A program made the translations under genes and the position numbers. A stretch of DNA of 64,000 nt from Pseudarthrobacter defluvii (GTDB lineage: Bacteria > Actinomycetota > Actinomycetes > Actinomycetales > Micrococcaceae): contig NZ_CP066362.1 in NCBI RefSeq assembly GCF_030323865.1, forward strand, positions 2,790,001 through 2,854,000. The letters run 5' to 3'. Each line of letters opens with the position of its first letter. The stretch's first letter is position 1. The notes beneath the pieces were generated by a model that was not told the DNA's origin, searched no databases, and worked only from the letters and a program-made list of their open reading frames with translations. Of this stretch, positions 1 to 64,000 are shown piece after piece.

Positions 1-850
1 AGAGCATGATTTCCGGCCGGGTCCTGATTGACGCCTGGGCACCTGCGATGTCATTGCCCCAGGACATGATGCTCTGCGGCAGGCCAATGCCCAGGAAGGA
101 CAGGGTGGCTTCGGCCACGATGAACACGCCGAGTTCCAGCGTTGCAAGCACGATGATCGGAGCCAGGGCGTTCGGCAGGACGTGCCGGATCAGCGCGCCG
201 AACTTGGAGACACCCAACGAGCGCGCCGCGGTGACGAAGTCGGAATTGCGTACCTCAATTACTGCGCCGCGCGTAATGCGTGCCATTTGCGGCCACGCCA
301 GGAGCGAGATGACGAACACCACGGTCCACACGCTCTTGTTCTCGCGGAACAGCGGCAGCTGCGTGATCACCAACGCGCCGAGGACCAGCGGCAGTGCGAA
401 GAAGATGTCACCCAGGCGGGCAAGAACAGCGTCAATCCAACCGCCGTAGTATCCGGCAAGGGCGCCAAGGGTCACGCCGATCACCAGGACGCACAGCACC
501 GAGAGCAGGCCCACGGACAGCGAGGCCTGGGTGCCGTGGATAACCCTGGAGTACACGTCGCAGCCCTGGAAGGTGAAGCCGAACGGGTGCCCGGCAGTGG
601 GGGCGCCTTCCGAGTTCCCGAGTTCGCAGCCTTCGTTGGGCGGCGTGGACGTGAAAAGTCCAGGGAACAGCGCAATGACGATCAGGGCGAGGATCAGCAG
701 TGCCGAGATGATGAACAGCGGACGACGGCGGAGCTTGCGCCAGGCGTCGGCCCACAGGCTGAGCGGGGCCTGGTCAGTCTTGACGGCGTCCGTTGCCTGC
801 AGCGGCGTCTCTTCAATGGGGGCCACGAAGTGGCTGTTATTACTGGTCAT
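1..850 (-). CDS. Peptide ABC transporter permease, OppC/DppC type (3' end outside window)
   Basis: Second membrane permease of a peptide (or nickel/oligopeptide) importer. About 283 residues are visible and the C-terminus runs off the left edge. A hydrophilic N-terminus is followed by a first membrane helix near residues 45-65, a periplasmic loop with two Cys, then the BPD_transp_1 core. The EAA-type loop that contacts the ATPase is visible as AARSLGVSKFGALIRHVLPN near residue 215, followed by the ATLSFLGIG segment typical of OppC. The ATG at 848-850 overlaps the end of oppB by 11 nt, so the two are translationally coupled. The ATPase genes presumably lie further left. Substrate is inferred only from family. 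Confidence 0.92.
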   Translation of the reverse strand, partial: MTSNNSHFVAPIEETPLQATDAVKTDQAPLSLWADAWRKLRRRPLFIISALLILALIVIALFPGLFTSTPPNEGCELGNSEGAPTAGHPFGFTFQGCDVYSRVIHGTQASLSVGLLSVLCVLVIGVTLGALAGYYGGWIDAVLARLGDIFFALPLVLGALVITQLPLFRENKSVWTVVFVISLLAWPQMARITRGAVIEVRNSDFVTAARSLGVSKFGALIRHVLPNALAPIIVLATLELGVFIVAEATLSFLGIGLPQSIMSWGNDIAGAQASIRTRPEIML

Positions 851-1769
851 AACGGATCCTCGGGTCAAGCCAGGCGTACAGGAGATCGACAAGCAGGTTG
901 GCCACGACGAACACCAGCACCAACACGCTGACGATGGAGACGATGGTGGGACCTTCACTGCGGAGGACTGCCTGGTAAAGCTTGTTGCCCACGCCGGGAA
1001 CGTTGAAGATGCCCTCCGTGACGATGGCACCGCCCATCAGGCCGCCAAGGTTGGCGCCCAGGTAGGTCACCACCGGGATCAGCGAGTTGCGCAGGATGTG
1101 TGCCAGGACCACCCGGGGCCGTGACAGGCCCTTGGCGGTGGCAGTCCGCACGTAGTCGGCGTTCATGTTCTCGCTGACTGAAGCGCGGGTCAGGCGCAGG
1201 ACGTAGGCAAAGGAAACAAGCCCCAAAACAATTGCGGGCAGCAACAAGGTGCCCCAGTTCGCATTGGCGCCTACTGTCGGCTTGGCCCAGCCCAGCTGCA
1301 CGCCGAAGACGAGCTGGAAAACGAAGCCGAGAACGAAGGTGGGAACTGCGATGACCACCAGCGAAGCCACCAGGACGGTGGAGTCGAACCAGCCACCGCG
1401 GCGCAGGCCGGCGAACACGCCGAAGGCCACGCCGAAGATGGCCTGGATGGCCAGTGCCTCGATGGCGAGCATCGCGGTTACCGGGAAGACACGCGCCAGG
1501 CTGGCCGCAATGGGCTGGCCGGTGAAGTCGTTGCCCAGGTTGAAGGTGAAGAGGTTCTTGAGGAACAGACCGTACTGGACCCAGAAGGGCTGGTCGAGGT
1601 TGTACTGGCTGCGCAGGGTGTCAATGACTGCCTGCGGGGGCTGGCGGTCGCCGAACAGCGCGGCGATGGGGTCGCCGGGGAGGGCGAACACCATGTAGTA
1701 CACCAGGAGGGTAGTGCCGAGGAAAACAGGGATCACCTGCAGGAGTCGGCGCAGAATAAACCGGATCAC
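840..1769 (-). CDS. Peptide ABC transporter permease, OppB/DppB type
   Basis: First integral-membrane subunit of the same importer, 309 residues, the usual length for DppB/OppB. The N-terminal helix starts at residue 1 (MIRFILRRLLQVIPVFLGTT), a family hallmark, with the LPGDP loop at about residues 30-34 and the EAA loop (YVRTATAKGLSRPRVVLAHI) near residue 205. The GTG start at 1767-1769 is preceded by an AGGTG-like Shine-Dalgarno 6 nt away. It lies 126 nt downstream of the first binding-protein gene and overlaps oppC, consistent with one minus-strand operon. Function in peptide uptake is known for the family; the exact substrate is not visible. Confidence 0.94.
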   Translation of the reverse strand: MIRFILRRLLQVIPVFLGTTLLVYYMVFALPGDPIAALFGDRQPPQAVIDTLRSQYNLDQPFWVQYGLFLKNLFTFNLGNDFTGQPIAASLARVFPVTAMLAIEALAIQAIFGVAFGVFAGLRRGGWFDSTVLVASLVVIAVPTFVLGFVFQLVFGVQLGWAKPTVGANANWGTLLLPAIVLGLVSFAYVLRLTRASVSENMNADYVRTATAKGLSRPRVVLAHILRNSLIPVVTYLGANLGGLMGGAIVTEGIFNVPGVGNKLYQAVLRSEGPTIVSIVSVLVLVFVVANLLVDLLYAWLDPRIRYDQ

Positions 1770-1895
1770 AGGATCACCTGCCTTCCGGTAAAGGGGAAAA
1801 CGCGTTCATGAATGCCTTCCTGCCGCTTGCAAGCCAATGGGGGCCCGGACGTAACCGGAACCCCCATCAGCTTGTCGGCAAGTTAGATCTTGGAA

Positions 1896-3584
1896 CTACT
1901 TGGCCGTGATGCCGTAGTAGAGAATTTCACCGTTCCAGCCGGTCTCGGCCTTCGTGATGTTGTTGCTCCACACGATCGGACGTGCCTGGTCCCAGAGCGG
2001 CAGGCCGGGCAGGTCCTGGAACAGGATCTCCTGTGCCTGGTTGAACTTGGCGTTTGCCTCGTCCGTGCTCTTGGCTGCCAGGCCTTCCTTCAGCAGCTTG
2101 TCAAACTCGGGGTTCGAGTACTTCTCGTAGTTGGAGGAAGCGCCCGTGGCCCAGACCGGTCCCAGGAAGTTGTACAGGGACGGGTAGTCACCCTGCCAGC
2201 CGGCACGGGTCAGACCCGGCAGTTGCTGGGACTTGCGCAGGTTCAGGACTTCGGCGAACTTGGCGAAGGGCTGGATTTCAGCCTGGATACCGAGGTTGTT
2301 CTTGAAGCCGTTGGCTACGGCGTCGATCCATTCCTTGTTGCCACCGTCAGTGTTGGAAGCAATCTGGAGCGGCTTGGAATCGTCGTATGGCTGGATCTTG
2401 TTGGCCTGGGCCCACAGGTCCTTGGCCTTGGCGGGATCGAAGTTCAGGACCTCGCTGCCCTTGAGGCCTTCCTTGAAGCCGTCGATAACCGGCGGGGCGA
2501 AGGCCTTGGCCGGGGTACGGGTGCCGTTGAAGACCACCTTGGCGATTTCCTCGCGGTTGATGGCGTAGGACAGGGCCTGGCGGCGCAGCTTGCCCGCTTC
2601 ACCCTGGAAGTTCGGGTTGTAACCCGGGATGTTCAGGGTGGAGTCGGTGGCCACGGCCTTGGTGGCGTTGCGGTCCGGGAAGTCGTTGACGTACGTCTTC
2701 AGGGCGTTGGACGGCAGGACGTCAGTGATGTCCAGGTTGTCCGACTGCAGATCCGTGTAGGCGGGGCCTGGATCGGTGTAGAACTTGAAGGTCACGCCGC
2801 CGTTCTTGGCTTCGCGGGTGCCCTTGTAGTCGGCGTTCTTCACCAGGGTGATGGACTGGTCGTGGACCCAGGAACCCTGCTTTTCGAACTTGTAGGGGCC
2901 GTTGCCAACGGGGTTTTCACCGTAGGTCTTGGGATCCTTCAGGGCGGCGGAAGGAAGCGGGTAGAAGGCGGAGTAGCCAAGGCGCAGGGACCAGTCGGCC
3001 TCCGGCTGGGCGAGCTTGACCGTGATGGTCGAGTCATCGGTTGCCTGCAGGCCGGACATGGTGTCGGCCTTGGGGGCCGGAGTAGTGGTGGTCTTGCCGT
3101 CAGCACCCTTTACCGAGTCAACTGCCGACACATCTTCATAACCGGCGATCGATTCGAAGAAGAATCCGTTGTTCTGCAGGTTCTTGGAGTTTGCGGCGAA
3201 GTTCCAGGAGTCAACGAAGGTCTTGGCCGTGATGGCCTCGCCGTTGGTGAACTTCTGGCCCTGCTTGACCTTGATGGTCCAGTTCTGGGCATCGGTGGAA
3301 TCGATGGAGTCGGCCAGCGCATTAACTGCCTTGCCGTTCGCATCGTAGCTGCGAAGACCTTCGAACAGCAGGTTGACGACGCGGCCGCCGTACACCTCAT
3401 TGGTGTTAGCCGGCAGCAACGGGTTTTGTGGCTCGTTGCTGTAGGCGGTGATGACCTTGTTCGGATCGCCAGCTGCGCTGCTGGAACCGTCAGTGCTGCC
3501 GCCGCCGCCGGCGCCGCACCCGGTCAGGGCAAGCGCGGCGATTGCCACGATGCCCAGTGCTTTGGAAGTGCGCGTAAAACGCAT
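1896..3584 (-). CDS. Peptide ABC transporter substrate-binding lipoprotein (SBP family 5)
   Basis: Extracellular binding protein of the importer, 562 residues. The start chosen is the ATG at 3582-3584, which has AGGAGG 4 nt upstream and begins a clean signal peptide ending in the lipobox LALTGC (Cys23); upstream in-frame codons would add an implausible 67-residue leader. A Gly/Ser linker follows Cys23, then the SBP_bac_5 fold (YGGRVVNLLFEGL, LSYAINREEIAKVVFNGT, GWQGDYPSLYNFL). It lies directly upstream of oppB and oppC and would deliver oligopeptides to that permease after anchoring to the membrane. Confidence 0.93.
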   Translation of the reverse strand: MRFTRTSKALGIVAIAALALTGCGAGGGGSTDGSSSAAGDPNKVITAYSNEPQNPLLPANTNEVYGGRVVNLLFEGLRSYDANGKAVNALADSIDSTDAQNWTIKVKQGQKFTNGEAITAKTFVDSWNFAANSKNLQNNGFFFESIAGYEDVSAVDSVKGADGKTTTTPAPKADTMSGLQATDDSTITVKLAQPEADWSLRLGYSAFYPLPSAALKDPKTYGENPVGNGPYKFEKQGSWVHDQSITLVKNADYKGTREAKNGGVTFKFYTDPGPAYTDLQSDNLDITDVLPSNALKTYVNDFPDRNATKAVATDSTLNIPGYNPNFQGEAGKLRRQALSYAINREEIAKVVFNGTRTPAKAFAPPVIDGFKEGLKGSEVLNFDPAKAKDLWAQANKIQPYDDSKPLQIASNTDGGNKEWIDAVANGFKNNLGIQAEIQPFAKFAEVLNLRKSQQLPGLTRAGWQGDYPSLYNFLGPVWATGASSNYEKYSNPEFDKLLKEGLAAKSTDEANAKFNQAQEILFQDLPGLPLWDQARPIVWSNNITKAETGWNGEILYYGITAK

Positions 3585-3837
3585 TCCGCCTCCTATGAGT
3601 TGTGGGAGAGATATAGGGGAATCTTTGTGTTTCCCCGCAGGCTGGACGCAGCTCACCGCTGTGACGAAACCTACATAATACGGAGTTAGCCTAACCGCAC
3701 GAAGTCCAGATACTGGTACTCCGTTGCCAAACCGTGACCGGCGCAGTGAAATGCCCGGCAGGTATTCGGCAGTAAGGCACGTCACATGCTACTCGCCGGT
3801 AAGCCGTACGGCGAATCGGGCCCGGGGAGGCTGCGCA

Positions 3838-3853
3838 AGGGGCGAAAGCCCCT
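3838..3853 (-). terminator. Small GNRA-type hairpin after second binding-protein gene
   Basis: AGGGGC and GCCCCT arms (6 bp) close a GAAA/TTTC loop just beyond the stop of the gene at 3857-5629. There is no T-run, so it may be a weak terminator or an mRNA 3' stabiliser that lowers read-through into the next binding-protein gene. Confidence 0.35.
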
Positions 3854-3856
3854 AAG

Positions 3857-5629
3857 TCACGCCGCAGGGTTGGTTAGGCGCCAGTCCCAAACGTTCCACC
3901 AGACACCCAGGGGTCCGGGGCTGGTCTTAATGCCGGCTACCCGGGAGTTGAAGGCAGTTGTTCCCAGGGTTTGGTAAAGCGGGAGTCCATAGGCGTCCTC
4001 CCAGATGTGCTTGTCGATTTCGGCCAGGAGTTCATCCTGCTTGCCCAGGTCCGTGGTCACGGCCAGTTGCTCCATGACTTTGTCCGCGTCGCCGTCGGAA
4101 TATCCCGTGAAGTTGCTGCCTGCGCCGGTGCGGAAAATCTGCGGCACCCGGCTTACGCCAGCCTCCGTGCCGATCCATCCCGACAGGGCGGCGTCATAGC
4201 CGCCCCGGCTGAGTGCGGCGGCCCAGTCGGCACTTCCCTGCCCGCCGTCGACCACCCGGAACCCGGCCAGCGCGGCCGAGTCGCGGATCAGGGCGAACGA
4301 CTTGGCCCGGTTCGGATTGTCGCGGTTGTAAAGAATGCGGACGCTGGGCGTGGCATCCTTCAGGAGCTTCTTTGCCCCTTCAATGTCCACCTTGGCGTAA
4401 TCGGAGGAACCGTTTTTCTTCACGGTGTCGTCGTACTTTGGCTGTCCCGGCAGGAACACCTGTGAATCCAACGGCTTGTTGTCCGGCAGCTGGGTTCCCA
4501 CCACAGCGTCCATGATCGCCTGCCGCGGCACTGTTTTGAGGAAGGCTTCCCGGACATCCTTGCTGGCAAAGGACCCGGAAAAGCTGAGGTCCAGGTGGTC
4601 GTAGCCGGACTGTTTGTACCGTTCCACGGTGATGCCCTGGCTTGACAGGCCGGTCAGGAGACTGTCCGTGGCGGCTGAGGGCTGGGGTGAGATGATGTCG
4701 GCCTGGCCGTTGCGGAGGGCATCCACCGCTGCGGGCACCGCCCCGGTGAACCTGACATTGATCTCGTCCAGCCAGGGTTCGGCGCCCCATGTGTAGTCCC
4801 GGTTGCGGACCAGTTTCATCGAGACTTCCGGGACGATGTCCCGAACGATGTAGGGACCGCTGGACAGGTAGAGTGCCGGGTCGTCGGGCACGGATTTTGT
4901 GTTGAACCCGGTGTTCCAGAAGTCGCTGACTTTCTTGAGTGCAGGGTTGGACGCCGGCTTTTCCGGGTTGCCACGTGGCGTGTCCTTGAGCAGCGTCACC
5001 AGGTCTTCCTCATCGTTGAGTCCGCTCTTCGCGGCAACGACGTGCGCCGGGAGTCCGACGTCGAACGCAACTTCCCAGTCAGCGTACGGTGCGGCGTACT
5101 CGATGGTGATGGAACGCCCGTCGGATCCGATCTCGGGAAACAGCGTGCCGGCGAGTCCCGTGGTGTCGGAGGCAACCGAGAAGTATTTGGTCCCCTTGCC
5201 GGCCGCGGGATCGACGTCGTCGTAATAGCCCGACCCTGCGGCCCAGCTCAACAGAAGGTCGGCGGCGCCGATGGGGGCGCCGTCGGACCACTTGACGCCC
5301 TCGTTCACCGTGTACTTCACCTTGAGCGGCTGGTCGGAGACCTTCTCGAAGTGTCCGAATTTGTCGTTGCGGACAACCTTGGAACTGTCATCCAGGTAGA
5401 AGAAGCCGGAATGGGTGATAGCACCGATCTTGGAATTAATGTCGGTATTGCCGCCGGCGCTGTAGGGGTTGAACGAGGAGAAGGCGTTGACCTCAGCCAC
5501 CGTTACGCTGCCGCCGCGCTTTGCCTCCCCCACCACCACTGAGGGGGTGCTGCCGCCCGAACAACCTGAGAGAACCAGGGCGGCCGACAATGCGGCGACG
5601 ACCAACTGCATCAGACGCCGTACCGGCAT
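3857..5629 (-). CDS. Second family-5 ABC substrate-binding lipoprotein
   Basis: 590-residue binding lipoprotein with signal peptide and lipobox LVLSGC (Cys23). Family-5 features include FSSFNPYSAGG near the N-terminus, YTVNEGVKWSDGAP near residue 110, and a C-terminal GLPLYQT segment. It diverges clearly from the binding protein just downstream, so this transporter locus has two different binding proteins that may feed the same permease with different ligands. The ATG has AAGGAGG about 5 nt upstream. It is oriented with the importer; a 272-nt gap with room for a promoter separates the two binding proteins. Ligand unknown. Confidence 0.9.
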   Translation of the reverse strand: MPVRRLMQLVVAALSAALVLSGCSGGSTPSVVVGEAKRGGSVTVAEVNAFSSFNPYSAGGNTDINSKIGAITHSGFFYLDDSSKVVRNDKFGHFEKVSDQPLKVKYTVNEGVKWSDGAPIGAADLLLSWAAGSGYYDDVDPAAGKGTKYFSVASDTTGLAGTLFPEIGSDGRSITIEYAAPYADWEVAFDVGLPAHVVAAKSGLNDEEDLVTLLKDTPRGNPEKPASNPALKKVSDFWNTGFNTKSVPDDPALYLSSGPYIVRDIVPEVSMKLVRNRDYTWGAEPWLDEINVRFTGAVPAAVDALRNGQADIISPQPSAATDSLLTGLSSQGITVERYKQSGYDHLDLSFSGSFASKDVREAFLKTVPRQAIMDAVVGTQLPDNKPLDSQVFLPGQPKYDDTVKKNGSSDYAKVDIEGAKKLLKDATPSVRILYNRDNPNRAKSFALIRDSAALAGFRVVDGGQGSADWAAALSRGGYDAALSGWIGTEAGVSRVPQIFRTGAGSNFTGYSDGDADKVMEQLAVTTDLGKQDELLAEIDKHIWEDAYGLPLYQTLGTTAFNSRVAGIKTSPGPLGVWWNVWDWRLTNPAA

Positions 5630-5767
5630 GCCGCCTCCTTGTGTTTTTCCCTCTCCAGGAGGGGACCCGGGCCGCCCAATCGCGCCCTACCACTTCAGGA
5701 TAAGCTGTCAGGCCGGCCAGTCGTTGATGTGGGGCATTGGACCCTGTGGTTCCGCCCGCCGGGCCGC

Positions 5768-5773
5768 TACTAT
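5768..5773 (+). promoter_or_regulatory. -10 box of a leaderless promoter (DUF3788-like gene)
   Basis: TACTAT ends 6 nt before the GTG at 5780, the distance expected if transcription starts at the start codon. No Shine-Dalgarno is present. It supports GTG 5780 over upstream in-frame codons. Confidence 0.6.
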
Positions 5774-5779
5774 GAACCC

Positions 5780-6205
5780 GTGCCTGGCCATGTCGCTGTC
5801 CTGACCGATCCCGGCCGCATGCCCGACGACGAACAGATCCGCCAGCATCTGGGTGCTTCCTTCGCCGCCTGGCAAGACCTCAAAGAGCTGTTGTCCCGAC
5901 CCTACCTTGGCCTGGAGTTGTCGTGGCACCACTATCGGGACGGCGGATGGCTGTGCAAGGCTCTCCGGGGCAGCAAGAATATGGCGTGGTTGGCGGTCTG
6001 GGACGGCTACGCCACGGTCACGTGCTACTTCTCCGCCCGACACCGCAATGACCTCGCCGCGCTGCCCCTCCCTGACAACCTCCGGGCCCAGATCACCGGG
6101 GTGGAGATGTCCGGAGCGATGCTGCCGGTCGTCGTCCGGATCCGCTCGCCGGAGGATATCGGGGCCGCCATCGAGGTGGTCCGTTACAAGCTTCGGGCGC
6201 GGTAG
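5780..6205 (+). CDS. DUF3788-like protein
   Basis: About 141 residues from the GTG at 5780, the normal size for DUF3788 proteins; an upstream ATG would add a Pro/Arg-rich leader that looks non-coding. The family signature is visible: an LG...W.DL helix near residue 25, then a strand pattern SWHHYRDGGWLCKALRGSKN, AWLAVWDGYATVTCYF and a final RSPEDIGAAIEVVRYK helix. Biochemical role is unknown for the family; the fold resembles small-molecule or nucleic-acid binding alpha/beta domains (inference only). It stands alone, divergent from the binding-protein gene, with its own -10 box. Confidence 0.75.
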   Translation: MPGHVAVLTDPGRMPDDEQIRQHLGASFAAWQDLKELLSRPYLGLELSWHHYRDGGWLCKALRGSKNMAWLAVWDGYATVTCYFSARHRNDLAALPLPDNLRAQITGVEMSGAMLPVVVRIRSPEDIGAAIEVVRYKLRAR

Positions 6206-6314
6206 CAGCGGCAGCCGCCCGCGGAAGCGGGCACGTCATGGTGTCGTGGCCACCACGGGCTAGACGTTGAAGCGGAACGAGGCCGGTGTTGGCCAGATAT
6301 ATTGCACCGCCCCC

Positions 6315-6320
6315 TAGAGT
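6315..6320 (+). promoter_or_regulatory. -10 box of a leaderless promoter (hydrolase)
   Basis: TAGAGT followed by six bases (GAAGGC) and then the ATG at 6327, so the mRNA most likely begins at the start codon. Confidence 0.65.
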
Positions 6321-6326
6321 GAAGGC

Positions 6327-7106
6327 ATGCTGCACTCAACCCGGCAAGGCTCCGGTAAGCCACTCCTCCTGATCCACGGACTCGGTTCCAGTATTGGTAA
6401 CTGGAACCCGGTAATCCCGGCGCTGGCCGCTGAACGCAATGTAATCGCCATCGACCTCCCCGGTTGCGGCGAATCCGCGCCGCTGACCGGCGAAACCACC
6501 ATTGCCACGCTGACCGATGCCGTCGAAGCCTTTATCCGCGACGAGAAACTGGATGACATTGATCTCGTAGGCAGCTCCATGGGCGCCCGGATGGCAATGG
6601 AAATGGCGCGGCGAGGGCACGCTGCCACCACGATTGCACTGGACCCTGGTGGCTTCTGGAATGACCGCCAGGCAGCGATCTTTGGGGCAAGCATCAAAGC
6701 ATCCGTCGCACTGGTGCGCCGCATCCAACCGGCACTCCCCTTCCTCACGGGCAACCCCGTGGGCCGCACGGCCCTGTTGGCTCAGTTCTCCGCCCATCCC
6801 TGGAAACTGCAGCAGGATCTGGTCCTGCATGAGCTTCGCGGGTTCAAGACATCGACCAGCCTGGACCCGGCCCTCAACGCGCTGATTCACGGCCCCCGCC
6901 AGGAAGGCGCACCGGCCGGTTCACTCAAGGGCAAAGTGGTAATCGGATGGGGGCGGAAGGACAAGGTCACCCCTCCCAGTGAGGCGGCGCGTGCCGCGGA
7001 GCTGTTCCCGGATGCCACCCTTCACTGGTTCGAAAACTCCGGTCACTTCCCACACTGGGACCAACCAACGGAAACGGCACGCCTGATCCTCGATAGCACG
7101 GGCTGA
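6327..7106 (+). CDS. Alpha/beta hydrolase
   Basis: Cytoplasmic alpha/beta-hydrolase of 259 residues with a full catalytic set: oxyanion HGLG at residues 17-20, nucleophile elbow GSSMG with Ser84, acid Asp212 (GRKDKVTP) and His240 (NSGHFPHWD). No signal peptide. The cap region (about 115-180) is Ala/Leu rich. Similar proteins hydrolyse esters or related bonds, but the substrate cannot be read from sequence and neighbours give no clue. The start is set by the -10 box 6 nt upstream. Confidence 0.88.
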   Translation: MLHSTRQGSGKPLLLIHGLGSSIGNWNPVIPALAAERNVIAIDLPGCGESAPLTGETTIATLTDAVEAFIRDEKLDDIDLVGSSMGARMAMEMARRGHAATTIALDPGGFWNDRQAAIFGASIKASVALVRRIQPALPFLTGNPVGRTALLAQFSAHPWKLQQDLVLHELRGFKTSTSLDPALNALIHGPRQEGAPAGSLKGKVVIGWGRKDKVTPPSEAARAAELFPDATLHWFENSGHFPHWDQPTETARLILDSTG

Positions 7107-7338
7107 GCTGCGCGGCGGAGTCATTGGCCTTGAGGCAGTGTTGGCGGTGTGTACATTGCTTCGAGCACGGCAAAGAGCCATTCCCCGTCCCGGCCCTGCT
7201 CACCAAGCCTTGAGTCCGAAACGCCCGTACTCATTCCCCGGACGGGCGTAAGGGGAATGCTCGAACGACCGCTTATCCCCCCAAAAACGAGCCGCAGTCA
7301 ATTTTTGCCGGGACAGGTTTTTCTGACCCTGGATACAG

Positions 7339-7377
7339 GCGAAGGCCGCTAAGAACAGTGTTCTTGGCGGCCTTCGC
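7339..7377. terminator. Long hairpin between convergent hydrolase and ychF genes
   Basis: Arms of 19 nt (GCGAAGGCCGCTAAGAACA at 7339-7357 and its complement at 7359-7377) pair with only one G-T wobble. It lies between two convergent genes and has no T-run, a common actinobacterial terminator form that can act on both strands. The remaining bases 7107-7338 hold no convincing gene. Confidence 0.75.
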
Positions 7378-7400
7378 AGAGGTTTCACGAGGGTCAGAAA

Positions 7401-8486
7401 CTACACATTGAAGCGAAATTCAACCACGTCGCCGTCGGCCATGACGTATTCCTTGCCTTCGATCCGCACCTTGCCGCGGGACTTTGCCTCGGCCATGGAG
7501 CCGGCCTCGACCAGGTCATTGAAGGAAACAACTTCGGCCTTGATGAAGCCACGCTGGAAATCGGAGTGGATGACACCCGCCGCTTGCGGTGCCGTATCCC
7601 CCTGCCTGATGGTCCAGGCCCGTGCTTCCTTGGGGCCGGCCGTGAGGTAGGTCTGCAGCCCCAGGGTGTGGAAGCCGACGCGGGCCAGCTGGTCCAGGCC
7701 GGACTCGTCCTGGCCGTTCATCTCGAGCATCTCGCGGGCCTCTTCCTCGTCCAGTTCGACGAGGTCCGCTTCGAGCTTGGCGTCCAGGAAGATGCAGTCT
7801 GCCGGAGCGACCATGGCGCGCAGCTCTTCCTGCTTTTCCGGGCTGCCCAGGATGCCTTCGTCGGCATTGAAGACGTAGATGAAGGGCTTGGCCGTCAGCA
7901 GCCCCAGTTCCTTGAGGTGTTCCATCTCCAATTTGTCGCTCTTGATGGAGGAGTAGATGGTGTCACCGCGCTCCAGCACTGCCTGCGCGGCCTTGATGGC
8001 GGCGAGTTCGGCGGCTTCGCGCTTCTTGATCTTGACTTCTTTTTCGATCCGCGGGATGGCTTTTTCGATGGTCTGCAGGTCCGCGAGGATCAGTTCGGTG
8101 TTGATGGTTTCCATGTCCGAGCGCGGGTCCACCTTGCCGTCGACATGCACCACGTCGGGGTCGTCGAAGACCCGGACAACCTCGGCAATGGCTTCAGCCT
8201 CGCGGATATTCGCGAGGAACTGGTTGCCCAGCCCCTCCCCCTCGGATGCGCCCTTGACGATGCCGGCGATGTCAACGAAGGACACGGCGGCGGGCAGGAT
8301 GCGCTGGGAACCGAAGATTCCGGCGAGCTTCTGCAGCCTGGGGTCCGGGAGGTTCACCACACCCACGTTGGGTTCGATCGTGGCGAACGGGTAGTTCGCG
8401 GCCAGGACCTGGTTGCGGGTAAGCGCGTTGAAGAGGGTTGATTTGCCGACGTTGGGCAGTCCGACGATGCCAATAGTAAGAGCCAC
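7401..8486 (-). CDS. ychF: Redox-regulated ATPase/GTPase YchF (OLA1 family)
   Basis: Obg-family P-loop NTPase that prefers ATP and binds ribosomes; linked to translation and oxidative-stress control in other bacteria. 361 residues from the GTG at 8484-8486 ([20 protein letters not shown]), the canonical YchF N-terminus; an ATG two codons earlier is also possible. The P-loop GLPNVGKST is at about residues 8-16; the TGS domain forms the C-terminus ([22 protein letters not shown], then [11 protein letters not shown]). A TAGAAT box at 8495-8500 lies 8 nt before the GTG but only 2 nt before the ATG, favouring the GTG and a leaderless mRNA. Confidence 0.96.
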
Positions 8487-8576
8487 GAGCATTGATTCTA
8501 CCCGCCGGGCCGCCGGGGACAGTACCGGGGAATGTCACTGCCGGTGAATGTCAGAGCCCCGTGCAACAGTGAAGCC

Positions 8577-9806
8577 ATGGATGCTTTTGCCTTGATTCTG
8601 GCCCTCTTCATGCTGCTGTTGGGCGCCCTTGCCGGCGCCGCAGCCACCTATTTCTCCCTTCGCCGCAATTCCCATGCGCTGGAGGCGGACTTTGACCAGG
8701 TCTCGTCGCGCCTTTCAGAGGTCACGGCGCAGTTTGCAGCGGCCGACGCCGAGCGGCGGCTTTTGGCGGCACAGAACCGCGAGCTGGGAGAGGCCAGGAC
8801 ACAGGACGGGAGTGTGCTGCGTGCCCTTGCGCCCGTGGCGGAGAAGCTGTCCGCCGTCCAGCAGCAGGTCGCTTTGCTGGAGCGGGACCGGGTGGAGCAG
8901 TACGGCCAGCTGGCCCAGCAGCTGCAGGAGGCCCGGCTTTCCGACGAACAGCTCATCCGCTCCACCCATGCCCTGGAATCGGCGCTGCGGTCCAACAGCG
9001 CCCGGGGCCAGTGGGGCGAGGTGCAGCTCAGGCGCGTGGTGGAGGCCGCCGGGATGCTCCGTCACGTGGACTTCGTGGAACAGGTGCACAGCGCCGGCCA
9101 TGACTCGGCTGTCCGGCCGGACCTGGTGGTGCAGCTGCCGGGCCAAAAGCAGCTGGTGGTGGACGCCAAGGTTCCACTGTCGTCATACCTTGAGGCGCAG
9201 GAACTGGGCGCGGTGGACCTTGGCCCGGGCCGGCGGTCCGGGGCGCAGTCGGCGAACGACGGAAGAAACCAGCAGGCCCTGCTGGCCGCGCATGCCAAGG
9301 CCCTGAGGGCACACGTCGATGCGCTGGGCACCAAGAAGTATTGGGACATTCCGGGGAACTCGCCGGAACTGGTGGTGTGCTTCATCCCGGCCGAATCCAT
9401 CCTGGCGGCTGCCCTGACGGCTGACTCCGGGCTTCTGGACCACGCCTTGTCCCGCAACGTCGTCCTCGCGTCCCCGAGCACCCTGCTGGCCGTGCTGAAG
9501 TCCGTGGCCTTCACATGGCGCCAGGACGTCCTGACGGACAGTGCGCGCGAACTCTTCGAACTCGCGCGGCAGCTGTACGACCGGATGGGCACGCTGGGAG
9601 AGAACGTCACCAAACTCGGATCCTCGCTGAAGACCTCCGTGGACCGCTACAACGCCATGGTCGGCACGCTGGAAGCCAGGGTGCTGCCCACCGCCCGGAA
9701 ACTCAACAGCCTGGAAGAGTCGGGCCTCACCACGCCTTCGGTGGTGGAGGTAACCCCACGCGCGCTGGTGGCTCCCGAACTTCAGGGTGATGACGAGGCG
9801 GCCTGA
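8577..9806 (+). CDS. rmuC: DNA recombination protein RmuC
   Basis: 409 residues. An N-terminal membrane helix (residues about 2-22) is followed by a coiled coil to about residue 125, then the RmuC PD-(D/E)XK-like domain (ARGQWGEVQLRRVVEAAGM near 140, RPDLVVQLPGQKQLVVDAKVPL near 180, WDIPGNSPELVVCFIP near 245). RmuC limits rearrangements at inverted repeats in E. coli. The ATG at 8577 begins the membrane helix directly; an upstream in-frame ATG would add an unrelated 15 residues. It diverges from ychF. Confidence 0.95.
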   Translation: MDAFALILALFMLLLGALAGAAATYFSLRRNSHALEADFDQVSSRLSEVTAQFAAADAERRLLAAQNRELGEARTQDGSVLRALAPVAEKLSAVQQQVALLERDRVEQYGQLAQQLQEARLSDEQLIRSTHALESALRSNSARGQWGEVQLRRVVEAAGMLRHVDFVEQVHSAGHDSAVRPDLVVQLPGQKQLVVDAKVPLSSYLEAQELGAVDLGPGRRSGAQSANDGRNQQALLAAHAKALRAHVDALGTKKYWDIPGNSPELVVCFIPAESILAAALTADSGLLDHALSRNVVLASPSTLLAVLKSVAFTWRQDVLTDSARELFELARQLYDRMGTLGENVTKLGSSLKTSVDRYNAMVGTLEARVLPTARKLNSLEESGLTTPSVVEVTPRALVAPELQGDDEAA

Positions 9807-9825
9807 AGTTCCCATGAAGACAGGT

Positions 9826-9856
9826 GGGGCCGGGCAGTCGGTGACTGCCCGGCCCC
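9826..9856. terminator. Terminator between rmuC and ispH
   Basis: A perfect 14-bp stem (GGGGCCGGGCAGTC, loop GGT, complementary arm) lies between convergent rmuC and ispH and can serve both. Confidence 0.8.
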
Positions 9857-9900
9857 CCTAAATTCTGCTTAAATGCGCTGGCTGTTTGCCGTGGTTGTTT

Positions 9901-10980
9901 TCAGTTGCGGGACCGGCGGCCACCCAGGGCGCGGCTGACATCGCCGGACTGTTTCAGGGTTGCGCGAAGTTCCTTGGGCAGCGAGAACAGCAAGTCTTCT
10001 TCGGCCGTCACCACTTCCTCCACGGTGCCATAACCGTAATCGGCCAAGAGCCTCAGCACGTCCTGCACCAGCACCTCCGGAACGGACGCCCCAGACGTGA
10101 CCCCGATGCTGGCGACGCCTTCAAACCATGCTTCGTCAACCTCATTGGCGAAGTCCACGCGGTAGGAAGCCTTGGCACCGTATTCGAGCGCCACCTCCAC
10201 CAGGCGGACGGAGTTGGATGAGTTGGCCGAGCCCACCACGATCACCAGGTCCGCCTTGGGCGCGATCTTCTTGATGGCCACCTGCCGGTTGGTGGTGGCA
10301 TAGCAGATGTCATCGCTGGGCGGGTCCTGCAGGGTGGGGAACCGTTCCTTGAGCAGCCGGACTGTCTCCATGGTCTCGTCAACACTCAGCGTGGTCTGGG
10401 AAAGCCAGATGACCTTCCCGGGGTCGCGGACGGTCACCTTGTCCACTTCGTGGGGGCCGTTGATGATCTGGATGTGCTCCGGCGCTTCGCCGGAGGTGCC
10501 TTCCACTTCCTCGTGTCCGTCGTGGCCGATCAGGAGGATGTCGAAATCGTCCTTGGCGAAGCGAACGGCTTCCCTGTGCACCTTTGTGACCAGCGGGCAG
10601 GTGGCGTCGATGGTGCGCAGACCGCGGTCTTCCGCGGATTGGACCACTGCCGGGGAGACGCCGTGGGCGGAGAAGATGACCAAGGCGCCTTCCGGGACTT
10701 CGTCAGTCTCGTCCACGAAGATGGCGCCCTTTTCCTCCAGGGAGCTGACTACGTGGACGTTGTGGACGATCTGCTTGCGGACGTAGACGGGCGGGCCGTA
10801 GTGCTCCAGCGCCTTCTCGACCGCAATGACGGCCCGGTCAACGCCGGCGCAGTAGCCGCGGGGAGCCGCCAGCAGCACCTTCTTGGTGCCGTCGACGGGG
10901 GCTGCGGCTGCTACTTCCTCAGGCGAACGGCGCCTACGTGGAATGGTTGGCATCGAAAGGGGTACGGCCGTGGTGGTCAT
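9901..10980 (-). CDS. ispH: 4-hydroxy-3-methylbut-2-enyl diphosphate reductase IspH
   Basis: Last enzyme of the MEP isoprenoid pathway, making IPP and DMAPP with a [4Fe-4S] cluster. 359 residues. The three cluster cysteines are present: Cys44 ([10 protein letters not shown]), Cys128 (DATCPLVTK) and Cys226 ([10 protein letters not shown]). A roughly 33-residue polar N-terminal extension is typical of actinobacterial IspH. The ATG has GGAGGG directly abutting it, too close for a ribosome site, but a TAACAT box 6 nt upstream suits a leaderless start. It follows the membrane-protein gene by 9 nt, so read-through is also possible. Confidence 0.97.
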
Positions 10981-10986
10981 CCCTCC

Positions 10987-10992
10987 ATGTTA
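10987..10992 (-). promoter_or_regulatory. -10 box of leaderless ispH promoter, overlapping upstream stop codon
   Basis: TAACAT on the minus strand ends 6 nt before the ispH ATG; its first three bases are the TAA stop of the upstream membrane-protein gene. Confidence 0.5.
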
Positions 10993-11841
10993 CCGGCTGG
11001 TCCGCGCCCGTTTCCGGGATGCGAACAACGTCACAATGCCCGCCGCCACCAGGACGCCACCCGTAATTGCTGCAGTGGTGATCCACCCCTCGAAGTCCGC
11101 CCCTGCGGCGGCCAGGAACTCGTCACGGAACATGTTGGCCATTGCATTGCCGGTGTCTGTTGCCTGGGCACGGGCCGAGCCCACCTGCAACCCGGTCCCC
11201 CACAGGGCGGCGAGCGCCAATCCTCCAACGCCGGCTGCCAAGAGCACGGTCCAGCGGCGCCGTGCAGCGACCAACGCCAGCAGGAACGCTGCAGCCGAAC
11301 CGATGGCCAGGATGTAGCCCATCGGCGCATAGGTGGCCAGCCGTTCGGTCCACTCCCTTTGCGCGGGCTGGCCGACGTTGATCAGGGTTTGCTCCGGCGG
11401 GTTCAGGGGAAGCCGCGTGGTCCGGGAGATCTCCTCCGAGCCGAGGGCTACCAAGGGGGCCACGTCGAGAGTCAGCGATGACGGCGACGCACCGCCCTGG
11501 GAATCCGCCGAAGGGTCGGCGAAACTCAGACGGTGGCTGCGGCGGAGCGTCTCCTCCCAAGCCGCCGGGTAGCCCGGCAGCCCGGTCAGCGATTCCGCCG
11601 CCTTCTCAAGCATTGGTTCGACCAGTCCCGAAAGAAAGCTGGGGACCGATCCGGTGTCAATCGTTCCCACGGCCGCCCCAGCCAGCTTCCGCTGGAAGTC
11701 GGAGTCCTTTCCGAGCGGAGCGGCGAGGCGGACAAACCCGTCTTCCTGGACAATGTTCCGGTCCACCCAGATAGCGGGAACGGCGACAGCGGCCAGGAGG
11801 ATGCCCAGCACGGTGGCAATGGCAGAGACAAAAGTACGCAC
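10990..11841 (-). CDS. Conserved membrane protein of unknown function
   Basis: 283 residues. One N-terminal membrane helix (about 5-27, possibly an uncleaved signal), a long extracytoplasmic region rich in Leu/Ser (about 30-165) and three C-terminal helices (about 170-190, 196-215 and 250-272), ending in a basic RKRARTSR tail. I do not recognise a catalytic motif. The GTG start has GAAGGA 7 nt upstream. It is placed directly before ispH and diverges from xseA. Similar membrane proteins are widespread in Arthrobacter relatives, but their role is unknown. Confidence 0.8.
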   Translation of the reverse strand: MRTFVSAIATVLGILLAAVAVPAIWVDRNIVQEDGFVRLAAPLGKDSDFQRKLAGAAVGTIDTGSVPSFLSGLVEPMLEKAAESLTGLPGYPAAWEETLRRSHRLSFADPSADSQGGASPSSLTLDVAPLVALGSEEISRTTRLPLNPPEQTLINVGQPAQREWTERLATYAPMGYILAIGSAAAFLLALVAARRRWTVLLAAGVGGLALAALWGTGLQVGSARAQATDTGNAMANMFRDEFLAAAGADFEGWITTAAITGGVLVAAGIVTLFASRKRARTSR

Positions 11842-11920
11842 AACAGGTCCTTCGTGGTTGGGGGCCTTAACCCATCCTAGGCAGGACAGTTGGGCTCTCC
11901 CTGTCAGCCCCCGGTGCTAC

Positions 11921-11936
11921 ACCTTATGGATAAGGT
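11921..11936. promoter_or_regulatory. Palindrome in the xseA divergent promoter region
   Basis: ACCTTAT-GG-ATAAGGT, a perfect 7-bp inverted repeat around GG. Each arm contains a TAAGGT box, one per strand, so it may be a symmetric pair of -10 elements or an operator for both divergent genes. No regulator is suggested by context. Confidence 0.4.
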
Positions 11937-12001
11937 TGATTGAAGCCCCCACGAGATAAAGGACCGCATGCCCGCAGCACCAGCTTCCCAATGGCGTCCG
12001 C

Positions 12002-13354
12002 ATGTCTGAGCAGGCGTCCCTACCGGGTACCGCCCCCACTACGCTGCCGGCTACCGCGGCGGAAACCAGCCCGGATAACCCCTGGCCCCTGCAGCTGCTC
12101 TCGCAGAAGCTGAAGGCCCACATTGACCGCACTCCGTCCGCATGGGTGGAAGGCCAGGTCATCGAGCTGAACCGTCGCGGCAGCAACGCCTACCTGACCC
12201 TTCGCGACGTGGACGCAGAGGTCTCACTGCCGGCGTCCGTATGGACCAAGGTGCTGGAACGCCAGAACCTACCGCTGGAGCGCGGGTCGCGGGTGGTGGC
12301 ACTGCTGAAGCCGGAGTTCTGGCTGAAAACGGGCAGGCTCAACATGCTGGTGCGGGACATCCGTCCGGTGGGACTTGGTGACCTGCTGGCCAGGATTGAG
12401 CGGCTGCGGCAGGCCCTGGCAGCGGAGGGCCTGTTCGCAGACTCCAGGAAGAAGCCCCTGCCGCTGCTGCCGCACCGGATCGGTCTCATTACGGGCCGCG
12501 ACTCGGATGCAAAGAAGGACATCCTGCGGAACGCAGCCCTGCGGTGGCCGGCGGTTGAATTTGAGATCCGCGAGGTCGCCGTCCAGGGGAATACGGCTGT
12601 GGCCCAGGTGGTCCGTGCCCTGCGCGAACTGGATGCCCGGCCGGAGGTGGACGTAATTGTCATCGCCCGCGGCGGCGGAGCGCTGGAAGACCTTTTGCCA
12701 TTCAACAGCGAGGACCTGATCCGCGCAGTGGCTGCGGCCTCGACTCCCGTGGTGAGCGCCATCGGCCACGAGGCGGACCGCCCGCTGTTGGACTATGTCG
12801 CGGACCTGCGCGCCTCCACCCCCACCGATGCCGCCAAGCGGATCGTGCCGGAGGTCTCCGAAGAGCTTGCCGGAGTACGCCAGGCCCGTGAACAGCTGCG
12901 CCGCTGCATGGAGCGGCTGGTGGACCGGGAATCGGACCGGTTGGCAGCCCTGCACTCGCGGCCTGTCATGGCGGCCCCGGAGGGCATGGTCTCGGTCCGG
13001 GCCGAGGAAATAGAACGGCTTCTGCGGCGTTCGTCCGCTGCGGTAAGTTCCACCGTGGTGCGCGCAGCAGACCAGCTTGAGCACCTCAAAGCCCAGGTAC
13101 GCGCACTGTCCCCGCAGAAGACGCTGGACCGGGGGTACGCCGTCGTCGAACTGGCAGGAAACCAGGCCGCGCGGATCGCCGAAGCCGGGCACGCAGTTGT
13201 CCGCCGCCCCGCCGAGGCGCCTGCTGGTGCCGCCCTGTCCATCCGCGTGGCGGAGGGACGCTTCGGCGCCACGTCCACCGGACCTGTGCAGTCCGCCGGC
13301 GGATCCCAACCGGGAAACCCAGACCACCACGAGGAGTTGGAAGAAAAAGCATGA
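12002..13354 (+). CDS. xseA: Exodeoxyribonuclease VII large subunit
   Basis: Catalytic subunit of ExoVII, which degrades single-stranded DNA from both ends. 450 residues: OB-fold tRNA_anti-like domain ([22 protein letters not shown], about 48-70), then the Exonuc_VII_L domain with the conserved [16 protein letters not shown] (about 158-175), [18 protein letters not shown] (about 216-235) and [17 protein letters not shown] (about 250-268), followed by a coiled coil. No obvious ribosome site precedes the ATG. Its last four bases form the start of xseB. Confidence 0.96.
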
Positions 13355-13569
13355 CGGAACAGAAACCAGAGCCGGACGTCGCAGGTCTGAGCTACGAGGA
13401 AGCACGGGAACAGCTCATCGCCGTGGTGGGCAGGCTGGAGGCGGGAGGCGCGAGCCTTGAGGAATCGCTGGCGCTGTGGGAACGCGGCGAGGCCCTGGCA
13501 GCCCGCTGCGAGGAGTGGTTGGAAGGTGCACGGAAGCGCCTGGCTGCAGCCAGGGACCAACCACTGTAG
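13351..13569 (+). CDS. xseB: Exodeoxyribonuclease VII small subunit
   Basis: 72-residue helical hairpin subunit that assembles on the XseA coiled coil. The family signature [20 protein letters not shown] followed by [16 protein letters not shown] is intact. ATGA overlap of 4 nt with xseA couples their translation. Ends 11 nt before the convergent polyphosphate kinase gene. Confidence 0.96.
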
Positions 13570-13580
13570 GCCACGGATTT

Positions 13581-14435
13581 TCAGGAACGGGCCACCAGTT
13601 CGCGCTCCGTGGCGACGTCGAATGCAGCCTTTGGCCATTTGAGGTTCATTCCGGACAGGGCTCCGAGCAGCAGCTGCTGGACCGCGATGCGGGCATACCA
13701 CTTCTTGTTGGCCGGGACGATGTGCCACGGCGCGTCCGGCGTGCTCGTTTCGTCGATCGCCGCCTGGTAGGCACTCATGTAATCGTCCCAAAATGCGCGC
13801 TCGTCCAGGTCGCCGTGGCTGTACTTCCAGTGCTTGGCCGGGTTGTCCAGCCGGGCCAGCAGGCGTTCCTTTTGCTCGTCACCGCTGATGTGCAGCATCA
13901 CCTTGACCACTTTGGTCCCGGAATCCGTAAGTCTCGCCTCGAATTCATTGATGGCAAGGTACCGCCGCTTGATTTCATCCGGACTGGCCCAGCCATGAAC
14001 ACGGTGGATGAGGACGTCCTCATAATGGGAACGGTCAAACACACCCACCATCCCGGCGGCCGGCACTTCCTTCTCGATCCGCCACAGGAAGTCGTAGGAC
14101 TTTTCCTCGTCGGTGGGTGCCTTGAAAGCCTTGAACTGGACACCCTGCGGGTTCATCGAGGCCATGACGTGGCTGACGATTCCGCCCTTGCCGGCGGTGT
14201 CCATGGCCTGCAGAATCAGCAGGACCCGCTTGGTCCCGCCGAAGCGGGACTCGGCAAAGAGCTTCTCCTGCAACCCGGAAAGTTCGTCGTCCATCTCCGC
14301 GAGGAGCAGCTTGCCGTCGTCCTTGTTCCCGCTGTAACCGGGAGTCGAGTCGGGATCCACCGCGGCAAGGGAGAACCCCTCCCCCGCCCGAAGGGTCTGA
14401 GCAGGATGCTGGTCGAAGCCAACGACGCGGGCCAT
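13581..14435 (-). CDS. Polyphosphate kinase 2 family protein (polyphosphate:nucleotide phosphotransferase)
   Basis: 284 residues. PPK2 enzymes move phosphate between polyphosphate and nucleotides (NDP or NMP). Walker A is DTAGKGG (about residues 79-85), the lid/Walker B motif is FDRSHYEDV, and the RRYLAINEFE and HWKYSHGDLDERAFWDDY signatures of the PPK2 core are present. The ATG at 14433-14435 has AAAGGA about 7 nt upstream; longer starts run into the neighbouring gene's stop region. Class I/III-type single domain by length. Which nucleotide is used cannot be decided here. It sits 51 nt downstream of the aminotransferase on the same strand. Confidence 0.92.
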   Translation of the reverse strand: MARVVGFDQHPAQTLRAGEGFSLAAVDPDSTPGYSGNKDDGKLLLAEMDDELSGLQEKLFAESRFGGTKRVLLILQAMDTAGKGGIVSHVMASMNPQGVQFKAFKAPTDEEKSYDFLWRIEKEVPAAGMVGVFDRSHYEDVLIHRVHGWASPDEIKRRYLAINEFEARLTDSGTKVVKVMLHISGDEQKERLLARLDNPAKHWKYSHGDLDERAFWDDYMSAYQAAIDETSTPDAPWHIVPANKKWYARIAVQQLLLGALSGMNLKWPKAAFDVATERELVARS

Positions 14436-14486
14436 GGGGAATCCTTTCGGCAAGGGTTGCACGGACCGGCGGCCCGTGAGCACAGG

Positions 14487-15707
14487 CTAGTTCCCCTGGT
14501 ACCTGCTTAGGAAGTCCCCCATCCGGCCAATGGCTTCCTCGATGTCCTTCACGTTGGGCAGCGTCACCATGCGGAAATGGTCCGGGCGGACCCAGTTGAA
14601 GGCCCGGCCATGGGACAGCAGGATCTTCTGCTCCCTCAGCAGGTCGAGGACAAATTTCTCGTCATCCCGGATGTGGTACACCTCTGGATCCAGGCGCGGG
14701 AAGAGGTACAGTGCGCCCCTTGCCTGCTGGGTGCTGACGCCGGGAATGGCGTTGAGCATGTCGTAGGCCTTGTTCCGCTGCTCCAGCAGGCGCCCGCCCG
14801 GGAGGATGAGGTCGTTGATGCTCTGGTAGCCGCCCAGTGCGGTCTGGATGGCGTGCTGGGCCGGAACGTTGGCGCACAGCCGCATGTTGGCCAGGAGGTT
14901 GATGCCTTCGAGGTAGTCGGCGGCCTCCTTCTTGGGGCCGGATATGGCCATCCAGCCGGCCCGGTAGCCACAGACCCGGTAGGCCTTGGACAGGCCGCTG
15001 AACGTCAGGCACAGGACGTGGTCGTCGGTGAGTTTGGCAAGGTTTACGTGGACGGCATCCTCGTACAGGATTTTTTCGTAGATCTCGTCGGCGAAGATCA
15101 CCAGGCCGTGCTTTTCAGCCAAGGCAACGATGCGCTTGAGCGTCTCTTCGGGGTAGACGGCGCCCGTCGGGTTGTTCGGGTTGATGACCACGATTCCCTT
15201 GGTGCGGGGCGTGATTTTGGCTTCCATGTCCTCAAGGTCAGGCTGCCAGCCGGATTCCTCGTCGCAAAGGTAGTGGACGGGCTTACCGCCGGCGAGCGCC
15301 ACGGAGGCCGTCCACAGCGGGTAGTCCGGCGTGGGGATGAGGACCTCGTCGCCTGAATCCAGCAGCGCCATCAGGGACATGGTGATGAGCTCACTGACAC
15401 CGTTGCCCAGGTAGATGTCATCAACGTGGATGTTCTGGATACCCCGGGTCTGGTAGTACTGCGACACCGCGGTGCGCGCCGAGAAAATGCCGCGCGAGTC
15501 GCTGTACCCCTGCGCGTGCGGCAGGTGGCGGATCATGTCCACCAGGATGGCATCCGGTGCCTCGAAGCCGAACGGGGCCGGGTTGCCGATGTTCAGTTTG
15601 AGGATCCGGTGGCCCTCCGCCTCCATCTGCTGGGCGGCCTGCAGAATCGGTCCACGGATGTCATAGAGAACGTTGTGAAGCTTCGTGGACTGCCTGAATT
15701 CTGCCAT
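14487..15707 (-). CDS. alaA: Pyridoxal-phosphate aminotransferase, AlaA (glutamate-pyruvate) type
   Basis: 406-residue class I/II aminotransferase closest in pattern to AlaA, which makes alanine from pyruvate and glutamate. The PLP lysine is Lys241 in FSGLSKAYRVCGYRAGWM; NPNNPTGAVYP (about 176-186) and ADEIYEKILYE (about 206-216) bind cofactor and substrate, and the N-terminal LHNVLYDIRGPILQAAQQME is the AlaA-type start. The start ATG has GAGGA immediately upstream and a CATATT box ending 6 nt before it. Confidence 0.92.
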   Translation of the reverse strand: MAEFRQSTKLHNVLYDIRGPILQAAQQMEAEGHRILKLNIGNPAPFGFEAPDAILVDMIRHLPHAQGYSDSRGIFSARTAVSQYYQTRGIQNIHVDDIYLGNGVSELITMSLMALLDSGDEVLIPTPDYPLWTASVALAGGKPVHYLCDEESGWQPDLEDMEAKITPRTKGIVVINPNNPTGAVYPEETLKRIVALAEKHGLVIFADEIYEKILYEDAVHVNLAKLTDDHVLCLTFSGLSKAYRVCGYRAGWMAISGPKKEAADYLEGINLLANMRLCANVPAQHAIQTALGGYQSINDLILPGGRLLEQRNKAYDMLNAIPGVSTQQARGALYLFPRLDPEVYHIRDDEKFVLDLLREQKILLSHGRAFNWVRPDHFRMVTLPNVKDIEEAIGRMGDFLSRYQGN

Positions 15708-15762
15708 TCCTCAAATATGCCACAGAAGGGATGCGTCCCCGTTGAGACATCCACCACACGGC

Positions 15763-15807
15763 CGACGGCGGCTGCCGGACCTTTTGCAGGTCCGGCAGCC
15801 GCCGTCG
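15763..15807 (-). terminator. Terminator of the osmoprotectant ABC operon
   Basis: A 19-bp perfect stem (arms 15763-15781 and 15789-15807) around a 7-nt loop, placed after the last gene of the operon and before the aminotransferase start. No T-run. It may also insulate the aminotransferase promoter. Confidence 0.8.
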
Positions 15808-15848
15808 TCGTCACCGAAGTTCCCCTCGCCGGAGGGGAGGCGCAATGC

Positions 15849-16811
15849 CTACTTAACGATGCCCTTCTCCTTGAGCCAGTTGTTCGCCGCGGTCTTGGCG
15901 TCCTGCTTCTGGCTGCCGCTGACCGCACGGTTGAGGTTGATCAGGTCATCGGTGGTGAGGGTGCTGGACACCGAGTTCAGTGCCTGCTTGGCCTTGTCCG
16001 TCATCTTGGCCTTGTTGTACAGCGGCAGGACCTGCTGGGCGATGAAGTTGTTCTTGGGATCGTCCAGCACCACCAGGTCGTTGTCGGCGATGGAGGGGGT
16101 GGTGGTGTAGATGTCCGCCACCTGCACCTGGTCCTCCAGCAGCGCCTTCAGCGTGACGGGGCCGCCGCCGTCACTGAAGGGCTCCAGCTTCTTGGGCTCG
16201 CAGTTGTAGTTCTTCTTCAGGCCGGGCAGGCCGTAGGCGCGCTCGGCGAAGGTAGCCGGGGCGCCGACGACGATCTGGCTGCAGACCTTGGCCAGGTCCT
16301 CGATGGACTTCAGCTGGTACTTTTCCGCGGTGGCCTTGGTGACCACCATGGCGTCCTTGTCTTCAGCCTTGGACGCGTCCAGCACGCCGAGCCCGTCCGG
16401 CAGCTTGCCGGGCAGCGCCTTGGCGATGTCGCCGGCGGAGACTTCCTTGGCTTCCTTGTCCACGTACAGCAGCAGGTTGCCGCTGTAGTCGGGCACCACG
16501 TCCACGGAGCCGTCCTGGACCGCCTTGAAGTAGACCTCCCGGGAACCAATATTCGGCTTGGTGGTGGCGGTGATTCCGTTGGCGTTCAGCGCGCCGGCGT
16601 AGAGCTCGGCGATGATCTGGCTTTCGGGGAAGTCGGCGGAACCCACCACCAGGGAGGTGGCTTCGCCGGAAGCCCCGCTGCTGGACGCCGGCGGGTTCTT
16701 CAGGGGGTCGGATGAACCGCCGCAGGCGGATAGCACCACAGCCAGGCCAACTCCGGCGGCGAGGCCACCGAATGCCCGCCTGCCGAGGCGCTGGGGACGG
16801 CTATCTTTCAT
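15849..16811 (-). CDS. Osmoprotectant ABC transporter substrate-binding lipoprotein (ProX/OpuCC type)
   Basis: 320-residue lipoprotein (lipobox VVLSAC, Cys30) of the OpuAC/glycine-betaine-binding family. VVGSADFPESQIIAELYAGAL begins the mature domain, VPDYSGNLLLYV and QVQVADIYTTTPSIADNDLVVLDD are the ligand-site strands typical of quaternary-amine binders. It overlaps the upstream permease by 4 nt (ATGA), so it is last in a four-gene unit. Ligand is probably glycine betaine, choline or carnitine (inference). Confidence 0.92.
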   Translation of the reverse strand: MKDSRPQRLGRRAFGGLAAGVGLAVVLSACGGSSDPLKNPPASSSGASGEATSLVVGSADFPESQIIAELYAGALNANGITATTKPNIGSREVYFKAVQDGSVDVVPDYSGNLLLYVDKEAKEVSAGDIAKALPGKLPDGLGVLDASKAEDKDAMVVTKATAEKYQLKSIEDLAKVCSQIVVGAPATFAERAYGLPGLKKNYNCEPKKLEPFSDGGGPVTLKALLEDQVQVADIYTTTPSIADNDLVVLDDPKNNFIAQQVLPLYNKAKMTDKAKQALNSVSSTLTTDDLINLNRAVSGSQKQDAKTAANNWLKEKGIVK

Positions 16812-17554
16812 GACTTACCTCCTTGTACAACAGTCTCCGCAACAACGGGGTCTGTGAGATCAACCGCAGCCTCCTGGCTGCGGTAGGACAGCTTCGAGGG
16901 CCCCTGGGTCAGGAACAGCCTCTGGAACAGGGCCAGGATGAGGTCGACGGCGATGGCCAGCACAGCGATGAGGAGGGAACCTCCCAGCATCTGGGGGAAG
17001 TCGCTGAGGGCCAGGCCGTCGAAGAGGTAGCGGCCCAGGCCGCCGAGGTTGATGTAGGCAACCACGGAGACGGTGGCGATCACCTGCAGCACGCCGGTCC
17101 GGAATCCGCCGAACATGACGTGGAGCGCGTTGGGCAGCTCGGCCCGGAACAGGACCTGCAGTTCCGTCATGCCCATGGCGCGGGCGGCATCCACCACGTT
17201 CCGGTCAACACTGGAAATTCCTGCGTAGGTTCCGGCGAGCAACGGCGGGACGGTGAGGATCACCAGGGCCCACACCGGGGGCATCAGTCCGATGCCGGCC
17301 AGCAGCACGAACAGGATCAGCAGGCCAAGGGTGGGAAGCGCACGGAGTGCCCCGGCCAGCGCCACGACGGCCACGCGGCCCTTTCCCGTGTGGCCGACAA
17401 AAAGCCCGACCGGAACGGCGATGGCGGTGGCGATGAGCATGACCAGCCCGGTGTATTGGAGGTGCTCCCCCATGCGCGCTGGGATGCCCATGCTTCCGGA
17501 CCAGTGGAGCGGGTCGGCGAGCCAGGCGAACGTATCGGCAAAGACGTTGCTCAC
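16808..17554 (-). CDS. Osmoprotectant ABC transporter permease
   Basis: 248-residue inner-membrane permease of the ProW/OpuCB-OpuCD type with five to six helices and the EAA loop DAARAMGMTELQVLFRAELPN near residue 130. GTG start with GGGAGG 6 nt upstream, overlapping the previous permease by 4 nt. Pairs with the other permease to form the channel. Confidence 0.93.
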   Translation of the reverse strand: MSNVFADTFAWLADPLHWSGSMGIPARMGEHLQYTGLVMLIATAIAVPVGLFVGHTGKGRVAVVALAGALRALPTLGLLILFVLLAGIGLMPPVWALVILTVPPLLAGTYAGISSVDRNVVDAARAMGMTELQVLFRAELPNALHVMFGGFRTGVLQVIATVSVVAYINLGGLGRYLFDGLALSDFPQMLGGSLLIAVLAIAVDLILALFQRLFLTQGPSKLSYRSQEAAVDLTDPVVAETVVQGGKS

Positions 17555-18273
17555 GCTGTTCCTCCCGCCGTTGACGCGGACGGTTCGGCTGCGGCAGGTG
17601 CTTCCGAAGAGGTACGCCCCACGCCGCGGTCCCGCCGGTTGCCGGCCCGCTCCCAGGGGGTGAGGATGCGCTCCAGCAGGACCAGGACAGCATCCATCAG
17701 CAGGGCCAGGACCAGGATGGCGATGATGCCCACCACCACCTCGGTGACGAAGTCACGCTGGAGGCCGTCCGTGAAGAGCATGCCCAGGTTGCCGACACCC
17801 AGGAGGGCCGCAACACTGACCAGCGAGATGTTGCTGACGGACACCACGCGCAGTCCGGCGAACAGAACCGGCAGGGAGAGCGGCAGGTCGACCTGCAGGA
17901 ACCTGGCCAGCGGCTTGAAGCCCATGGCCTGGGCGGCCTGGCTAATGTCCGCGTCAACGGAATCGAAGGCGTCCAGGGCGGCGCGGACCAGCAAGGCCAC
18001 CGCGTAGATGGTCAGTGCCACCACCACGTTGAGGGGGTCCAGGATCCGGGTGCCCAGGATGGTGGGCAAGATGATGAACAACGCCAGCGACGGGATGGTG
18101 TACAGGAGGGAGGATGCGGTCAGCACCACGGAACGCAGTGCGCTGTTCCGCCGGGCCAACTGCGCCAGCGGGATGGAGATCAGCAGGCCCAGGACCATGG
18201 GAACGATGGCCAGCACCAGGTGCTGGCCGCCGCGTTCCAGGATCATGCCGATGTTGGCAAGGAACCATTCCAT
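17551..18273 (-). CDS. Osmoprotectant ABC transporter permease
   Basis: 240-residue permease, paralogue of the next gene in the operon. EAA loop is QAAQAMGFKPLARFLQVDLPL near residue 110; TIPSLALFIILPTILG is the family's conserved second helix. A C-terminal tail rich in Ala/Thr/Gly is probably cytoplasmic. Shares one base with the ATPase gene stop and overlaps the downstream permease by 4 nt. Confidence 0.93.
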   Translation of the reverse strand: MEWFLANIGMILERGGQHLVLAIVPMVLGLLISIPLAQLARRNSALRSVVLTASSLLYTIPSLALFIILPTILGTRILDPLNVVVALTIYAVALLVRAALDAFDSVDADISQAAQAMGFKPLARFLQVDLPLSLPVLFAGLRVVSVSNISLVSVAALLGVGNLGMLFTDGLQRDFVTEVVVGIIAILVLALLMDAVLVLLERILTPWERAGNRRDRGVGRTSSEAPAAAEPSASTAGGTA

Positions 18274-19373
18274 CAGAGGGCGGCCTGCCGCACCTGGCGC
18301 GCTTCTTCGATGAGCGCCAGCACTTCCCCGCCGCGGACCACACCAAGTACCTTGCCGTCGGCGTCAACGGCAACGCCCAGGCCCGACGGCGAGGACAGGG
18401 CTGCGTCCAGGGCCCGCCGGAGGCTCTCCCCGGGACGGAACAGCGAACCGCCGGGAACGAGTTCAGTCTCGGTGCCCGGCGCCGACCATCCCAGCGGACG
18501 CATGTCCGCATCCACCACCAACTGCCAGCCGCCGACTGCGCTGGAATCGGACTCATATCCTCCCGCGGCGCGAATAATCGTGGGCACAGGGTGGATCACC
18601 ACGCCGTCGGACGGGCTGAAACCGAGGTGCCGGAAGCCGCGGTCCCGGCCCACAAAGGACGCCACGAAGTTGTTGGCCGGCGCCCGGAGGATTTCCTCAG
18701 GGGTGGCGTACTGGGCGAGCTTGCCGCCAGTGGCAAAGACAGCAACCTTGTCACCCAGGACCGTCGCTTCGTCAATGTCGTGGGTGACGAACACAATGGT
18801 CTTGGCCAGGTCCTTTTGCAGGCGCAGCAGTTCCTGCTGGAGTTCGTCCCGCACAACCGGGTCCACTGCGCTGAACGGTTCGTCCATGAGGAGGATGGGC
18901 GGATCCGCCGCGAGGGCACGTGCCACGCCCACGCGCTGCTGCTGGCCGCCGGACAGCTGGGAGGGGTAGCGCCTGCCCAGGGAGTGCGCCAGGCCCACCA
19001 CGTCCAGGAGTTCCTCGGCACGCCTGCGGGCGTCAGCTTTCGAAACGCCATTCAGCCTGGGGACGGTGGCGATGTTGTCCAGGACCGATCGGTGCGGCAG
19101 CAGCCCTGCCGACTGCATGACGTATCCCATGGACCGGCGCAGTTCGGCCGCAGGCACCGAGGTCACGTCCCGGCCATCCACGGTGATGGTCCCTGACGTG
19201 GGTTCCACCATGCGGTTGATCATCCGGAGGGATGTTGTTTTGCCGCAGCCGGAAGGGCCCACGAAGACGGTGACCGTGCCCTTGGCGATGGACATGGACA
19301 GCCCATCAACAGCAGGCTGGCCGCCCGGGTACTGCTTGGTAACGCTCTGGAACTCGATCATCGCCTGGTCCAT
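18273..19373 (-). CDS. Osmoprotectant ABC transporter ATP-binding protein (ProV/OpuCA type)
   Basis: First gene of the operon, 366 residues. Walker A GPSGCGKTT (about 39-47), Q-loop MQSAGLLPH, signature LSGGQQQRV (about 140-148), Walker B ILLMDEPF, H-loop THDIDEA. After the ATPase domain, about 110 residues form a tandem-CBS-like region (VVDADMRPLGW, LGVAVDADGKVLGVVRGGEVLALI), which in OpuA-type ATPases senses ionic strength. Start ATG chosen; AGGTAAG about 9 nt upstream. Two adjacent palindromes sit 56-81 nt upstream. Confidence 0.94.
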   Translation of the reverse strand: MDQAMIEFQSVTKQYPGGQPAVDGLSMSIAKGTVTVFVGPSGCGKTTSLRMINRMVEPTSGTITVDGRDVTSVPAAELRRSMGYVMQSAGLLPHRSVLDNIATVPRLNGVSKADARRRAEELLDVVGLAHSLGRRYPSQLSGGQQQRVGVARALAADPPILLMDEPFSAVDPVVRDELQQELLRLQKDLAKTIVFVTHDIDEATVLGDKVAVFATGGKLAQYATPEEILRAPANNFVASFVGRDRGFRHLGFSPSDGVVIHPVPTIIRAAGGYESDSSAVGGWQLVVDADMRPLGWSAPGTETELVPGGSLFRPGESLRRALDAALSSPSGLGVAVDADGKVLGVVRGGEVLALIEEARQVRQAAL

Positions 19374-19428
19374 GGTGCGGACTTACCTGTTCTCTTGGAC
19401 GGACTGCTCCCAGCACCGCGACATTGCC

Positions 19429-19454
19429 ATCAGCATGCTGATAGTTACGGTAAC
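19429..19454. promoter_or_regulatory. Two adjacent palindromes upstream of the osmoprotectant operon
   Basis: ATCAGCATGCTGAT (19429-19442, perfect 14-bp palindrome) is followed one base later by GTTACGGTAAC (19444-19454). They lie between the divergent osmoprotectant operon and the pirin gene and close to the expected operon promoter, so they may be operator half-sites. The cognate regulator is unknown. Confidence 0.45.
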
Positions 19455-19596
19455 CCAAACGGGGGCAGGCTTCAGCAGCTAAAGCCCTAATCCCCGCAAA
19501 GGAATCCCTACTGTAACCATTCGGTACCCGCGCCGGCCCGGATGGGTTTCGAATCCGCATGCGCAACTGCTCCTGTCGGGGTGCCCTCGGCCCGCT

Positions 19597-19602
19597 TAGA
19601 GT
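19597..19602 (+). promoter_or_regulatory. -10 box of a leaderless promoter (pirin gene)
   Basis: TAGAGT, then AAAGGC, then the GTG at 19609: the six-base gap of leaderless actinobacterial genes. Confidence 0.65.
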
Positions 19603-19608
19603 AAAGGC

Positions 19609-20631
19609 GTGACCAACTTGGAAGTTTCACCCCAGGAAGAGCTCTGCCCGCCTGCCACCGCCGAGGAAACCTCCGGCCCCTGCCTTCAGCTGTGGCCTGA
19701 ACGTGAAGTTCCCCTGGGAGGCGTCCGCGCCATGAACGTCAAACGGACGCTGCCGCAGCGCGGGCTTCCCACCATCGGCGCCTGGTGCTTCCTGGACAGC
19801 TTCGGCCCGGACCGGACCGCCATGTCCGTCCTTCCGCACCCGCACATCGGGCTGCAGACGGTGACCTGGCCGTTGGCGGGGCACATCCGGCACCGGGACA
19901 GTGTGGGCAGCGATGTGGTGGTGCGCCCCGGGGAGCTGAACATCATGACTGCTGGGCAGGGCGTGTCGCACTCGGAGTTCGCGGTGCTTCCTTCCGACGG
20001 CGGCCAGGAGTTGCCGCTGCAGCAGGGCCTGCAGCTGTGGGTTGCCCTTCCTGACGGGGACAGGCACAGGGAACCGGCGTTCGAACAGCACCGCGAGCTG
20101 CCGCGCGCCGCCGGCCAGGGCTACACCGCCACAGTGATGGTGGGCAGCCTTGCGGGAGTAACCTCGCCGGCAACGGTGTACTCGCCCATCGTCGGCGCTG
20201 ACGTTTCCTGTGAAGGCGATGCTGTGCTCCCGCTGGACCCCACCTTTGAGCACGGGATACTGGTGCTCGACGGCGGCCTGGCGGTGGACGGGGAGGACCT
20301 GCCGGCGGGTCCGCTGGGCTACCTGGGCACCGGCCGTAGTGAATTACGGATGCAAGCGCGCCCCGGCACCCGGTTCCTGCTGATCGGCGGTGAGCCGTTC
20401 GGCGAGGAGCTGCTGATGTGGTGGAACTTTGTGGGCCGCACGCACGACGAAGTGGAACAGGCCCGGGACGACTGGGAAGCACAGGCGGGGCTGCCGGACA
20501 CCGAAACGGCCGCCGCCCGCTACGGCCTGGTGCCCGGGCACGGTCCGGACGCCGGAGCGGAGGCAGGACGCATCCCGGCTCCCCCGTTACCGGGCGTTCG
20601 GCTGACGCCCCGCAAGCGCTCGGTCAGCTAG
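19609..20631 (+). CDS. Pirin family protein
   Basis: 340-residue bicupin. The N-terminal cupin has the metal ligands in HPHIGLQTVTW (about residues 77-87) and HSEF (about 121-124), and the pirin signature PGELNIMTAGQGVSHSE. The C-terminal cupin covers about 180-270. Pirins have been linked to quercetinase activity and redox regulation in different species; the role here is open. The C-terminal 60 residues are Pro/Gly rich and longer than in E. coli YhhW. The GTG start is supported by the -10 box 6 nt upstream. Confidence 0.9.
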   Translation: MTNLEVSPQEELCPPATAEETSGPCLQLWPEREVPLGGVRAMNVKRTLPQRGLPTIGAWCFLDSFGPDRTAMSVLPHPHIGLQTVTWPLAGHIRHRDSVGSDVVVRPGELNIMTAGQGVSHSEFAVLPSDGGQELPLQQGLQLWVALPDGDRHREPAFEQHRELPRAAGQGYTATVMVGSLAGVTSPATVYSPIVGADVSCEGDAVLPLDPTFEHGILVLDGGLAVDGEDLPAGPLGYLGTGRSELRMQARPGTRFLLIGGEPFGEELLMWWNFVGRTHDEVEQARDDWEAQAGLPDTETAAARYGLVPGHGPDAGAEAGRIPAPPLPGVRLTPRKRSVS

Positions 20632-20648
20632 GAGCCGTGCCTAAAGAG

Positions 20649-21629
20649 TCAGGCGGGCTCTGCCAGCAGCTGGAGGACACCGAACACGGGTTCCTGGTCC
20701 AGGACGCGCACATCCATAATCCCGGCTGCGGCAAGGTTCCGGCGGAATGACTCCTGCAGGGGCGCGACGTTCATCCCCAGCCCGCCGCCCAGGATCACCG
20801 GCCCGTCAATCTTGAGCTGGCCCAGCACCTGCCCCGCCAGGTCGGCCAGGTCCCGCCCGGCCTGGTCCAGCAGGGCTGCACTGTCCTGGTGCCCGGCAGC
20901 TGCTGCTTCCACGACGTGCCTGGCCTGCTGTGCCCAGAAGCGGCGCCCGGTGTCCGGGGAGTGGAACAGCGCAATGAGCTTGTTGGGGTGGTCCAGCCCG
21001 CAGGACTGCATAAGGGCTGCGGTGAGCTGGTCGATGGGCAGGCCCTGGTTCATCCTGCGGAGGCTGTGCCGAACGGCTTCCCGTCCCAGCCAATAGCCGC
21101 TGCCTTCATCCCCCAACAGGTAACCCCAGCCGCCGGCCCGGGCCTCGCCGCCTTCGGCATTGCGTCCCCAGGCGGCCGAGCCGGTTCCCGCGATGACGGC
21201 CACACCCGTGCCCGCACGGCCGGCCGCCAGCAGTAAGCGGGAATCGTGGACAACGGTGATGAGTGCTTCCGGGACCAGCGGCTGGATCAGGGCAGCCAAG
21301 GCATCGGCGTCCTCGTCGGTATCGATTCCGCCGGAACCCGCATAAACCCGGTCCACGCGCCCACCGCCGATCCGGCCAAAAAGCTCCGCCAGGTTGCGGG
21401 CCGCCTGGTCACGGGTGACGTTCTGGACGTTGGAACTGCCTGCCGAATCGTCCGCGACCGGATGGCCGTCCTCAAAGCGGACCCCGTGCGTCTTCGTGCC
21501 GCCGATGTCCAGGCCGATCGTGACGCCCCGAAGCGGGTTTCCGGGCAGCGGATCGCCAGGCCGCGGTTCGCGCGGAGATTCCGCGGCTGGCTCGACAGGA
21601 TGGGCGAAAGGGTTCTGGGTGTTCGTCAC
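20649..21629 (-). CDS. BadF/BadG/BcrA/BcrD-type kinase (N-acetylglucosamine kinase-like)
   Basis: 326-residue ASKHA-fold kinase. The phosphate-1 motif VTIGLDIGGTKTHGVRF (about 36-52), adenosine motif GTGVAVIAGTGSAAWGRN (about 140-157) and GDEGSGYWLGREAVR match bacterial and eukaryotic N-acetylglucosamine kinase-like members. A Pro-rich 34-residue extension precedes the domain and is kept because a TACCCT box lies 6 nt upstream of the GTG at 21629. Likely phosphorylates an amino sugar from the envelope (inference). Convergent with the pirin gene, 17 nt apart. Confidence 0.85.
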   Translation of the reverse strand: MTNTQNPFAHPVEPAAESPREPRPGDPLPGNPLRGVTIGLDIGGTKTHGVRFEDGHPVADDSAGSSNVQNVTRDQAARNLAELFGRIGGGRVDRVYAGSGGIDTDEDADALAALIQPLVPEALITVVHDSRLLLAAGRAGTGVAVIAGTGSAAWGRNAEGGEARAGGWGYLLGDEGSGYWLGREAVRHSLRRMNQGLPIDQLTAALMQSCGLDHPNKLIALFHSPDTGRRFWAQQARHVVEAAAAGHQDSAALLDQAGRDLADLAGQVLGQLKIDGPVILGGGLGMNVAPLQESFRRNLAAAGIMDVRVLDQEPVFGVLQLLAEPA

Positions 21630-21635
21630 GTCACA

Positions 21636-21641
21636 AGGGTA
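21636..21641 (-). promoter_or_regulatory. -10 box of a leaderless promoter (sugar kinase)
   Basis: Minus-strand TACCCT, then TGTGAC, then GTG at 21629. No Shine-Dalgarno is visible. Confidence 0.6.
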
Positions 21642-21838
21642 CTTGCGGGGACGGCTTGCCGGTGCTGCACCAGGGTGCCGCCCGGCGCCGCGCCGCCCGC
21701 CGCCGTCGGACGCCTCACTTGGTCAGCGGCCCGCTTTGGTAACCAGCCCCGCCAACAGGCCCGGACCTTGGGCTACCACCAGTTCGCGGAAGAGCCTGGC
21801 CGGAACAGGTTCGTTTTCAGGCTTCCGGCGCCGCCAGC

Positions 21839-22696
21839 TCACGCCGACTCACGGAACGCGAGCGGTGAATCCAGCGCCACTTCCACCCAGCCCAGGTCAC
21901 CCGTTTCGGGGCGCAATATCCGGCCGGGCGCGTCACCACCTGGCGGCAGGATGCTGACGCCAAGGCCTGCCGAGACCAGTCCGCGGACAGTGTGGGAATC
22001 CTGGCTTTCAAAGGCGATCCGCGGGCGGTACCCGGCCGCGCGAAACAGGGCGTCAGTCAAGGACCGGAGCCCGTACCCGGGCCCCAGGGCGACGAACGGC
22101 TCTGTCCGGATATCGGCCATGGCCGCCTTGCGCCGCCGCGCCAGTGGGTGGCCATGATGCACCACCAGCCTGAGCGGCTCCCGGTACAGCGGTGCCGACT
22201 CGGCGTTTTTACCGGGTGGGGCCACGGGGGCGGTGAGAGCAAGGTCGGCTTCGCCGGAGGCAAGCTCCTCCAGGCAGGTGCTGCGGGCGCCCTGGCTGAG
22301 CCGGAAGGCGGTTCCGGGGTGCCGGGCGCGAAAGGCGCTAATCAGCAGGGGCAGTGTGGCTTCGCCGAAAGTGTGCTGGAAGGACACGGACACGGTGCCC
22401 CTGACCACCTCGGACTCGTTCCGGACCAGGTCCAGCCCGGCCTGGAACTCCGCGAGGGCATGCTCGATGTAGGGCAGCAGCGTACGGGCGGCGGGAGTCA
22501 GGCGGACTCCCCGCCCGTCCCGGACCAGGAGTTCGGTGCCGACGGCGGCGCTGGCCCGGGCCAGCGCCCTGCTCACCGTTGACTGGGGTACGCCGAGCAG
22601 TTCCGCTGTCTCCGTCACGTGCTCAGTGCGGCCCAGCTCGGCCAGTACCGGCAGGAGCGGCAGCAGCTGCGCCAACTGTTTCCGGTCCGGTTCCAT
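21839..22696 (-). CDS. LysR family transcriptional regulator
   Basis: 285 residues. N-terminal winged helix-turn-helix (ELGRTEHVTETAELLGVPQSTVSRALARASAAVG, about 21-54) and LysR substrate-binding domain from about residue 90 (GTVSVSFQHTFGEATLPLLISAFRARHPG). It is divergent from an MFS exporter with a 101-nt intergenic region, the usual arrangement of a LysR regulator with its target. The ATG has AGAGGAG just upstream. Inducer unknown. Confidence 0.92.
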   Translation of the reverse strand: MEPDRKQLAQLLPLLPVLAELGRTEHVTETAELLGVPQSTVSRALARASAAVGTELLVRDGRGVRLTPAARTLLPYIEHALAEFQAGLDLVRNESEVVRGTVSVSFQHTFGEATLPLLISAFRARHPGTAFRLSQGARSTCLEELASGEADLALTAPVAPPGKNAESAPLYREPLRLVVHHGHPLARRRKAAMADIRTEPFVALGPGYGLRSLTDALFRAAGYRPRIAFESQDSHTVRGLVSAGLGVSILPPGGDAPGRILRPETGDLGWVEVALDSPLAFRESA

Positions 22697-22733
22697 GGCT
22701 CCTCTTTCCTCCGTCTTCCGAGTAATCCGATAT

Positions 22734-22741
22734 TGATATCA
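22734..22741. promoter_or_regulatory. Candidate LysR operator in divergent promoter region
   Basis: TGATATCA, a perfect 8-bp palindrome inside the AT-rich stretch GATATTGATATCAGTC, lies between the LysR gene and the MFS gene, 20 nt upstream of the MFS -35 box. It is the only AT-rich dyad there, so it is the best guess for the regulator site. Confidence 0.4.
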
Positions 22742-22760
22742 GTCAAACAGAAAACATGCA

Positions 22761-22791
22761 TTGGAAGCATCCATCGGCGGAGGACTACCCT
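22761..22791 (+). promoter_or_regulatory. Promoter of the MFS gene (leaderless)
   Basis: TTGGAA (22761-22766), 19-nt spacer, TACCCT (22786-22791), then six bases (GACTGG) to the ATG at 22798. The -10 position rejects the ATG 42 nt further upstream, which would lie inside the promoter. Confidence 0.6.
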
Positions 22792-22797
22792 GACTGG

Positions 22798-24036
22798 ATG
22801 CCACAGAAAGCACCAGCCGGCACCGGCTCTTCCCCCGTTTGGAGTGGCCATCCCAAGGGATCGCGGGACTACGGCCGGATCCTCGCCGGCTTGGCGTGCG
22901 CCGGTGTGGCCACTTTCGCGCAGCTCTACTCAACCCAGGCTGTCCTGCCCCTCATGGCGGCCGACCTGGACATCACTGCTGCCGAGGCCGCCCTCACCAT
23001 CTCCTTGGCCACCATGGGGTTGGCCGCCACGGTGATTCCCTGGTCCTTCCTGGCAGACCGCATTGGCCGGGTGAAAGCCATGATGTGGGGCATTACCGCG
23101 GCCACCGTCCTGGGCCTGCTGGTGCCGTTGTCCGCGAACTTCACTATGCTGCTTGTGCTGCGGCTGCTGGAAGGCATGGCCCTGGGCGGGATCCCCGCCA
23201 TCGCCATCGCCTACCTCAACGAGGAGGTCAGCAAAGCCCATGCCGCGTTGGCAGCAGGAAGCTATGTTGCCGGCACCACCCTCGGGGGCCTGTCCGGCCG
23301 GCTCGTGGCGGGGCCGGTTGGTGAACTGTGGGGTTGGCGATCAGCGGCCTTGGCTGTGTCCCTGCTGGCGACCCTTGCCGCCGTCGTATTTCTTGTCCTG
23401 GTGCCCCGGGCCCGGGGCTTCGTTCCGGCCCAGGCCACTGGCCTCCGGAGCGCCATCCATACGCTCGCCGCCCATCTGCGGAATGTCCGGCTCCTGGCCA
23501 TCTACACGCAGGCATTCCTGATGATGGGCGGGTTCGTGGCCGTCTACAACTACCTGGGCTTCCGGCTGTCCGCTGCGCCGTTCGGGCTCCCGGCCACCGT
23601 GATCAGCCTGATCTTCCTGGCCTACCTGTCCGGCACTGTCTCCTCCCGCTGGGCGGCGGGCCTGACCATGAGGTTTGGCCGCCGGAACGTCCTGCTCGCG
23701 GGACTTGTCCTTGCCGTGGCCGGTCTCGCCCTGACCCTCACCCCGGCCCTGGTGCTGATCCTGACCGGGCTGGTGGTGTTCACCGGGGGCTTCTTCGCCG
23801 CGCACAGCATCGGATCCGGGTGGACCGGCGCCATCGCCAGTACCGGACGGGCCCAGGCGGCCTCGCTGTACAACCTGGCCTACTACCTGGGTTCCAGCCT
23901 CCTGGGGTGGGCCGGCGGCCTGGTCTTCCAGGCCTGGGGCTGGGGCGCCCTGGCGGGAGCCGTCATGGCCCTGGCTTGCCTCACTGCCGCAACTGTCGCC
24001 GTCGTCCACCCCCGGGCCGAAACGCTCCCAGCCTGA
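22798..24036 (+). CDS. MFS transporter (YnfM/AraJ-like exporter)
   Basis: 412 residues, 12 predicted helices. The A-motif after helix 2 is FLADRIGRVKAMMWG, the opening helix TFAQLYSTQAVLPLMAADLDI is typical of YnfM-like efflux carriers, and the second half carries SRWAAGLTMRFGRRNVLLAG. Divergent from and probably controlled by the adjacent LysR regulator. Substrate not predictable; drug or metabolite efflux is the usual role. Confidence 0.9.
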   Translation: MPQKAPAGTGSSPVWSGHPKGSRDYGRILAGLACAGVATFAQLYSTQAVLPLMAADLDITAAEAALTISLATMGLAATVIPWSFLADRIGRVKAMMWGITAATVLGLLVPLSANFTMLLVLRLLEGMALGGIPAIAIAYLNEEVSKAHAALAAGSYVAGTTLGGLSGRLVAGPVGELWGWRSAALAVSLLATLAAVVFLVLVPRARGFVPAQATGLRSAIHTLAAHLRNVRLLAIYTQAFLMMGGFVAVYNYLGFRLSAAPFGLPATVISLIFLAYLSGTVSSRWAAGLTMRFGRRNVLLAGLVLAVAGLALTLTPALVLILTGLVVFTGGFFAAHSIGSGWTGAIASTGRAQAASLYNLAYYLGSSLLGWAGGLVFQAWGWGALAGAVMALACLTAATVAVVHPRAETLPA

Positions 24037-24178
24037 GGCCCGCCGAGCCACTCATGAATTATCCGGCTTCAACAGCCGCAAGCGTGGTCTGGATATTCGG
24101 CGGGGCGCGTCCCTGCTGCGCGGATGGCGGCGATTCTGCGGTCTAGGATGAACCAAAGACCGTGTGGAAGGAACCGCA

Positions 24179-24682
24179 GTGAGTACGAATCCCAGGAACA
24201 CCAGGCCCGGGCCACATCTTGAGCCGCTGGATGCGATTGACGAACGGCTCCTGGAAGCCCTCGTTTCCGATGCCAGGATTTCCAACAAGCAGCTCGCCGA
24301 ACTGGTGGGGATCGCACCGTCCACAGCCCTGATGCGCACCCGCGCGCTGTCGGAACGGGGCATCGTGCAGGGCTATGAGGCGAAGCTGAACCTGTCGGCC
24401 ATCGGCAGGTCCGTGCAGGCGCTGGTGGCCGTGCGGCTCCGCGCCCATGACCGGGACCAGATCGACCGGTTCACCGCACGCGTCCCGCACCTGCCGGCCG
24501 TGCTCTCCACCTTCCACACCTCAGGATCCGTGGACTACCTGCTGCACATCGCCGTCGGTAGCACCGAAGACCTGCGGGACTGGGTCCTGGACAACCTCGC
24601 TACCGATCCCGTGGTGGGGCACACCGAGACGACGCTAGTGTTCGAACACATCCAGGGCAACCACGGTCCCCTTCCGGACTAG
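24179..24682 (+). CDS. Lrp/AsnC family transcriptional regulator
   Basis: About 167 residues. N-terminal helix-turn-helix (DERLLEALVSDARISNKQLAELVGIAPSTALMRTRALSERGIVQGYEAKLN) and C-terminal RAM/AsnC ligand-binding domain from about residue 75 (VQALVAVRLRAHDRDQIDRF). The GTG at 24179 has GGAAGGA 6 nt upstream and lies 23 nt after the likely transcription start set by TAGGAT at 24144-24149, so this gene has a short leader. It faces the minus-strand MFS gene, tail to tail. Confidence 0.9.
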   Translation: MSTNPRNTRPGPHLEPLDAIDERLLEALVSDARISNKQLAELVGIAPSTALMRTRALSERGIVQGYEAKLNLSAIGRSVQALVAVRLRAHDRDQIDRFTARVPHLPAVLSTFHTSGSVDYLLHIAVGSTEDLRDWVLDNLATDPVVGHTETTLVFEHIQGNHGPLPD

Positions 24683-24707
24683 CGCTGCTACGCAGGGAGG
24701 CCGGGCG

Positions 24708-25952
24708 TTACTTTCCCCGCCGGACGGCGGAGGCGGTGAATGTCCAGGCTGACAGGACAAGGGCCGCTGCGCCGCACAGCAGGACGAAGCCTTGGACGGC
24801 CGGGGCCATTCCGAACGCGGCGCTGGCCCAGCCAAGGCCCAGGACCGGCACTGCGCTCCCCAGGTAGGTGATGACATAGACGGTGCTGATGATCTGGGCA
24901 TGGCGGGACGGCTCCACCCTGTCCGCAACGTCGTTGAAGACGATCCGGAATGCCAGGCCCTGCCCGAGCCCCGCCGTAACGGCGGCCCCAACCAGCAACA
25001 GGGGGCTGTGCCAGGCGCCGGCGGCCCCCAGCAGGATGACGGAGACGCCAAGGACGGCCAGGCCCGCGGGGAGGGTCAGGCGGCCGCGCACGGTGACCAG
25101 CTGGCTCAGGGCTGACGCCGCCAGGGGAAGGCCGGCCAGCACGCCAACCAGCGGCCGGGACTCCGTGCCCAGGACCTGCGCAAAGTAGCCCGGCGCCAGG
25201 GACAGGGAGAAGCCAAACACGGCAAAGCTGAGGAAGCCGACGGCGGACGCCAGCCAGAAAGCGCCCCTCGCCTGGCGTGAAACGGACGGCCGGCGCGGTG
25301 CAAGCGCGTGCATCGGACGGGACACGGCGGGCGCCATGATGGCCGGGCGGGCACGGACCAGGTACAGCGGGACCAGGAGCCCGGCAAGCAGCAGCGAGTG
25401 GACAACGTACGGGGCGGTGGTGGGGCCGGGAAGCAGCGACAGCAGCCCGCCGATAACGGGGCCCGCGGCCACTCCCCCGGACGAGGCCAGCAGCGTGAAG
25501 CGGGATGCCCACTCCGGGCGGGACGGAAGCAGCTCCCGGAGGGCAGCGGCGCTTGCCCCGGTGGCGAGCGCAACAGCCATTCCCTGCAGGGCACGTCCGG
25601 CACAGAGTGCGGCGAGCGATGCCGCTTCCGCGAAGATCCAGCCGCCCGCCAGCCCGGTCAGCACAGCAAGCAGGAGTGCAGCACGCCGGCCGATATGGTC
25701 AGACCAGTGGCCGGCCAGCAGCAGGGTTCCCACCAGTGCCAGGACGTAGCTGGCGAAAGCTGCGGTCACCTCGAGGCTGGAGAGCCCCAGGTTGGCCTGC
25801 AGCAGCGGGTAGAGCGGCGTGGCAAGGTTGGCACCTACCAGGAGCAGGAAGATGGCCGCGCCGGATATCACCAGCCGCGCCGTGGTGGAGGCATTCCATC
25901 CACTGGACGCCGCCGTTGCCGGACGCATGCGCAGTTCACTGAAGACCGTCAA
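24708..25952 (-). CDS. MFS transporter
   Basis: 414 residues, about 12 helices. A-motif HWSDHIGRRAALLLAVL at about residues 82-98; LALCAGRALQGMAVALATGASAAALREL near 118-140; a charged loop about 215-230 separates the halves. Sequence differs from the MFS protein at 22.8 kb. The TTG at 25952 has AAGGCGG 4 nt upstream; an ATG eight codons later is an alternative without a ribosome site. It is divergent from the Lrp gene at 26123, which may control it. Confidence 0.88.
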   Translation of the reverse strand: MTVFSELRMRPATAASSGWNASTTARLVISGAAIFLLLVGANLATPLYPLLQANLGLSSLEVTAAFASYVLALVGTLLLAGHWSDHIGRRAALLLAVLTGLAGGWIFAEAASLAALCAGRALQGMAVALATGASAAALRELLPSRPEWASRFTLLASSGGVAAGPVIGGLLSLLPGPTTAPYVVHSLLLAGLLVPLYLVRARPAIMAPAVSRPMHALAPRRPSVSRQARGAFWLASAVGFLSFAVFGFSLSLAPGYFAQVLGTESRPLVGVLAGLPLAASALSQLVTVRGRLTLPAGLAVLGVSVILLGAAGAWHSPLLLVGAAVTAGLGQGLAFRIVFNDVADRVEPSRHAQIISTVYVITYLGSAVPVLGLGWASAAFGMAPAVQGFVLLCGAAALVLSAWTFTASAVRRGK

Positions 25953-26066
25953 TGTGCCGCCTTAGGGATCGTCGCGGCAGGTTGTCCTTGTGGGAGCCTG
26001 CGCGCGGATACAACTTTGATGCTCCAAGAATGCGGTAGGGCTGCGCGATCCATCGGTTTTCACGGG

Positions 26067-26086
26067 GATAATTGACCAGAATTATC
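26067..26086. promoter_or_regulatory. Operator candidate for the Lrp-type regulator
   Basis: Perfect inverted repeat GATAATT-N6-AATTATC, 20 bp, in an AT-rich patch 37 nt before the Lrp start and between it and the divergent MFS gene. Lrp/AsnC proteins typically bind such AT-rich dyads and autoregulate. Confidence 0.55.
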
Positions 26087-26122
26087 AACTTCCGACTTCC
26101 AACCTGATGGAGAGTGACGATT

Positions 26123-26617
26123 TTGAACAAGTTGGACCCTACCGACCTGAAGATCCTCCTGGCCCTTATCAGGGACCCCCGAGTCCAGATCGGCGAAATC
26201 AGCGAGTCCCTGGGCATTGCCCGCAACACCGCGCAGTCGCGGGTACGCCGCCTGCTGCGCGCCGGGGTGCTGCGCCCGGGCGGGCGGGAAGTCGACCTGG
26301 AAGCAGTGGGCTATGACGTGGTGGCGTTCGTCACCATCGAGGTTTCCCACCGGGAGCTCGACGGGGTCGTGGCGGCGCTGAGGCTCATTCCGCAGGTCCT
26401 GGAGGTCCACGAAATCTCCGGCCGCGGCGATGTCTGGTGCCGGGTGGTGGCCACGGACACCCATAACCTTCAAGCGTCCCTGCGGCAGGTCCTGAGGATC
26501 AAAGGCGTGATCCGGACGGAAACGGTACTCGCCCTGCACACGCATATCCCTTACCGGACGGAGCCCCTCATCAGCGGCCTCAGCAGCGGTGCAGCTTCGG
26601 CCGCTAGGATTTCCTGA
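26123..26617 (+). CDS. Lrp/AsnC family transcriptional regulator
   Basis: 164 residues. Helix-turn-helix LDPTDLKILLALIRDPRVQIGEISESLGIARNTAQSRVRRLLRAGVL, then the AsnC effector domain (VVAFVTIEVSHRELDGVVAALRLIPQVLEVHEISGRGDVWCRVVA). Start choice: the TTG at 26123 has GGAGA 9 nt upstream, whereas the GTG at 26114 abuts that ribosome site and is unlikely. Probably regulates itself and the divergent MFS exporter. Its stop TGA is immediately followed by the corA ATG. Confidence 0.88.
   Translation: MNKLDPTDLKILLALIRDPRVQIGEISESLGIARNTAQSRVRRLLRAGVLRPGGREVDLEAVGYDVVAFVTIEVSHRELDGVVAALRLIPQVLEVHEISGRGDVWCRVVATDTHNLQASLRQVLRIKGVIRTETVLALHTHIPYRTEPLISGLSSGAASAARIS
26605..26610 (+). promoter_or_regulatory. 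Possible internal -10 box for corA
   Basis: TAGGAT within the last codons of the Lrp gene, ending 7 nt before the corA ATG. It would let corA be transcribed without the regulator, as a leaderless mRNA. Confidence 0.4.
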
Positions 26618-27613
26618 ATGACCATCATCGATAACGCCGTCTACGTCAACGGCGTCCGCCACGCGGAGCCTGAAAGCCTGGAGCAGACCTTTGAGACCCT
26701 GGCCCGGCACGGCGGAATGGCCTGGATCGGGCTTTACCGGCCCACTGTTGAGGAGATGGCTGCAGTGGCCGCCGAATTCGGGCTCCATGCCCTTGCGGTG
26801 GAGGACGCCGTTTCGGCCCACCAGCGGCCCAAGTTGGAGCGTTACGATGACAACCTCTTCACGGTCCTGCGGCCGGCCAGGTACCTGGACGAGGACGAGA
26901 CGGTGGAGTTCGGCGAACTTCACGTTTTCACGGGCAAGAATTTCGTGGTGACCGTACGGCATGCCGAAACAGCGGGCGTGGCCACGGTACGGCGGCGGCT
27001 GGAGTCACGGCCGGATCTCCTCCAGCATGGCCCCGAAGCGGTGTTGTACGCCCTGCTGGACCGGGTGGTGGACGACTACGCCCCGGTGGTGGCAGGGCTG
27101 GAGAACGACATTGACGAGATCGAGGACCAGCTGTTCAGCGGCGACTCCTCAGTGTCCCGCCGGATCTACGAGCTGGCGCGCGAAGTCATCCAATTCCAGC
27201 GGGCCATCCATCCCCTGCCGGAGATGCTGGACCAGCTCAAGCGGGGCTTCGAAAAGTACCAGGTTGAAGGCGACCTGCGGCACAGCCTGCGCGATGTGGA
27301 GGACCATGTTGAGCGGGTGATTTCCCGGGCGGATTCCTTCCGGGACCTGCTGCAGAACGCCCTGACCCTGGACGGAACCCTCACCGCGAACCGGCAGAAT
27401 GAGGCCAGCGCCGAGCAGAACGAGCAGGTGAAGAAAATCTCCTCCTGGGCGGCCATCCTGTTCGCGCCCTCCTTCGTCGCCGGGATCTACGGGATGAACT
27501 TCGACAACATGCCCGAGCTCCATTGGGCCTTCGGCTATCCCTACGCGCTGGTCCTCATGGTTGCCGCCGGGGCCCTCATGTACGGGATCTTCAAAAAGAA
27601 GGGCTGGATCTAG
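26618..27613 (+). CDS. corA: CorA family magnesium/cobalt transporter
   Basis: 331 residues. Large cytoplasmic N-terminal domain, long helix about 195-265, two C-terminal membrane helices. The GMN selectivity motif is at residues 292-294 (AGIYGMNFDNMPE), followed by the HWAFGYPYAL loop of the second helix. The basic FKKKGWI C-terminus is typical of CorA. Contiguous with the Lrp gene stop. Its 3' end overlaps the convergent Pr6Pr gene by 23 nt. Confidence 0.95.
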   Translation: MTIIDNAVYVNGVRHAEPESLEQTFETLARHGGMAWIGLYRPTVEEMAAVAAEFGLHALAVEDAVSAHQRPKLERYDDNLFTVLRPARYLDEDETVEFGELHVFTGKNFVVTVRHAETAGVATVRRRLESRPDLLQHGPEAVLYALLDRVVDDYAPVVAGLENDIDEIEDQLFSGDSSVSRRIYELAREVIQFQRAIHPLPEMLDQLKRGFEKYQVEGDLRHSLRDVEDHVERVISRADSFRDLLQNALTLDGTLTANRQNEASAEQNEQVKKISSWAAILFAPSFVAGIYGMNFDNMPELHWAFGYPYALVLMVAAGALMYGIFKKKGWI

Positions 27614-28346
27614 GCATCCTGGCCCCCGCAGCCTTTCCGGCTGCCAGCGCCGCCCGCGCGTTGCCCGCGGCATGCACCAGGACCGACACTGCCAGGAAGG
27701 CGGCCAGGACCTGCCCGGTGGCCACCAGCACCCTGGGCCAGCCGCCGTCGAGGGTGGGGTCAAGGAAGTCATAGACGTACCACCCGTCCAGCCCGCCCCG
27801 GATCCACGAGAAGGCCAAAAACACTACGGGGTAGCCCAGCCACGCAGCGGGCCGCCACCAGGGGCCGCGGACCGTGCGGGTGACCAGGGCCCAGTCAAGG
27901 GCCGCCACCAGCGGGGCCAGGCGGTGGTGGACAAGCTGTGGCCAATACAGGTCCAGGGTCCACCAGGGCTCTCCCGGCGGAGCCACGAGCACCACGTAGA
28001 TGATCCCGGTCATGACCAGGTACAGGACCAGTCCCCCGAAGACGTGGTCCCACCAGGGCGGCAGCACGCCCCGCCGCAGTACTCCTGACATGATCAGGAC
28101 AAGACCGAAAACGAGGTTCCCCTGCACGGTGAATTCCGAATAGAGCTGGGGGATGTCCACATCGTTGCCGGGCAGGGTGGCATCCACGGTCTTCTGGACC
28201 ACTGCGGCAAGAACGATCAGGCCTGCCAGGACCCGGATGACGCGTATCCACGGACGGTCCGGGTGCAGGGCGTGGTTGGCGGCAAGGTTACGCCGGATCG
28301 GAGGAACCAGCGGCGTCAGGCCGCCCGGCTTCGCTGCAAGGCCCAT
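27591..28346 (-). CDS. Pr6Pr family membrane protein
   Basis: 251 residues with about six membrane helices and the Pr6Pr/FAR-17a-AIG1-like pattern: FTVQGNLVFGLVLIMSG, the conserved HHRLAPLVAALDW histidines in a helix, and WLGYPVVFLAFSWIRG followed by YVYDFLDP. The family is of unknown function in bacteria; eukaryotic relatives hydrolyse fatty-acid esters of hydroxy fatty acids using conserved His/Thr, which is only a loose hint. Convergent with corA. Confidence 0.8.
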   Translation of the reverse strand: MGLAAKPGGLTPLVPPIRRNLAANHALHPDRPWIRVIRVLAGLIVLAAVVQKTVDATLPGNDVDIPQLYSEFTVQGNLVFGLVLIMSGVLRRGVLPPWWDHVFGGLVLYLVMTGIIYVVLVAPPGEPWWTLDLYWPQLVHHRLAPLVAALDWALVTRTVRGPWWRPAAWLGYPVVFLAFSWIRGGLDGWYVYDFLDPTLDGGWPRVLVATGQVLAAFLAVSVLVHAAGNARAALAAGKAAGARMPRSSPSF

Positions 28347-28446
28347 GGAGCCAACGTGCCGCCGCCAGTTCGAAAAGACCAGGGTCCTTGGGCGGTTGAT
28401 GACCGCCGCCTACCGGCCCCAATAACGGTCCGGAAGGCGGTGATTG

Positions 28447-28599
28447 TCAGGCGTTGGTCCTGCGTTTCAGCCAACCCCAGACGCCGGTGGCAACGAAGAG
28501 GACCAGGCCGATGATGGCGAGCCAGAGAAGGCCCTTCACGACGAAGCCGAGGATGGACAGGATGAGCCAGAGGACCAGAAGGCCGATGATGATTCCCAT
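28447..28599 (-). CDS. Small hydrophobic membrane protein, 50 residues
   Basis: MGIIIGLLVLWLILSILGFV begins a peptide made of two hydrophobic segments (about 2-20 and 24-42) separated by a single Lys and ending WGWLKRRTNA. A TAGAGT box ends 6 nt before the ATG at 28597-28599, so it looks like a genuine leaderless gene. Small proteins of this pattern are common in actinobacterial genomes. Function unknown. Confidence 0.7.
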   Translation of the reverse strand: MGIIIGLLVLWLILSILGFVVKGLLWLAIIGLVLFVATGVWGWLKRRTNA

Positions 28600-28605
28600 G
28601 GGCCC

Positions 28606-28611
28606 ACTCTA
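28606..28611 (-). promoter_or_regulatory. -10 box of the small membrane protein (leaderless)
   Basis: Minus-strand TAGAGT, six bases (GGGCCC), then ATG at 28599. Confidence 0.65.
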
Positions 28612-28689
28612 GGCCTGAGCTGTGGGAATGGGACGGGCATCGCCCAGCGTTTCGCGGACCGGATTCGGAGCATCGGGCAGGTAGGCACG

Positions 28690-28718
28690 AAAAAAGCCCG
28701 CTGTTTCCAGCGGGCTTT
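28690..28718 (-). terminator. Rho-independent terminator of tRNA-Ala
   Basis: GCCCGCTG/CAGCGGGC 8-bp stem with a 4-nt loop, followed on the minus strand by six T (28690-28695), 5 nt downstream of the tRNA 3' end. Confidence 0.9.
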
Positions 28719-28722
28719 GATG

Positions 28723-28795
28723 TGGAGCTAAGGAGATTCGAACTCCTGACCTCTTCGATGCGAACGAAGCGCTCTACCAACTGAGCTATAGCCCC
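28723..28795 (-). tRNA. tRNA-Ala (anticodon CGC)
   Basis: A 73-nt cloverleaf: acceptor GGGGCTA with TAGCTCC, D-arm GCTCAGTTGGTAGAGC, anticodon stem CTTCG/CGAAG around TTCGCAT (CGC at 34-36), T-arm AGGAG-TTCGAAT-CTCCT, discriminator A. The G3:U70 wobble that alanyl-tRNA synthetase requires is present. The CCA end is not encoded. It reads GCG, a frequent codon in this GC-rich genome. Confidence 0.97.
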
Positions 28796-28925
28796 GGAAC
28801 TGGCTGCCTCCTGGAAGGTGTTCCAGGCTGGTGCGGAACCGGTGTCCCTAGGCTACAAATTTTCCATCCCTAACGCCAATTGACGCGCGGGCAGCTGCCG
28901 GGAATGCGGGCTCCCCTGCCGTGCC

Positions 28926-29870
28926 TTATGCGCGGCGGCGCTGGAGGACGTCGTCGAGGTTGCTCAGTGCGCTCTGGGCCTTGGACAACTGCTGGGCGCT
29001 CAACTGCTCCGCTTCGCCGGCTTCGGCTGACGGTGCGCCGGCAGCGCCCTTCTTCAGGGACGGCTTCCCGACTGCTTTGGGCGCCTCCGGAAGCTCCAGC
29101 GGCTCCGGCTCGGGGCGCTCAGCCTTGGCCGCCTCCACGTAAACAGGCTTGGGAACCTCCACCGGCTCCCAGGGCGTGCCCACGGGAATGACGGATGGAG
29201 CCGCTGCGCTGGTGTCACCGGCAGCCACAGCGACGGCGAGGGCCGCTTCACGCAGCTCTACGGCCGTCAGCGGCTTGACCTTCGCCTGGCCCGCCTCCGC
29301 ATCGAAGAGCGTGCTTTCCGGCAGCACGGGGGCAACCTCCGGCTTGGCAGGTACAACGACGGCGTCTTCCGGGCGGCGTGCCGGGGCACTCATGGCAGAG
29401 CGGAAGGCGGCGTTCACCTTCGCTTTGCGGTCGCGGACAGCGAGCCATCGCAGCAGTGCCACCGACGCGACCGTCAACAGGGTGCAGGTGAGGGGAAGAG
29501 CTGGCGAACCGACGCCGAACGGAAGCAGCACGCCCGAGATGAAAGCGGTGACCAGGGACAGCAGCCCCACAAGGGCCAGGGCCGTGCGGCCGTAGCGGAC
29601 GCGGAACCTGGCCGGGGGCGGGGTGCTTGCAGTGCCTGCAGCGGGTGCGGCACTCTTCCTGGGTTCCATGGCTTTCTCCTGCTGGGCGGCGACGTTCAGG
29701 ACCAGGCCGGGGTGCGGATCCGGCCTTTCATCGGCGGGGGCGTCTGCCAGGAAATCGCCGGCAGGCTGGAATTGGTGCCGGCGGTTCCGGAGGACGTAGG
29801 GGGCAACCCACACAATCCAGAGCGCGACGGCAACCACAAGGATCACTGAGCTGCTAAGGGGGAAGTCCAC
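28926..29870 (-). CDS. GlpR-like divisome-associated membrane protein (Rv0996 type)
   Basis: 314 residues. N-terminal helix (LSSSVILVVAVALWIVWVAPYVLRNRR), a polar stretch, two more helices near residues 95-135, and a long cytoplasmic Pro/Ala/Glu-rich tail ending in a predicted helix (AEQLSAQQLSKAQSALSNLDDVLQRRR). The single helix followed by VLRNRR and the position next to rimJ and galU match mycobacterial Rv0996 and corynebacterial GlpR, reported to recruit the gephyrin-like Glp to the divisome. That assignment rests on context and layout, not a search. The GTG at 29868-29870 is favoured by TACGGT 7 nt upstream; a TTG two codons earlier is possible. Confidence 0.6.
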   Translation of the reverse strand: MDFPLSSSVILVVAVALWIVWVAPYVLRNRRHQFQPAGDFLADAPADERPDPHPGLVLNVAAQQEKAMEPRKSAAPAAGTASTPPPARFRVRYGRTALALVGLLSLVTAFISGVLLPFGVGSPALPLTCTLLTVASVALLRWLAVRDRKAKVNAAFRSAMSAPARRPEDAVVVPAKPEVAPVLPESTLFDAEAGQAKVKPLTAVELREAALAVAVAAGDTSAAAPSVIPVGTPWEPVEVPKPVYVEAAKAERPEPEPLELPEAPKAVGKPSLKKGAAGAPSAEAGEAEQLSAQQLSKAQSALSNLDDVLQRRRA

Positions 29871-29877
29871 ACTCAAA

Positions 29878-29883
29878 ACCGTA
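29878..29883 (-). promoter_or_regulatory. -10 box upstream of the GlpR-like gene
   Basis: Minus-strand TACGGT ends 7 nt before GTG 29870, supporting a leaderless start separate from the galU transcript. Confidence 0.5.
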
Positions 29884-29951
29884 TGAGCATCATGCCTGCT
29901 CAGGCCGCATTATCAAGGGTGTGTCGTGCCCCTGTGGGCAAACCGTTTGAT

Positions 29952-30572
29952 TTATGACCGACGCGATGCCAGCCAGGGACCCAACAGGCCTTCCGGGACT
30001 TCTTCCGCGGTGAGGGCGAAGGAGCGGTGGTCTGCCCATTTGCCGTTGATGTGGAGGAAGCGGGGCCGGTACCCTTCGTCCCGGAACCCCAGTTTTTCCA
30101 CCACGCGCAGGCTTGGTCCGTTCTCGGGCCGGATATTGATTTCCATCCGGTGCAGGCCGAGCGCCCTGAAGCAGTGGTCGGTTACCAGCGCCACTGAGGT
30201 GGGCGCTATCCCCCGTCCTGCCCTGTCCTGGTCCACCCAGTACCCCAGGGTGGCCATCATGGCCGAACCCCAGACGATGGAGGACACTGTCAACTGTCCC
30301 ACGATGGCGGGGTTCCGAAGCCCCGGCTGCCATTCGGTGATAAGGAAAGGCAGTGCAGTGGCCTGGGCAGCCTGGATATTGAGCGAGCGGACCATGTGCC
30401 GGTAGTCAGGGAGGCCACCTGCCGGGTCCGGGTTGGACGCCTCCCACGGTGCCAGCCACTGGCTGTTGCGCGACCGCACCTCGGTCCATTCTTTCTTGTC
30501 GCGGTACCGGATGGGCCGCAGGACCAGGTCGCCGCATTCAAGGGTGACCGGCCAAATGGGACCTGTGCGCAC
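29952..30572 (-). CDS. GNAT N-acetyltransferase, RimJ-like
   Basis: 206-residue Acetyltransf_3 protein. VTLECGDLVLRPIRYRDKKEWTEVRSRNSQWLAPWE is the RimJ/RimL N-terminal signature; the acetyl-CoA loop is DQDRAGRGIAPTSVALV (about 115-131) and MEINIRPENGPSLRVVEKLGFRDEGY (about 142-167) completes the fold. RimJ-type enzymes acetylate protein N-termini such as ribosomal S5; the target here is unproven. The GTG lies 4 nt after the galU stop without its own ribosome site, so translation is probably coupled. In mycobacteria rimJ is separated from galU by moeA1, which is missing here. Confidence 0.85.
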   Translation of the reverse strand: MRTGPIWPVTLECGDLVLRPIRYRDKKEWTEVRSRNSQWLAPWEASNPDPAGGLPDYRHMVRSLNIQAAQATALPFLITEWQPGLRNPAIVGQLTVSSIVWGSAMMATLGYWVDQDRAGRGIAPTSVALVTDHCFRALGLHRMEINIRPENGPSLRVVEKLGFRDEGYRPRFLHINGKWADHRSFALTAEEVPEGLLGPWLASRRS

Positions 30573-30576
30573 GGGG

Positions 30577-31482
30577 TTACCGGGAAAGGCCGGCGGCGAA
30601 GCCGGGCAGCCATTCCCGCAGGCCCGGACCCAGATCTTCGCTGTCGACGGCCAGCTGGACGCAGGCCTTGAGGTAGCTCAGCTTGTCTCCGGTGTCGTAG
30701 CGGCGGCCGCGGAAGACCACTCCGTAGACGCCGTGCCCCTCGGCATCACCGGAGGCAAGTTCCTGGAGGGCATCCGTCAGCTGGATTTCACCGCCCCGTC
30801 CCGGCTTAGTGTGCTCGAGGACTTCGAACACGGCCGGGTGCAGGACATAGCGCCCGATCAGCGCAAGGTTGGACGGGGCTTCCTCCGGTGTGGGCTTCTC
30901 CACCAGCCGGTTGACGCGGACGTAGCCTTCGCCGTCAATCTCCTGAATGTCGGCGCAGCCGTAGGCACTGATCTGCGAGGGTTCCACCTCAATAAGCGCG
31001 ACGACGGACCCTCCCGTTTTCGCCTGCACGTCCATCATGGTGCTGAGCAGTTCGTCGCGGGCATCAATCAGGTCATCCCCCAGCAGGACGGCGAAGGCTT
31101 CGTTGCCTACATGCTGCTTTGCCCGGAGTACCGCGTGTCCCAGCCCGTGGGGGTCGCCCTGCCGGACGTAGTGGATGTCGCCCAGTTGGCTGGCCGCCTG
31201 GATAGATGCAAGCTTTTCCGTGTCTCCCTTGTCCTCCAGCGTCGATTCAAGGGAGGGCACCCTGTCGAAGTGGTCTTCCAGGGCGCGTTTGTTGCGGCCG
31301 GTAATCATCAGAACGTCGTTGAGGCCTACATGGACCGCTTCCTCCACCACATACTGGATGGCAGGCTTATCCACGACGGGAAGCATTTCCTTAGGCATCG
31401 CCTTGGTGGCGGGCAGGAACCTGGTGCCAAGGCCCGCGGCGGGAATGACAGCTTTGCGGACTCTGGGGTTACTGGTGTTCAC
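30577..31482 (-). CDS. galU: UTP-glucose-1-phosphate uridylyltransferase
   Basis: Makes UDP-glucose for envelope glycans and trehalose. 301 residues. The nucleotidyltransferase start KAVIPAAGLGTRFLPATKAMPKEMLPVVDKP (about 10-40), LLGDDLIDARDELLSTM and the GGEIQLTDALQEL substrate loop are intact. GTG at 31480-31482 with TAGATT 6 nt upstream, so leaderless. Divergent from the 5-formyl-THF cyclo-ligase gene. Confidence 0.96.
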   Translation of the reverse strand: MNTSNPRVRKAVIPAAGLGTRFLPATKAMPKEMLPVVDKPAIQYVVEEAVHVGLNDVLMITGRNKRALEDHFDRVPSLESTLEDKGDTEKLASIQAASQLGDIHYVRQGDPHGLGHAVLRAKQHVGNEAFAVLLGDDLIDARDELLSTMMDVQAKTGGSVVALIEVEPSQISAYGCADIQEIDGEGYVRVNRLVEKPTPEEAPSNLALIGRYVLHPAVFEVLEHTKPGRGGEIQLTDALQELASGDAEGHGVYGVVFRGRRYDTGDKLSYLKACVQLAVDSEDLGPGLREWLPGFAAGLSR

Positions 31483-31488
31483 CGGACT

Positions 31489-31494
31489 AATCTA
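31489..31494 (-). promoter_or_regulatory. -10 box of leaderless galU promoter
   Basis: Minus-strand TAGATT, then AGTCCG, then the GTG start of galU at 31482. Confidence 0.65.
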
Positions 31495-31585
31495 ACGTCA
31501 GCGTCAAGCATTTCAGTAACCATCGGCGCGGCAGGCTGGCATCCAGCCAGAAGCCGTAGAGTACTGGCAACGCAGGAAGGACACC

Positions 31586-32206
31586 ATGCTGCAGGAGACG
31601 AACGCGGTCAAGGACGATATCCGGGCCGCCCACCGGCGCCGGCGCGCCGGGCTGACCCCGGCGCAACTGGAAGCGGCAGGCAGCGCCCTGGCTGTGCACG
31701 GCAATGCCTGGGCCGGGACGGTCACCGGCGGCCGGCCCGGCATTGCGTGCGTGTACCTGGGCGTGGGACAGGAACCGCCTACCCTGCCGCTCATTAATGC
31801 CCTGCACAGCAGCGGGCACAAGGTGCTGCTTCCGGTGTGCGAACCCGGCAGGGAGCTGAGCTGGGTGTTTTGGACGCCGGAAACAGGCTTCGAACGCAGT
31901 AAGTATGCGCCCATCCTTGAGCCCGCCGGACCCCGGCACGGGCCTGAAACGGCAGGCGGGGCGGCAGTCCTTTTCATTCCCGCCACCGCGGTGGACCGTG
32001 CCGGCAACAGGATCGGCCAGGGCGGCGGGTACTACGACAAGTTCCTGGGGCATCTTGCCACGGCCGGGAAGGAAATTCCGCTGGCCGCTGTTATCTACGA
32101 CGATGAATTGCTGCCTGCGGGACGGATTCCTGCGGAGGAGTTCGACCGGCCGGTGCCGGCGGTCCTTGCGCCGTCCGGGTACCAGCCGCTCACGGGCGGC
32201 GCCTGA
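31586..32206 (+). CDS. 5-formyltetrahydrofolate cyclo-ligase
   Basis: Converts 5-formyl-THF to 5,10-methenyl-THF with ATP. 206 residues; basic N-terminus RAAHRRRRAGL and the family motif VDRAGNRIGQGGGYYDKFL near residues 134-152 are clear. ATG 31586 has GGAAGGA 4 nt upstream; TAGAGT at 31558-31563 would give a leader of about 16 nt, so this one is translated from a ribosome site. Lies between galU and the Ruc-like gene, matching mycobacterial Rv0992c. Confidence 0.94.
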   Translation: MLQETNAVKDDIRAAHRRRRAGLTPAQLEAAGSALAVHGNAWAGTVTGGRPGIACVYLGVGQEPPTLPLINALHSSGHKVLLPVCEPGRELSWVFWTPETGFERSKYAPILEPAGPRHGPETAGGAAVLFIPATAVDRAGNRIGQGGGYYDKFLGHLATAGKEIPLAAVIYDDELLPAGRIPAEEFDRPVPAVLAPSGYQPLTGGA

Positions 32207-32230
32207 CCCCGGGCCGTCCGGGGGCAGTGA

Positions 32231-32236
32231 TAGAAT
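32231..32236 (+). promoter_or_regulatory. -10 box of the Ruc-like gene
   Basis: TAGAAT, whose last T is the first base of the CIRCE element; transcription would start near 32243, inside the left CIRCE arm, leaving a leader of about 75 nt. Confidence 0.6.
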
Positions 32237-32262
32237 TAGCACTCAGGCCCTGCGACTGCTAA
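32236..32262 (+). promoter_or_regulatory. CIRCE element (HrcA operator) upstream of the FmdB/Ruc-like gene
   Basis: TTAGCACTC, nine-base spacer, GACTGCTAA: 17 of 18 conserved CIRCE positions match (the right arm has C where consensus GAGTGCTAA has G). Spacer length is exactly 9. It begins at the -10 box, the classic location for HrcA repression, and resembles the two sites upstream of groES in this window. Confidence 0.85.
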
Positions 32263-32317
32263 TGGTTTACCAGGTGGCAGCTCGGGACCTCTCGTTTGCC
32301 CAAGAGGAGGAGCACCA

Positions 32318-32590
32318 GTGCCAACATATGCTTACGCCTGCAAGGATTGCGGCCACGCCTTCGACATTGTCCAGTCGTTCTCGGACAGCAGCCTGACGTC
32401 CTGCCCTGAATGCCAGGGTACGTTGCGCAAGAAGTTCAACAGCGTGGGTGTCGTCTTCAAGGGCTCCGGTTTCTACCGCACCGACTCGCGCGATTCCAAG
32501 GGCAGCTCCGTCTCCCCGGCGCCGGCCGCGGCCCCGGCTGCGCCCGCAGCTGCCCCCGCCGCTTCGGCGCCGGCTGCAGCAGCCAGCTAG
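32318..32590 (+). CDS. FmdB-type zinc-ribbon protein, probable Ruc-like redox-regulated chaperone
   Basis: 90 residues: a zinc ribbon with CKDC (Cys8, Cys11) and CPEC (Cys29, Cys32), then about 30 residues of Ala/Pro-rich disordered tail from residue 60. In M. tuberculosis the orthologous position (Rv0991c, Ruc) encodes a zinc-cysteine protein with a disordered C-terminus that becomes an active holdase on oxidation and is under HrcA control. Size, motif order, tail, gene neighbourhood and the CIRCE site upstream all agree. GTG start with AGGAGG 7-8 nt upstream. Chaperone activity here is inferred. Confidence 0.85.
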   Translation: MPTYAYACKDCGHAFDIVQSFSDSSLTSCPECQGTLRKKFNSVGVVFKGSGFYRTDSRDSKGSSVSPAPAAAPAAPAAAPAASAPAAAAS

Positions 32591-32612
32591 ACAGGCATAA
32601 GTCTTAAGTACG

Positions 32613-32646
32613 ACGGCGGCCGGCGCGTTCCAGCGCCGGCCGCCGT
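32613..32646. terminator. Terminator after the Ruc-like gene
   Basis: Perfect 14-bp GC-rich stem (ACGGCGGCCGGCGC at 32613-32626 and complement at 32633-32646) with a 6-nt loop, 22 nt beyond the stop. Confidence 0.8.
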
Positions 32647-32693
32647 TGTCCACATAGCGTTCGTTCCGGCTCCCCAGGTGCGTTTACCGCAAC

Positions 32694-32699
32694 TAGCGT
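32694..32699 (+). promoter_or_regulatory. -10 box of a leaderless promoter (SAF-domain gene)
   Basis: TAGCGT, then GGGCGC, then ATG 32706. Confidence 0.65.
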
Positions 32700-32705
32700 G
32701 GGCGC

Positions 32706-33434
32706 ATGTCCAGACTTCCCCGCCGTCGCCGCGACCGTTACCGGCCTCCCGCCAGCCCCCGAAACGTTGCACGCCGCGGTAAAGACCGTTCCCCGGGGGC
32801 ACGTCTCGCCGGGTGGCTGAACCGCAACCGCAGGCTTGTTGCCGCGTTGTTGTTATGCGCAGCTGCAGCCCTTACGGTGCAGCAGCTCACTCCTCCCCCG
32901 CTCGCCACTGTGACGGCGTTGGCCGCAGCCCGGGATCTTCCCGCCGGGACCGCCGTGACGGCAGCAGATCTGGCGCACCTCCAGGTGCCGCCGGGAATGG
33001 TGGCCGACGGCTTTTTGCAGGATGACGCCGCCGCAGCGGGCAAGCAACTGGCCGCACCCGTGCGCAAAGGCCAACTCCTCACGGACGCTCAACTGCTCGG
33101 TCCGGGACTGCTCGCAGGCACTCCGCCCGGTTCAGCGGCGGTTCCCCTCCGCATGGCGGACGCCGCATCCATCCAGCTGGTCTCCCCCGGCCAGCTGGTC
33201 AACGTGGTGCTGACATCGGCCAACGGGTTTGACCAGCAGGGTCCCTCCCAGGTCCTGGCATCTGCCGTCCCCGTCCTATGGACTTCAAACAACGGCGGCC
33301 AGGGCGGGCAATGGCTGGGCACCACCGAAACGGATGGACTGATTGTGGTGGCGGCCAACGCGGAACAATCCTCGCGCCTGGCCGGAGCCTCAACCCAGGG
33401 CCGGCTGTTCTTCGTCCTGGTCGGCCCGCCGTAA
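32706..33434 (+). CDS. SAF-domain protein, CpaB/RcpC-like
   Basis: 242 residues. A basic cytoplasmic start, one membrane helix (about 43-60), then an SAF domain (ATVTALAAARDLPAGTAVTAADLAHLQVPPGMV, about 68-100) and a C-terminal RcpC/CpaB-like region (AAVPLRMADAASIQLVSPGQLVNVVLT). CpaB proteins help assemble tight-adherence (Flp) pili, but no other tad/cpa genes are nearby, so this copy is an orphan whose role is uncertain. Confidence 0.8.
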   Translation: MSRLPRRRRDRYRPPASPRNVARRGKDRSPGARLAGWLNRNRRLVAALLLCAAAALTVQQLTPPPLATVTALAAARDLPAGTAVTAADLAHLQVPPGMVADGFLQDDAAAAGKQLAAPVRKGQLLTDAQLLGPGLLAGTPPGSAAVPLRMADAASIQLVSPGQLVNVVLTSANGFDQQGPSQVLASAVPVLWTSNNGGQGGQWLGTTETDGLIVVAANAEQSSRLAGASTQGRLFFVLVGPP

Positions 33435-33514
33435 CATCAGCCAGCCGCACCGGGCCGAAACCGGACACCGGGTAGTCGATCCCCTGCGCCGGGTCCCTCC
33501 GGACGCCGCGGTCC

Positions 33515-33542
33515 GCCCCAGTGCGGTCAGCCCCAGTGCGGT
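33515..33542. repeat. Tandem 15-nt repeat across the helicase-nuclease stop codon
   Basis: GCCCCAGTGCGGT occurs at 33515-33527 and again at 33530-33542, period 15. The stop codon lies between the copies, so the terminal PHWG codons are repeated just after the gene end. Probably a small slippage duplication. Confidence 0.6.
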
Positions 33543-36500
33543 GGCTTCTGTTCCTTCAACCAGGTGTCATGGTCGTCCTCCCGGTCACCCCAGCTGCGGG
33601 CATCGTCCTCAGCAGCCTTGCTCGGAAGGATTTCCTCACTGCCACCCTGTGCTGTGCGTGCGGCCGGGGCGGATGCCGCAGCGTCCCCGGAGGAGGCAGG
33701 GCCAGCACCTGGTGCAGTCTCTTGGTTCTTGTTCCGATCGTGGTGCATATCTTCCTCGGGCCCGGCGTTCCCGGCCCTGTCTTCCTTACTCGGGTTTTCG
33801 TTGCTCACGGGGTCCGACTCCTCGATTTTCGGGCTGCCCGAGCGCCTGCCCTGGCCGTGGTGACCCGAACCGGCGCCGGAACGGTCCGCGCCGGACGCGT
33901 CCGAGTTGCCGTCGGCGCTGTGCCGGATTGTCCCGGCTTCCTGGCGGTCCCCGTCGCTGTCCAGGTTTCCGGCCGCCCCGCCCGGCAGGTAGGAGGCGGC
34001 GGATGGTGCAGTATCGATTCCATTGAGCGCCTGGTGGACGTCGTCGTCAAGGAATCCCGTGGAGGTGGTGCTCCTGCCCGGCAGCACGATGTTCTCAAGT
34101 CCCAGGTACCCGGCGATGCGGTCGGCGCAGGTGGAGGGGTCGGTAAAGACTTCAATGGTCCACAGCGGCATGTAGCGCCAGCCCAGGCGTTCCAGCAGTT
34201 CCGGGCGCAGCCGGCTGCGTTCACGTACGCTCATGGCGCGGTACTGCTTGGTGCCGTCGGACTCGATGGCCACAGGCCGGGGCAGGTCCAGGTCGTCTTG
34301 GCCCATGGTGTTCAGGGGGTCGGCCGCGGCGACCACGTCAATGGCGCCGTCGTACTGGTGCCATACCCTGGCCCCGCGGGCGCGGAGCCGGTCCCCCAGA
34401 TCCGCTACCAGGGGGTCCGCCCCAAGTGCCTGTTCGCTGGCAGCGGCGCGGGAGGCCGGGGTACCAAGGTCGGTGTTGCCGGAGATTTCCCGGTCCAGCA
34501 GCGTGTACAGGTCCACGGCGCCATGAGTGAGGCGGGTGTGGTCCAGGTCTTCCGGGCGGAAGCAGGTCAGCACGTGCAGGGAGCGCCGTGCCCGGGTCAT
34601 GGCCAGGGCGAACTTCTCCCGGCCGCCTTCCGCGGACAGCGGCCCGAAGTTGTGCAGTGCACGGCCGTGCGGGGTGCGCCCGAATCCCGGCGAGAAGATG
34701 ACGTGGTCACGGACCAGGCCCTGGGCGCGTTCCAGGTCAACCACCCGGAAGGACTCCGGGCCGGCTCCGAAGAATCCGGCCAGGCCGGGCTGGTTGGACA
34801 GCTGGAGCCGGATGGACTCGCCAATCCGGGCCGCATGCCGGAGGCTGGCGGTCACCACGGCGAGGGAAGTCCGGGGACGCATCCGGGCGTGCTCGAAGAC
34901 CAGTTCCACAACGCGGTTGACCTCTGCCACGACGGATTCCACCCCCTCGTGGTCGGCACTGGGAAGGCCGGTGCCGTCCGGCAGGTACTCAACCAGCAGG
35001 GAGCGGTCCAGCCCCGTGGCGGACTGCCCTTCCGGCAGCCGGCGCAGGCCGCCGTCGTAAAAGCTCTTGCTCAGCTGGAGGACCAGGTCCTCATCCACTG
35101 CGCGGTACACCACGTTGAGCTGCCATACCGGCAGGACGGCGGAGAGCGCGGTAAAGGCGCTTTCCACACGGTGGTGCGCCGATTCTCCGGGCGCCAGCCG
35201 CTCCACCCCCACCGTGAAGGTCCGCGGCGTGGCAATGCGGGAATCGCCGAAGGCAATGACCTGCCGGGCACGGGCAATCGAGGGCAGGACCGCCTGCAGG
35301 GAGGTGGCCTCCGCATCGAGGATCACCACTGCGTCGAAGTGCTGTTCGGCTGGAAGCAGGCCCGTCATGAGGTAGGGGCTGACAGACCAGACGGGAACCA
35401 GTGTGCCGATCAGGTCCGGAGCCTGTGCGGTGAGGGCGGGCAGGGAGACCCGCCCGTCCTTGAGCAGGCTGCGCAGGAGGCCGGCCTGCCGCGGCTGGGC
35501 GGCAATGGCGGTGCGCCACCGCTCCGCCAGGGCCCACCGCAGCCGGGCTGCGCCGCTGGCAATGTGGGCGTTGTCCGCGAGGCGGTACTCTGCCTCGAGC
35601 TGGCGCAGGGCGTCGCCGTCGGACATGGCAAGGTAGTCGTCACCGCTGATCATTGCCTCGAGGGCGGACTGCCACCAGGCCAGCTCCAGTTCGGCCGCGA
35701 CCGATCCTTCGGGCACCTCCCGTTCGGCAAGATCGGCAAGGAGTTCACCGAGGCCGTGTTCGCGCATGCTCTCAATGAGGAGCGTGCGTTCGGGCAGCGT
35801 TTTGAGTGTGTCGGTGTCCGCCACCAGCCGTTCCAGGCGTTCCATCAGCTGCCGGTAGGGAACGCCGGTCAGTGACCCGCCGTCTTCGGTATGCCGCAGG
35901 GCCTCGCCCAGTTGCGCCAGCTCCTTGTCCAGCGAGCGGTACATGGCGTTCATTTCCGCCAGGCCCGATGGAACGGCGGGGTGCCGCTGCGTGGTCGCGT
36001 ATCCGGCCCACAGGGCCCGCTGTTCCTGGACCAGCAGCAGGGACGAGTGCAGATCCGCGATGTGGACGCCCGGGCGCACATATTCCTTGGCCACCCGGCG
36101 CAGCCTGGAGCGCTGCATGGCGGTCAACTCGATGCCGCGCTCACGCCGCCACGAGGACGGCGCGGTGGCGGAGATCAGGTCCGTCACCGGGCGGTCGAAG
36201 ATGTCCGGGGTGAACTTGTCCAGGCTGCCGCGCACGGCGACCAGCAGTTCCAGCTGTTCGCCCCACTCGGCGAAGGATTCGCCCAGGCGGATTTCGGCGT
36301 GCTCGGCAACGGCGTCCATGCGGTCGCGGAGGATGGGAAGGCTCTTGGCCACAGACCGGACCAGGTCCTGCGCTTCCTCGGTTTCCTTGCGGGTCAGCAA
36401 CCTTGCGCCGTGCCAGGGGCTGGTGGTGGCCGCCTTGCTGAAGCTGCCCAGCTCGGCAGCCCGGCGCAGACGGCCGGCGAGCTCCTCGCGGTCCCGGATG

Positions 36501-37843
36501 CTGTCCAGCACGCTGCGCTTAAGCCGGACGGTGGTGGCCGGTGCCGGGTGGATGGAGGTGAGCTCGGCGAGGGACTGCATGGCCTGGTACGGCGAGCAGC
36601 CCCAGCGTTCGCGGACGTTGTGCAGCGATGCCACGTGGTCCATCAGCGCGTGCCGGTGCTCGGTGAGGGTGTTGTGCAGGTTCCCCAGTTGCGGTTCCAG
36701 CGACTTCTCGTTGCGGACGATCGCCCGGACCAGCTGGCCCTTCAGCTGTTGGGCCGTGACGTTCCCGGTGAGCTGGAGCAGGATGGAGTCCAGGCCCAGC
36801 GACTCCAGGTGTCCGGAGACCTCGTTGAGGCTGGCGCGGCGGTCGCCCACCACCAGCACTGTCTTGCCGGCATCCACCAGGGCGCCGATGGTATTGATAG
36901 CGGTCTGGGTCTGGCCGGTGCCGGGAGGGCTGCTGACCACCAGGGAGTCCCCGGCGCGGGCTGCGTCGATCACATACTGCTGGTCCGTGTCCGCGTCCAG
37001 CAGGAGCAGCTCATCCTTGGGGTGCCGGTTGTCCAGGTTCGGGAAGCGGGACGGGTCCGGTTCCTCGACGTCTACCATCTCGCCGCCGGCGGCGGTGGCC
37101 AGCGCGGACACGATGGGGTGGGTGTCGTTGATCCAGGGGTCGTCCAGGTTGCCGGAGAGATCGGCGAAGGTGGAAACGAGCAGGTTGTGCTGGGTTTCCG
37201 CTCCGTGGATGGGCCGGATCAGGGTGGCCAGACGGTCAAGGACGGGCTGGGGGTCGAACCGGGCGGTGCTGTAGGCCAGGCGGGTCACGGCGTTGACGTC
37301 GAAAACGATGCCGTGGATGTTCTTCAGGTGCCGCACCAGTGCCGGGTTAATTTGCGCCTGCTCGGTGAGCTGCAGTTCAAAGTCGTCCTCCCCCGGCCGA
37401 ACCGTGAGGGAGATGGCGGTCAGCATCACGGGGGCGGAGACACGCTGGGGCTTACCTCCGACGGCGGAGGTCCACACCACCGTTCCCGCGGACAGGTACC
37501 CGGCGTCGATGCCGCGGTCGTTGGCGAGCTCGAAGATCTTGGACCGGATGTTGCGCGAAGCCCTGGCCGCCACCACGTACTGCTGCCGGTCCCGGATCAG
37601 GGTGGACAGGCGGGTGCGGCGCCCGGCCATGAGCTGGGCGAGTCCGGAGGGGTGTGCCGAGGTGAGGTCGATTGAACCTTCGGGCGTCTTGGTGAAGCGC
37701 AGCATTGTGTCCGCGCCGGTGACGGGTTTGAGCCCGGACAGCCATTTACGAAGCTCTTCCGAGCCCTCCGGGTGGCCTTGACCAACTGACACTTCTGCCT
37801 TCTTTTCTGCGTTTGCACGTGACGCCCTGGACCATACCGGCAT
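33527..37843 (-). CDS. Large SF1-helicase-like protein with C-terminal REase_MTES_1575-type nuclease domain; ATPase motifs degenerate
   Basis: 1438 residues from the ATG at 37841-37843, chosen because TACTCT ends 7 nt upstream; an ATG 48 nt earlier is possible. Order: unknown N-terminal region (1-290); helicase core with P-loop SPPGTGQTQT (about 305-314, Gln311 where the catalytic Lys should be); a helical insertion (380-830); motif II LDAEATS (about 842-848, DA instead of DE); motif V/VI region ERAQGLVRDHVIF and REKFALAMTRARRS (about 1038-1090); PD-(D/E)XK-like domain with VAIESDGTKQYRAMSVRERSRLRPELLERLGWR (about 1190-1225); and about 170 disordered residues. It looks like a helicase-nuclease whose ATPase is weakened or lost. 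Confidence 0.85.
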   Translation of the reverse strand: MPVWSRASRANAEKKAEVSVGQGHPEGSEELRKWLSGLKPVTGADTMLRFTKTPEGSIDLTSAHPSGLAQLMAGRRTRLSTLIRDRQQYVVAARASRNIRSKIFELANDRGIDAGYLSAGTVVWTSAVGGKPQRVSAPVMLTAISLTVRPGEDDFELQLTEQAQINPALVRHLKNIHGIVFDVNAVTRLAYSTARFDPQPVLDRLATLIRPIHGAETQHNLLVSTFADLSGNLDDPWINDTHPIVSALATAAGGEMVDVEEPDPSRFPNLDNRHPKDELLLLDADTDQQYVIDAARAGDSLVVSSPPGTGQTQTAINTIGALVDAGKTVLVVGDRRASLNEVSGHLESLGLDSILLQLTGNVTAQQLKGQLVRAIVRNEKSLEPQLGNLHNTLTEHRHALMDHVASLHNVRERWGCSPYQAMQSLAELTSIHPAPATTVRLKRSVLDSIRDREELAGRLRRAAELGSFSKAATTSPWHGARLLTRKETEEAQDLVRSVAKSLPILRDRMDAVAEHAEIRLGESFAEWGEQLELLVAVRGSLDKFTPDIFDRPVTDLISATAPSSWRRERGIELTAMQRSRLRRVAKEYVRPGVHIADLHSSLLLVQEQRALWAGYATTQRHPAVPSGLAEMNAMYRSLDKELAQLGEALRHTEDGGSLTGVPYRQLMERLERLVADTDTLKTLPERTLLIESMREHGLGELLADLAEREVPEGSVAAELELAWWQSALEAMISGDDYLAMSDGDALRQLEAEYRLADNAHIASGAARLRWALAERWRTAIAAQPRQAGLLRSLLKDGRVSLPALTAQAPDLIGTLVPVWSVSPYLMTGLLPAEQHFDAVVILDAEATSLQAVLPSIARARQVIAFGDSRIATPRTFTVGVERLAPGESAHHRVESAFTALSAVLPVWQLNVVYRAVDEDLVLQLSKSFYDGGLRRLPEGQSATGLDRSLLVEYLPDGTGLPSADHEGVESVVAEVNRVVELVFEHARMRPRTSLAVVTASLRHAARIGESIRLQLSNQPGLAGFFGAGPESFRVVDLERAQGLVRDHVIFSPGFGRTPHGRALHNFGPLSAEGGREKFALAMTRARRSLHVLTCFRPEDLDHTRLTHGAVDLYTLLDREISGNTDLGTPASRAAASEQALGADPLVADLGDRLRARGARVWHQYDGAIDVVAAADPLNTMGQDDLDLPRPVAIESDGTKQYRAMSVRERSRLRPELLERLGWRYMPLWTIEVFTDPSTCADRIAGYLGLENIVLPGRSTTSTGFLDDDVHQALNGIDTAPSAASYLPGGAAGNLDSDGDRQEAGTIRHSADGNSDASGADRSGAGSGHHGQGRRSGSPKIEESDPVSNENPSKEDRAGNAGPEEDMHHDRNKNQETAPGAGPASSGDAAASAPAARTAQGGSEEILPSKAAEDDARSWGDREDDHDTWLKEQKPPHWG

Positions 37844-37850
37844 AGGTTCG

Positions 37851-37856
37851 AGAGTA
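37851..37856 (-). promoter_or_regulatory. -10 box of the helicase-nuclease gene
   Basis: Minus-strand TACTCT, seven bases, then ATG 37843; indicates a leaderless mRNA and sets the start. Confidence 0.5.
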
Positions 37857-37931
37857 GCCGCTTCGGCGCCGGACTTGAGCGACCGCAACACTGGAGCACG
37901 GGAAATTGCGGAGGATTCGTTGGGGAAAAGC

Positions 37932-37965
37932 AGTGGCCGGCCCCCGCTGGCGGAGGCCGGCCACT
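37932..37965 (-). terminator. guaA terminator
   Basis: AGTGGCCGGCC and GGCCGGCCACT (11 bp) around a 12-nt loop, followed on the minus strand by GCTTTTC. It separates guaA from the helicase gene promoter. Confidence 0.8.
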
Positions 37966-37972
37966 TAGGATG

Positions 37973-39562
<1,590 letters not shown>

Positions 39563-39568
39563 CGTAAT

Positions 39569-39574
39569 AGCCTA
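39569..39574 (-). promoter_or_regulatory. -10 box of leaderless guaA promoter
   Basis: Minus-strand TAGGCT, then ATTACG, then GTG 39562. Confidence 0.65.
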
Positions 39575-39677
39575 CTTGGCGCCATTGCACCGGCGCATCT
39601 TGGGACGCCGCGCTGTGACGGAGCAAACGTCCGACGGCGGGCGGCCGGTTCCCGATGCGGGGCTGCCGCGGAGGGGT

Positions 39678-40187
39678 TCAGTAGCGCTGCGGAGCCTGCG
39701 GGTTGGCGGCCAGCTCGGCCTCCACCTCGGCGTGGAACTTCTTCTCGACGATGAAGGACAGGAACGGCACCACGCCGCCAAGTGCCAGCAGGACCAGCTT
39801 CAGGAACGGCCAGCGCATGAGGGACCACAGCCGGAAGTTGGAGATCAGGTACACCACGTACATCCAGCCGTGCACGATCAGCACCGTGACGGAGACGTTG
39901 ACGCCGTTGATCACCCCGGCCGGCTCGGCGTCGGCGAATCCGAAGCCGAAGGGCTGGCCGCTTACGGCGTTGGTGCCGCCCGCGAACAGGTACTGCCCGA
40001 AGCCGTACCGCACCACGAGTTCGGCGCAGAGCAGGAGCAGCATGGTTCCGGTGAGGTAGGCCATGACCTTGTAGAACTTCAGGGCGGACCGGATCTGCGC
40101 CTCAGTACCGCCGAAGCGGCGCTTCTTGGGGGAAGTCTTGCCGCCGGATGCCTGCGGGGACGGAGTGGCGGGTTTCGGATCAATCAT
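39678..40187 (-). CDS. DUF3817 membrane protein
   Basis: 169 residues with an acidic/basic N-terminal tail and three membrane helices (about 40-62, 95-118, 128-150). SALKFYKVMAYLTGTMLLLLCAE and VLIVHGWMYVVYLISNFRLW, with FLKLVLLALGGVVPFLSFIVEKK, are the DUF3817 (YiiE-like) signature. It overlaps the SURF1 gene by 4 nt (ATGA), so the two are coupled. Function unknown; the family is widespread in actinobacteria, often beside SURF1 or guaA. Confidence 0.88.
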   Translation of the reverse strand: MIDPKPATPSPQASGGKTSPKKRRFGGTEAQIRSALKFYKVMAYLTGTMLLLLCAELVVRYGFGQYLFAGGTNAVSGQPFGFGFADAEPAGVINGVNVSVTVLIVHGWMYVVYLISNFRLWSLMRWPFLKLVLLALGGVVPFLSFIVEKKFHAEVEAELAANPQAPQRY

Positions 40188-41068
40188 GGCTGTACCTTCT
40201 GCTGGTGCTGGTCAGGCTGCTGCTGTTCAGGCCCGTGTGGAAGAGGCGGTGTTTCGTGGAGCCCGCCTGCGGGGGCTTCATCGTCGTCCTCAAGGGCTTC
40301 CTCAAGGTCGCGGTGGTAGTCGTCCTTGACCAGGCGCCACCAGATGAAGAAGGCGAAGCCGGCGAAGACGACCCATTCGATGGAGTAGAACAGGTTCAGC
40401 CAGTTGATGTGCTGTTCAGGGGGCTGTGGCCCGATGTTCAGGGGCAGGAGTTTTCCAGGGACGGCTGAGGCGCTGAGGTCCTGGCCGCCCACCACCTCTG
40501 CGGTGGCGGACACAAAGCCCGGGTAGCTGCTCACGTCCCAGTAGTTGATGAGTTCGGCGACGGAAACAGCCGAGGCCTCCCCCGGTTTCGGTGCCTTCCC
40601 TGCCACCGGTGCCTCCGATGGCAGGAGGCGCCCGGTGAGTTCAACAACGCCCGACGGCGGTGCTGCCGCGTCCCCGGGTTGGGCCACCCACCCGCGTGCC
40701 ACCGGGATCCAGGTCTGGGGAGATGCGCCCGCGCCGGTCAGGGTGGGGGCTCCGTTGACGGCGAAGGCGGACACTACCCAGTAGCCGCTTTTGCCGTCGT
40801 GGAGCCTGCCCGGAACCAGGACCTGCTTGTCGGGGCTGTACGTTCCCTGTGCCGTGACCATCTGGTCTGCGACGCTGCCGTGGAAGAACTCCCCTGGCTG
40901 CAGGGTGTTTGTGAGCGGTTGGACCTGTTCGGAAGCCGGGTTGACCGGCACTTCGGGCTGGGTGGAGCGGCCGAACTGCCACTGGCTCAGCAGCACGAAG
41001 ACCCCGGAGATAACGATCGCGAAGATAAAGCCTGCGATCCATCGGGGCTTAAGGGCTGTTTTCCACAC
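40184..41068 (-). CDS. SURF1 family protein (cytochrome oxidase biogenesis)
   Basis: 294 residues. Two membrane helices (about 10-30 and 233-252) flank a periplasmic domain. WIAGFIFAIVISGVFVLLSQWQFGRS is the SURF1 start and NWLNLFYSIEWVVFAGFAFFIWWRLVKDDY the conserved C-terminal helix. SURF1 helps insert heme a into aa3-type oxidase. GTG start with TACGGT 6 nt upstream. Confidence 0.9.
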   Translation of the reverse strand: MWKTALKPRWIAGFIFAIVISGVFVLLSQWQFGRSTQPEVPVNPASEQVQPLTNTLQPGEFFHGSVADQMVTAQGTYSPDKQVLVPGRLHDGKSGYWVVSAFAVNGAPTLTGAGASPQTWIPVARGWVAQPGDAAAPPSGVVELTGRLLPSEAPVAGKAPKPGEASAVSVAELINYWDVSSYPGFVSATAEVVGGQDLSASAVPGKLLPLNIGPQPPEQHINWLNLFYSIEWVVFAGFAFFIWWRLVKDDYHRDLEEALEDDDEAPAGGLHETPPLPHGPEQQQPDQHQQKVQP

Positions 41069-41074
41069 GTCTTA

Positions 41075-41080
41075 ACCGTA
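41075..41080 (-). promoter_or_regulatory. -10 box of leaderless SURF1-DUF3817 promoter
   Basis: Minus-strand TACGGT, then TAAGAC, then GTG 41068. Confidence 0.6.
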
Positions 41081-41153
41081 CTTCGTACTTCTGTAGAACA
41101 ACTAAACGCCTGGGCATTCGGACCGGAAACGGGACGGTCCGCCCCAGCGGTGC

Positions 41154-41642
41154 CTAGTGGTCGAAGAACACCAGGCTGGAATTGATGAGTTCGGCAATCA
41201 CTTCGGCGTCATAGGCCCGCCGCAGCGACTCCCGGAATGATTCCTTGGAGAGCGACCGGGCCAAGGTGGCCAACACTTCCAAGTGGTCCGAGAAGGAGCT
41301 GGCTGGCGTGGCAATCAGCAGGATGACCGTGGCGGGACCGTCCGCGGCACCAAAGTCCAGCGCATGGCCGTATTTGGCAATGCCCACCGCGATGGAGGTT
41401 TGGGAGACGAATTCGCTGCGGGCATGCGGCAATCCGATGCCGCCCGGGAGCCCCGTCGCCAGCTGGTGCTCCCGGGCATTGACATTCGTCAGGAACCCGT
41501 CAAGATCCGAGATCCGCCCGGCGGCGTACAGCCGCTCTGCCAGTTGGTTGGTGGCGTCGGTCTTGTCCTTCGCCTCCATTTCCAGGATCACCATGTCGGC
41601 GGTGGTCAGGTGGGCGTCATACGGGTCCAGTGGTTCCGCCAA
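41154..41642 (-). CDS. Orphan PTS EIIA (fructose/nitrogen type)
   Basis: 162-residue PTS_EIIA_2 domain with the phosphorylatable His73 in GIGLPHARSEFVSQ and the VILLIATPASSFSDHLEVLATLARSL core. No EIIB, EIIC, HPr or EI gene is nearby, so it may act as a regulator or pair with a distant permease. It starts 38 nt after glpD in the same direction. A TTG start at 41642 is preceded by GAAGGGA 6 nt upstream; no ATG fits the family N-terminus. Confidence 0.85.
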   Translation of the reverse strand: MAEPLDPYDAHLTTADMVILEMEAKDKTDATNQLAERLYAAGRISDLDGFLTNVNAREHQLATGLPGGIGLPHARSEFVSQTSIAVGIAKYGHALDFGAADGPATVILLIATPASSFSDHLEVLATLARSLSKESFRESLRRAYDAEVIAELINSSLVFFDH

Positions 41643-41680
41643 GGCGTATCCCTTCGGTCAGCAGTGGGGCTAGCGGCCCC

Positions 41681-43420
41681 TCAACGCAAGGGCACGATGT
41701 CTTCCGCGCCCAGGCGGGCGGCGTCTGCGGATTCGTCGTCCGGCTGTTGCTGGCTAAGGCGTTCCGCTTCCACGCGGGCAAGGTAGTGGCGGACTTCGTT
41801 TTCGCGCTGCGCCTCGCTCCAGCCAAGGACGTCACCCATCAGTTTAGCGACAACGGGGGCGGCGGATACGCCGCGGTCCCAGGCCTCGATGGAGATCCGT
41901 GTCCGCCGGGTCAGGACGTCCTGCACGTGGCGGGCACCTTCGTGGGTGGCGGCGTAGACAGCTTCCGCCTGCAGGTAGTCGTCTGCTCCGGGGATGGGCT
42001 CAGCCAGCTCAGGATTCTGCCCGATGATTTCCAGGACTTCGGGCGTCATGGACCCATACCGGTTGAGCAGGTGCTCGATCCGCGCCACGTGGACCCCGGA
42101 TTCCTCGGCGGTACGGTTCCGGCGGTTCCAGGCAGCCCGGAAACCGCTGGCACCCAGCAGCGGGATGGTCTCGGTGCAGCTGGGCGGCACCCGCTCGTCC
42201 ATGGTGCGGGTGGCCTCGTCGACGGCATCCTTGGCCATGACCCGGTAAGTGGTCCACTTGCCGCCCGCCACCACCACCAGTCCGGGGACCGGATGCGCCA
42301 CCACGTGCTCGCGGGAGAGCTTGGCGGTGGAGTCGTTTTCGCCGGCAAGCAGCGGCCGCAGCCCTGCGTAGACCCCTTCAACGTCTTCCCTGGTCAGTGG
42401 CCGCTTCAGCACTTGGTTCACGTGTTCCAGGACGTAGTCAATGTCCTTGCTGGAAGCGGCGGGGTGGGCCTTGTCCAGGTGCCAGTCGGTGTCGGTGGTC
42501 CCGATGATCCAGTGCCGCCCCCACGGGATGACGAACAGCACGGACTTCTCGGTGCGCAGGATCAGCCCCACGGTGGACTGGAAGCGGTCCCGCGGAACCA
42601 CAAGGTGGATGCCCTTGGAGGCACGGACGCGCAACTGGCCGCGGTCGGTCACCATGGCCTGGGTCTCGTCGGTCCATACGCCAGTGGCGTTGATGACCTG
42701 CTTGGCGCGGATGCTGAACTGGGTCCCATCTTCGCGGTTTTCCACCTTGGCACCGACTACCCGTTCGCCTTCCCGGAGGAAGTCCACCACCTTCATCTGG
42801 TTCACGGCATGGGCGCCATAGTAGGCAGCGGTACGGACCAGGTTGGCGCAGTATTTGGCATCGTCCACCTGCCCGTCGTAGTACCGGATGGACCCGACGA
42901 AGGCGTCGTCCTTCAGGCTGGGCGCGGCGCGCAGGGTGCCGCGGCGGCTCAGGTGCTTGTGGAACGGGACGCCGCGGCTGTGGCCGGCGGAGACTGACAT
43001 GGCGTCATAGAGGGCGATGCCGGCACCAACATAGGGCCGCTCGATGAAGGGTTTGGTCAGCGGATACAGGAACGGCACCGGCCGGGCCAGGTGGGGTGCA
43101 ATCTCGGAGAGGAGCAGCCCGCGTTCCTGCAGGGCTTCCTTGACCAGGGCAAAGTCCAGCATTTCCAGGTAGCGCAGGCCGCCGTGGATGAGTTTTGACG
43201 ACCGGGAGGACGTTCCCGCAGCCCAGTCGCTGGCCTCGACGATGCCGACGCTCAACCCCCGGGTCACGGCGTCAAGGGCGGCTCCTGTGCCGACGATGCC
43301 GCCGCCGACAATCAGGATGTCCAGTTCCTGGCCGGGTTCCGTGGTGGCGCGCAGCCGCTGGATGGATGCTTCCCTGGCTTCGGGGCCAAGGACCCCGCCG
43401 TTTGCAGGAACACTCTTCAT
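41681..43420 (-). CDS. glpD: Glycerol-3-phosphate dehydrogenase (FAD-dependent)
   Basis: Membrane-associated flavoenzyme oxidising glycerol-3-phosphate to DHAP and feeding the quinone pool. 579 residues. FAD site LDILIVGGGIVGTGAALDAVTRG (about 33-55), SSRSSKLIHGGLRYLE, the VPRDRF and GTTDTDW substrate-site strands and a C-terminal DAO_C domain. ATG with GGAGG 7 nt upstream. Upstream, ACTTGCAAGT (43464-43473) is a 10-bp palindrome that could be an operator. Likely co-transcribed with the EIIA gene. Confidence 0.95.
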   Translation of the reverse strand: MKSVPANGGVLGPEAREASIQRLRATTEPGQELDILIVGGGIVGTGAALDAVTRGLSVGIVEASDWAAGTSSRSSKLIHGGLRYLEMLDFALVKEALQERGLLLSEIAPHLARPVPFLYPLTKPFIERPYVGAGIALYDAMSVSAGHSRGVPFHKHLSRRGTLRAAPSLKDDAFVGSIRYYDGQVDDAKYCANLVRTAAYYGAHAVNQMKVVDFLREGERVVGAKVENREDGTQFSIRAKQVINATGVWTDETQAMVTDRGQLRVRASKGIHLVVPRDRFQSTVGLILRTEKSVLFVIPWGRHWIIGTTDTDWHLDKAHPAASSKDIDYVLEHVNQVLKRPLTREDVEGVYAGLRPLLAGENDSTAKLSREHVVAHPVPGLVVVAGGKWTTYRVMAKDAVDEATRTMDERVPPSCTETIPLLGASGFRAAWNRRNRTAEESGVHVARIEHLLNRYGSMTPEVLEIIGQNPELAEPIPGADDYLQAEAVYAATHEGARHVQDVLTRRTRISIEAWDRGVSAAPVVAKLMGDVLGWSEAQRENEVRHYLARVEAERLSQQQPDDESADAARLGAEDIVPLR

Positions 43421-43485
43421 TGAACGCCTCCAGTGCCTCTAGTGCCGGTAGTAAACCCACACTACTTGCAAGTGGCGTGCTTGGG

Positions 43486-43514
43486 CAGGGCCGGGTGGTG
43501 CCCACCCGGCCCTG
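43486..43514 (-). terminator. Terminator after guaB3
   Basis: CAGGGCCGGGTGG (43486-43498), loop TGC, and the 13-bp complement (43502-43514). It isolates guaB3 from the glpD promoter. Confidence 0.8.
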
Positions 43515-43523
43515 ACCTGTGCG

Positions 43524-44660
43524 TTAGTTTCCTTCGTAGGGAGATACGACGACGTCGACCCGCTGGAATTCCTTCAGGTCCGAATAGCCGGTGGTCGCCA
43601 TGGAGCGCCGCAGGGCCCCGATGAGGTTGGACGTTCCGTTGGTGTGGTGGCCGGGTCCGAAGAGGACCTCCTCCAGCGGACCCACAGTGCCGACGTTGGC
43701 GCGGTCCCCGCGCGGCAGTTCGGTGTGGTGGGCTTCCTGGCCCCAGTGCCAGCCCTTGCCCGGCGCTTCTTCTGCCCTGGCCAGGGCACTGCCCAGCATG
43801 ACGGCGTCGGCGCCCATGGCGATTGCCTTGACGATGTCGCCCGAGGTGCCCATGCCGCCGTCGGCAATTACGTGCACGTAGCGGCCACCGGACTCGTCCA
43901 TGTAGTCCCGGCGGGCGGCCGCGACGTCGGAGATGGCTGAGGCCATGGGCGAGTGGATGCCCAGCGCGCGCCGCGTGGTGGTGGTTGCGCCGCCGCCGAA
44001 GCCCACCAGTACGCCGGCAGCGCCGGTGCGCATGAGGTGCAGCGCCGGGGTGTAGCCGGCAGCACCGCCGACGATGACGGGGACGTCGAGTTCGTAGATG
44101 AACTGCTTCAGGTTCAGCGGTTCGTGGTCCTTGGAGACGTGCTCGGCGGAAACGGTGGTGCCGCGGATGACGAAGATGTCGACACCGGCGGCCAGGACGG
44201 TCTTGTAGTGCTCCTGGGTGCGCTGCGGGGTCAGGGACCCGGCCACGGTGACGCCGGCTTCCCGGATTTCGGCCAGCCGGGACGTGATGAGTTCGGGCTG
44301 GATGGGCGCCTGGTACAGCTCCTGCATCCGACCGGTGACGGCGGGGCTGTTGGTCTCGTCCTCCAGCGCCGCAATCTCATCGAGAACCGACTGCGGATCC
44401 TCGTACCGGGTCCAGAGGCCTTCCAGGTCCAGCACGCCGAGCCCGCCGAGCTTGCCCAGCGCGATGGCGGTCTGCGGGGACATGGCTGAGTCCATTGGGG
44501 CGGCAATTACCGGCATGTCGAACTGGTAGGCGTCGATCTGCCAGGAGACGGAGACGTCCTTGGGGTCGCGGGTGCGACGGTTGGGGACGATTGCAATGTC
44601 ATCCAGGGAGTAGGCACGACGCCCACGCTTGCCACGGCCGATCTCGATCTCATAAGTCAC
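43524..44660 (-). CDS. guaB3: GuaB3 family IMP dehydrogenase-related protein
   Basis: 378 residues, no CBS domains, the GuaB3 length. TIM-barrel start RAYSLDDIAIVPNRRTRDPKDVSVSW, MPVIAAPMDSAMSP near 49-62, and VIADGGMGTSGDIVKAIAMGADAVMLG near 265-290 are present. The catalytic loop that carries Cys in IMPDH (SICTTR) reads FGGGATTTTR at 221-230, so the nucleophile is absent, as in other actinobacterial GuaB3. Role unproven, possibly regulatory. GTG start with TAACCT 6 nt upstream. Confidence 0.92.
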   Translation of the reverse strand: MTYEIEIGRGKRGRRAYSLDDIAIVPNRRTRDPKDVSVSWQIDAYQFDMPVIAAPMDSAMSPQTAIALGKLGGLGVLDLEGLWTRYEDPQSVLDEIAALEDETNSPAVTGRMQELYQAPIQPELITSRLAEIREAGVTVAGSLTPQRTQEHYKTVLAAGVDIFVIRGTTVSAEHVSKDHEPLNLKQFIYELDVPVIVGGAAGYTPALHLMRTGAAGVLVGFGGGATTTTRRALGIHSPMASAISDVAAARRDYMDESGGRYVHVIADGGMGTSGDIVKAIAMGADAVMLGSALARAEEAPGKGWHWGQEAHHTELPRGDRANVGTVGPLEEVLFGPGHHTNGTSNLIGALRRSMATTGYSDLKEFQRVDVVVSPYEGN

Positions 44661-44666
44661 TGCTCT

Positions 44667-44672
44667 AGGTTA
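44667..44672 (-). promoter_or_regulatory. -10 box of leaderless guaB3 promoter
   Basis: Minus-strand TAACCT, then AGAGCA, then GTG 44660. Confidence 0.55.
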
Positions 44673-44776
44673 TCCCAGCAGGTCCGCTGGCCTTGCCTGG
44701 GCCGGACCAGAAGGGCATCCTCGGCCCTGGAGACTGCGCCGAGCAAGCACGTAGCCTAGGCAGGGGGCTTCGGTGG

Positions 44777-45463
44777 ATGCTTCCCGATGGCTTCAACGAT
44801 TGGCCTCCTTCCGATATGACGAACTCCGTTCCTTTTCCCGCCGAGACGCCTGTCCATTCGCTCGACCATTGGCTCTCCCCGGAAGTGGCCCGGGTCAGCC
44901 CACCGGACGCCCCGTCCCGGCAGCGCCAACTGGCGGATGCCCAAGGCACCGTGGCCGCCGGCTGGAGCGGGGCGATCGCCGGCGGACCCGTCCTGGCCCT
45001 GGCAGGCGCCTTCACATCCGTGATGTCGGGGAACCCTGTGGCCGCGCTCGTCCTGGTCCCGTTGGGGGCTGTGCTGATGGTGCTGGGCTTGGTCGGGTGG
45101 AGACGGGTCCGGGCCGTCCTGCCCAGGTCCGACAGGGTCCTGATCACCCGTGGTCCGGGATCCTCCCGGGGCGGCATCGCCATGATGTCTTTTCTGGGGG
45201 CCATTCTGGGCGGGATCATGATTCTCGCCCTGCCCTCGGCCGTGGCAAAGGGTGCCGGTGAGGTCACAATCGTGGTGGGCATCTACGTGCTCCTCCTGGC
45301 CCTGCTGGTCGCGTGCATCATCGTCCCGTCCGCGGTCCTGGGCAGGGCCCGGGAGTCGTTCCGCCTTCGGGTGCAAACCAACCCGAGCCTTCGGAGGGCA
45401 GTCGAGGAGGACCTGGCCGTCTGGCGCGATCCGTACGGCAATGCCGCCTACGGGCCTCTATGA
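44777..45463 (+). CDS. Membrane protein of unknown function
   Basis: About 228 residues. A polar start, two adjacent hydrophobic segments (about 65-110, rich in Gly/Ala), a helix near 140-165 and another near 170-195, then a basic cytoplasmic tail. Start choice is uncertain: the ATG at 44777 has AGGGGG about 9 nt upstream, while the ATG at 44816 gives a 215-residue version without a ribosome site. A TAGCCT box lies at 44752-44757. I do not recognise the family. Confidence 0.6.
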   Translation: MLPDGFNDWPPSDMTNSVPFPAETPVHSLDHWLSPEVARVSPPDAPSRQRQLADAQGTVAAGWSGAIAGGPVLALAGAFTSVMSGNPVAALVLVPLGAVLMVLGLVGWRRVRAVLPRSDRVLITRGPGSSRGGIAMMSFLGAILGGIMILALPSAVAKGAGEVTIVVGIYVLLLALLVACIIVPSAVLGRARESFRLRVQTNPSLRRAVEEDLAVWRDPYGNAAYGPL

Positions 45464-45479
45464 GGCACACCCTTCCCGC

Positions 45480-45485
45480 TACAGT
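45480..45485 (+). promoter_or_regulatory. -10 box of a leaderless promoter (hypothetical gene at 45.5 kb)
   Basis: TACAGT, then GGCGTG, then ATG 45492. It sets the start well downstream of longer in-frame alternatives that overlap the preceding gene. Confidence 0.6.
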
Positions 45486-45491
45486 GGCGTG

Positions 45492-46109
45492 ATGGGCAGC
45501 CGCTGGACATTTGACGGGCACATCGCTGGCATCGGCACTGCTTCCGGGCTGCGCGCCGTCGTCGGGATTTGGCAGGACTCCCCCTTTGGGTCGTTCGCCG
45601 ACGTCATGGTGCAACAGCCTTCAGGACACCGGCTGCTGCTGGCACCAACACCCGAAGTGGCCGCCTTCATCTCAGCCACCTACAACTTTGATGACGTGCG
45701 GGTGCTGGACGTTGGTGCCTCGCTCACCGATCAGACGTTGACGGTCGACGCCGGCCCGCTGGCAATCCGGGCCGTCACCGGTGCGAGGACCCTGCTGGGA
45801 GCAGCGCTGCGGGCAGTACCCCGGCGCCTTGCCGTCCATCCCCGCTGGCTCGCCGCGGTCAACCCGTTCGCTGCCCTCGCGGCACCCGGCGCCCGCACGT
45901 ACGGAACTGCCGGCAGTGGAAGGGCGGAGTTCTATGGGGTGACCGACCTGCACCACCTGGCCTCCGCCGTCGTCACCTGGGAAGGTGCCAATGCCGGGAC
46001 GCTCTCCCCCATCCGGCCGGCCGTCACGTTCGGCTTCAGCAGCGTCCCTCCGCGGCCCAGCGTGGCGCGTGTGCGCACCACCATCATTGGGGCCTCCAAC
46101 GACGAATAG
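45492..46109 (+). CDS. Conserved hypothetical protein, 205 residues
   Basis: Soluble, without membrane helix or signal peptide. Opens MGSRWTFDGHIAGIGTASGLRAVVGIWQDSPFGSFADVMVQQPSGHRLLLAPTPEVAAFISATYNFDDVRV and ends in a beta-rich region containing PIRPAVTFGFSSVPPRPSVARVRTTIIG. The pattern is that of a small actinobacterial conserved protein; I cannot assign function. It has its own leaderless promoter even though it follows the membrane protein by only 28 nt. Confidence 0.7.
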   Translation: MGSRWTFDGHIAGIGTASGLRAVVGIWQDSPFGSFADVMVQQPSGHRLLLAPTPEVAAFISATYNFDDVRVLDVGASLTDQTLTVDAGPLAIRAVTGARTLLGAALRAVPRRLAVHPRWLAAVNPFAALAAPGARTYGTAGSGRAEFYGVTDLHHLASAVVTWEGANAGTLSPIRPAVTFGFSSVPPRPSVARVRTTIIGASNDE

Positions 46110-46147
46110 AACTGCCCACCGCGGCACACTCGCTTCGCGAACCTGCG

Positions 46148-48007
46148 TCAGACTCCTTCCGGTTCCTCCACGGAAAGCTGGGACTCGAACATGCGGAAGT
46201 AGCGGCCGCGCTGGGCCACGAGTTCCTTATGGGTTCCCTGCTCCACGATTTGGCCATCCTCCAGCATGTAGACGACATCCGCCTTCTCGATAGTGGCAAG
46301 GCGGTGGCTGATGGCGATCATGGTGCTGCTGCGGTCTGCGAAGAGACGCGTGAAGATCCGGTGCTCGGCCAGTGCGTCGATGGCGGAGGTGGGCTCGTCC
46401 ATGACCATGAACGACGCGTCGCGGTAAAAGTTGCGGGCCATGGCCAGTCGCTGCCACTGGCCGCCGGAAAGGCCGCTGCCCTTCCGGCCCCTTGGGTCTT
46501 CCATCCAGTTGCTGACGTGGTTGTCCAGGCCGTTGGGCAGCTTGTTGATGAAGTCGAGTGCTTCGGCGTCGGCTGCGGCCCTGCGGATGCGGTCGTCATC
46601 GCGGGGACTTTCCACATCGCCGAAGTAGATGTTCTCGGCCGCCGTCGCGAATTCGTACTTCAGGAACTCCTGGCTGAGCACGGCCAGGTGCCGGTGCCAG
46701 GAGGTGACGTCGACGGCGGCCAGGTCCACGCCGTCGAGCAGTACCTGTCCGGAGTCGGGACGGTAGAGGCCTGCCAGGATGCGGATCAACGTGGACTTGC
46801 CGGCACCGTTCTCCCCCACGATGGCGATGTGCTGGCCCTGCCGGATGGTGAGGCTGATGCCCTTGATCACTTCAATGTCGCTGCCCGTGTAAGTGAAGCG
46901 GATATCCTTCAACTCCACTTCCTTCGGTGCTTGCAGCAGCGGCGGCGCATGTTCCGAGGGCACGGGCATCGCCATGAACAGCTCGTAGTCCTTCAGGTTG
47001 GCGAGGTCCTCATCGATGGAGCTCAGGGACGACACCAGGTTGTTCGCCGTGGACAGGGCGCGGCTCACAATCTGCTGGACGTAGAGGAACTGACCCACGG
47101 GGGCTGCGCGGGCGATGATCTGCCCCACCACCCAGATCAGCGAGACCACCTCGGCACCGTATTGCAGGGCGTCCGCCGCCAGTTGTTTGGGAATGTAGCG
47201 GCGCTGGTAGTCGAGGCGCCGCCGCTCATCCGCGTCGCGGAGCCGGGACCGAAGATCCATGAGGAAGCCGACAATGCCGTATAGCCGCATCTCGGCAATG
47301 TGCTGCGGCCGGAGGAGGTTGGTTTCGATCATGCGGCGCTGGCGGCGGGAGTCCACCTGGGTGTTCCAGTGTGCGATTTGCTCCCGGGACAGCTTGAACT
47401 GCAGGTACACGCTGGGCACGATGGCCACCAGGACGATGACGGCGATCCACCAGCTGACCAGCAGGAGGGCACCAATGGCCAGGATAACCGAGACCAGCTG
47501 CGTGAAGATGGCGGCGATCCGGTCAAGGACGCGGGCGTAGGAGTCGGAGAACCGCTTGGCGCGGTCGTAGAGGTCAACCGTTTCCTTGTCGTCGTAGCGC
47601 CAGAATTCGAGGGCGAGGAACCGCTCATACATCTGGTCCCCCACGATGGCGCCGACTTTGAAACTCATCAGCTGCTGGATATATCGGTCCACGCTGTTGA
47701 AGGCGCCCCAAAACAGCCCCAGCGCCGCAGTGACGACGACGTAGACGATGGCACGGCGTCCTGCTCCGCCGTCGCCCGCGTACGCTGCGGCCAAGGCAGA
47801 GGTGGTGAGGGATGCGAAGTAGGTGGTGACCAACGGTAGAACGGCCGAGATGAGTGAGCCGAGGACCTTCATGACCACGGCCCCCGGGGACGCCCGGAAG
47901 CTCACGCGAAGGACCTGGGCCACGGCCTTGGCATAGGGGCGCAGGGCAAGCCGCTTTTGCGGGTCGCGTTTGGGGGTCAGCTCCGCCGGATGGCGCGGTT
48001 GGGACAT
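46148..48007 (-). CDS. ABC transporter, fused membrane and ATP-binding domains
   Basis: 619-residue half-transporter. Six membrane helices (about 40-300) then the nucleotide-binding domain: Walker A VGENGAGKSTLIR (about 393-405), signature GLSGGQWQRLAMARNF, Walker B FMVMDEPTSAIDALAE, H-loop ISHRLATIEKADVVYMLEDGQIVEQGTHKEL. The signature SGGQW and long coiled loop (ETVDLYDRAKRFSDSYARVLDRI) resemble lantibiotic/peptide exporter-like ABCs and multidrug half-transporters. Substrate unknown. ATG 48007 with TAGGCT 6 nt upstream. Confidence 0.93.
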   Translation of the reverse strand: MSQPRHPAELTPKRDPQKRLALRPYAKAVAQVLRVSFRASPGAVVMKVLGSLISAVLPLVTTYFASLTTSALAAAYAGDGGAGRRAIVYVVVTAALGLFWGAFNSVDRYIQQLMSFKVGAIVGDQMYERFLALEFWRYDDKETVDLYDRAKRFSDSYARVLDRIAAIFTQLVSVILAIGALLLVSWWIAVIVLVAIVPSVYLQFKLSREQIAHWNTQVDSRRQRRMIETNLLRPQHIAEMRLYGIVGFLMDLRSRLRDADERRRLDYQRRYIPKQLAADALQYGAEVVSLIWVVGQIIARAAPVGQFLYVQQIVSRALSTANNLVSSLSSIDEDLANLKDYELFMAMPVPSEHAPPLLQAPKEVELKDIRFTYTGSDIEVIKGISLTIRQGQHIAIVGENGAGKSTLIRILAGLYRPDSGQVLLDGVDLAAVDVTSWHRHLAVLSQEFLKYEFATAAENIYFGDVESPRDDDRIRRAAADAEALDFINKLPNGLDNHVSNWMEDPRGRKGSGLSGGQWQRLAMARNFYRDASFMVMDEPTSAIDALAEHRIFTRLFADRSSTMIAISHRLATIEKADVVYMLEDGQIVEQGTHKELVAQRGRYFRMFESQLSVEEPEGV

Positions 48008-48013
48008 GGAATC

Positions 48014-48019
48014 AGCCTA
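48014..48019 (-). promoter_or_regulatory. -10 box of leaderless ABC exporter promoter
   Basis: Minus-strand TAGGCT, then GATTCC, then ATG 48007. Confidence 0.65.
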
Positions 48020-48046
48020 GTGCCGCGCCCCTGGGTACGGCGGAGG

Positions 48047-48559
48047 TCAGTACTCCTCGCCGTACTCGTACTCGGGCAAATCGAAGCAGGCGCTGTAACC
48101 TTCCACCCTCAGTGATTCGGGGCTGTCCAAAAAGAACACGAACAGATGGGTGCCGTCGCTGTGCAGAAGGTCTAACCGCCGCGCTCCGTCTGGCGCCGTC
48201 CCATCTTTCACCGTCCAGCCGTCCTTGGCCTGCATATGCTGCACCACCTCGTCCAGAAAGCCTTCCCGGTCCACAGCGTTGCCAAGTTTGGCTTCCGCGT
48301 CCCCTGTCCACTTGCGCCGGTTTCCATCCGTGCAGGACATTAGGCGGGACGTGTTGTCAGCGAACGTGGACACCACTGAGCTGCCCGGCAGCAGGGCCAG
48401 GATTTCCTGTTCCGAGGACATTACCTTGGTCTTGGCTGATTCGAGGCTGACGCCCATGTTTCCTCCATTTCCTGGCTGGCCGCATGAGGCCGTTATCGCC
48501 AGCAGAATTGCTAACCCGGTTAATCGCCATGCCGGCCATGGGCCGGCCTCACCGTTCAC
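48047..48559 (-). CDS. Small lipoprotein of unknown function, overlapping the DUF1023 hydrolase gene
   Basis: 170 residues from the GTG at 48557-48559, overlapping the hydrolase stop by 11 nt; a TTG eight codons earlier is possible. Lipoprotein signal LAILLAITASCGQ (Cys26), then an alpha/beta-looking domain of about 140 residues with two more Cys (LMSCTDG and SACFDLP), ending acidic. No known family recognised. Overlap implies co-translation with the upstream hydrolase and a shared function; a surface partner or immunity-like role is possible but unproven. Confidence 0.7.
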   Translation of the reverse strand: MNGEAGPWPAWRLTGLAILLAITASCGQPGNGGNMGVSLESAKTKVMSSEQEILALLPGSSVVSTFADNTSRLMSCTDGNRRKWTGDAEAKLGNAVDREGFLDEVVQHMQAKDGWTVKDGTAPDGARRLDLLHSDGTHLFVFFLDSPESLRVEGYSACFDLPEYEYGEEY

Positions 48560-49904
48560 GGATTTCCGCCAGGACGTCGGCAAGGGCTTCCTCGTTTTCG
48601 GGGTCTGTGGTGGCGATCAGGGAGTGGTTGTCCTTGCTGTACAGCTCGGCTGGAGTGAGGCCGCCGGGCGGGGCATAGACGTGTTTGTCGAAGGCAGGTT
48701 CCCGCATGGGATAGTTTTCCCCCACCAGCCCCATAGTCTCGGCCGTGAGCAGGATATCCGGATAGGTGTAGCTGGTGTAATCGGTGCCTGGCACAGGCGT
48801 CCAGGCAGGCGGCATGGCGGCACCCGACAGGGCAATGAGCTTGTTGAACCTGGCGCCTTCCATTTCTGCACCGGTCAGGTTCCGAAGGCCCCAGCTGTGA
48901 CCGATGCCGACTGCTTGTGCCTGGACTGGCAACTCCAGGGCAACGGCCTGCTGGAAACCGGCGAGGACGGGCGCTGAGCGGGCCACGAAACCGTCGTCCT
49001 TTGCTTCCACCAGGAATGCTTCCACAAACCCGCCGTGCGGGAACTCGGACCCCTTGTAGACGAAAGCGGCCGTGCCGCCCGACTTATCCGCCGTGACCAA
49101 ACGACCCGGTACGTCCTGCAACCGGCCTGCGTAGAACGACGCCTCATTGGTGGTGGTTCCAGGAACGTAGGTGACAACCGTCGTCGTATCCGCGGTGTAG
49201 TTGCCAATGAGCTCAATGATGGAACTGCGGGCAGGGTCGTAGGCGGCTAGCTGCACCTTGCCCTCCACAACCTTGTGCAGGTATCCGATACCCTCCTGGC
49301 GCTTCCGCCACGCTTCGTGTTCGGCAGCGAAGCGTGCGGGGTAGCTTGAGTCGAAGATCCAGGGGTTCAGCTTGGGTTCCGGATCATTGTTCCGCAGCCA
49401 GTCGATCCGGCTTTGCGCGTTGGCGCGGTTCGCTTCGATCCGCGCAGAGAAGGGTATGCCGTTGGTGTTCCCGGCCAAAATAGGATAGCGCCGGATGAAG
49501 GCTTGCTGCTGGGAAGCTGTCAGTGCCAGCCACCAAGCGCGGACTTCAGCAGCGGACTTGCCGCTGACGTCGCCCGGACCAGGAGTCGATGCCTGCAGTC
49601 CTGCACCTGGACCACCGGCAATAAGACCTCCACTTCCGCCACTCGCCGACTCCTGTTCGTTTGCCTGCCGCACCAACTCCTCGGCCGCCTGCTTGAGGAA
49701 CAGAGCTGCGGCGGACAGGGAACGGCTATGGCTGGATTTCCACTCCCCGCGGAACCTCTCGGCGTCAGGCCCGGGCCAGAGCGTGCCGTCCACGCCCGCG
49801 GCGAGCATTTGTCGTTGCCCATCAAGGCTCCGCCCTGCCGACCGGATGCTGGCAGCCAGTAGCCGCAGCTGGGCGACGTCCGCCCCATAGAAAGTGCCTG
49901 CCAC
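48549..49904 (-). CDS. WXG-like N-terminus fused to a DUF1023 alpha/beta-hydrolase
   Basis: 451 residues from the GTG at 49902-49904 (GGGGG 5 nt upstream). The first 90 residues form a helical hairpin with FYGADVAQLRLLAASIR and a W-P-G turn (about 43-45) followed by RFRGEWKSSHSRSLSAAALFLKQAAEELV, the WXG100/ESAT-6-like pattern. A Gly-rich linker leads to a DUF1023 hydrolase (about 225-440) with nucleophile GHSWG (Ser337) and a late DNHSLI that may carry the catalytic His. WXG-type N-termini are export signals for type VII-like systems, so this may be an exported hydrolase. No T7SS core genes are in the window. Confidence 0.85.
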   Translation of the reverse strand: MAGTFYGADVAQLRLLAASIRSAGRSLDGQRQMLAAGVDGTLWPGPDAERFRGEWKSSHSRSLSAAALFLKQAAEELVRQANEQESASGGSGGLIAGGPGAGLQASTPGPGDVSGKSAAEVRAWWLALTASQQQAFIRRYPILAGNTNGIPFSARIEANRANAQSRIDWLRNNDPEPKLNPWIFDSSYPARFAAEHEAWRKRQEGIGYLHKVVEGKVQLAAYDPARSSIIELIGNYTADTTTVVTYVPGTTTNEASFYAGRLQDVPGRLVTADKSGGTAAFVYKGSEFPHGGFVEAFLVEAKDDGFVARSAPVLAGFQQAVALELPVQAQAVGIGHSWGLRNLTGAEMEGARFNKLIALSGAAMPPAWTPVPGTDYTSYTYPDILLTAETMGLVGENYPMREPAFDKHVYAPPGGLTPAELYSKDNHSLIATTDPENEEALADVLAEIRER

Positions 49905-49956
49905 TGCTGCCCCCAACCCGCAACGATATTTCTCCAACGACTATAGTAATTAGCGC

Positions 49957-49990
49957 AAAAAATTGGGATGGGCAGAAATGCCCATCCCAA
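49957..49990 (-). terminator. guaB terminator (rho-independent)
   Basis: TTGGGATGGGCA, GAAA loop, and the 12-bp complement, followed on the minus strand by six T (49957-49962). It starts 10 nt after the guaB stop. Confidence 0.92.
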
Positions 49991-50000
49991 TCGGGGTTCT

Positions 50001-51659
<1,659 letters not shown>

Positions 51660-51734
51660 TTAGAACCTCGGCGCCGATCCCCCTATTCCAGGCTCCGGAT
51701 GTGAGCAACGGCACTTCCCGCGACTGGCCCGGGC

Positions 51735-53810
51735 TCAGCTCCAGCCCGTGGCCGCCAGCAGCCGCTGTTCGAACATGGGGATCATGGTCTCCACATACGT
51801 CCGGGTCAGGTGGTTGTCGTCCTTGTAGACGTAGACGTTTCCCACCACCGCCGGGCAGACGCCGCGGGCACAGATGAAGTCGCTCATGTCCATCAGGTGC
51901 AGCCCCGGCAGCTTGCCGCGGTAATTCTCCAGGGGCGACGGTTCCACCAGGGACTCAGCCAGCGCCGGATTGCAAGCCGGCGCAGTGGCACCGTGCCGCT
52001 GGGAGCACTGCGGCATGTTGAACGTGAACCGCGGGTTGTCCCGGATTCCCACAACCTCGATTCCCGCGTCGGCGAATGGCCGCACGCCTTCGAGGTATCC
52101 CGGCACTTCGGTTTCGAACGGAGCTTCCTCATGGGTCAGCGACGCCACCGTGAACACAGCATCCGGCATGTGCTCCAGGACGTAGGTGGAACTGGCGCGG
52201 TTGTAGGCGTTGCACTCCGCACTCCGCGCCTCCGATTCGGCACCAAACCGGCAGGCCGGCATCAGCAGTGTCACCAGCTCCCAGCCGCGGGCCGCCGCCA
52301 GGGGTGCCAGGGCGGCAAGGTACTGCTGGGCATGGGAATCGCCCAGCACCACGATGCGCTTGGAGGAAGGTTCCTCCGGGAGCTCCTGCCGGCAGCCTTC
52401 GAGAATTGGATCGCTGGTGGCGTTGGCGCCCGTGCAGGCTGAGTCGATGCCGGCCCAGTCGTTGTCCAGCGCGGTGGGCCCGGGGATGGTCCGGGCCCTG
52501 GGGGCGGGAGTGTTTTCGTTCTCCGGGGTGAGTGCCAGCGCCCCTGGCGTCAGCTCCCTCGGTTGTGCAGCCGTCGCGATTTCCTCCTTGCTGAGCGATG
52601 TCTGCCAGACGGCAACGGGCCCTGCCAGCAGGGCACCACACGCAACAATAACGACGGCGGTGCGCCAGGCGCGGAGCTTGGGCCAGTGCCAGTCGCGCAG
52701 GGGCTTTTCGACAAAGTGGGTGGTCAGGATGGCGAGCACGGTGGAGGCCGCGACAATGCCAAGGCCCTGTTTGAGGTTGGGCGCTTCTACTCCGGTGGCC
52801 GCAAGGGCCAGCACCAGGACGGGCCAGTGCCAGAGGTACAGGGCGTAGGAGTTATCGCCCAGCGCGACGGCGGGCCGGCTGCTGAGGAGGCGGTCCACCC
52901 CGAACCTGCTGCCGGTCTGCCCCGCAACAATGATCGCGGCCGCCGACACCGTTGGCCACAGCGCCACGTACCCGGGGAAGGAACGGTCAACGGTCAGGAC
53001 CAGCCCGCAGGAAACCATGCCTGCCAGTCCGGCCCAGCCCAGCACCACCCGGAAGATGCGGCCGGGTTTCAGGTACGGCAGCACCAGGGCCAGCAACGAC
53101 CCAAGCGCAAACTCCCATAGCCGGGCCCGGGTATCGAAGTAGGCGTAGGCCTGGTTGGTGGCGGTCTGCTCCATGGAATAGGCCAGGGACAGCACGAACA
53201 CGGTCCCGAACACGGCGGCAAGCAGCCCGCGGTAGGTCAGCCGGCGCAGGCGGGGTACCTGGCGCAGCCCGGCCAGCGCAAAGGCCGCGGCGGCGAAGAT
53301 CAGCGGCCACAGGATGAAGACCTGGCCCTGGATGGACAGCGACCAGAAGTGCTGCAACGGGCTGGCGCCCGCGTGGTCCTGCGCGTAGTAATCAACGGCG
53401 GCGTCTGCCAGCAGCCAGTTCTGGCGGTAGAGCAGGGACGCCCACGCCTGGTCGAGCACCTCCGGCCAGCGCCCCTGGGGCAGGATCAGCCAGGTGCCGG
53501 CCAGGACTCCGAGGATCACCACGACGACGGCGGGCAGCAGGCGCTTGAACAGGTGCAGCCAGTGCGCCAGGAGTCGGAAGGGCTTGCCTGACTCCGCCTT
53601 GCGGATGAAGGAGAGGGTGAGCAGGAAAGCTGAAATCAGGAGGAAAATGTCCACACCGCCGGACACGCGGCCCAGCCAGACGTGATAGGCCACCACCATC
53701 AGGACAGCCAGGGCGCGCAGGCCCTGGACTTCAGGGCGGAAGGAGGGCTTTCTGGGCTTCGAAGGCGCCGGGTCTGCTGAGGGGGCTTTGGTGCCTGCTG
53801 CCTGCGGCAT
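51735..53810 (-). CDS. Acyltransferase family 3 protein with SGNH domain (OafA/OatA type)
   Basis: 691 residues. Membrane acyltransferase domain of ten helices (FRPEVQGLRALAVLMVVAYHVW at about 25-46, HFWSLSIQGQVFILWPL near 155) and an extracytoplasmic SGNH/GDSL domain (block I VVLGDSHAQQYL near 490; DDNHLTR with the catalytic Asp-His near 665). Such enzymes O-acylate envelope glycans. Shares one base with the upstream paralogue. Two Cys-pairs in the SGNH domain suggest disulfides outside the membrane. Acceptor unknown. Confidence 0.93.
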   Translation of the reverse strand: MPQAAGTKAPSADPAPSKPRKPSFRPEVQGLRALAVLMVVAYHVWLGRVSGGVDIFLLISAFLLTLSFIRKAESGKPFRLLAHWLHLFKRLLPAVVVVILGVLAGTWLILPQGRWPEVLDQAWASLLYRQNWLLADAAVDYYAQDHAGASPLQHFWSLSIQGQVFILWPLIFAAAAFALAGLRQVPRLRRLTYRGLLAAVFGTVFVLSLAYSMEQTATNQAYAYFDTRARLWEFALGSLLALVLPYLKPGRIFRVVLGWAGLAGMVSCGLVLTVDRSFPGYVALWPTVSAAAIIVAGQTGSRFGVDRLLSSRPAVALGDNSYALYLWHWPVLVLALAATGVEAPNLKQGLGIVAASTVLAILTTHFVEKPLRDWHWPKLRAWRTAVVIVACGALLAGPVAVWQTSLSKEEIATAAQPRELTPGALALTPENENTPAPRARTIPGPTALDNDWAGIDSACTGANATSDPILEGCRQELPEEPSSKRIVVLGDSHAQQYLAALAPLAAARGWELVTLLMPACRFGAESEARSAECNAYNRASSTYVLEHMPDAVFTVASLTHEEAPFETEVPGYLEGVRPFADAGIEVVGIRDNPRFTFNMPQCSQRHGATAPACNPALAESLVEPSPLENYRGKLPGLHLMDMSDFICARGVCPAVVGNVYVYKDDNHLTRTYVETMIPMFEQRLLAATGWS

Positions 53811-55879
53811 CAGCCCGCCCAGCCCGCAACTGCCAGCAGCCGCTTGGCGAACTCGTCCGCCATGCTGGCCGCATATTCGGCGCTTAGGTGGTTGTCGTCC
53901 AGGTACACATACACATTACCCACCACGGCAGGGCACTCCGTCGGGGTGCAGATCCGGTCTGTCAGGTCCACCAGGGACAAGCCGGGCAGACGGGACATGT
54001 CCAAGGTGTCGAAGGGGCTGCTGGCCGGAAAATTGTTGCTGACCGGCGGGCGGCAGGCCTGGGCCTCGGCGCCTTCCCGCACCACGCATTCGGCCATGTT
54101 GAAGGAAAAACGGGGGTTGTCCCGGAGGGCAACAACCTGGATCCCCTGGCCCAGCCACCCGGAGACCATTTCCTCGAAACCGGGCGTCAGGGCCTCGGCA
54201 GGACTCGAGGGCGCCGCCGCAGTTCCCACCACGATGATGGCGTCGGGCTTCAGCCTGGTGATTTCCTTCTGGACGTCCGCATTGAAAGCGTCGCAGTCCG
54301 CGCTTCCTCCCAGGTCCCGCGGCGTGGCCTTGCAGGCGCCCTTCAGGATGGAGTACAAAAGCCAGTTCTTTTGGGCTGCCAACGGTTTGACGGCGCCGGA
54401 CCACTGCTGCGCATGGCTGTCCCCCAGCACCAGGACGCGCTTGGATGGCTCACCTGCGGGGCGCTGTTCGAAGCACGATCCCTTCAGCAGGCGGCTCTCC
54501 GGGGCGATCTCCTCCGTACACGGTCCATCCAGGGATACCCAGTTCTTGGTGAGATCCGCCGCCAGCGGCAGGAGGGCCGCATCCGCGGCCGGTGTTCCGG
54601 CCGCGTAAGCGGTGTCAAGGACGCGGGAGCCGGGGTTGTTGGCGATCTTCTGCGCCTCCACCGCGCGGCGTTCCATCTCGAGCTGGAAGTTCCAGCCGGA
54701 CAGGGGCACCGCTGCCACAGCGACAGCCAGCATGATGGCCAGGACCGCCCTGCGCTTCCGGACTTCCGGCCATTTCCATTCCCGCCAGGGCTTTTCGATG
54801 TAGCGCGTCGTCAGGTAGGCGAGCGCCAGGGCCACCAGGATAATGACTAAACCGGACAGCCAGCCCGCGTGGTCCTTCCCGCTCCAGGCGAGAGCGAGTA
54901 CCAGGAGCGGCCAGTGCCACAGGTAAAGGGCATAGGAGATGTCACCGAGCTTGACGAGTGGCTTGGCGGAGAGGACGCGGTCTATCCCTGCGGCGCTTTC
55001 CGTTTGGCCTGCCACGATGACCAAGGCCGCGGCGACGGTGGGCCACAGCGCGGCAATACCGGGGAAAGCCCCCTGCACATCAAGGACAATGCCGCACGCC
55101 AGCATGGCCAGGACGCCCACCCAGCCCATGATGACGCGGGTCCGGCGCCGGAAACGCAGGCCGGGGAGGATCAGGGCCACGAGCGTGCCCAAGGCGAATT
55201 CCCACAGCCGGGCGCCCGTGTCGAAGTAGGCCTGCACCTGGTTGGTGGCGGTGAAGATGATGGAGTAGCCCAGCGAACCGAGGAAGATGGCGAAGAAAAT
55301 GTAGGCGAGCAGGGGACGGTAGGACAACCGGTAGCGGCGCGCCGTCCAGCCGGCCAGCGCGAAGATCAGGGGCCACAGGATGAAGACCTGCCCCTGGATG
55401 GACAGCGACCAAAAGTGCTGGAAGGGGCTGGCCACGCTGTGGTCGTTGGCGTAGTAGTCCACCGCGTCCCGCTGCAACAGCCGGTTCTCGGAATAGGACA
55501 GGGAGGCCCAGCCTTGCGCGATGAGGTCCAGCCACCGCGTCGGTGGAAGCACCAGGGCAGACACGGCCAGGGTTGCCACGATGACCGTGACGGCTGCCGG
55601 GAGGAGCCGGCGGAACAGGTGGAGCCAGTGTTTCGCCAGGGCGAAGGGCTGGTTCCGGTCATGGCGTCCAAGGAACTGGAGGGTCATCAGGAAGGCGGAA
55701 ATGAAGAGGAAGACATCAACCCCGCCGGACACGCGCCCGAACCAGACGTGGTAGGTCACCACCATGAGGACAGCCAGTGACCGCAGGCCCTGGATCTCCG
55801 GCCGGAAAGACGGTTTCCGCTGTCTGGGGACAGCATGGGACCTGGGTTCGGGTGCCTTCGGGGTTTCCGTTATCGACAC
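53810..55879 (-). CDS. Acyltransferase family 3 protein with SGNH domain, tandem paralogue
   Basis: 689 residues with the same architecture: FRPEIQGLRSLAVLMVVTYHVW near 25-46, HFWSLSIQGQVFILWPL, SGNH block I VLVLGDSHAQQWSG and catalytic LDDNHLSAEY near 660. GTG start at 55877-55879 with AGAGG 6 nt upstream. Translationally coupled to the downstream copy. The paralogues are clearly diverged in the linker between the two domains, which suggests different acyl or glycan targets. Confidence 0.93.
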   Translation of the reverse strand: MSITETPKAPEPRSHAVPRQRKPSFRPEIQGLRSLAVLMVVTYHVWFGRVSGGVDVFLFISAFLMTLQFLGRHDRNQPFALAKHWLHLFRRLLPAAVTVIVATLAVSALVLPPTRWLDLIAQGWASLSYSENRLLQRDAVDYYANDHSVASPFQHFWSLSIQGQVFILWPLIFALAGWTARRYRLSYRPLLAYIFFAIFLGSLGYSIIFTATNQVQAYFDTGARLWEFALGTLVALILPGLRFRRRTRVIMGWVGVLAMLACGIVLDVQGAFPGIAALWPTVAAALVIVAGQTESAAGIDRVLSAKPLVKLGDISYALYLWHWPLLVLALAWSGKDHAGWLSGLVIILVALALAYLTTRYIEKPWREWKWPEVRKRRAVLAIMLAVAVAAVPLSGWNFQLEMERRAVEAQKIANNPGSRVLDTAYAAGTPAADAALLPLAADLTKNWVSLDGPCTEEIAPESRLLKGSCFEQRPAGEPSKRVLVLGDSHAQQWSGAVKPLAAQKNWLLYSILKGACKATPRDLGGSADCDAFNADVQKEITRLKPDAIIVVGTAAAPSSPAEALTPGFEEMVSGWLGQGIQVVALRDNPRFSFNMAECVVREGAEAQACRPPVSNNFPASSPFDTLDMSRLPGLSLVDLTDRICTPTECPAVVGNVYVYLDDNHLSAEYAASMADEFAKRLLAVAGWAG

Positions 55880-55929
55880 AAGAACCTCTCAAAATCCCGC
55901 CAGCCAAAGCAGCAAGCCTAGTCAACCCC

Positions 55930-55941
55930 GCTGTTAACAGC
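55930..55941. promoter_or_regulatory. Palindrome between the acyltransferase operon and the DUF389 gene
   Basis: GCTGTTAACAGC, a perfect 12-bp palindrome in the middle of the 116-nt divergent region. Could be an operator for one or both sides. Confidence 0.35.
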
Positions 55942-55963
55942 TAATCAACGCGCCCGTCCGGAC

Positions 55964-55969
55964 TATGCT
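55964..55969 (+). promoter_or_regulatory. -10 box of the DUF389 gene
   Basis: TATGCT; predicted start of transcription near 55976, then GAAGGGAG (55983-55990) and ATG 55996, so this gene has a short leader. Confidence 0.5.
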
Positions 55970-55995
55970 GGCCACAACCGGCGAAGGGAGCGGGC

Positions 55996-56964
55996 ATGGT
56001 TGTCCAGCTGCGGATCTGTGTGCCCGGGGAGCTGTCCGCGGTGACGGTACAGACCTGCCGCGACCAGCGGGGCGTGGCGGAAGTCACGGTGGCCAAGGGG
56101 GTGGCTGTGGTGCCTCCCGGCGACGTGATCGAGGTTCTCATCGCCCGGGAGTCGGTGGAGGAACTGCTCGAAAAGCTGGAAATCCTGAAGATCCGGGACG
56201 CGGGCTCCATTGCCATGACCACGCCGGAATTCGTCCTTTCCAGGAAGGCAGACCGGGCGGAACGAGCCGCCCCGGGCGACGGGGCCGACGCGGTCATCTG
56301 GGACGACGTGACACGGCAAACCGGCGAGGATTCCCGCCTGACATGGAACTTCATCGCTTTCCTGGTCCTGGCCACCCAGCTCGCAGGAATTGGCATTGTG
56401 ACCGATTCCCCGATTGCCATCGTGGGCGCCATGGCTGTTGGCCCCGAGTTCGGACCGCTGGCCGCCCTGGCAGTCTCGCTTGCCACACGCCAGTGGAAGC
56501 TTGGACGGCGCGCAGCCGTTGCGTTGGGAGTCGGATTCCCCGCTGCCATGGTGCTCGCAGCCGTCACTGCCTGGCTTTCGGTGCCGCTGGGGCTCTTCCC
56601 GCGTGATGCCCTGGACAAAGGCTCGGCCGTCGAGTTCATCTACCATCCCGGGCCCTATTCGCTGATTGTCGCGGTGCTGGCCGGGATCGCGGGGATGTTA
56701 TCGATCATTGGCCGGCGTTCCGCCGCGCTGATCGGCGTTTTCATCTCGGTGACCACCGTGCCGGCGGCCGGGTATGTAGCGGTGGCCTTGGTGTTGGGCG
56801 AATACCAAAAGGCAGCAGGCTCCGCCCTGCAACTGCTGCTCAACCTCGTGGGCATCGTGGTGGCTGCCTTGGCAGTTTTGCTGTTTTACCGGGTGGTCGC
56901 CAGGCGCCTGCCGGACGGCGTGGCGCGCAGGCTGCAGCGCCAGCGAAGCGGGGCCCGCAACTAG
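55996..56964 (+). CDS. DUF389 membrane protein
   Basis: 322 residues: a soluble N-terminal ferredoxin-like domain (1-85), a linker, and about five to six helices. RLTWNFIAFLVLATQLAGIGIVTDSPIAIVGAMAVGPEFGPLAALAVSLA is the DUF389 signature. The family is of unknown function (sometimes annotated as putative sulfate or other transporter-like). ATG with GGGAG 5 nt upstream. Confidence 0.88.
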   Translation: MVVQLRICVPGELSAVTVQTCRDQRGVAEVTVAKGVAVVPPGDVIEVLIARESVEELLEKLEILKIRDAGSIAMTTPEFVLSRKADRAERAAPGDGADAVIWDDVTRQTGEDSRLTWNFIAFLVLATQLAGIGIVTDSPIAIVGAMAVGPEFGPLAALAVSLATRQWKLGRRAAVALGVGFPAAMVLAAVTAWLSVPLGLFPRDALDKGSAVEFIYHPGPYSLIVAVLAGIAGMLSIIGRRSAALIGVFISVTTVPAAGYVAVALVLGEYQKAAGSALQLLLNLVGIVVAALAVLLFYRVVARRLPDGVARRLQRQRSGARN

Positions 56965-56974
56965 GTGCGCTCCC

Positions 56975-58498
56975 CTACCGGCGCAGCAGTCCGCGCAGGG
57001 TCTGGATGGTGTCCGCTTCGGCCGGGGCCTTGTCGTCGCGGTAGCGCTTGACGCGCGCAAAACGAAGCGCGATGCCGCCGGGGTAGCGCGGCGACTGCTG
57101 CACGCCGTCAATGGCAATTTCGACGACGGTGACTGGCTCCACCCAGACGGTGCCGGCAGTGCGCCGTACCTCAAGCTCCTGGAACCGTCCGGTCTGCCAG
57201 CGCAGCAGTTCGTCGGTGAGGCCCTTGAAGGTCTTGCCCACCATCACATAACCGCCGGGTGTGCCAAACTCCCCTGCGGGGTCAAGGGCGCCCAGGTGCA
57301 GGTTGGACAGCATCCCGGTGCGCCGGCCGGACCCCCATTCGCAGGCGAGCACCACCAGGTCATAGGTCAGGACCGGCTTCACTTTTACCCAGTTCGATCC
57401 ACGCCGGCCAGCGGCATAAGTGGAGCCGATCGCCTTCACCACAACACCCTCATGGCCAGCGGCAAGTGCATCCTGTGAGACACGTTCCGCAACGGCCGGG
57501 TCAGCCGTAACCTCCCCAGGAATCCGGTGGGCAGGGGCGATGCGCTCAAGTACTTCGATGCGGTGGGCCAACGGCTCATCCAGCAGGTCCCGGCCATCGA
57601 TATGCAGCACATCGAAGAACCAGGGATGCAAAACTGTTTCCCGCACTGCATCGGCACCAAACCGTGCCATGGTTTCCTGGAAGGGCCGCGGACCGCCTTC
57701 CTCATCGAGGGCCAGGGTCTCGCCGTCCAGGATCACGTGCTGCAGCGGCAGGCCACGGACCACTTCCACCACTTCGGGAAGCCGGTGGGTGACGTCGGCC
57801 AGGTTGCGGGTGTAGATGCTGACGTCGTCGTCCGCGCGGTGCACCTGGATGCGCGCGCCGTCGAGCTTGTATTCCACCGAGGCCTCCCCCGTGGTTTCAA
57901 GTGCTGCGCCTGGGCTGGACGCGGTGGAGGCGAGCATAGGCAGCACAGGGCGGCCCACCACCAGTCCGACGGCGTCCAGCTCGGCCTGGGTGCCGGTGAT
58001 GGCCAGGAGGGCTGTTTCGCCAAGGTCCCCCGAGAGCATGGCGGCACGCCGGACGGCTTCCACGGGCTTCCCGGCAGCGCGGGCCACGGCATCCGTGAGG
58101 ACTCCTTCCAGCGCACCGGTGCGCAGCTCGCCCAGCAGGACGCCGGTGATAAACGCCTGCTCCGGCCCGGTGGCAGCCGCCATCAGTTTCCGCAGGGTCG
58201 CTGCCCGCTCCGCGCCGGATCCGGTCCCGGCGGCAGCGAGCAGGCGGTCCAGCGCCGCATCAAAATCGGCCACTGTAAGGCTTGGCTCGACGGCCGGCTC
58301 TTCCTTGGCCGCTGCCACCGCGCTCCATCCGACGCCCACGCGGCCCTGGCGCGGTTTGGCAGTGAGCAGGCCCACCGCCGTCGGGATCTCGGCCGGCTCC
58401 AGGCGGCGCAGCAGGCCGGCCAAGGCGTCAACTTTCGCCAGCCGGGAGCGGGTCGACGCAACGGACGCGCTGGTTTCCACAAGCTCAAGGAGCAACAT
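56975..58498 (-). CDS. ATP-dependent DNA ligase (LigB type)
   Basis: 507 residues: N-terminal DNA-binding domain (about 1-185), adenylation domain with Lys211 in EYKLDGARIQVHR, motif III FFDVLHIDG, motif IV EGVVVKA, motif V NWVKVKP, and an OB-fold tail. Matches mycobacterial LigB, a second ligase of unclear essentiality besides NAD-dependent LigA. ATG with CAGGAT 6 nt upstream, a weak leaderless pattern. Divergent from the RibD-C gene. Confidence 0.94.
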   Translation of the reverse strand: MLLLELVETSASVASTRSRLAKVDALAGLLRRLEPAEIPTAVGLLTAKPRQGRVGVGWSAVAAAKEEPAVEPSLTVADFDAALDRLLAAAGTGSGAERAATLRKLMAAATGPEQAFITGVLLGELRTGALEGVLTDAVARAAGKPVEAVRRAAMLSGDLGETALLAITGTQAELDAVGLVVGRPVLPMLASTASSPGAALETTGEASVEYKLDGARIQVHRADDDVSIYTRNLADVTHRLPEVVEVVRGLPLQHVILDGETLALDEEGGPRPFQETMARFGADAVRETVLHPWFFDVLHIDGRDLLDEPLAHRIEVLERIAPAHRIPGEVTADPAVAERVSQDALAAGHEGVVVKAIGSTYAAGRRGSNWVKVKPVLTYDLVVLACEWGSGRRTGMLSNLHLGALDPAGEFGTPGGYVMVGKTFKGLTDELLRWQTGRFQELEVRRTAGTVWVEPVTVVEIAIDGVQQSPRYPGGIALRFARVKRYRDDKAPAEADTIQTLRGLLRR

Positions 58499-58554
58499 GG
58501 GACCATCCTGCCACGGCTCTGGACAGCCTCCCGGCCCTGCTCCACAATGGGCGC

Positions 58555-59157
58555 GTGGGGATCATTGTCGCGAACCTGTTCATCACCCTCGATGGCGTGT
58601 ACCAGGCGCCCGGCGGCCGCGAGGAAGACAGCGAAGGCGGCTTCGAATTCGGCGGCTGGCAGGCGCCGGTGTCCGACGACGAAGCGGGCGCCGCCATCGC
58701 TGCCGAGATCGGACGCATGGACGCGTTGCTCCTGGGGCGGGCAACCTATAACATCTTTTCGTCGTACTGGCCCCACCAGTCCGGCGACATTGCGGACGCA
58801 CTTAACCGGGTGCCCAAGTTCGTCGTGTCCGGCTCCCTGCACGATCCCAGCTGGGCAGGGACCACAGTGCTGCCGGATGCCGCCGCGGCCGGCAGGCTCC
58901 GGGAGGACTACGGGCAGGTGCACATGTTCGGCAGCGGGTTCCTCATCCGGTCCCTCCTGTCGGCAGGCGTGCTGGACCGTCTTCACCTGTGGCTTTATCC
59001 CGTCGCGCTCGGACAAGGCAAGCGCCTTTTCGACGACGGCGCCGTACCCACCACTTTCAGCCTGGCCGAGCCGGCACGCAGCTTCCCCAAAGGCGCTGTG
59101 TCTTTGGTCTACGAGCCTGTAGGCGGCGTAGAGACGCGGGACATGGCGGCGGGTTAA
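58555..59157 (+). CDS. Dihydrofolate reductase family protein (RibD C-terminal type)
   Basis: 200 residues. MGIIVANLFITLDGVYQAPGGREEDSEGGFEFGGWQAP is the usual start of YyaP/YwjB-like proteins; ALLLGRATYNIFSSYWP and MFGSGFLIRSLLSAGVLDRLHLWLYPVALGQGKRLFDDG complete the RibD-C fold. An NADPH-dependent reductase by family; physiological substrate unknown. The GTG has CACAAT 6 nt upstream. Confidence 0.9.
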   Translation: MGIIVANLFITLDGVYQAPGGREEDSEGGFEFGGWQAPVSDDEAGAAIAAEIGRMDALLLGRATYNIFSSYWPHQSGDIADALNRVPKFVVSGSLHDPSWAGTTVLPDAAAAGRLREDYGQVHMFGSGFLIRSLLSAGVLDRLHLWLYPVALGQGKRLFDDGAVPTTFSLAEPARSFPKGAVSLVYEPVGGVETRDMAAG

Positions 59158-59180
59158 AGGGGCCTCGTTCAGGGGACATG

Positions 59181-59215
59181 AAAAAGGCTGGCCCGGCAAA
59201 TGCCGGACCAGCCTT
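59181..59215. terminator. Hairpin downstream of groL
   Basis: AAGGCTGGCCCGGC and its complement with one mismatch, followed by T5 on the minus strand. Acts on groL read-through and may also end the RibD-C transcript. Confidence 0.75.
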
Positions 59216-59249
59216 CTCAGCCAAAGAGCTGGGCCCACGCCGTCAGGGT

Positions 59250-59278
59250 TCCCTAACCGAGCGAAGCGAGGTTAGGGA
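59250..59278 (-). terminator. Second hairpin directly after groL
   Basis: TCCCTAACC and GGTTAGGGA (9 bp) around an 11-nt loop, 11 nt past the groL stop. No T-run; may stabilise the mRNA end. Confidence 0.5.
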
Positions 59279-59289
59279 GACGGTGGGGA

Positions 59290-60912
<1,623 letters not shown>

Positions 60913-60978
60913 TCAAAGACAGAACCCCGCACTACCGGCCAGCATGAGCATGGCCGGCGGCACGGGGATCCGGAAGAG

Positions 60979-61272
60979 TTACTTTACGACGATCGCCAGG
61001 ACGTCGCGGGCGGAGAGCACAAGGTACTCGGTGCCGCCGGTCTTGACTTCGGTTCCGCCGTACTTGGAGTAGATGACAACGTCGCCAACGGCTACGTCAA
61101 CGGGGACGCGGTTGCCGTCTTCGAAGCGGCCGGGGCCTACTGCGACAACTTCGCCTTCCTGCGGCTTCTCCTGTGCGGAGTCCGGGATGACCAGGCCGGA
61201 AGCCGTGGTCTGCTCGGCTTCGAGCGGGCGGACAACAATACGATCCTCAAGAGGCTTAATAGAGACCGACAC
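60979..61272 (-). CDS. groES: Co-chaperonin GroES
   Basis: 97 residues, intact: [45 protein letters not shown], then the mobile-loop, [29 protein letters not shown] start at 61270-61272 with AAGGAGAGG 5 nt upstream. First gene of the groES-groL operon, 78 nt before groL. Confidence 0.98.
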
Positions 61273-61382
61273 TCGGACCTCTCCTTTTCGTCAGCAAATT
61301 CGTGGACTGGAAAGCTTTCCGCCGTAGCTGGCAAACCGTCGTCGCGGTGCCGGCAGCAGCCTGGCTGGCAGCTCTTCATGTG

Positions 61383-61409
61383 TTAGCACCCTCCTAGGGA
61401 GAGTGCTAA
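61383..61409 (-). promoter_or_regulatory. CIRCE element, proximal to groES
   Basis: TTAGCACCC, nine-base spacer, GAGTGCTAA (one mismatch in the left arm). It begins right after the groES -10 box and includes the expected transcription start, so bound HrcA would block initiation. Confidence 0.93.
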
Positions 61410-61414
61410 TGAAG

Positions 61415-61443
61415 ACTCTATGTAAGGGTTAGCACTCGGTCAA
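61415..61443 (-). promoter_or_regulatory. groES promoter (-35/-10)
   Basis: On the minus strand TTGACC (61438-61443), 17-nt spacer, TAGAGT (61415-61420). The -35 lies in the distal CIRCE spacer; the -10 ends 5 nt before the proximal CIRCE. Optimal spacing suggests a strong housekeeping promoter under repression. Leader to groES is about 136 nt. Confidence 0.85.
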
Positions 61444-61455
61444 GGTGAGTGCCAA
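61429..61455 (-). promoter_or_regulatory. CIRCE element, distal, overlapping the groES -35
   Basis: TTAGCACTC, nine-base spacer, GAGTGCCAA (one mismatch in the right arm). Its spacer holds the -35 hexamer. Confidence 0.93.
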
Positions 61456-61526
61456 CGTTTCGTCACGGGCGTACGCCATTAGCAGGACGTACGACGCCGG
61501 GTGGCGGGGCCGAAGCCGCAGCGCAC

Positions 61527-61907
61527 CTACCGGCCCAGGTCGTCGAAGTCCACGTCTTCGCCGCCGTCGGAATCGCCGCCACCCTGCTTCCGGCCCCGAT
61601 AGAGGAACCACCCGGATCCCGCTGCGGCGAGCAGCGCAATAACGAGGAAAACGATGCTCCCCGCCCGGGCGCCGTCGTACAGCCCGCGGATGTCCTTGGC
61701 CTCCTGGGTGTTGTCCTGGATGTCGTTGCCGCCCACGGAGTAGACGGTGGCGTTAAAGGTGTCCAGCAGGAAGATGATCACCAGCAGGGCGATGCAGACC
61801 ACGGCCACCACGGCAGCGGCGATCAGCACGGGACGGGCGAACCTGGCCGGCCCGCTGTGGCGGGGCTCGTGGTCCGCGGTCTCTCCGGGGGCTGCGCTCT
61901 CATCCAT
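61527..61907 (-). CDS. Small membrane protein with two helices
   Basis: 126 residues. Polar N-terminus, helix PVLIAAAVVAVVCIALLVIIFLL (about 26-48), an external loop of about 35 residues (TVYSVGGNDIQDNTQEAKDIRGLYDGARAGS), a second helix (about 84-104), and an acidic Gly/Asp-rich tail. Function unknown. The ATG at 61905-61907 follows TACTGT by 7 nt, which rejects the much longer in-frame reading overlapping the divergent methyltransferase. Confidence 0.75.
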   Translation of the reverse strand: MDESAAPGETADHEPRHSGPARFARPVLIAAAVVAVVCIALLVIIFLLDTFNATVYSVGGNDIQDNTQEAKDIRGLYDGARAGSIVFLVIALLAAAGSGWFLYRGRKQGGGDSDGGEDVDFDDLGR

Positions 61908-61914
61908 GGTTTCA

Positions 61915-61920
61915 ACAGTA
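61915..61920 (-). promoter_or_regulatory. -10 box of the small membrane protein at 61.5 kb
   Basis: Minus-strand TACTGT, seven bases, then ATG 61907; leaderless. Confidence 0.5.
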
Positions 61921-61948
61921 TCCGCATCCCGGCCGCGCGCTCCTCCAC

Positions 61949-61954
61949 TACGCT
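61949..61954 (+). promoter_or_regulatory. -10 box of the THUMP-like methyltransferase gene
   Basis: TACGCT, seven bases, then ATG 61962; leaderless. It is back to back with the divergent promoter 29 nt away. Confidence 0.5.
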
Positions 61955-61961
61955 GGAACCC

Positions 61962-63218
61962 ATGGCTCACGCTCCCCAGGACCAGATTGCACAGGACCAG
62001 ATCGCACCGCTGTTGACCCCCGAGGGCTGGGAGCTGCTGGCGTCCCTGGGCCCCTACCGGGACGAGGATTCGTTCGAGCTTAATTCCGCCCTCCGCAAGG
62101 CCGGGCACTCTCCCGAGCTCGTATCCGCCGTGCTCACGCAGTCCCGGCTGCGGACCCGGGCCGAGGCGAAATTCGGCGAGTTTGCCCGGCAGATGCTCTT
62201 CACCCAGGCCGGACTGGAGCAGGCCACGCGCCTGAATGTCGCCGCCCACCACGCACGCCGGTTCGCGGCTGCGGGGATCAACCACGTGGCGGACCTGGGC
62301 TGCGGCCTCGGCGCCGACTCACTGGCCCTGGCTTCCCTGGACATCAACGTCACCGCCGTCGAAATGGATGAAACCACCGCGGCCTGCGCCACAGTGAACC
62401 TCATCCCGTTCCCCAACGCCACGGTGGTCCACGCGGACGCGGCGGCGGTCCCGCTGGAAGGGATCGACGGCGTCTGGCTGGATCCGGCCCGCCGCGTCAC
62501 CTCCACCTCCGGCACCAAACGGATCTGGGACCCCGAGGCGTTCTCGCCGCCGTTGTCCTTCGTGGAGTCGCTCGCCGCCGGGGGGAAGGCGGTGGGAGTG
62601 AAGATGGGCCCGGGCATGCCGCACGAATCCGTTCCCGCCGGGTGCGAGGCGCAATGGGTGTCGGTAGGCGGCGACGTCACCGAAGTGACCTTGTGGTTCA
62701 ACGCCGTGCGCAGGCCCGGTGTCCGCCGCGCTGCCCTGGTCCTGGGTTCCCAAGGGCCGGCCGAGCTCACCAGCGGGGAGGACTTCGGCGCCGGCCCGAC
62801 AGCGCCGGTGGGAGCCGTGGAGGGGTACCTGTACGAACCCGACGGCGCCGTGATCCGCACCGGGTTGGTGGCGGACGTGGCGCTGGAACTCGGCGGACAC
62901 TTGGTGGATGAGCACATCGCCTACATCTGCGCCCCGGAGCTCCTGGACACCCCCTTTGCCAGGGCCTACAAGGTCCTGCAGGTCATGCCCTACAACGTCA
63001 AGGCGCTGAAGGCGTGGGTGAAGCAGGAGGGCATCACCGTGCTGGACATCAAGAAACGCGGCACCGCGGTGACCCCGGAAGAGCTGCGGAAGCAGCTGCT
63101 GCCGGGCGGGAAGAACACCGGCGGCAAGGGCGGAGCCAGGAAGGGCGGCAAAACGGCCACCCTGGTCCTGACCCGCATCGGCGAGGACCGGGTGGCTATC
63201 GTGGTGGAACCCGTCTGA
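61962..63218 (+). CDS. Class I SAM-dependent methyltransferase with THUMP-like domain
   Basis: 418 residues from ATG 61962. N-terminal helical region, then SAM-binding HVADLGCGLGADSLALASLDINVTAVEMDETT (about 108-140) with the catalytic-like WLDPARR near 175. The second half ends in a THUMP-like domain (EEGITVLDIKKRGTAVTPEELRKQLLPGGKNTGGKGGARKGGKTATLVLTRIG, about 355-410), suggesting RNA as substrate. The basic GGKGGARKGG stretch may bind RNA. In-frame upstream codons would extend far into the promoter region. Confidence 0.85.
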   Translation: MAHAPQDQIAQDQIAPLLTPEGWELLASLGPYRDEDSFELNSALRKAGHSPELVSAVLTQSRLRTRAEAKFGEFARQMLFTQAGLEQATRLNVAAHHARRFAAAGINHVADLGCGLGADSLALASLDINVTAVEMDETTAACATVNLIPFPNATVVHADAAAVPLEGIDGVWLDPARRVTSTSGTKRIWDPEAFSPPLSFVESLAAGGKAVGVKMGPGMPHESVPAGCEAQWVSVGGDVTEVTLWFNAVRRPGVRRAALVLGSQGPAELTSGEDFGAGPTAPVGAVEGYLYEPDGAVIRTGLVADVALELGGHLVDEHIAYICAPELLDTPFARAYKVLQVMPYNVKALKAWVKQEGITVLDIKKRGTAVTPEELRKQLLPGGKNTGGKGGARKGGKTATLVLTRIGEDRVAIVVEPV

Positions 63219-63245
63219 CTGCCTGGCCGGGAGCCCCTCGCGCAG

Positions 63246-64000
63246 CTACTGGGCGCGCATGAATTCCTCGGCGGCCCGCACCTGCTCTCCCGTCGGCCTT
63301 ACCCCCGTGTACAGGACGAACTGCTCCAGCGCCTGGATGGTGGCCACCTCCGCACCGGTAATGACTGGCTTGCCGGCTGCCCTGGCAGCGCGGATCAGCG
63401 GCGTTTCGGCAGGCAGCGCCACCACGTCGAACACCACGCGGGCGGCCTCGATGGCTTCGGCAGGAAAAGCCAGGCTGTCCGCTTCCGCCCCTCCCGCCAT
63501 GCCGATGGGGGTGACGTTGATGATCAGGTCGGCCGTCCCGCCGTCGAGCGCTGCACGCCACTGGAAGCCGTACTGGTCGGCGAGCGCACGCCCGGCGCCC
63601 TCGTTCCGGGCGATGACGGTGACGTCCTTGAAGCCGGCGTCCCGCAGGGCAGCGACCGTGGCCTTCGCCATCCCACCCGCGCCCTGGACCAGCACCGAAT
63701 AGTCGGTGGGCACCGCATTGGCGGCCAGCAGCTGCTCGATGGCCGTGTAGTCGGTGTTGTACGCCTTGAGGTGCCCGTCCGTGTTCACGATGGTGTTCAC
63801 GGAGTCGATGGCCTTGGCGGACGGATCCATCTCGTCCACCAGCGCGATGACGTCTTCCTTGTATGGCATGGAGATGGCGCAGCCGCGGATGCCCAGCCCG
63901 CGGACACCGGCGATGGCCTGCTCCAGGTTGGTGGGCGCGAACGCCTTGTAGATCCAGTTCAGGTCCAGCTGGCCATACAGGTGGTTGTGGAACCGGGTCC
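63246..64000 (-). CDS. Shikimate dehydrogenase-like protein (HI0607 type), 5' end outside window
   Basis: About 250 residues visible. The sequence TRFHNHLYGQLDLNWIYKAF, GVRGLGIRGCAISMPYKED with the shikimate Lys, and AYNTDY with the catalytic Asp match the SDH-L subgroup typified by H. influenzae HI0607 rather than classic AroE. NAD(P) site VLVQGAGGMAKATVAALRDAGFKDV. HI0607-type enzymes oxidise shikimate slowly, so main substrate is unclear. Convergent with the methyltransferase gene, 27 nt apart. The start codon lies to the right of the window. Confidence 0.9.
   Translation of the reverse strand, partial: TRFHNHLYGQLDLNWIYKAFAPTNLEQAIAGVRGLGIRGCAISMPYKEDVIALVDEMDPSAKAIDSVNTIVNTDGHLKAYNTDYTAIEQLLAANAVPTDYSVLVQGAGGMAKATVAALRDAGFKDVTVIARNEGAGRALADQYGFQWRAALDGGTADLIINVTPIGMAGGAEADSLAFPAEAIEAARVVFDVVALPAETPLIRAARAAGKPVITGAEVATIQALEQFVLYTGVRPTGEQVRAAEEFMRAQ

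Follow-up and report, generated by a model that had tools for sequence, protein, structure and literature searches.

An HrcA-type operator before the ruc orthologue of Pseudarthrobacter defluvii and its spread among actinomycetes

A short zinc-ribbon gene lies near the middle of the window (the whole stretch of 64,000 nucleotides analysed here, C1:2790001-2854000 in a genome of 4.5 Mb and 4 contigs). We consider it, with a probability of about 0.8, to be a ruc orthologue that is repressed by HrcA through a CIRCE operator together with the chaperonins and that encodes an oxidation-activated holdase. In M. tuberculosis, HrcA directly represses ruc, and the oxidised Ruc protein is a holdase (Becker 2020, PMC7448276). 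Ruc has been proposed as the Hsp33 substitute of actinobacteria, the HrcA link coming, in the accessible text of that report, from M. tuberculosis (PMC7448276). The present analysis adds how broadly the HrcA operator is found on ruc, and a branch of the family devoid of cysteine. Our literature search found no paper on that breadth or on a tie between FmdB proteins and HrcA/CIRCE, which is weak evidence because most subscription journals lay outside the search. If the operator occurs in most of the actinomycete families sampled, Ruc would count as a core target of HrcA, open to study in harmless soil strains. The losses of the operator (with apparent operon capture in f4) and the cysteine-free, partly CIRCE-bearing branch would serve as natural tests of which switch matters, heat or oxidation.

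The ruc gene, its protein and its neighbours

The gene and its surroundings comprise the following features.

30577..31482, minus strand: galU, divergent neighbour, kept in mycobacteria
31586..32206, plus strand: gene for 5-formyltetrahydrofolate cyclo-ligase, the neighbour upstream, also conserved in mycobacteria
32318..32590, plus strand: ruc orthologue, FmdB-family zinc ribbon; GTG start, 90 aa, C8, C11, C29 and C32, Ala/Pro-rich tail
32610..32649, plus strand: 17-bp G+C-rich hairpin directly 3' of ruc; MFE -40.7 kcal/mol, z -6.7, without a T tail

The preliminary description of this DNA had assigned the gene to the FmdB family and noted two CxxC pairs and an Ala/Pro-rich tail in its protein. 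The profile searches agree with this family: the protein scores 70.3 bits against TIGR02605 (cut-off 31.3) and 59.5 bits against Pfam Zn_ribbon_8 (cut-off 34.4). Its sequence reads CxxC-N17-CxxC at C8/C11/C29/C32, followed by a low-complexity tail rich in Ala, Pro and Ser. The closest named relatives come from Pseudarthrobacter and Arthrobacter, and both CxxC pairs are kept in all of the best 120 homologues. A search by sequence for a related solved structure gave none (best E 0.079).

Likeness to M. tuberculosis Ruc was measured through the M. crocinum orthologue (L072, 100% identical to the named M. crocinum protein), with which the window protein shares 43 of 60 residues (72%) without gaps. 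M. tuberculosis Ruc (Rv0991c) carries its zinc-ribbon cysteines at the same numbers, 8, 11, 29 and 32, and its gene likewise has an HrcA operator (PMC7448276); the window protein differs from it in the Ala/Pro-rich tail. The profile search found a single TIGR02605 match in the window genome, and 387 of 393 genomes of the class have a match, nearly always in single copy. As the preliminary description had claimed, the neighbourhood resembles the mycobacterial one. By motif, the cyclo-ligase/galU neighbours were recognised in 44 of 130 loci: 6/6 in the window's family (including the window genome), 12/12 in f4, 15/19 in f11 (the family of L072, which holds Mycobacterium), 2/2 in f12, 2/2 in f42, 5/10 in f22 (galU only), 1/3 in f35, 1/2 in f39, and none in the remaining families. 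The sole TIGR02605 match, the identity with the mycobacterial protein and the shared neighbours led us to conclude that, at the level of sequence, the window gene is the orthologue of mycobacterial ruc and does not belong with unrelated FmdB proteins. Outside the cyclo-ligase/galU loci, orthology rests on sequence and copy number.

The hairpin behind ruc is a possible transcript end, although the terminator scan did not report it; in M. tuberculosis, by comparison, the gene forms an rv0991c-rv0990c operon (PMC8557902).

Operator and promoter region

Two elements were read in the region between the cyclo-ligase gene and ruc.

32228..32236, plus strand: extended -10-like element TGATAGAAT, a motif reading; its final T doubles as the first position of CIRCE
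32236..32262, plus strand: predicted CIRCE (HrcA operator), TTAGCACTC-AGGCCCTGC-GACTGCTAA, 17/18 consensus positions

The 17/18 match given for CIRCE in the preliminary description was recovered at the same place and strand, 55 nt before the GTG start, with its single mismatch at position 32256. Shuffles of the window gave 0.01 matches per window at three or fewer mismatches. The mismatch turns the second half-site into GACTGC, and the three genomes of the same genus have the same C. All six genomes of the window's family carry CIRCE before ruc with 0-3 mismatches, the palindrome being perfect in L013, and GACTGC/GCAGTC variants also occur in CIRCE-positive genomes of other families.

The further statement that CIRCE starts at the -10 box applies at motif level. 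The element TGATAGAAT shares its last T with CIRCE, but a two-hexamer sigma-70 scan of 31900-32900 returned no promoter, so the ruc promoter is a motif reading. Over 31000-34000, Rfam gave no match above gathering scores.

Predicted HrcA regulon

The groES region near the end of the window carries the same inverted repeat.

59290..60900, minus strand: groEL-like frame after groES, 536 aa, named by reading its translation
60979..61272, minus strand: groES, in the same predicted HrcA regulon
61383..61409, minus strand: CIRCE of groES, 1 mismatch
61429..61455, minus strand: second CIRCE of groES, 1 mismatch

Genome-wide, seven CIRCE sites were found at three or fewer mismatches and none with the reversed pattern; a looser pattern gave six sites, and its reversed control one. 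Sites with at most two mismatches include two before groEL2 (L001), one before hrcA and the two before groES. The second groEL behind the L001 pair was identified by a family match, and hrcA at 2143010-2144002 on the minus strand has its CIRCE at 2144068-2144094. A CIRCE-like site with three mismatches at C1:1246658-1246684 (L007) was set aside as a probable chance match; it sits between a TetR-like frame, recognised by eye and without an NCBIfam match at 1e-20, and a gene of the fumarase/aspartase family.

A CIRCE at the promoter region and hrcA in the genome, the marks by which we assign a gene to the HrcA regulon, are thus both present for ruc. The claim that ruc joins groES-groL in one HrcA regulon is supported by these operators, which place it in one predicted set with groES-groEL, the second groEL and hrcA. 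The predicted targets agree with the HrcA operons of M. tuberculosis, namely groEL2, groES-groEL1, rv0991c-rv0990c and hrcA-dnaJ2 (PMC8557902, PMC7448276). Chaperonins and hrcA are the classical members of such a regulon, and ruc is a small added one.

Judging from the operators, HrcA bound to CIRCE at the -10 region or transcription start would repress ruc, groES-groEL, the second groEL and hrcA, as demonstrated in M. tuberculosis. Under heat stress HrcA would let go, and Ruc would be made alongside the chaperonins. Pseudarthrobacter ruc is probably under the heat-shock repressor of the main chaperones, as in M. tuberculosis. If the in vitro behaviour of the M. tuberculosis protein carries over, oxidation would make the four cysteines release zinc and turn Ruc into a holdase aiding the DnaK system; by this analogy the window protein is likely to be oxidation-activated. 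Hsp33 (HslO) works in a similar way, as a zinc-holding, oxidation-activated and ATP-independent holdase, but is unrelated to Ruc in sequence (Becker 2020, PMC7448276). No Hsp33 match was found in the window genome, which fits the report that Hsp33 is rare or absent in Actinobacteria (Becker 2020, PMC7448276). Pup is encoded in the genome, and the removal of HrcA has been tied to the Pup-proteasome (Becker 2020, PMC7448276).

Conservation of the operator across actinomycetes

That the Ruc system exists outside mycobacteria, as the preliminary description proposed, is consistent with the orthologue described above but is not new: Ruc was reported in 2020 in 73.84% of 497 Actinobacteria and as a bacteria-wide family (PMC7448276). 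We therefore turn to the operator. The sample consisted of 130 loci (30 + 100), taken from those of the 387 matching class genomes that scored best; the fractions below are therefore not class-wide estimates. We searched for CIRCE within 250 bp upstream of the start codon and counted a locus with at most five mismatches as positive. By this measure 87 of the 130 orthologues were positive (86 at four or fewer mismatches), and the other 43 showed six or more. Shuffled sequences reached five mismatches in 8 of 2600 cases and four or fewer in none; control windows further upstream, up to four per locus, reached five in 1 of 129 loci and never fewer. Positives occurred in 21 of 27 families, with CIRCE 9-99 nt (median 28) from the start codon. 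Judging by this spread, the ruc operator is widespread among actinomycetes, probably old, and not confined to mycobacteria. A composite-pattern count over the class (316 of 393 genomes) was rejected as a count of ruc; double CIRCE arrays before other genes also match the pattern, and the window genome does not.

In 42 of the 87 positives, including 6/6 in the window's family, a TANNNT motif finishes no more than three bases from the edge of CIRCE; in windows moved upstream by 10-60 bases the figure was 0-3 of 87, a control that understates chance because CIRCE itself supplies the last T. A GGAAT...GTT motif, which we take to be a SigH/SigR-like consensus, overlaps or abuts CIRCE in 17 of the 87 positives (0.35 expected from shuffles): 15 of the 18 positives of f11, 1/1 in f24 and 1/2 in f42. 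The spacer in f11 is 18 in 13 of the 15 cases, 19 in L138 and 15 in L033. With the motif concentrated in f11, the overlap looks lineage-specific; of the two sites, that of HrcA is the wider-spread. At M. tuberculosis ruc the SigH and HrcA sites overlap (PMC7448276), whereas GGAAT-N18-GTT was found at CIRCE in none of the six genomes of the window's family, in which the sign of dual SigH and HrcA control is thus lacking.

Losses of the operator

The 43 negatives are unevenly spread. CIRCE was found at ruc in 0/12 loci of f4, 0/10 of f29, 2/7 of f3 and 19/27 of f30, and in 0/1 of f9, 0/2 of f12, 0/1 of f34 and 0/2 of f39. Loss of hrcA was ruled out as the cause: hrcA scored over the cut-off in all 80 genomes tested, that is, in all 43 negatives and 37 of the 87 positives. 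All 80 also have CIRCE-like sites somewhere, though in 13 of them the reversed control also gave one or two matches, equalling the count of the pattern itself in G004. HrcA control of ruc is thus dispensable, since 43 of 130 loci have no site despite the presence of hrcA.

The distance from the cyclo-ligase stop to ruc is 12-51 nt in f4, compared with 47-153 nt in f1 and 52-171 nt in f11 (15 of 19 measurable). The sister family f4 seems to have lost the promoter and operator between the two genes, and ruc would be read together with its neighbour, an apparent operon capture. On a tree of 148 rows with weak resolution (60 columns, 90 of 142 inner branches open), which adds no support to orthology, the presence of CIRCE requires 19 changes and the number of cysteines two. 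If the operator is ancestral, the 19 changes would require repeated loss or some regain.

Ruc and CIRCE outside the class

A scan of a collection with one genome per species (84,980 species) for CIRCE, GGA and an MPxYEY-type start gave at least 117 stretches and is no census. Most of the 117 listed matches are titled Actinomycetota, and a few only uncultured bacterium; 109 have the strict CxxC..CxxC layout. By title only, ten come from other phyla: Dehalococcoidia (L151, L211 and L225), Chloroflexi (L160 and L249), Ignavibacteriales (L171), Deltaproteobacteria (L192), Armatimonadota (L193) and Proteobacteria (L238 and L248). In L249 a dnaJ frame begins just after ruc, giving the order CIRCE-ruc-dnaJ; ruc has been described beside chaperone genes in Chloroflexi and others (Becker 2020, PMC7448276). 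Two further matches, L173 (Acidobacteriota by title) and L178 (Rubrivirga by title), are not counted among the other phyla; by eye their Ruc resembles the actinobacterial protein, which suggests misbinned contigs. The Ruc of L155 (titled Bifidobacterium breve) is, again by eye, very like that of L149 (titled acI actinobacterium), a possible case of misbinning or mislabelling.

Cysteine-poor and cysteine-free Ruc

Among the 117 listed matches, the first 50 residues contain four cysteines in 104 proteins, five in five, three in five and none in two, the remaining one being cut by a contig end. Each three-cysteine protein has a His near the lost position. The two cysteine-free proteins, L222 (Patulibacter) and L239 (Solirubrobacterales), score 38.5 and 32.7 bits against TIGR02605 (cut-off 31.3) and fall narrowly short of the Pfam cut-off. 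With 75 residues of L239 as query, 5665 proteins were returned; none of the best 120 has a cysteine in its first 70 residues, and 117 of them have none at all. The few that bear a name belong to Solirubrobacterales, Solirubrobacteraceae, Conexibacter, Paraconexibacter and Baekduia.

A sample of the phylum, 396 genomes in all, gave 15 matches at 1e-18, of which six are cysteine-free, all in f77, and nine have three cysteines; all 15 genomes have hrcA. CIRCE precedes three of the six cysteine-free loci (2, 3 and 4 mismatches; controls at least 7) and, at five or fewer mismatches, four of the nine three-cysteine loci. Cysteine-free loci with CIRCE are thus L222, L239, L256, L257 and L259, three of them sampled and the first two chosen by CIRCE, and those without it are L258, L260 and L261. 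These Solirubrobacterales-type proteins (L222, L239 and L256-L261) belong to the same family as the window protein and share its FKGxGF motif, but their ribbon has no cysteine and therefore presumably neither a thiol zinc site nor a redox switch. Of the six genomes with a cysteine-free protein, three contain a further Zn_ribbon_8-like match near or over the cut-off. Two of these matches are without the FKGxGF motif; the third is a cysteine-bearing paralogue that follows the cysteine-free ruc in tandem at L273 (G504:C1:2072200-2073600).

Across 51 aligned homologues, M1, P2, Y4, Y6, G49, G51 and D56 are invariant, and Q19, F47, K48 and F52 nearly so; the cysteines could not score as invariant because six of the rows were cysteine-free by choice. 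When the cysteines of M. tuberculosis Ruc are changed to Ser, zinc is lost and the protein is active in vitro without oxidation (PMC7448276), so cysteine-free Ruc proteins may be heat-gated rather than redox-gated holdases. Residues 1-49 of M. tuberculosis Ruc alone are inactive (PMC7448276); since position 49 corresponds, in the numbering of the window protein, to the G of FKG, this truncation also drops the conserved GFxxxD part. As a tentative proposal, to which we give somewhat less than even odds, HrcA control of Ruc may go back to the ancestor of actinobacteria, while the redox switch can be removed: a holdase under two gates, heat acting on transcription and oxidant on the protein, would have become in the Solirubrobacterales type one gated by heat alone, a natural counterpart of the Cys-to-Ser protein. 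In that case the activity common to both would lie in the Y-x-Y strand and the invariant FKGxGFxxxD linker.

Alternative explanations

The operator may be real and bound by HrcA while the protein is no redox holdase; as a zinc protein of FmdB type it would have some other task linked to heat, such as client or DnaK adaptor, and its cysteines would do no more than hold zinc. The absence of cysteines from the invariant residues (with the cysteine-free rows included by choice) and the partial retention of CIRCE by cysteine-poor and cysteine-free relatives would accord with such a role; nevertheless, in M. tuberculosis the orthologue, whose four cysteines occupy the same positions, is activated by oxidation in vitro (PMC7448276), and neither CxxC pair is missing from any of the best 120 homologues of the window protein. 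We regard this role as unlikely, though worth serious consideration. A palindrome that arose by chance or survives as a relic, with ruc free of HrcA in this organism, is a far less probable account of the CIRCE-like site. The off-consensus second half-site, with its C shared within the genus, and the families that lost the operator while retaining hrcA could be read that way, but the rarity of such sites in shuffled windows, the occurrence in all six family genomes with a perfect palindrome in one, and the recurrence of the same half-site variants in positive genomes of other families argue against it. An HrcA-repressed, oxidation-activated Ruc thus remains our preferred reading.

Other observations

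Genomes of f23 (G034, G160, G186, G203, G253 and others) have one or two extra CIRCE-like sites each, often on short contigs, with a similar flank (GGCACCCGTCGC...TTGGCACTCGACC); by eye these are a predicted repeated HrcA target. In the window, a 1454-aa protein is encoded at 33527-37891 on the minus strand, with a REase_MTES_1575 match below the cut-off and a DUF4011 match just over it.
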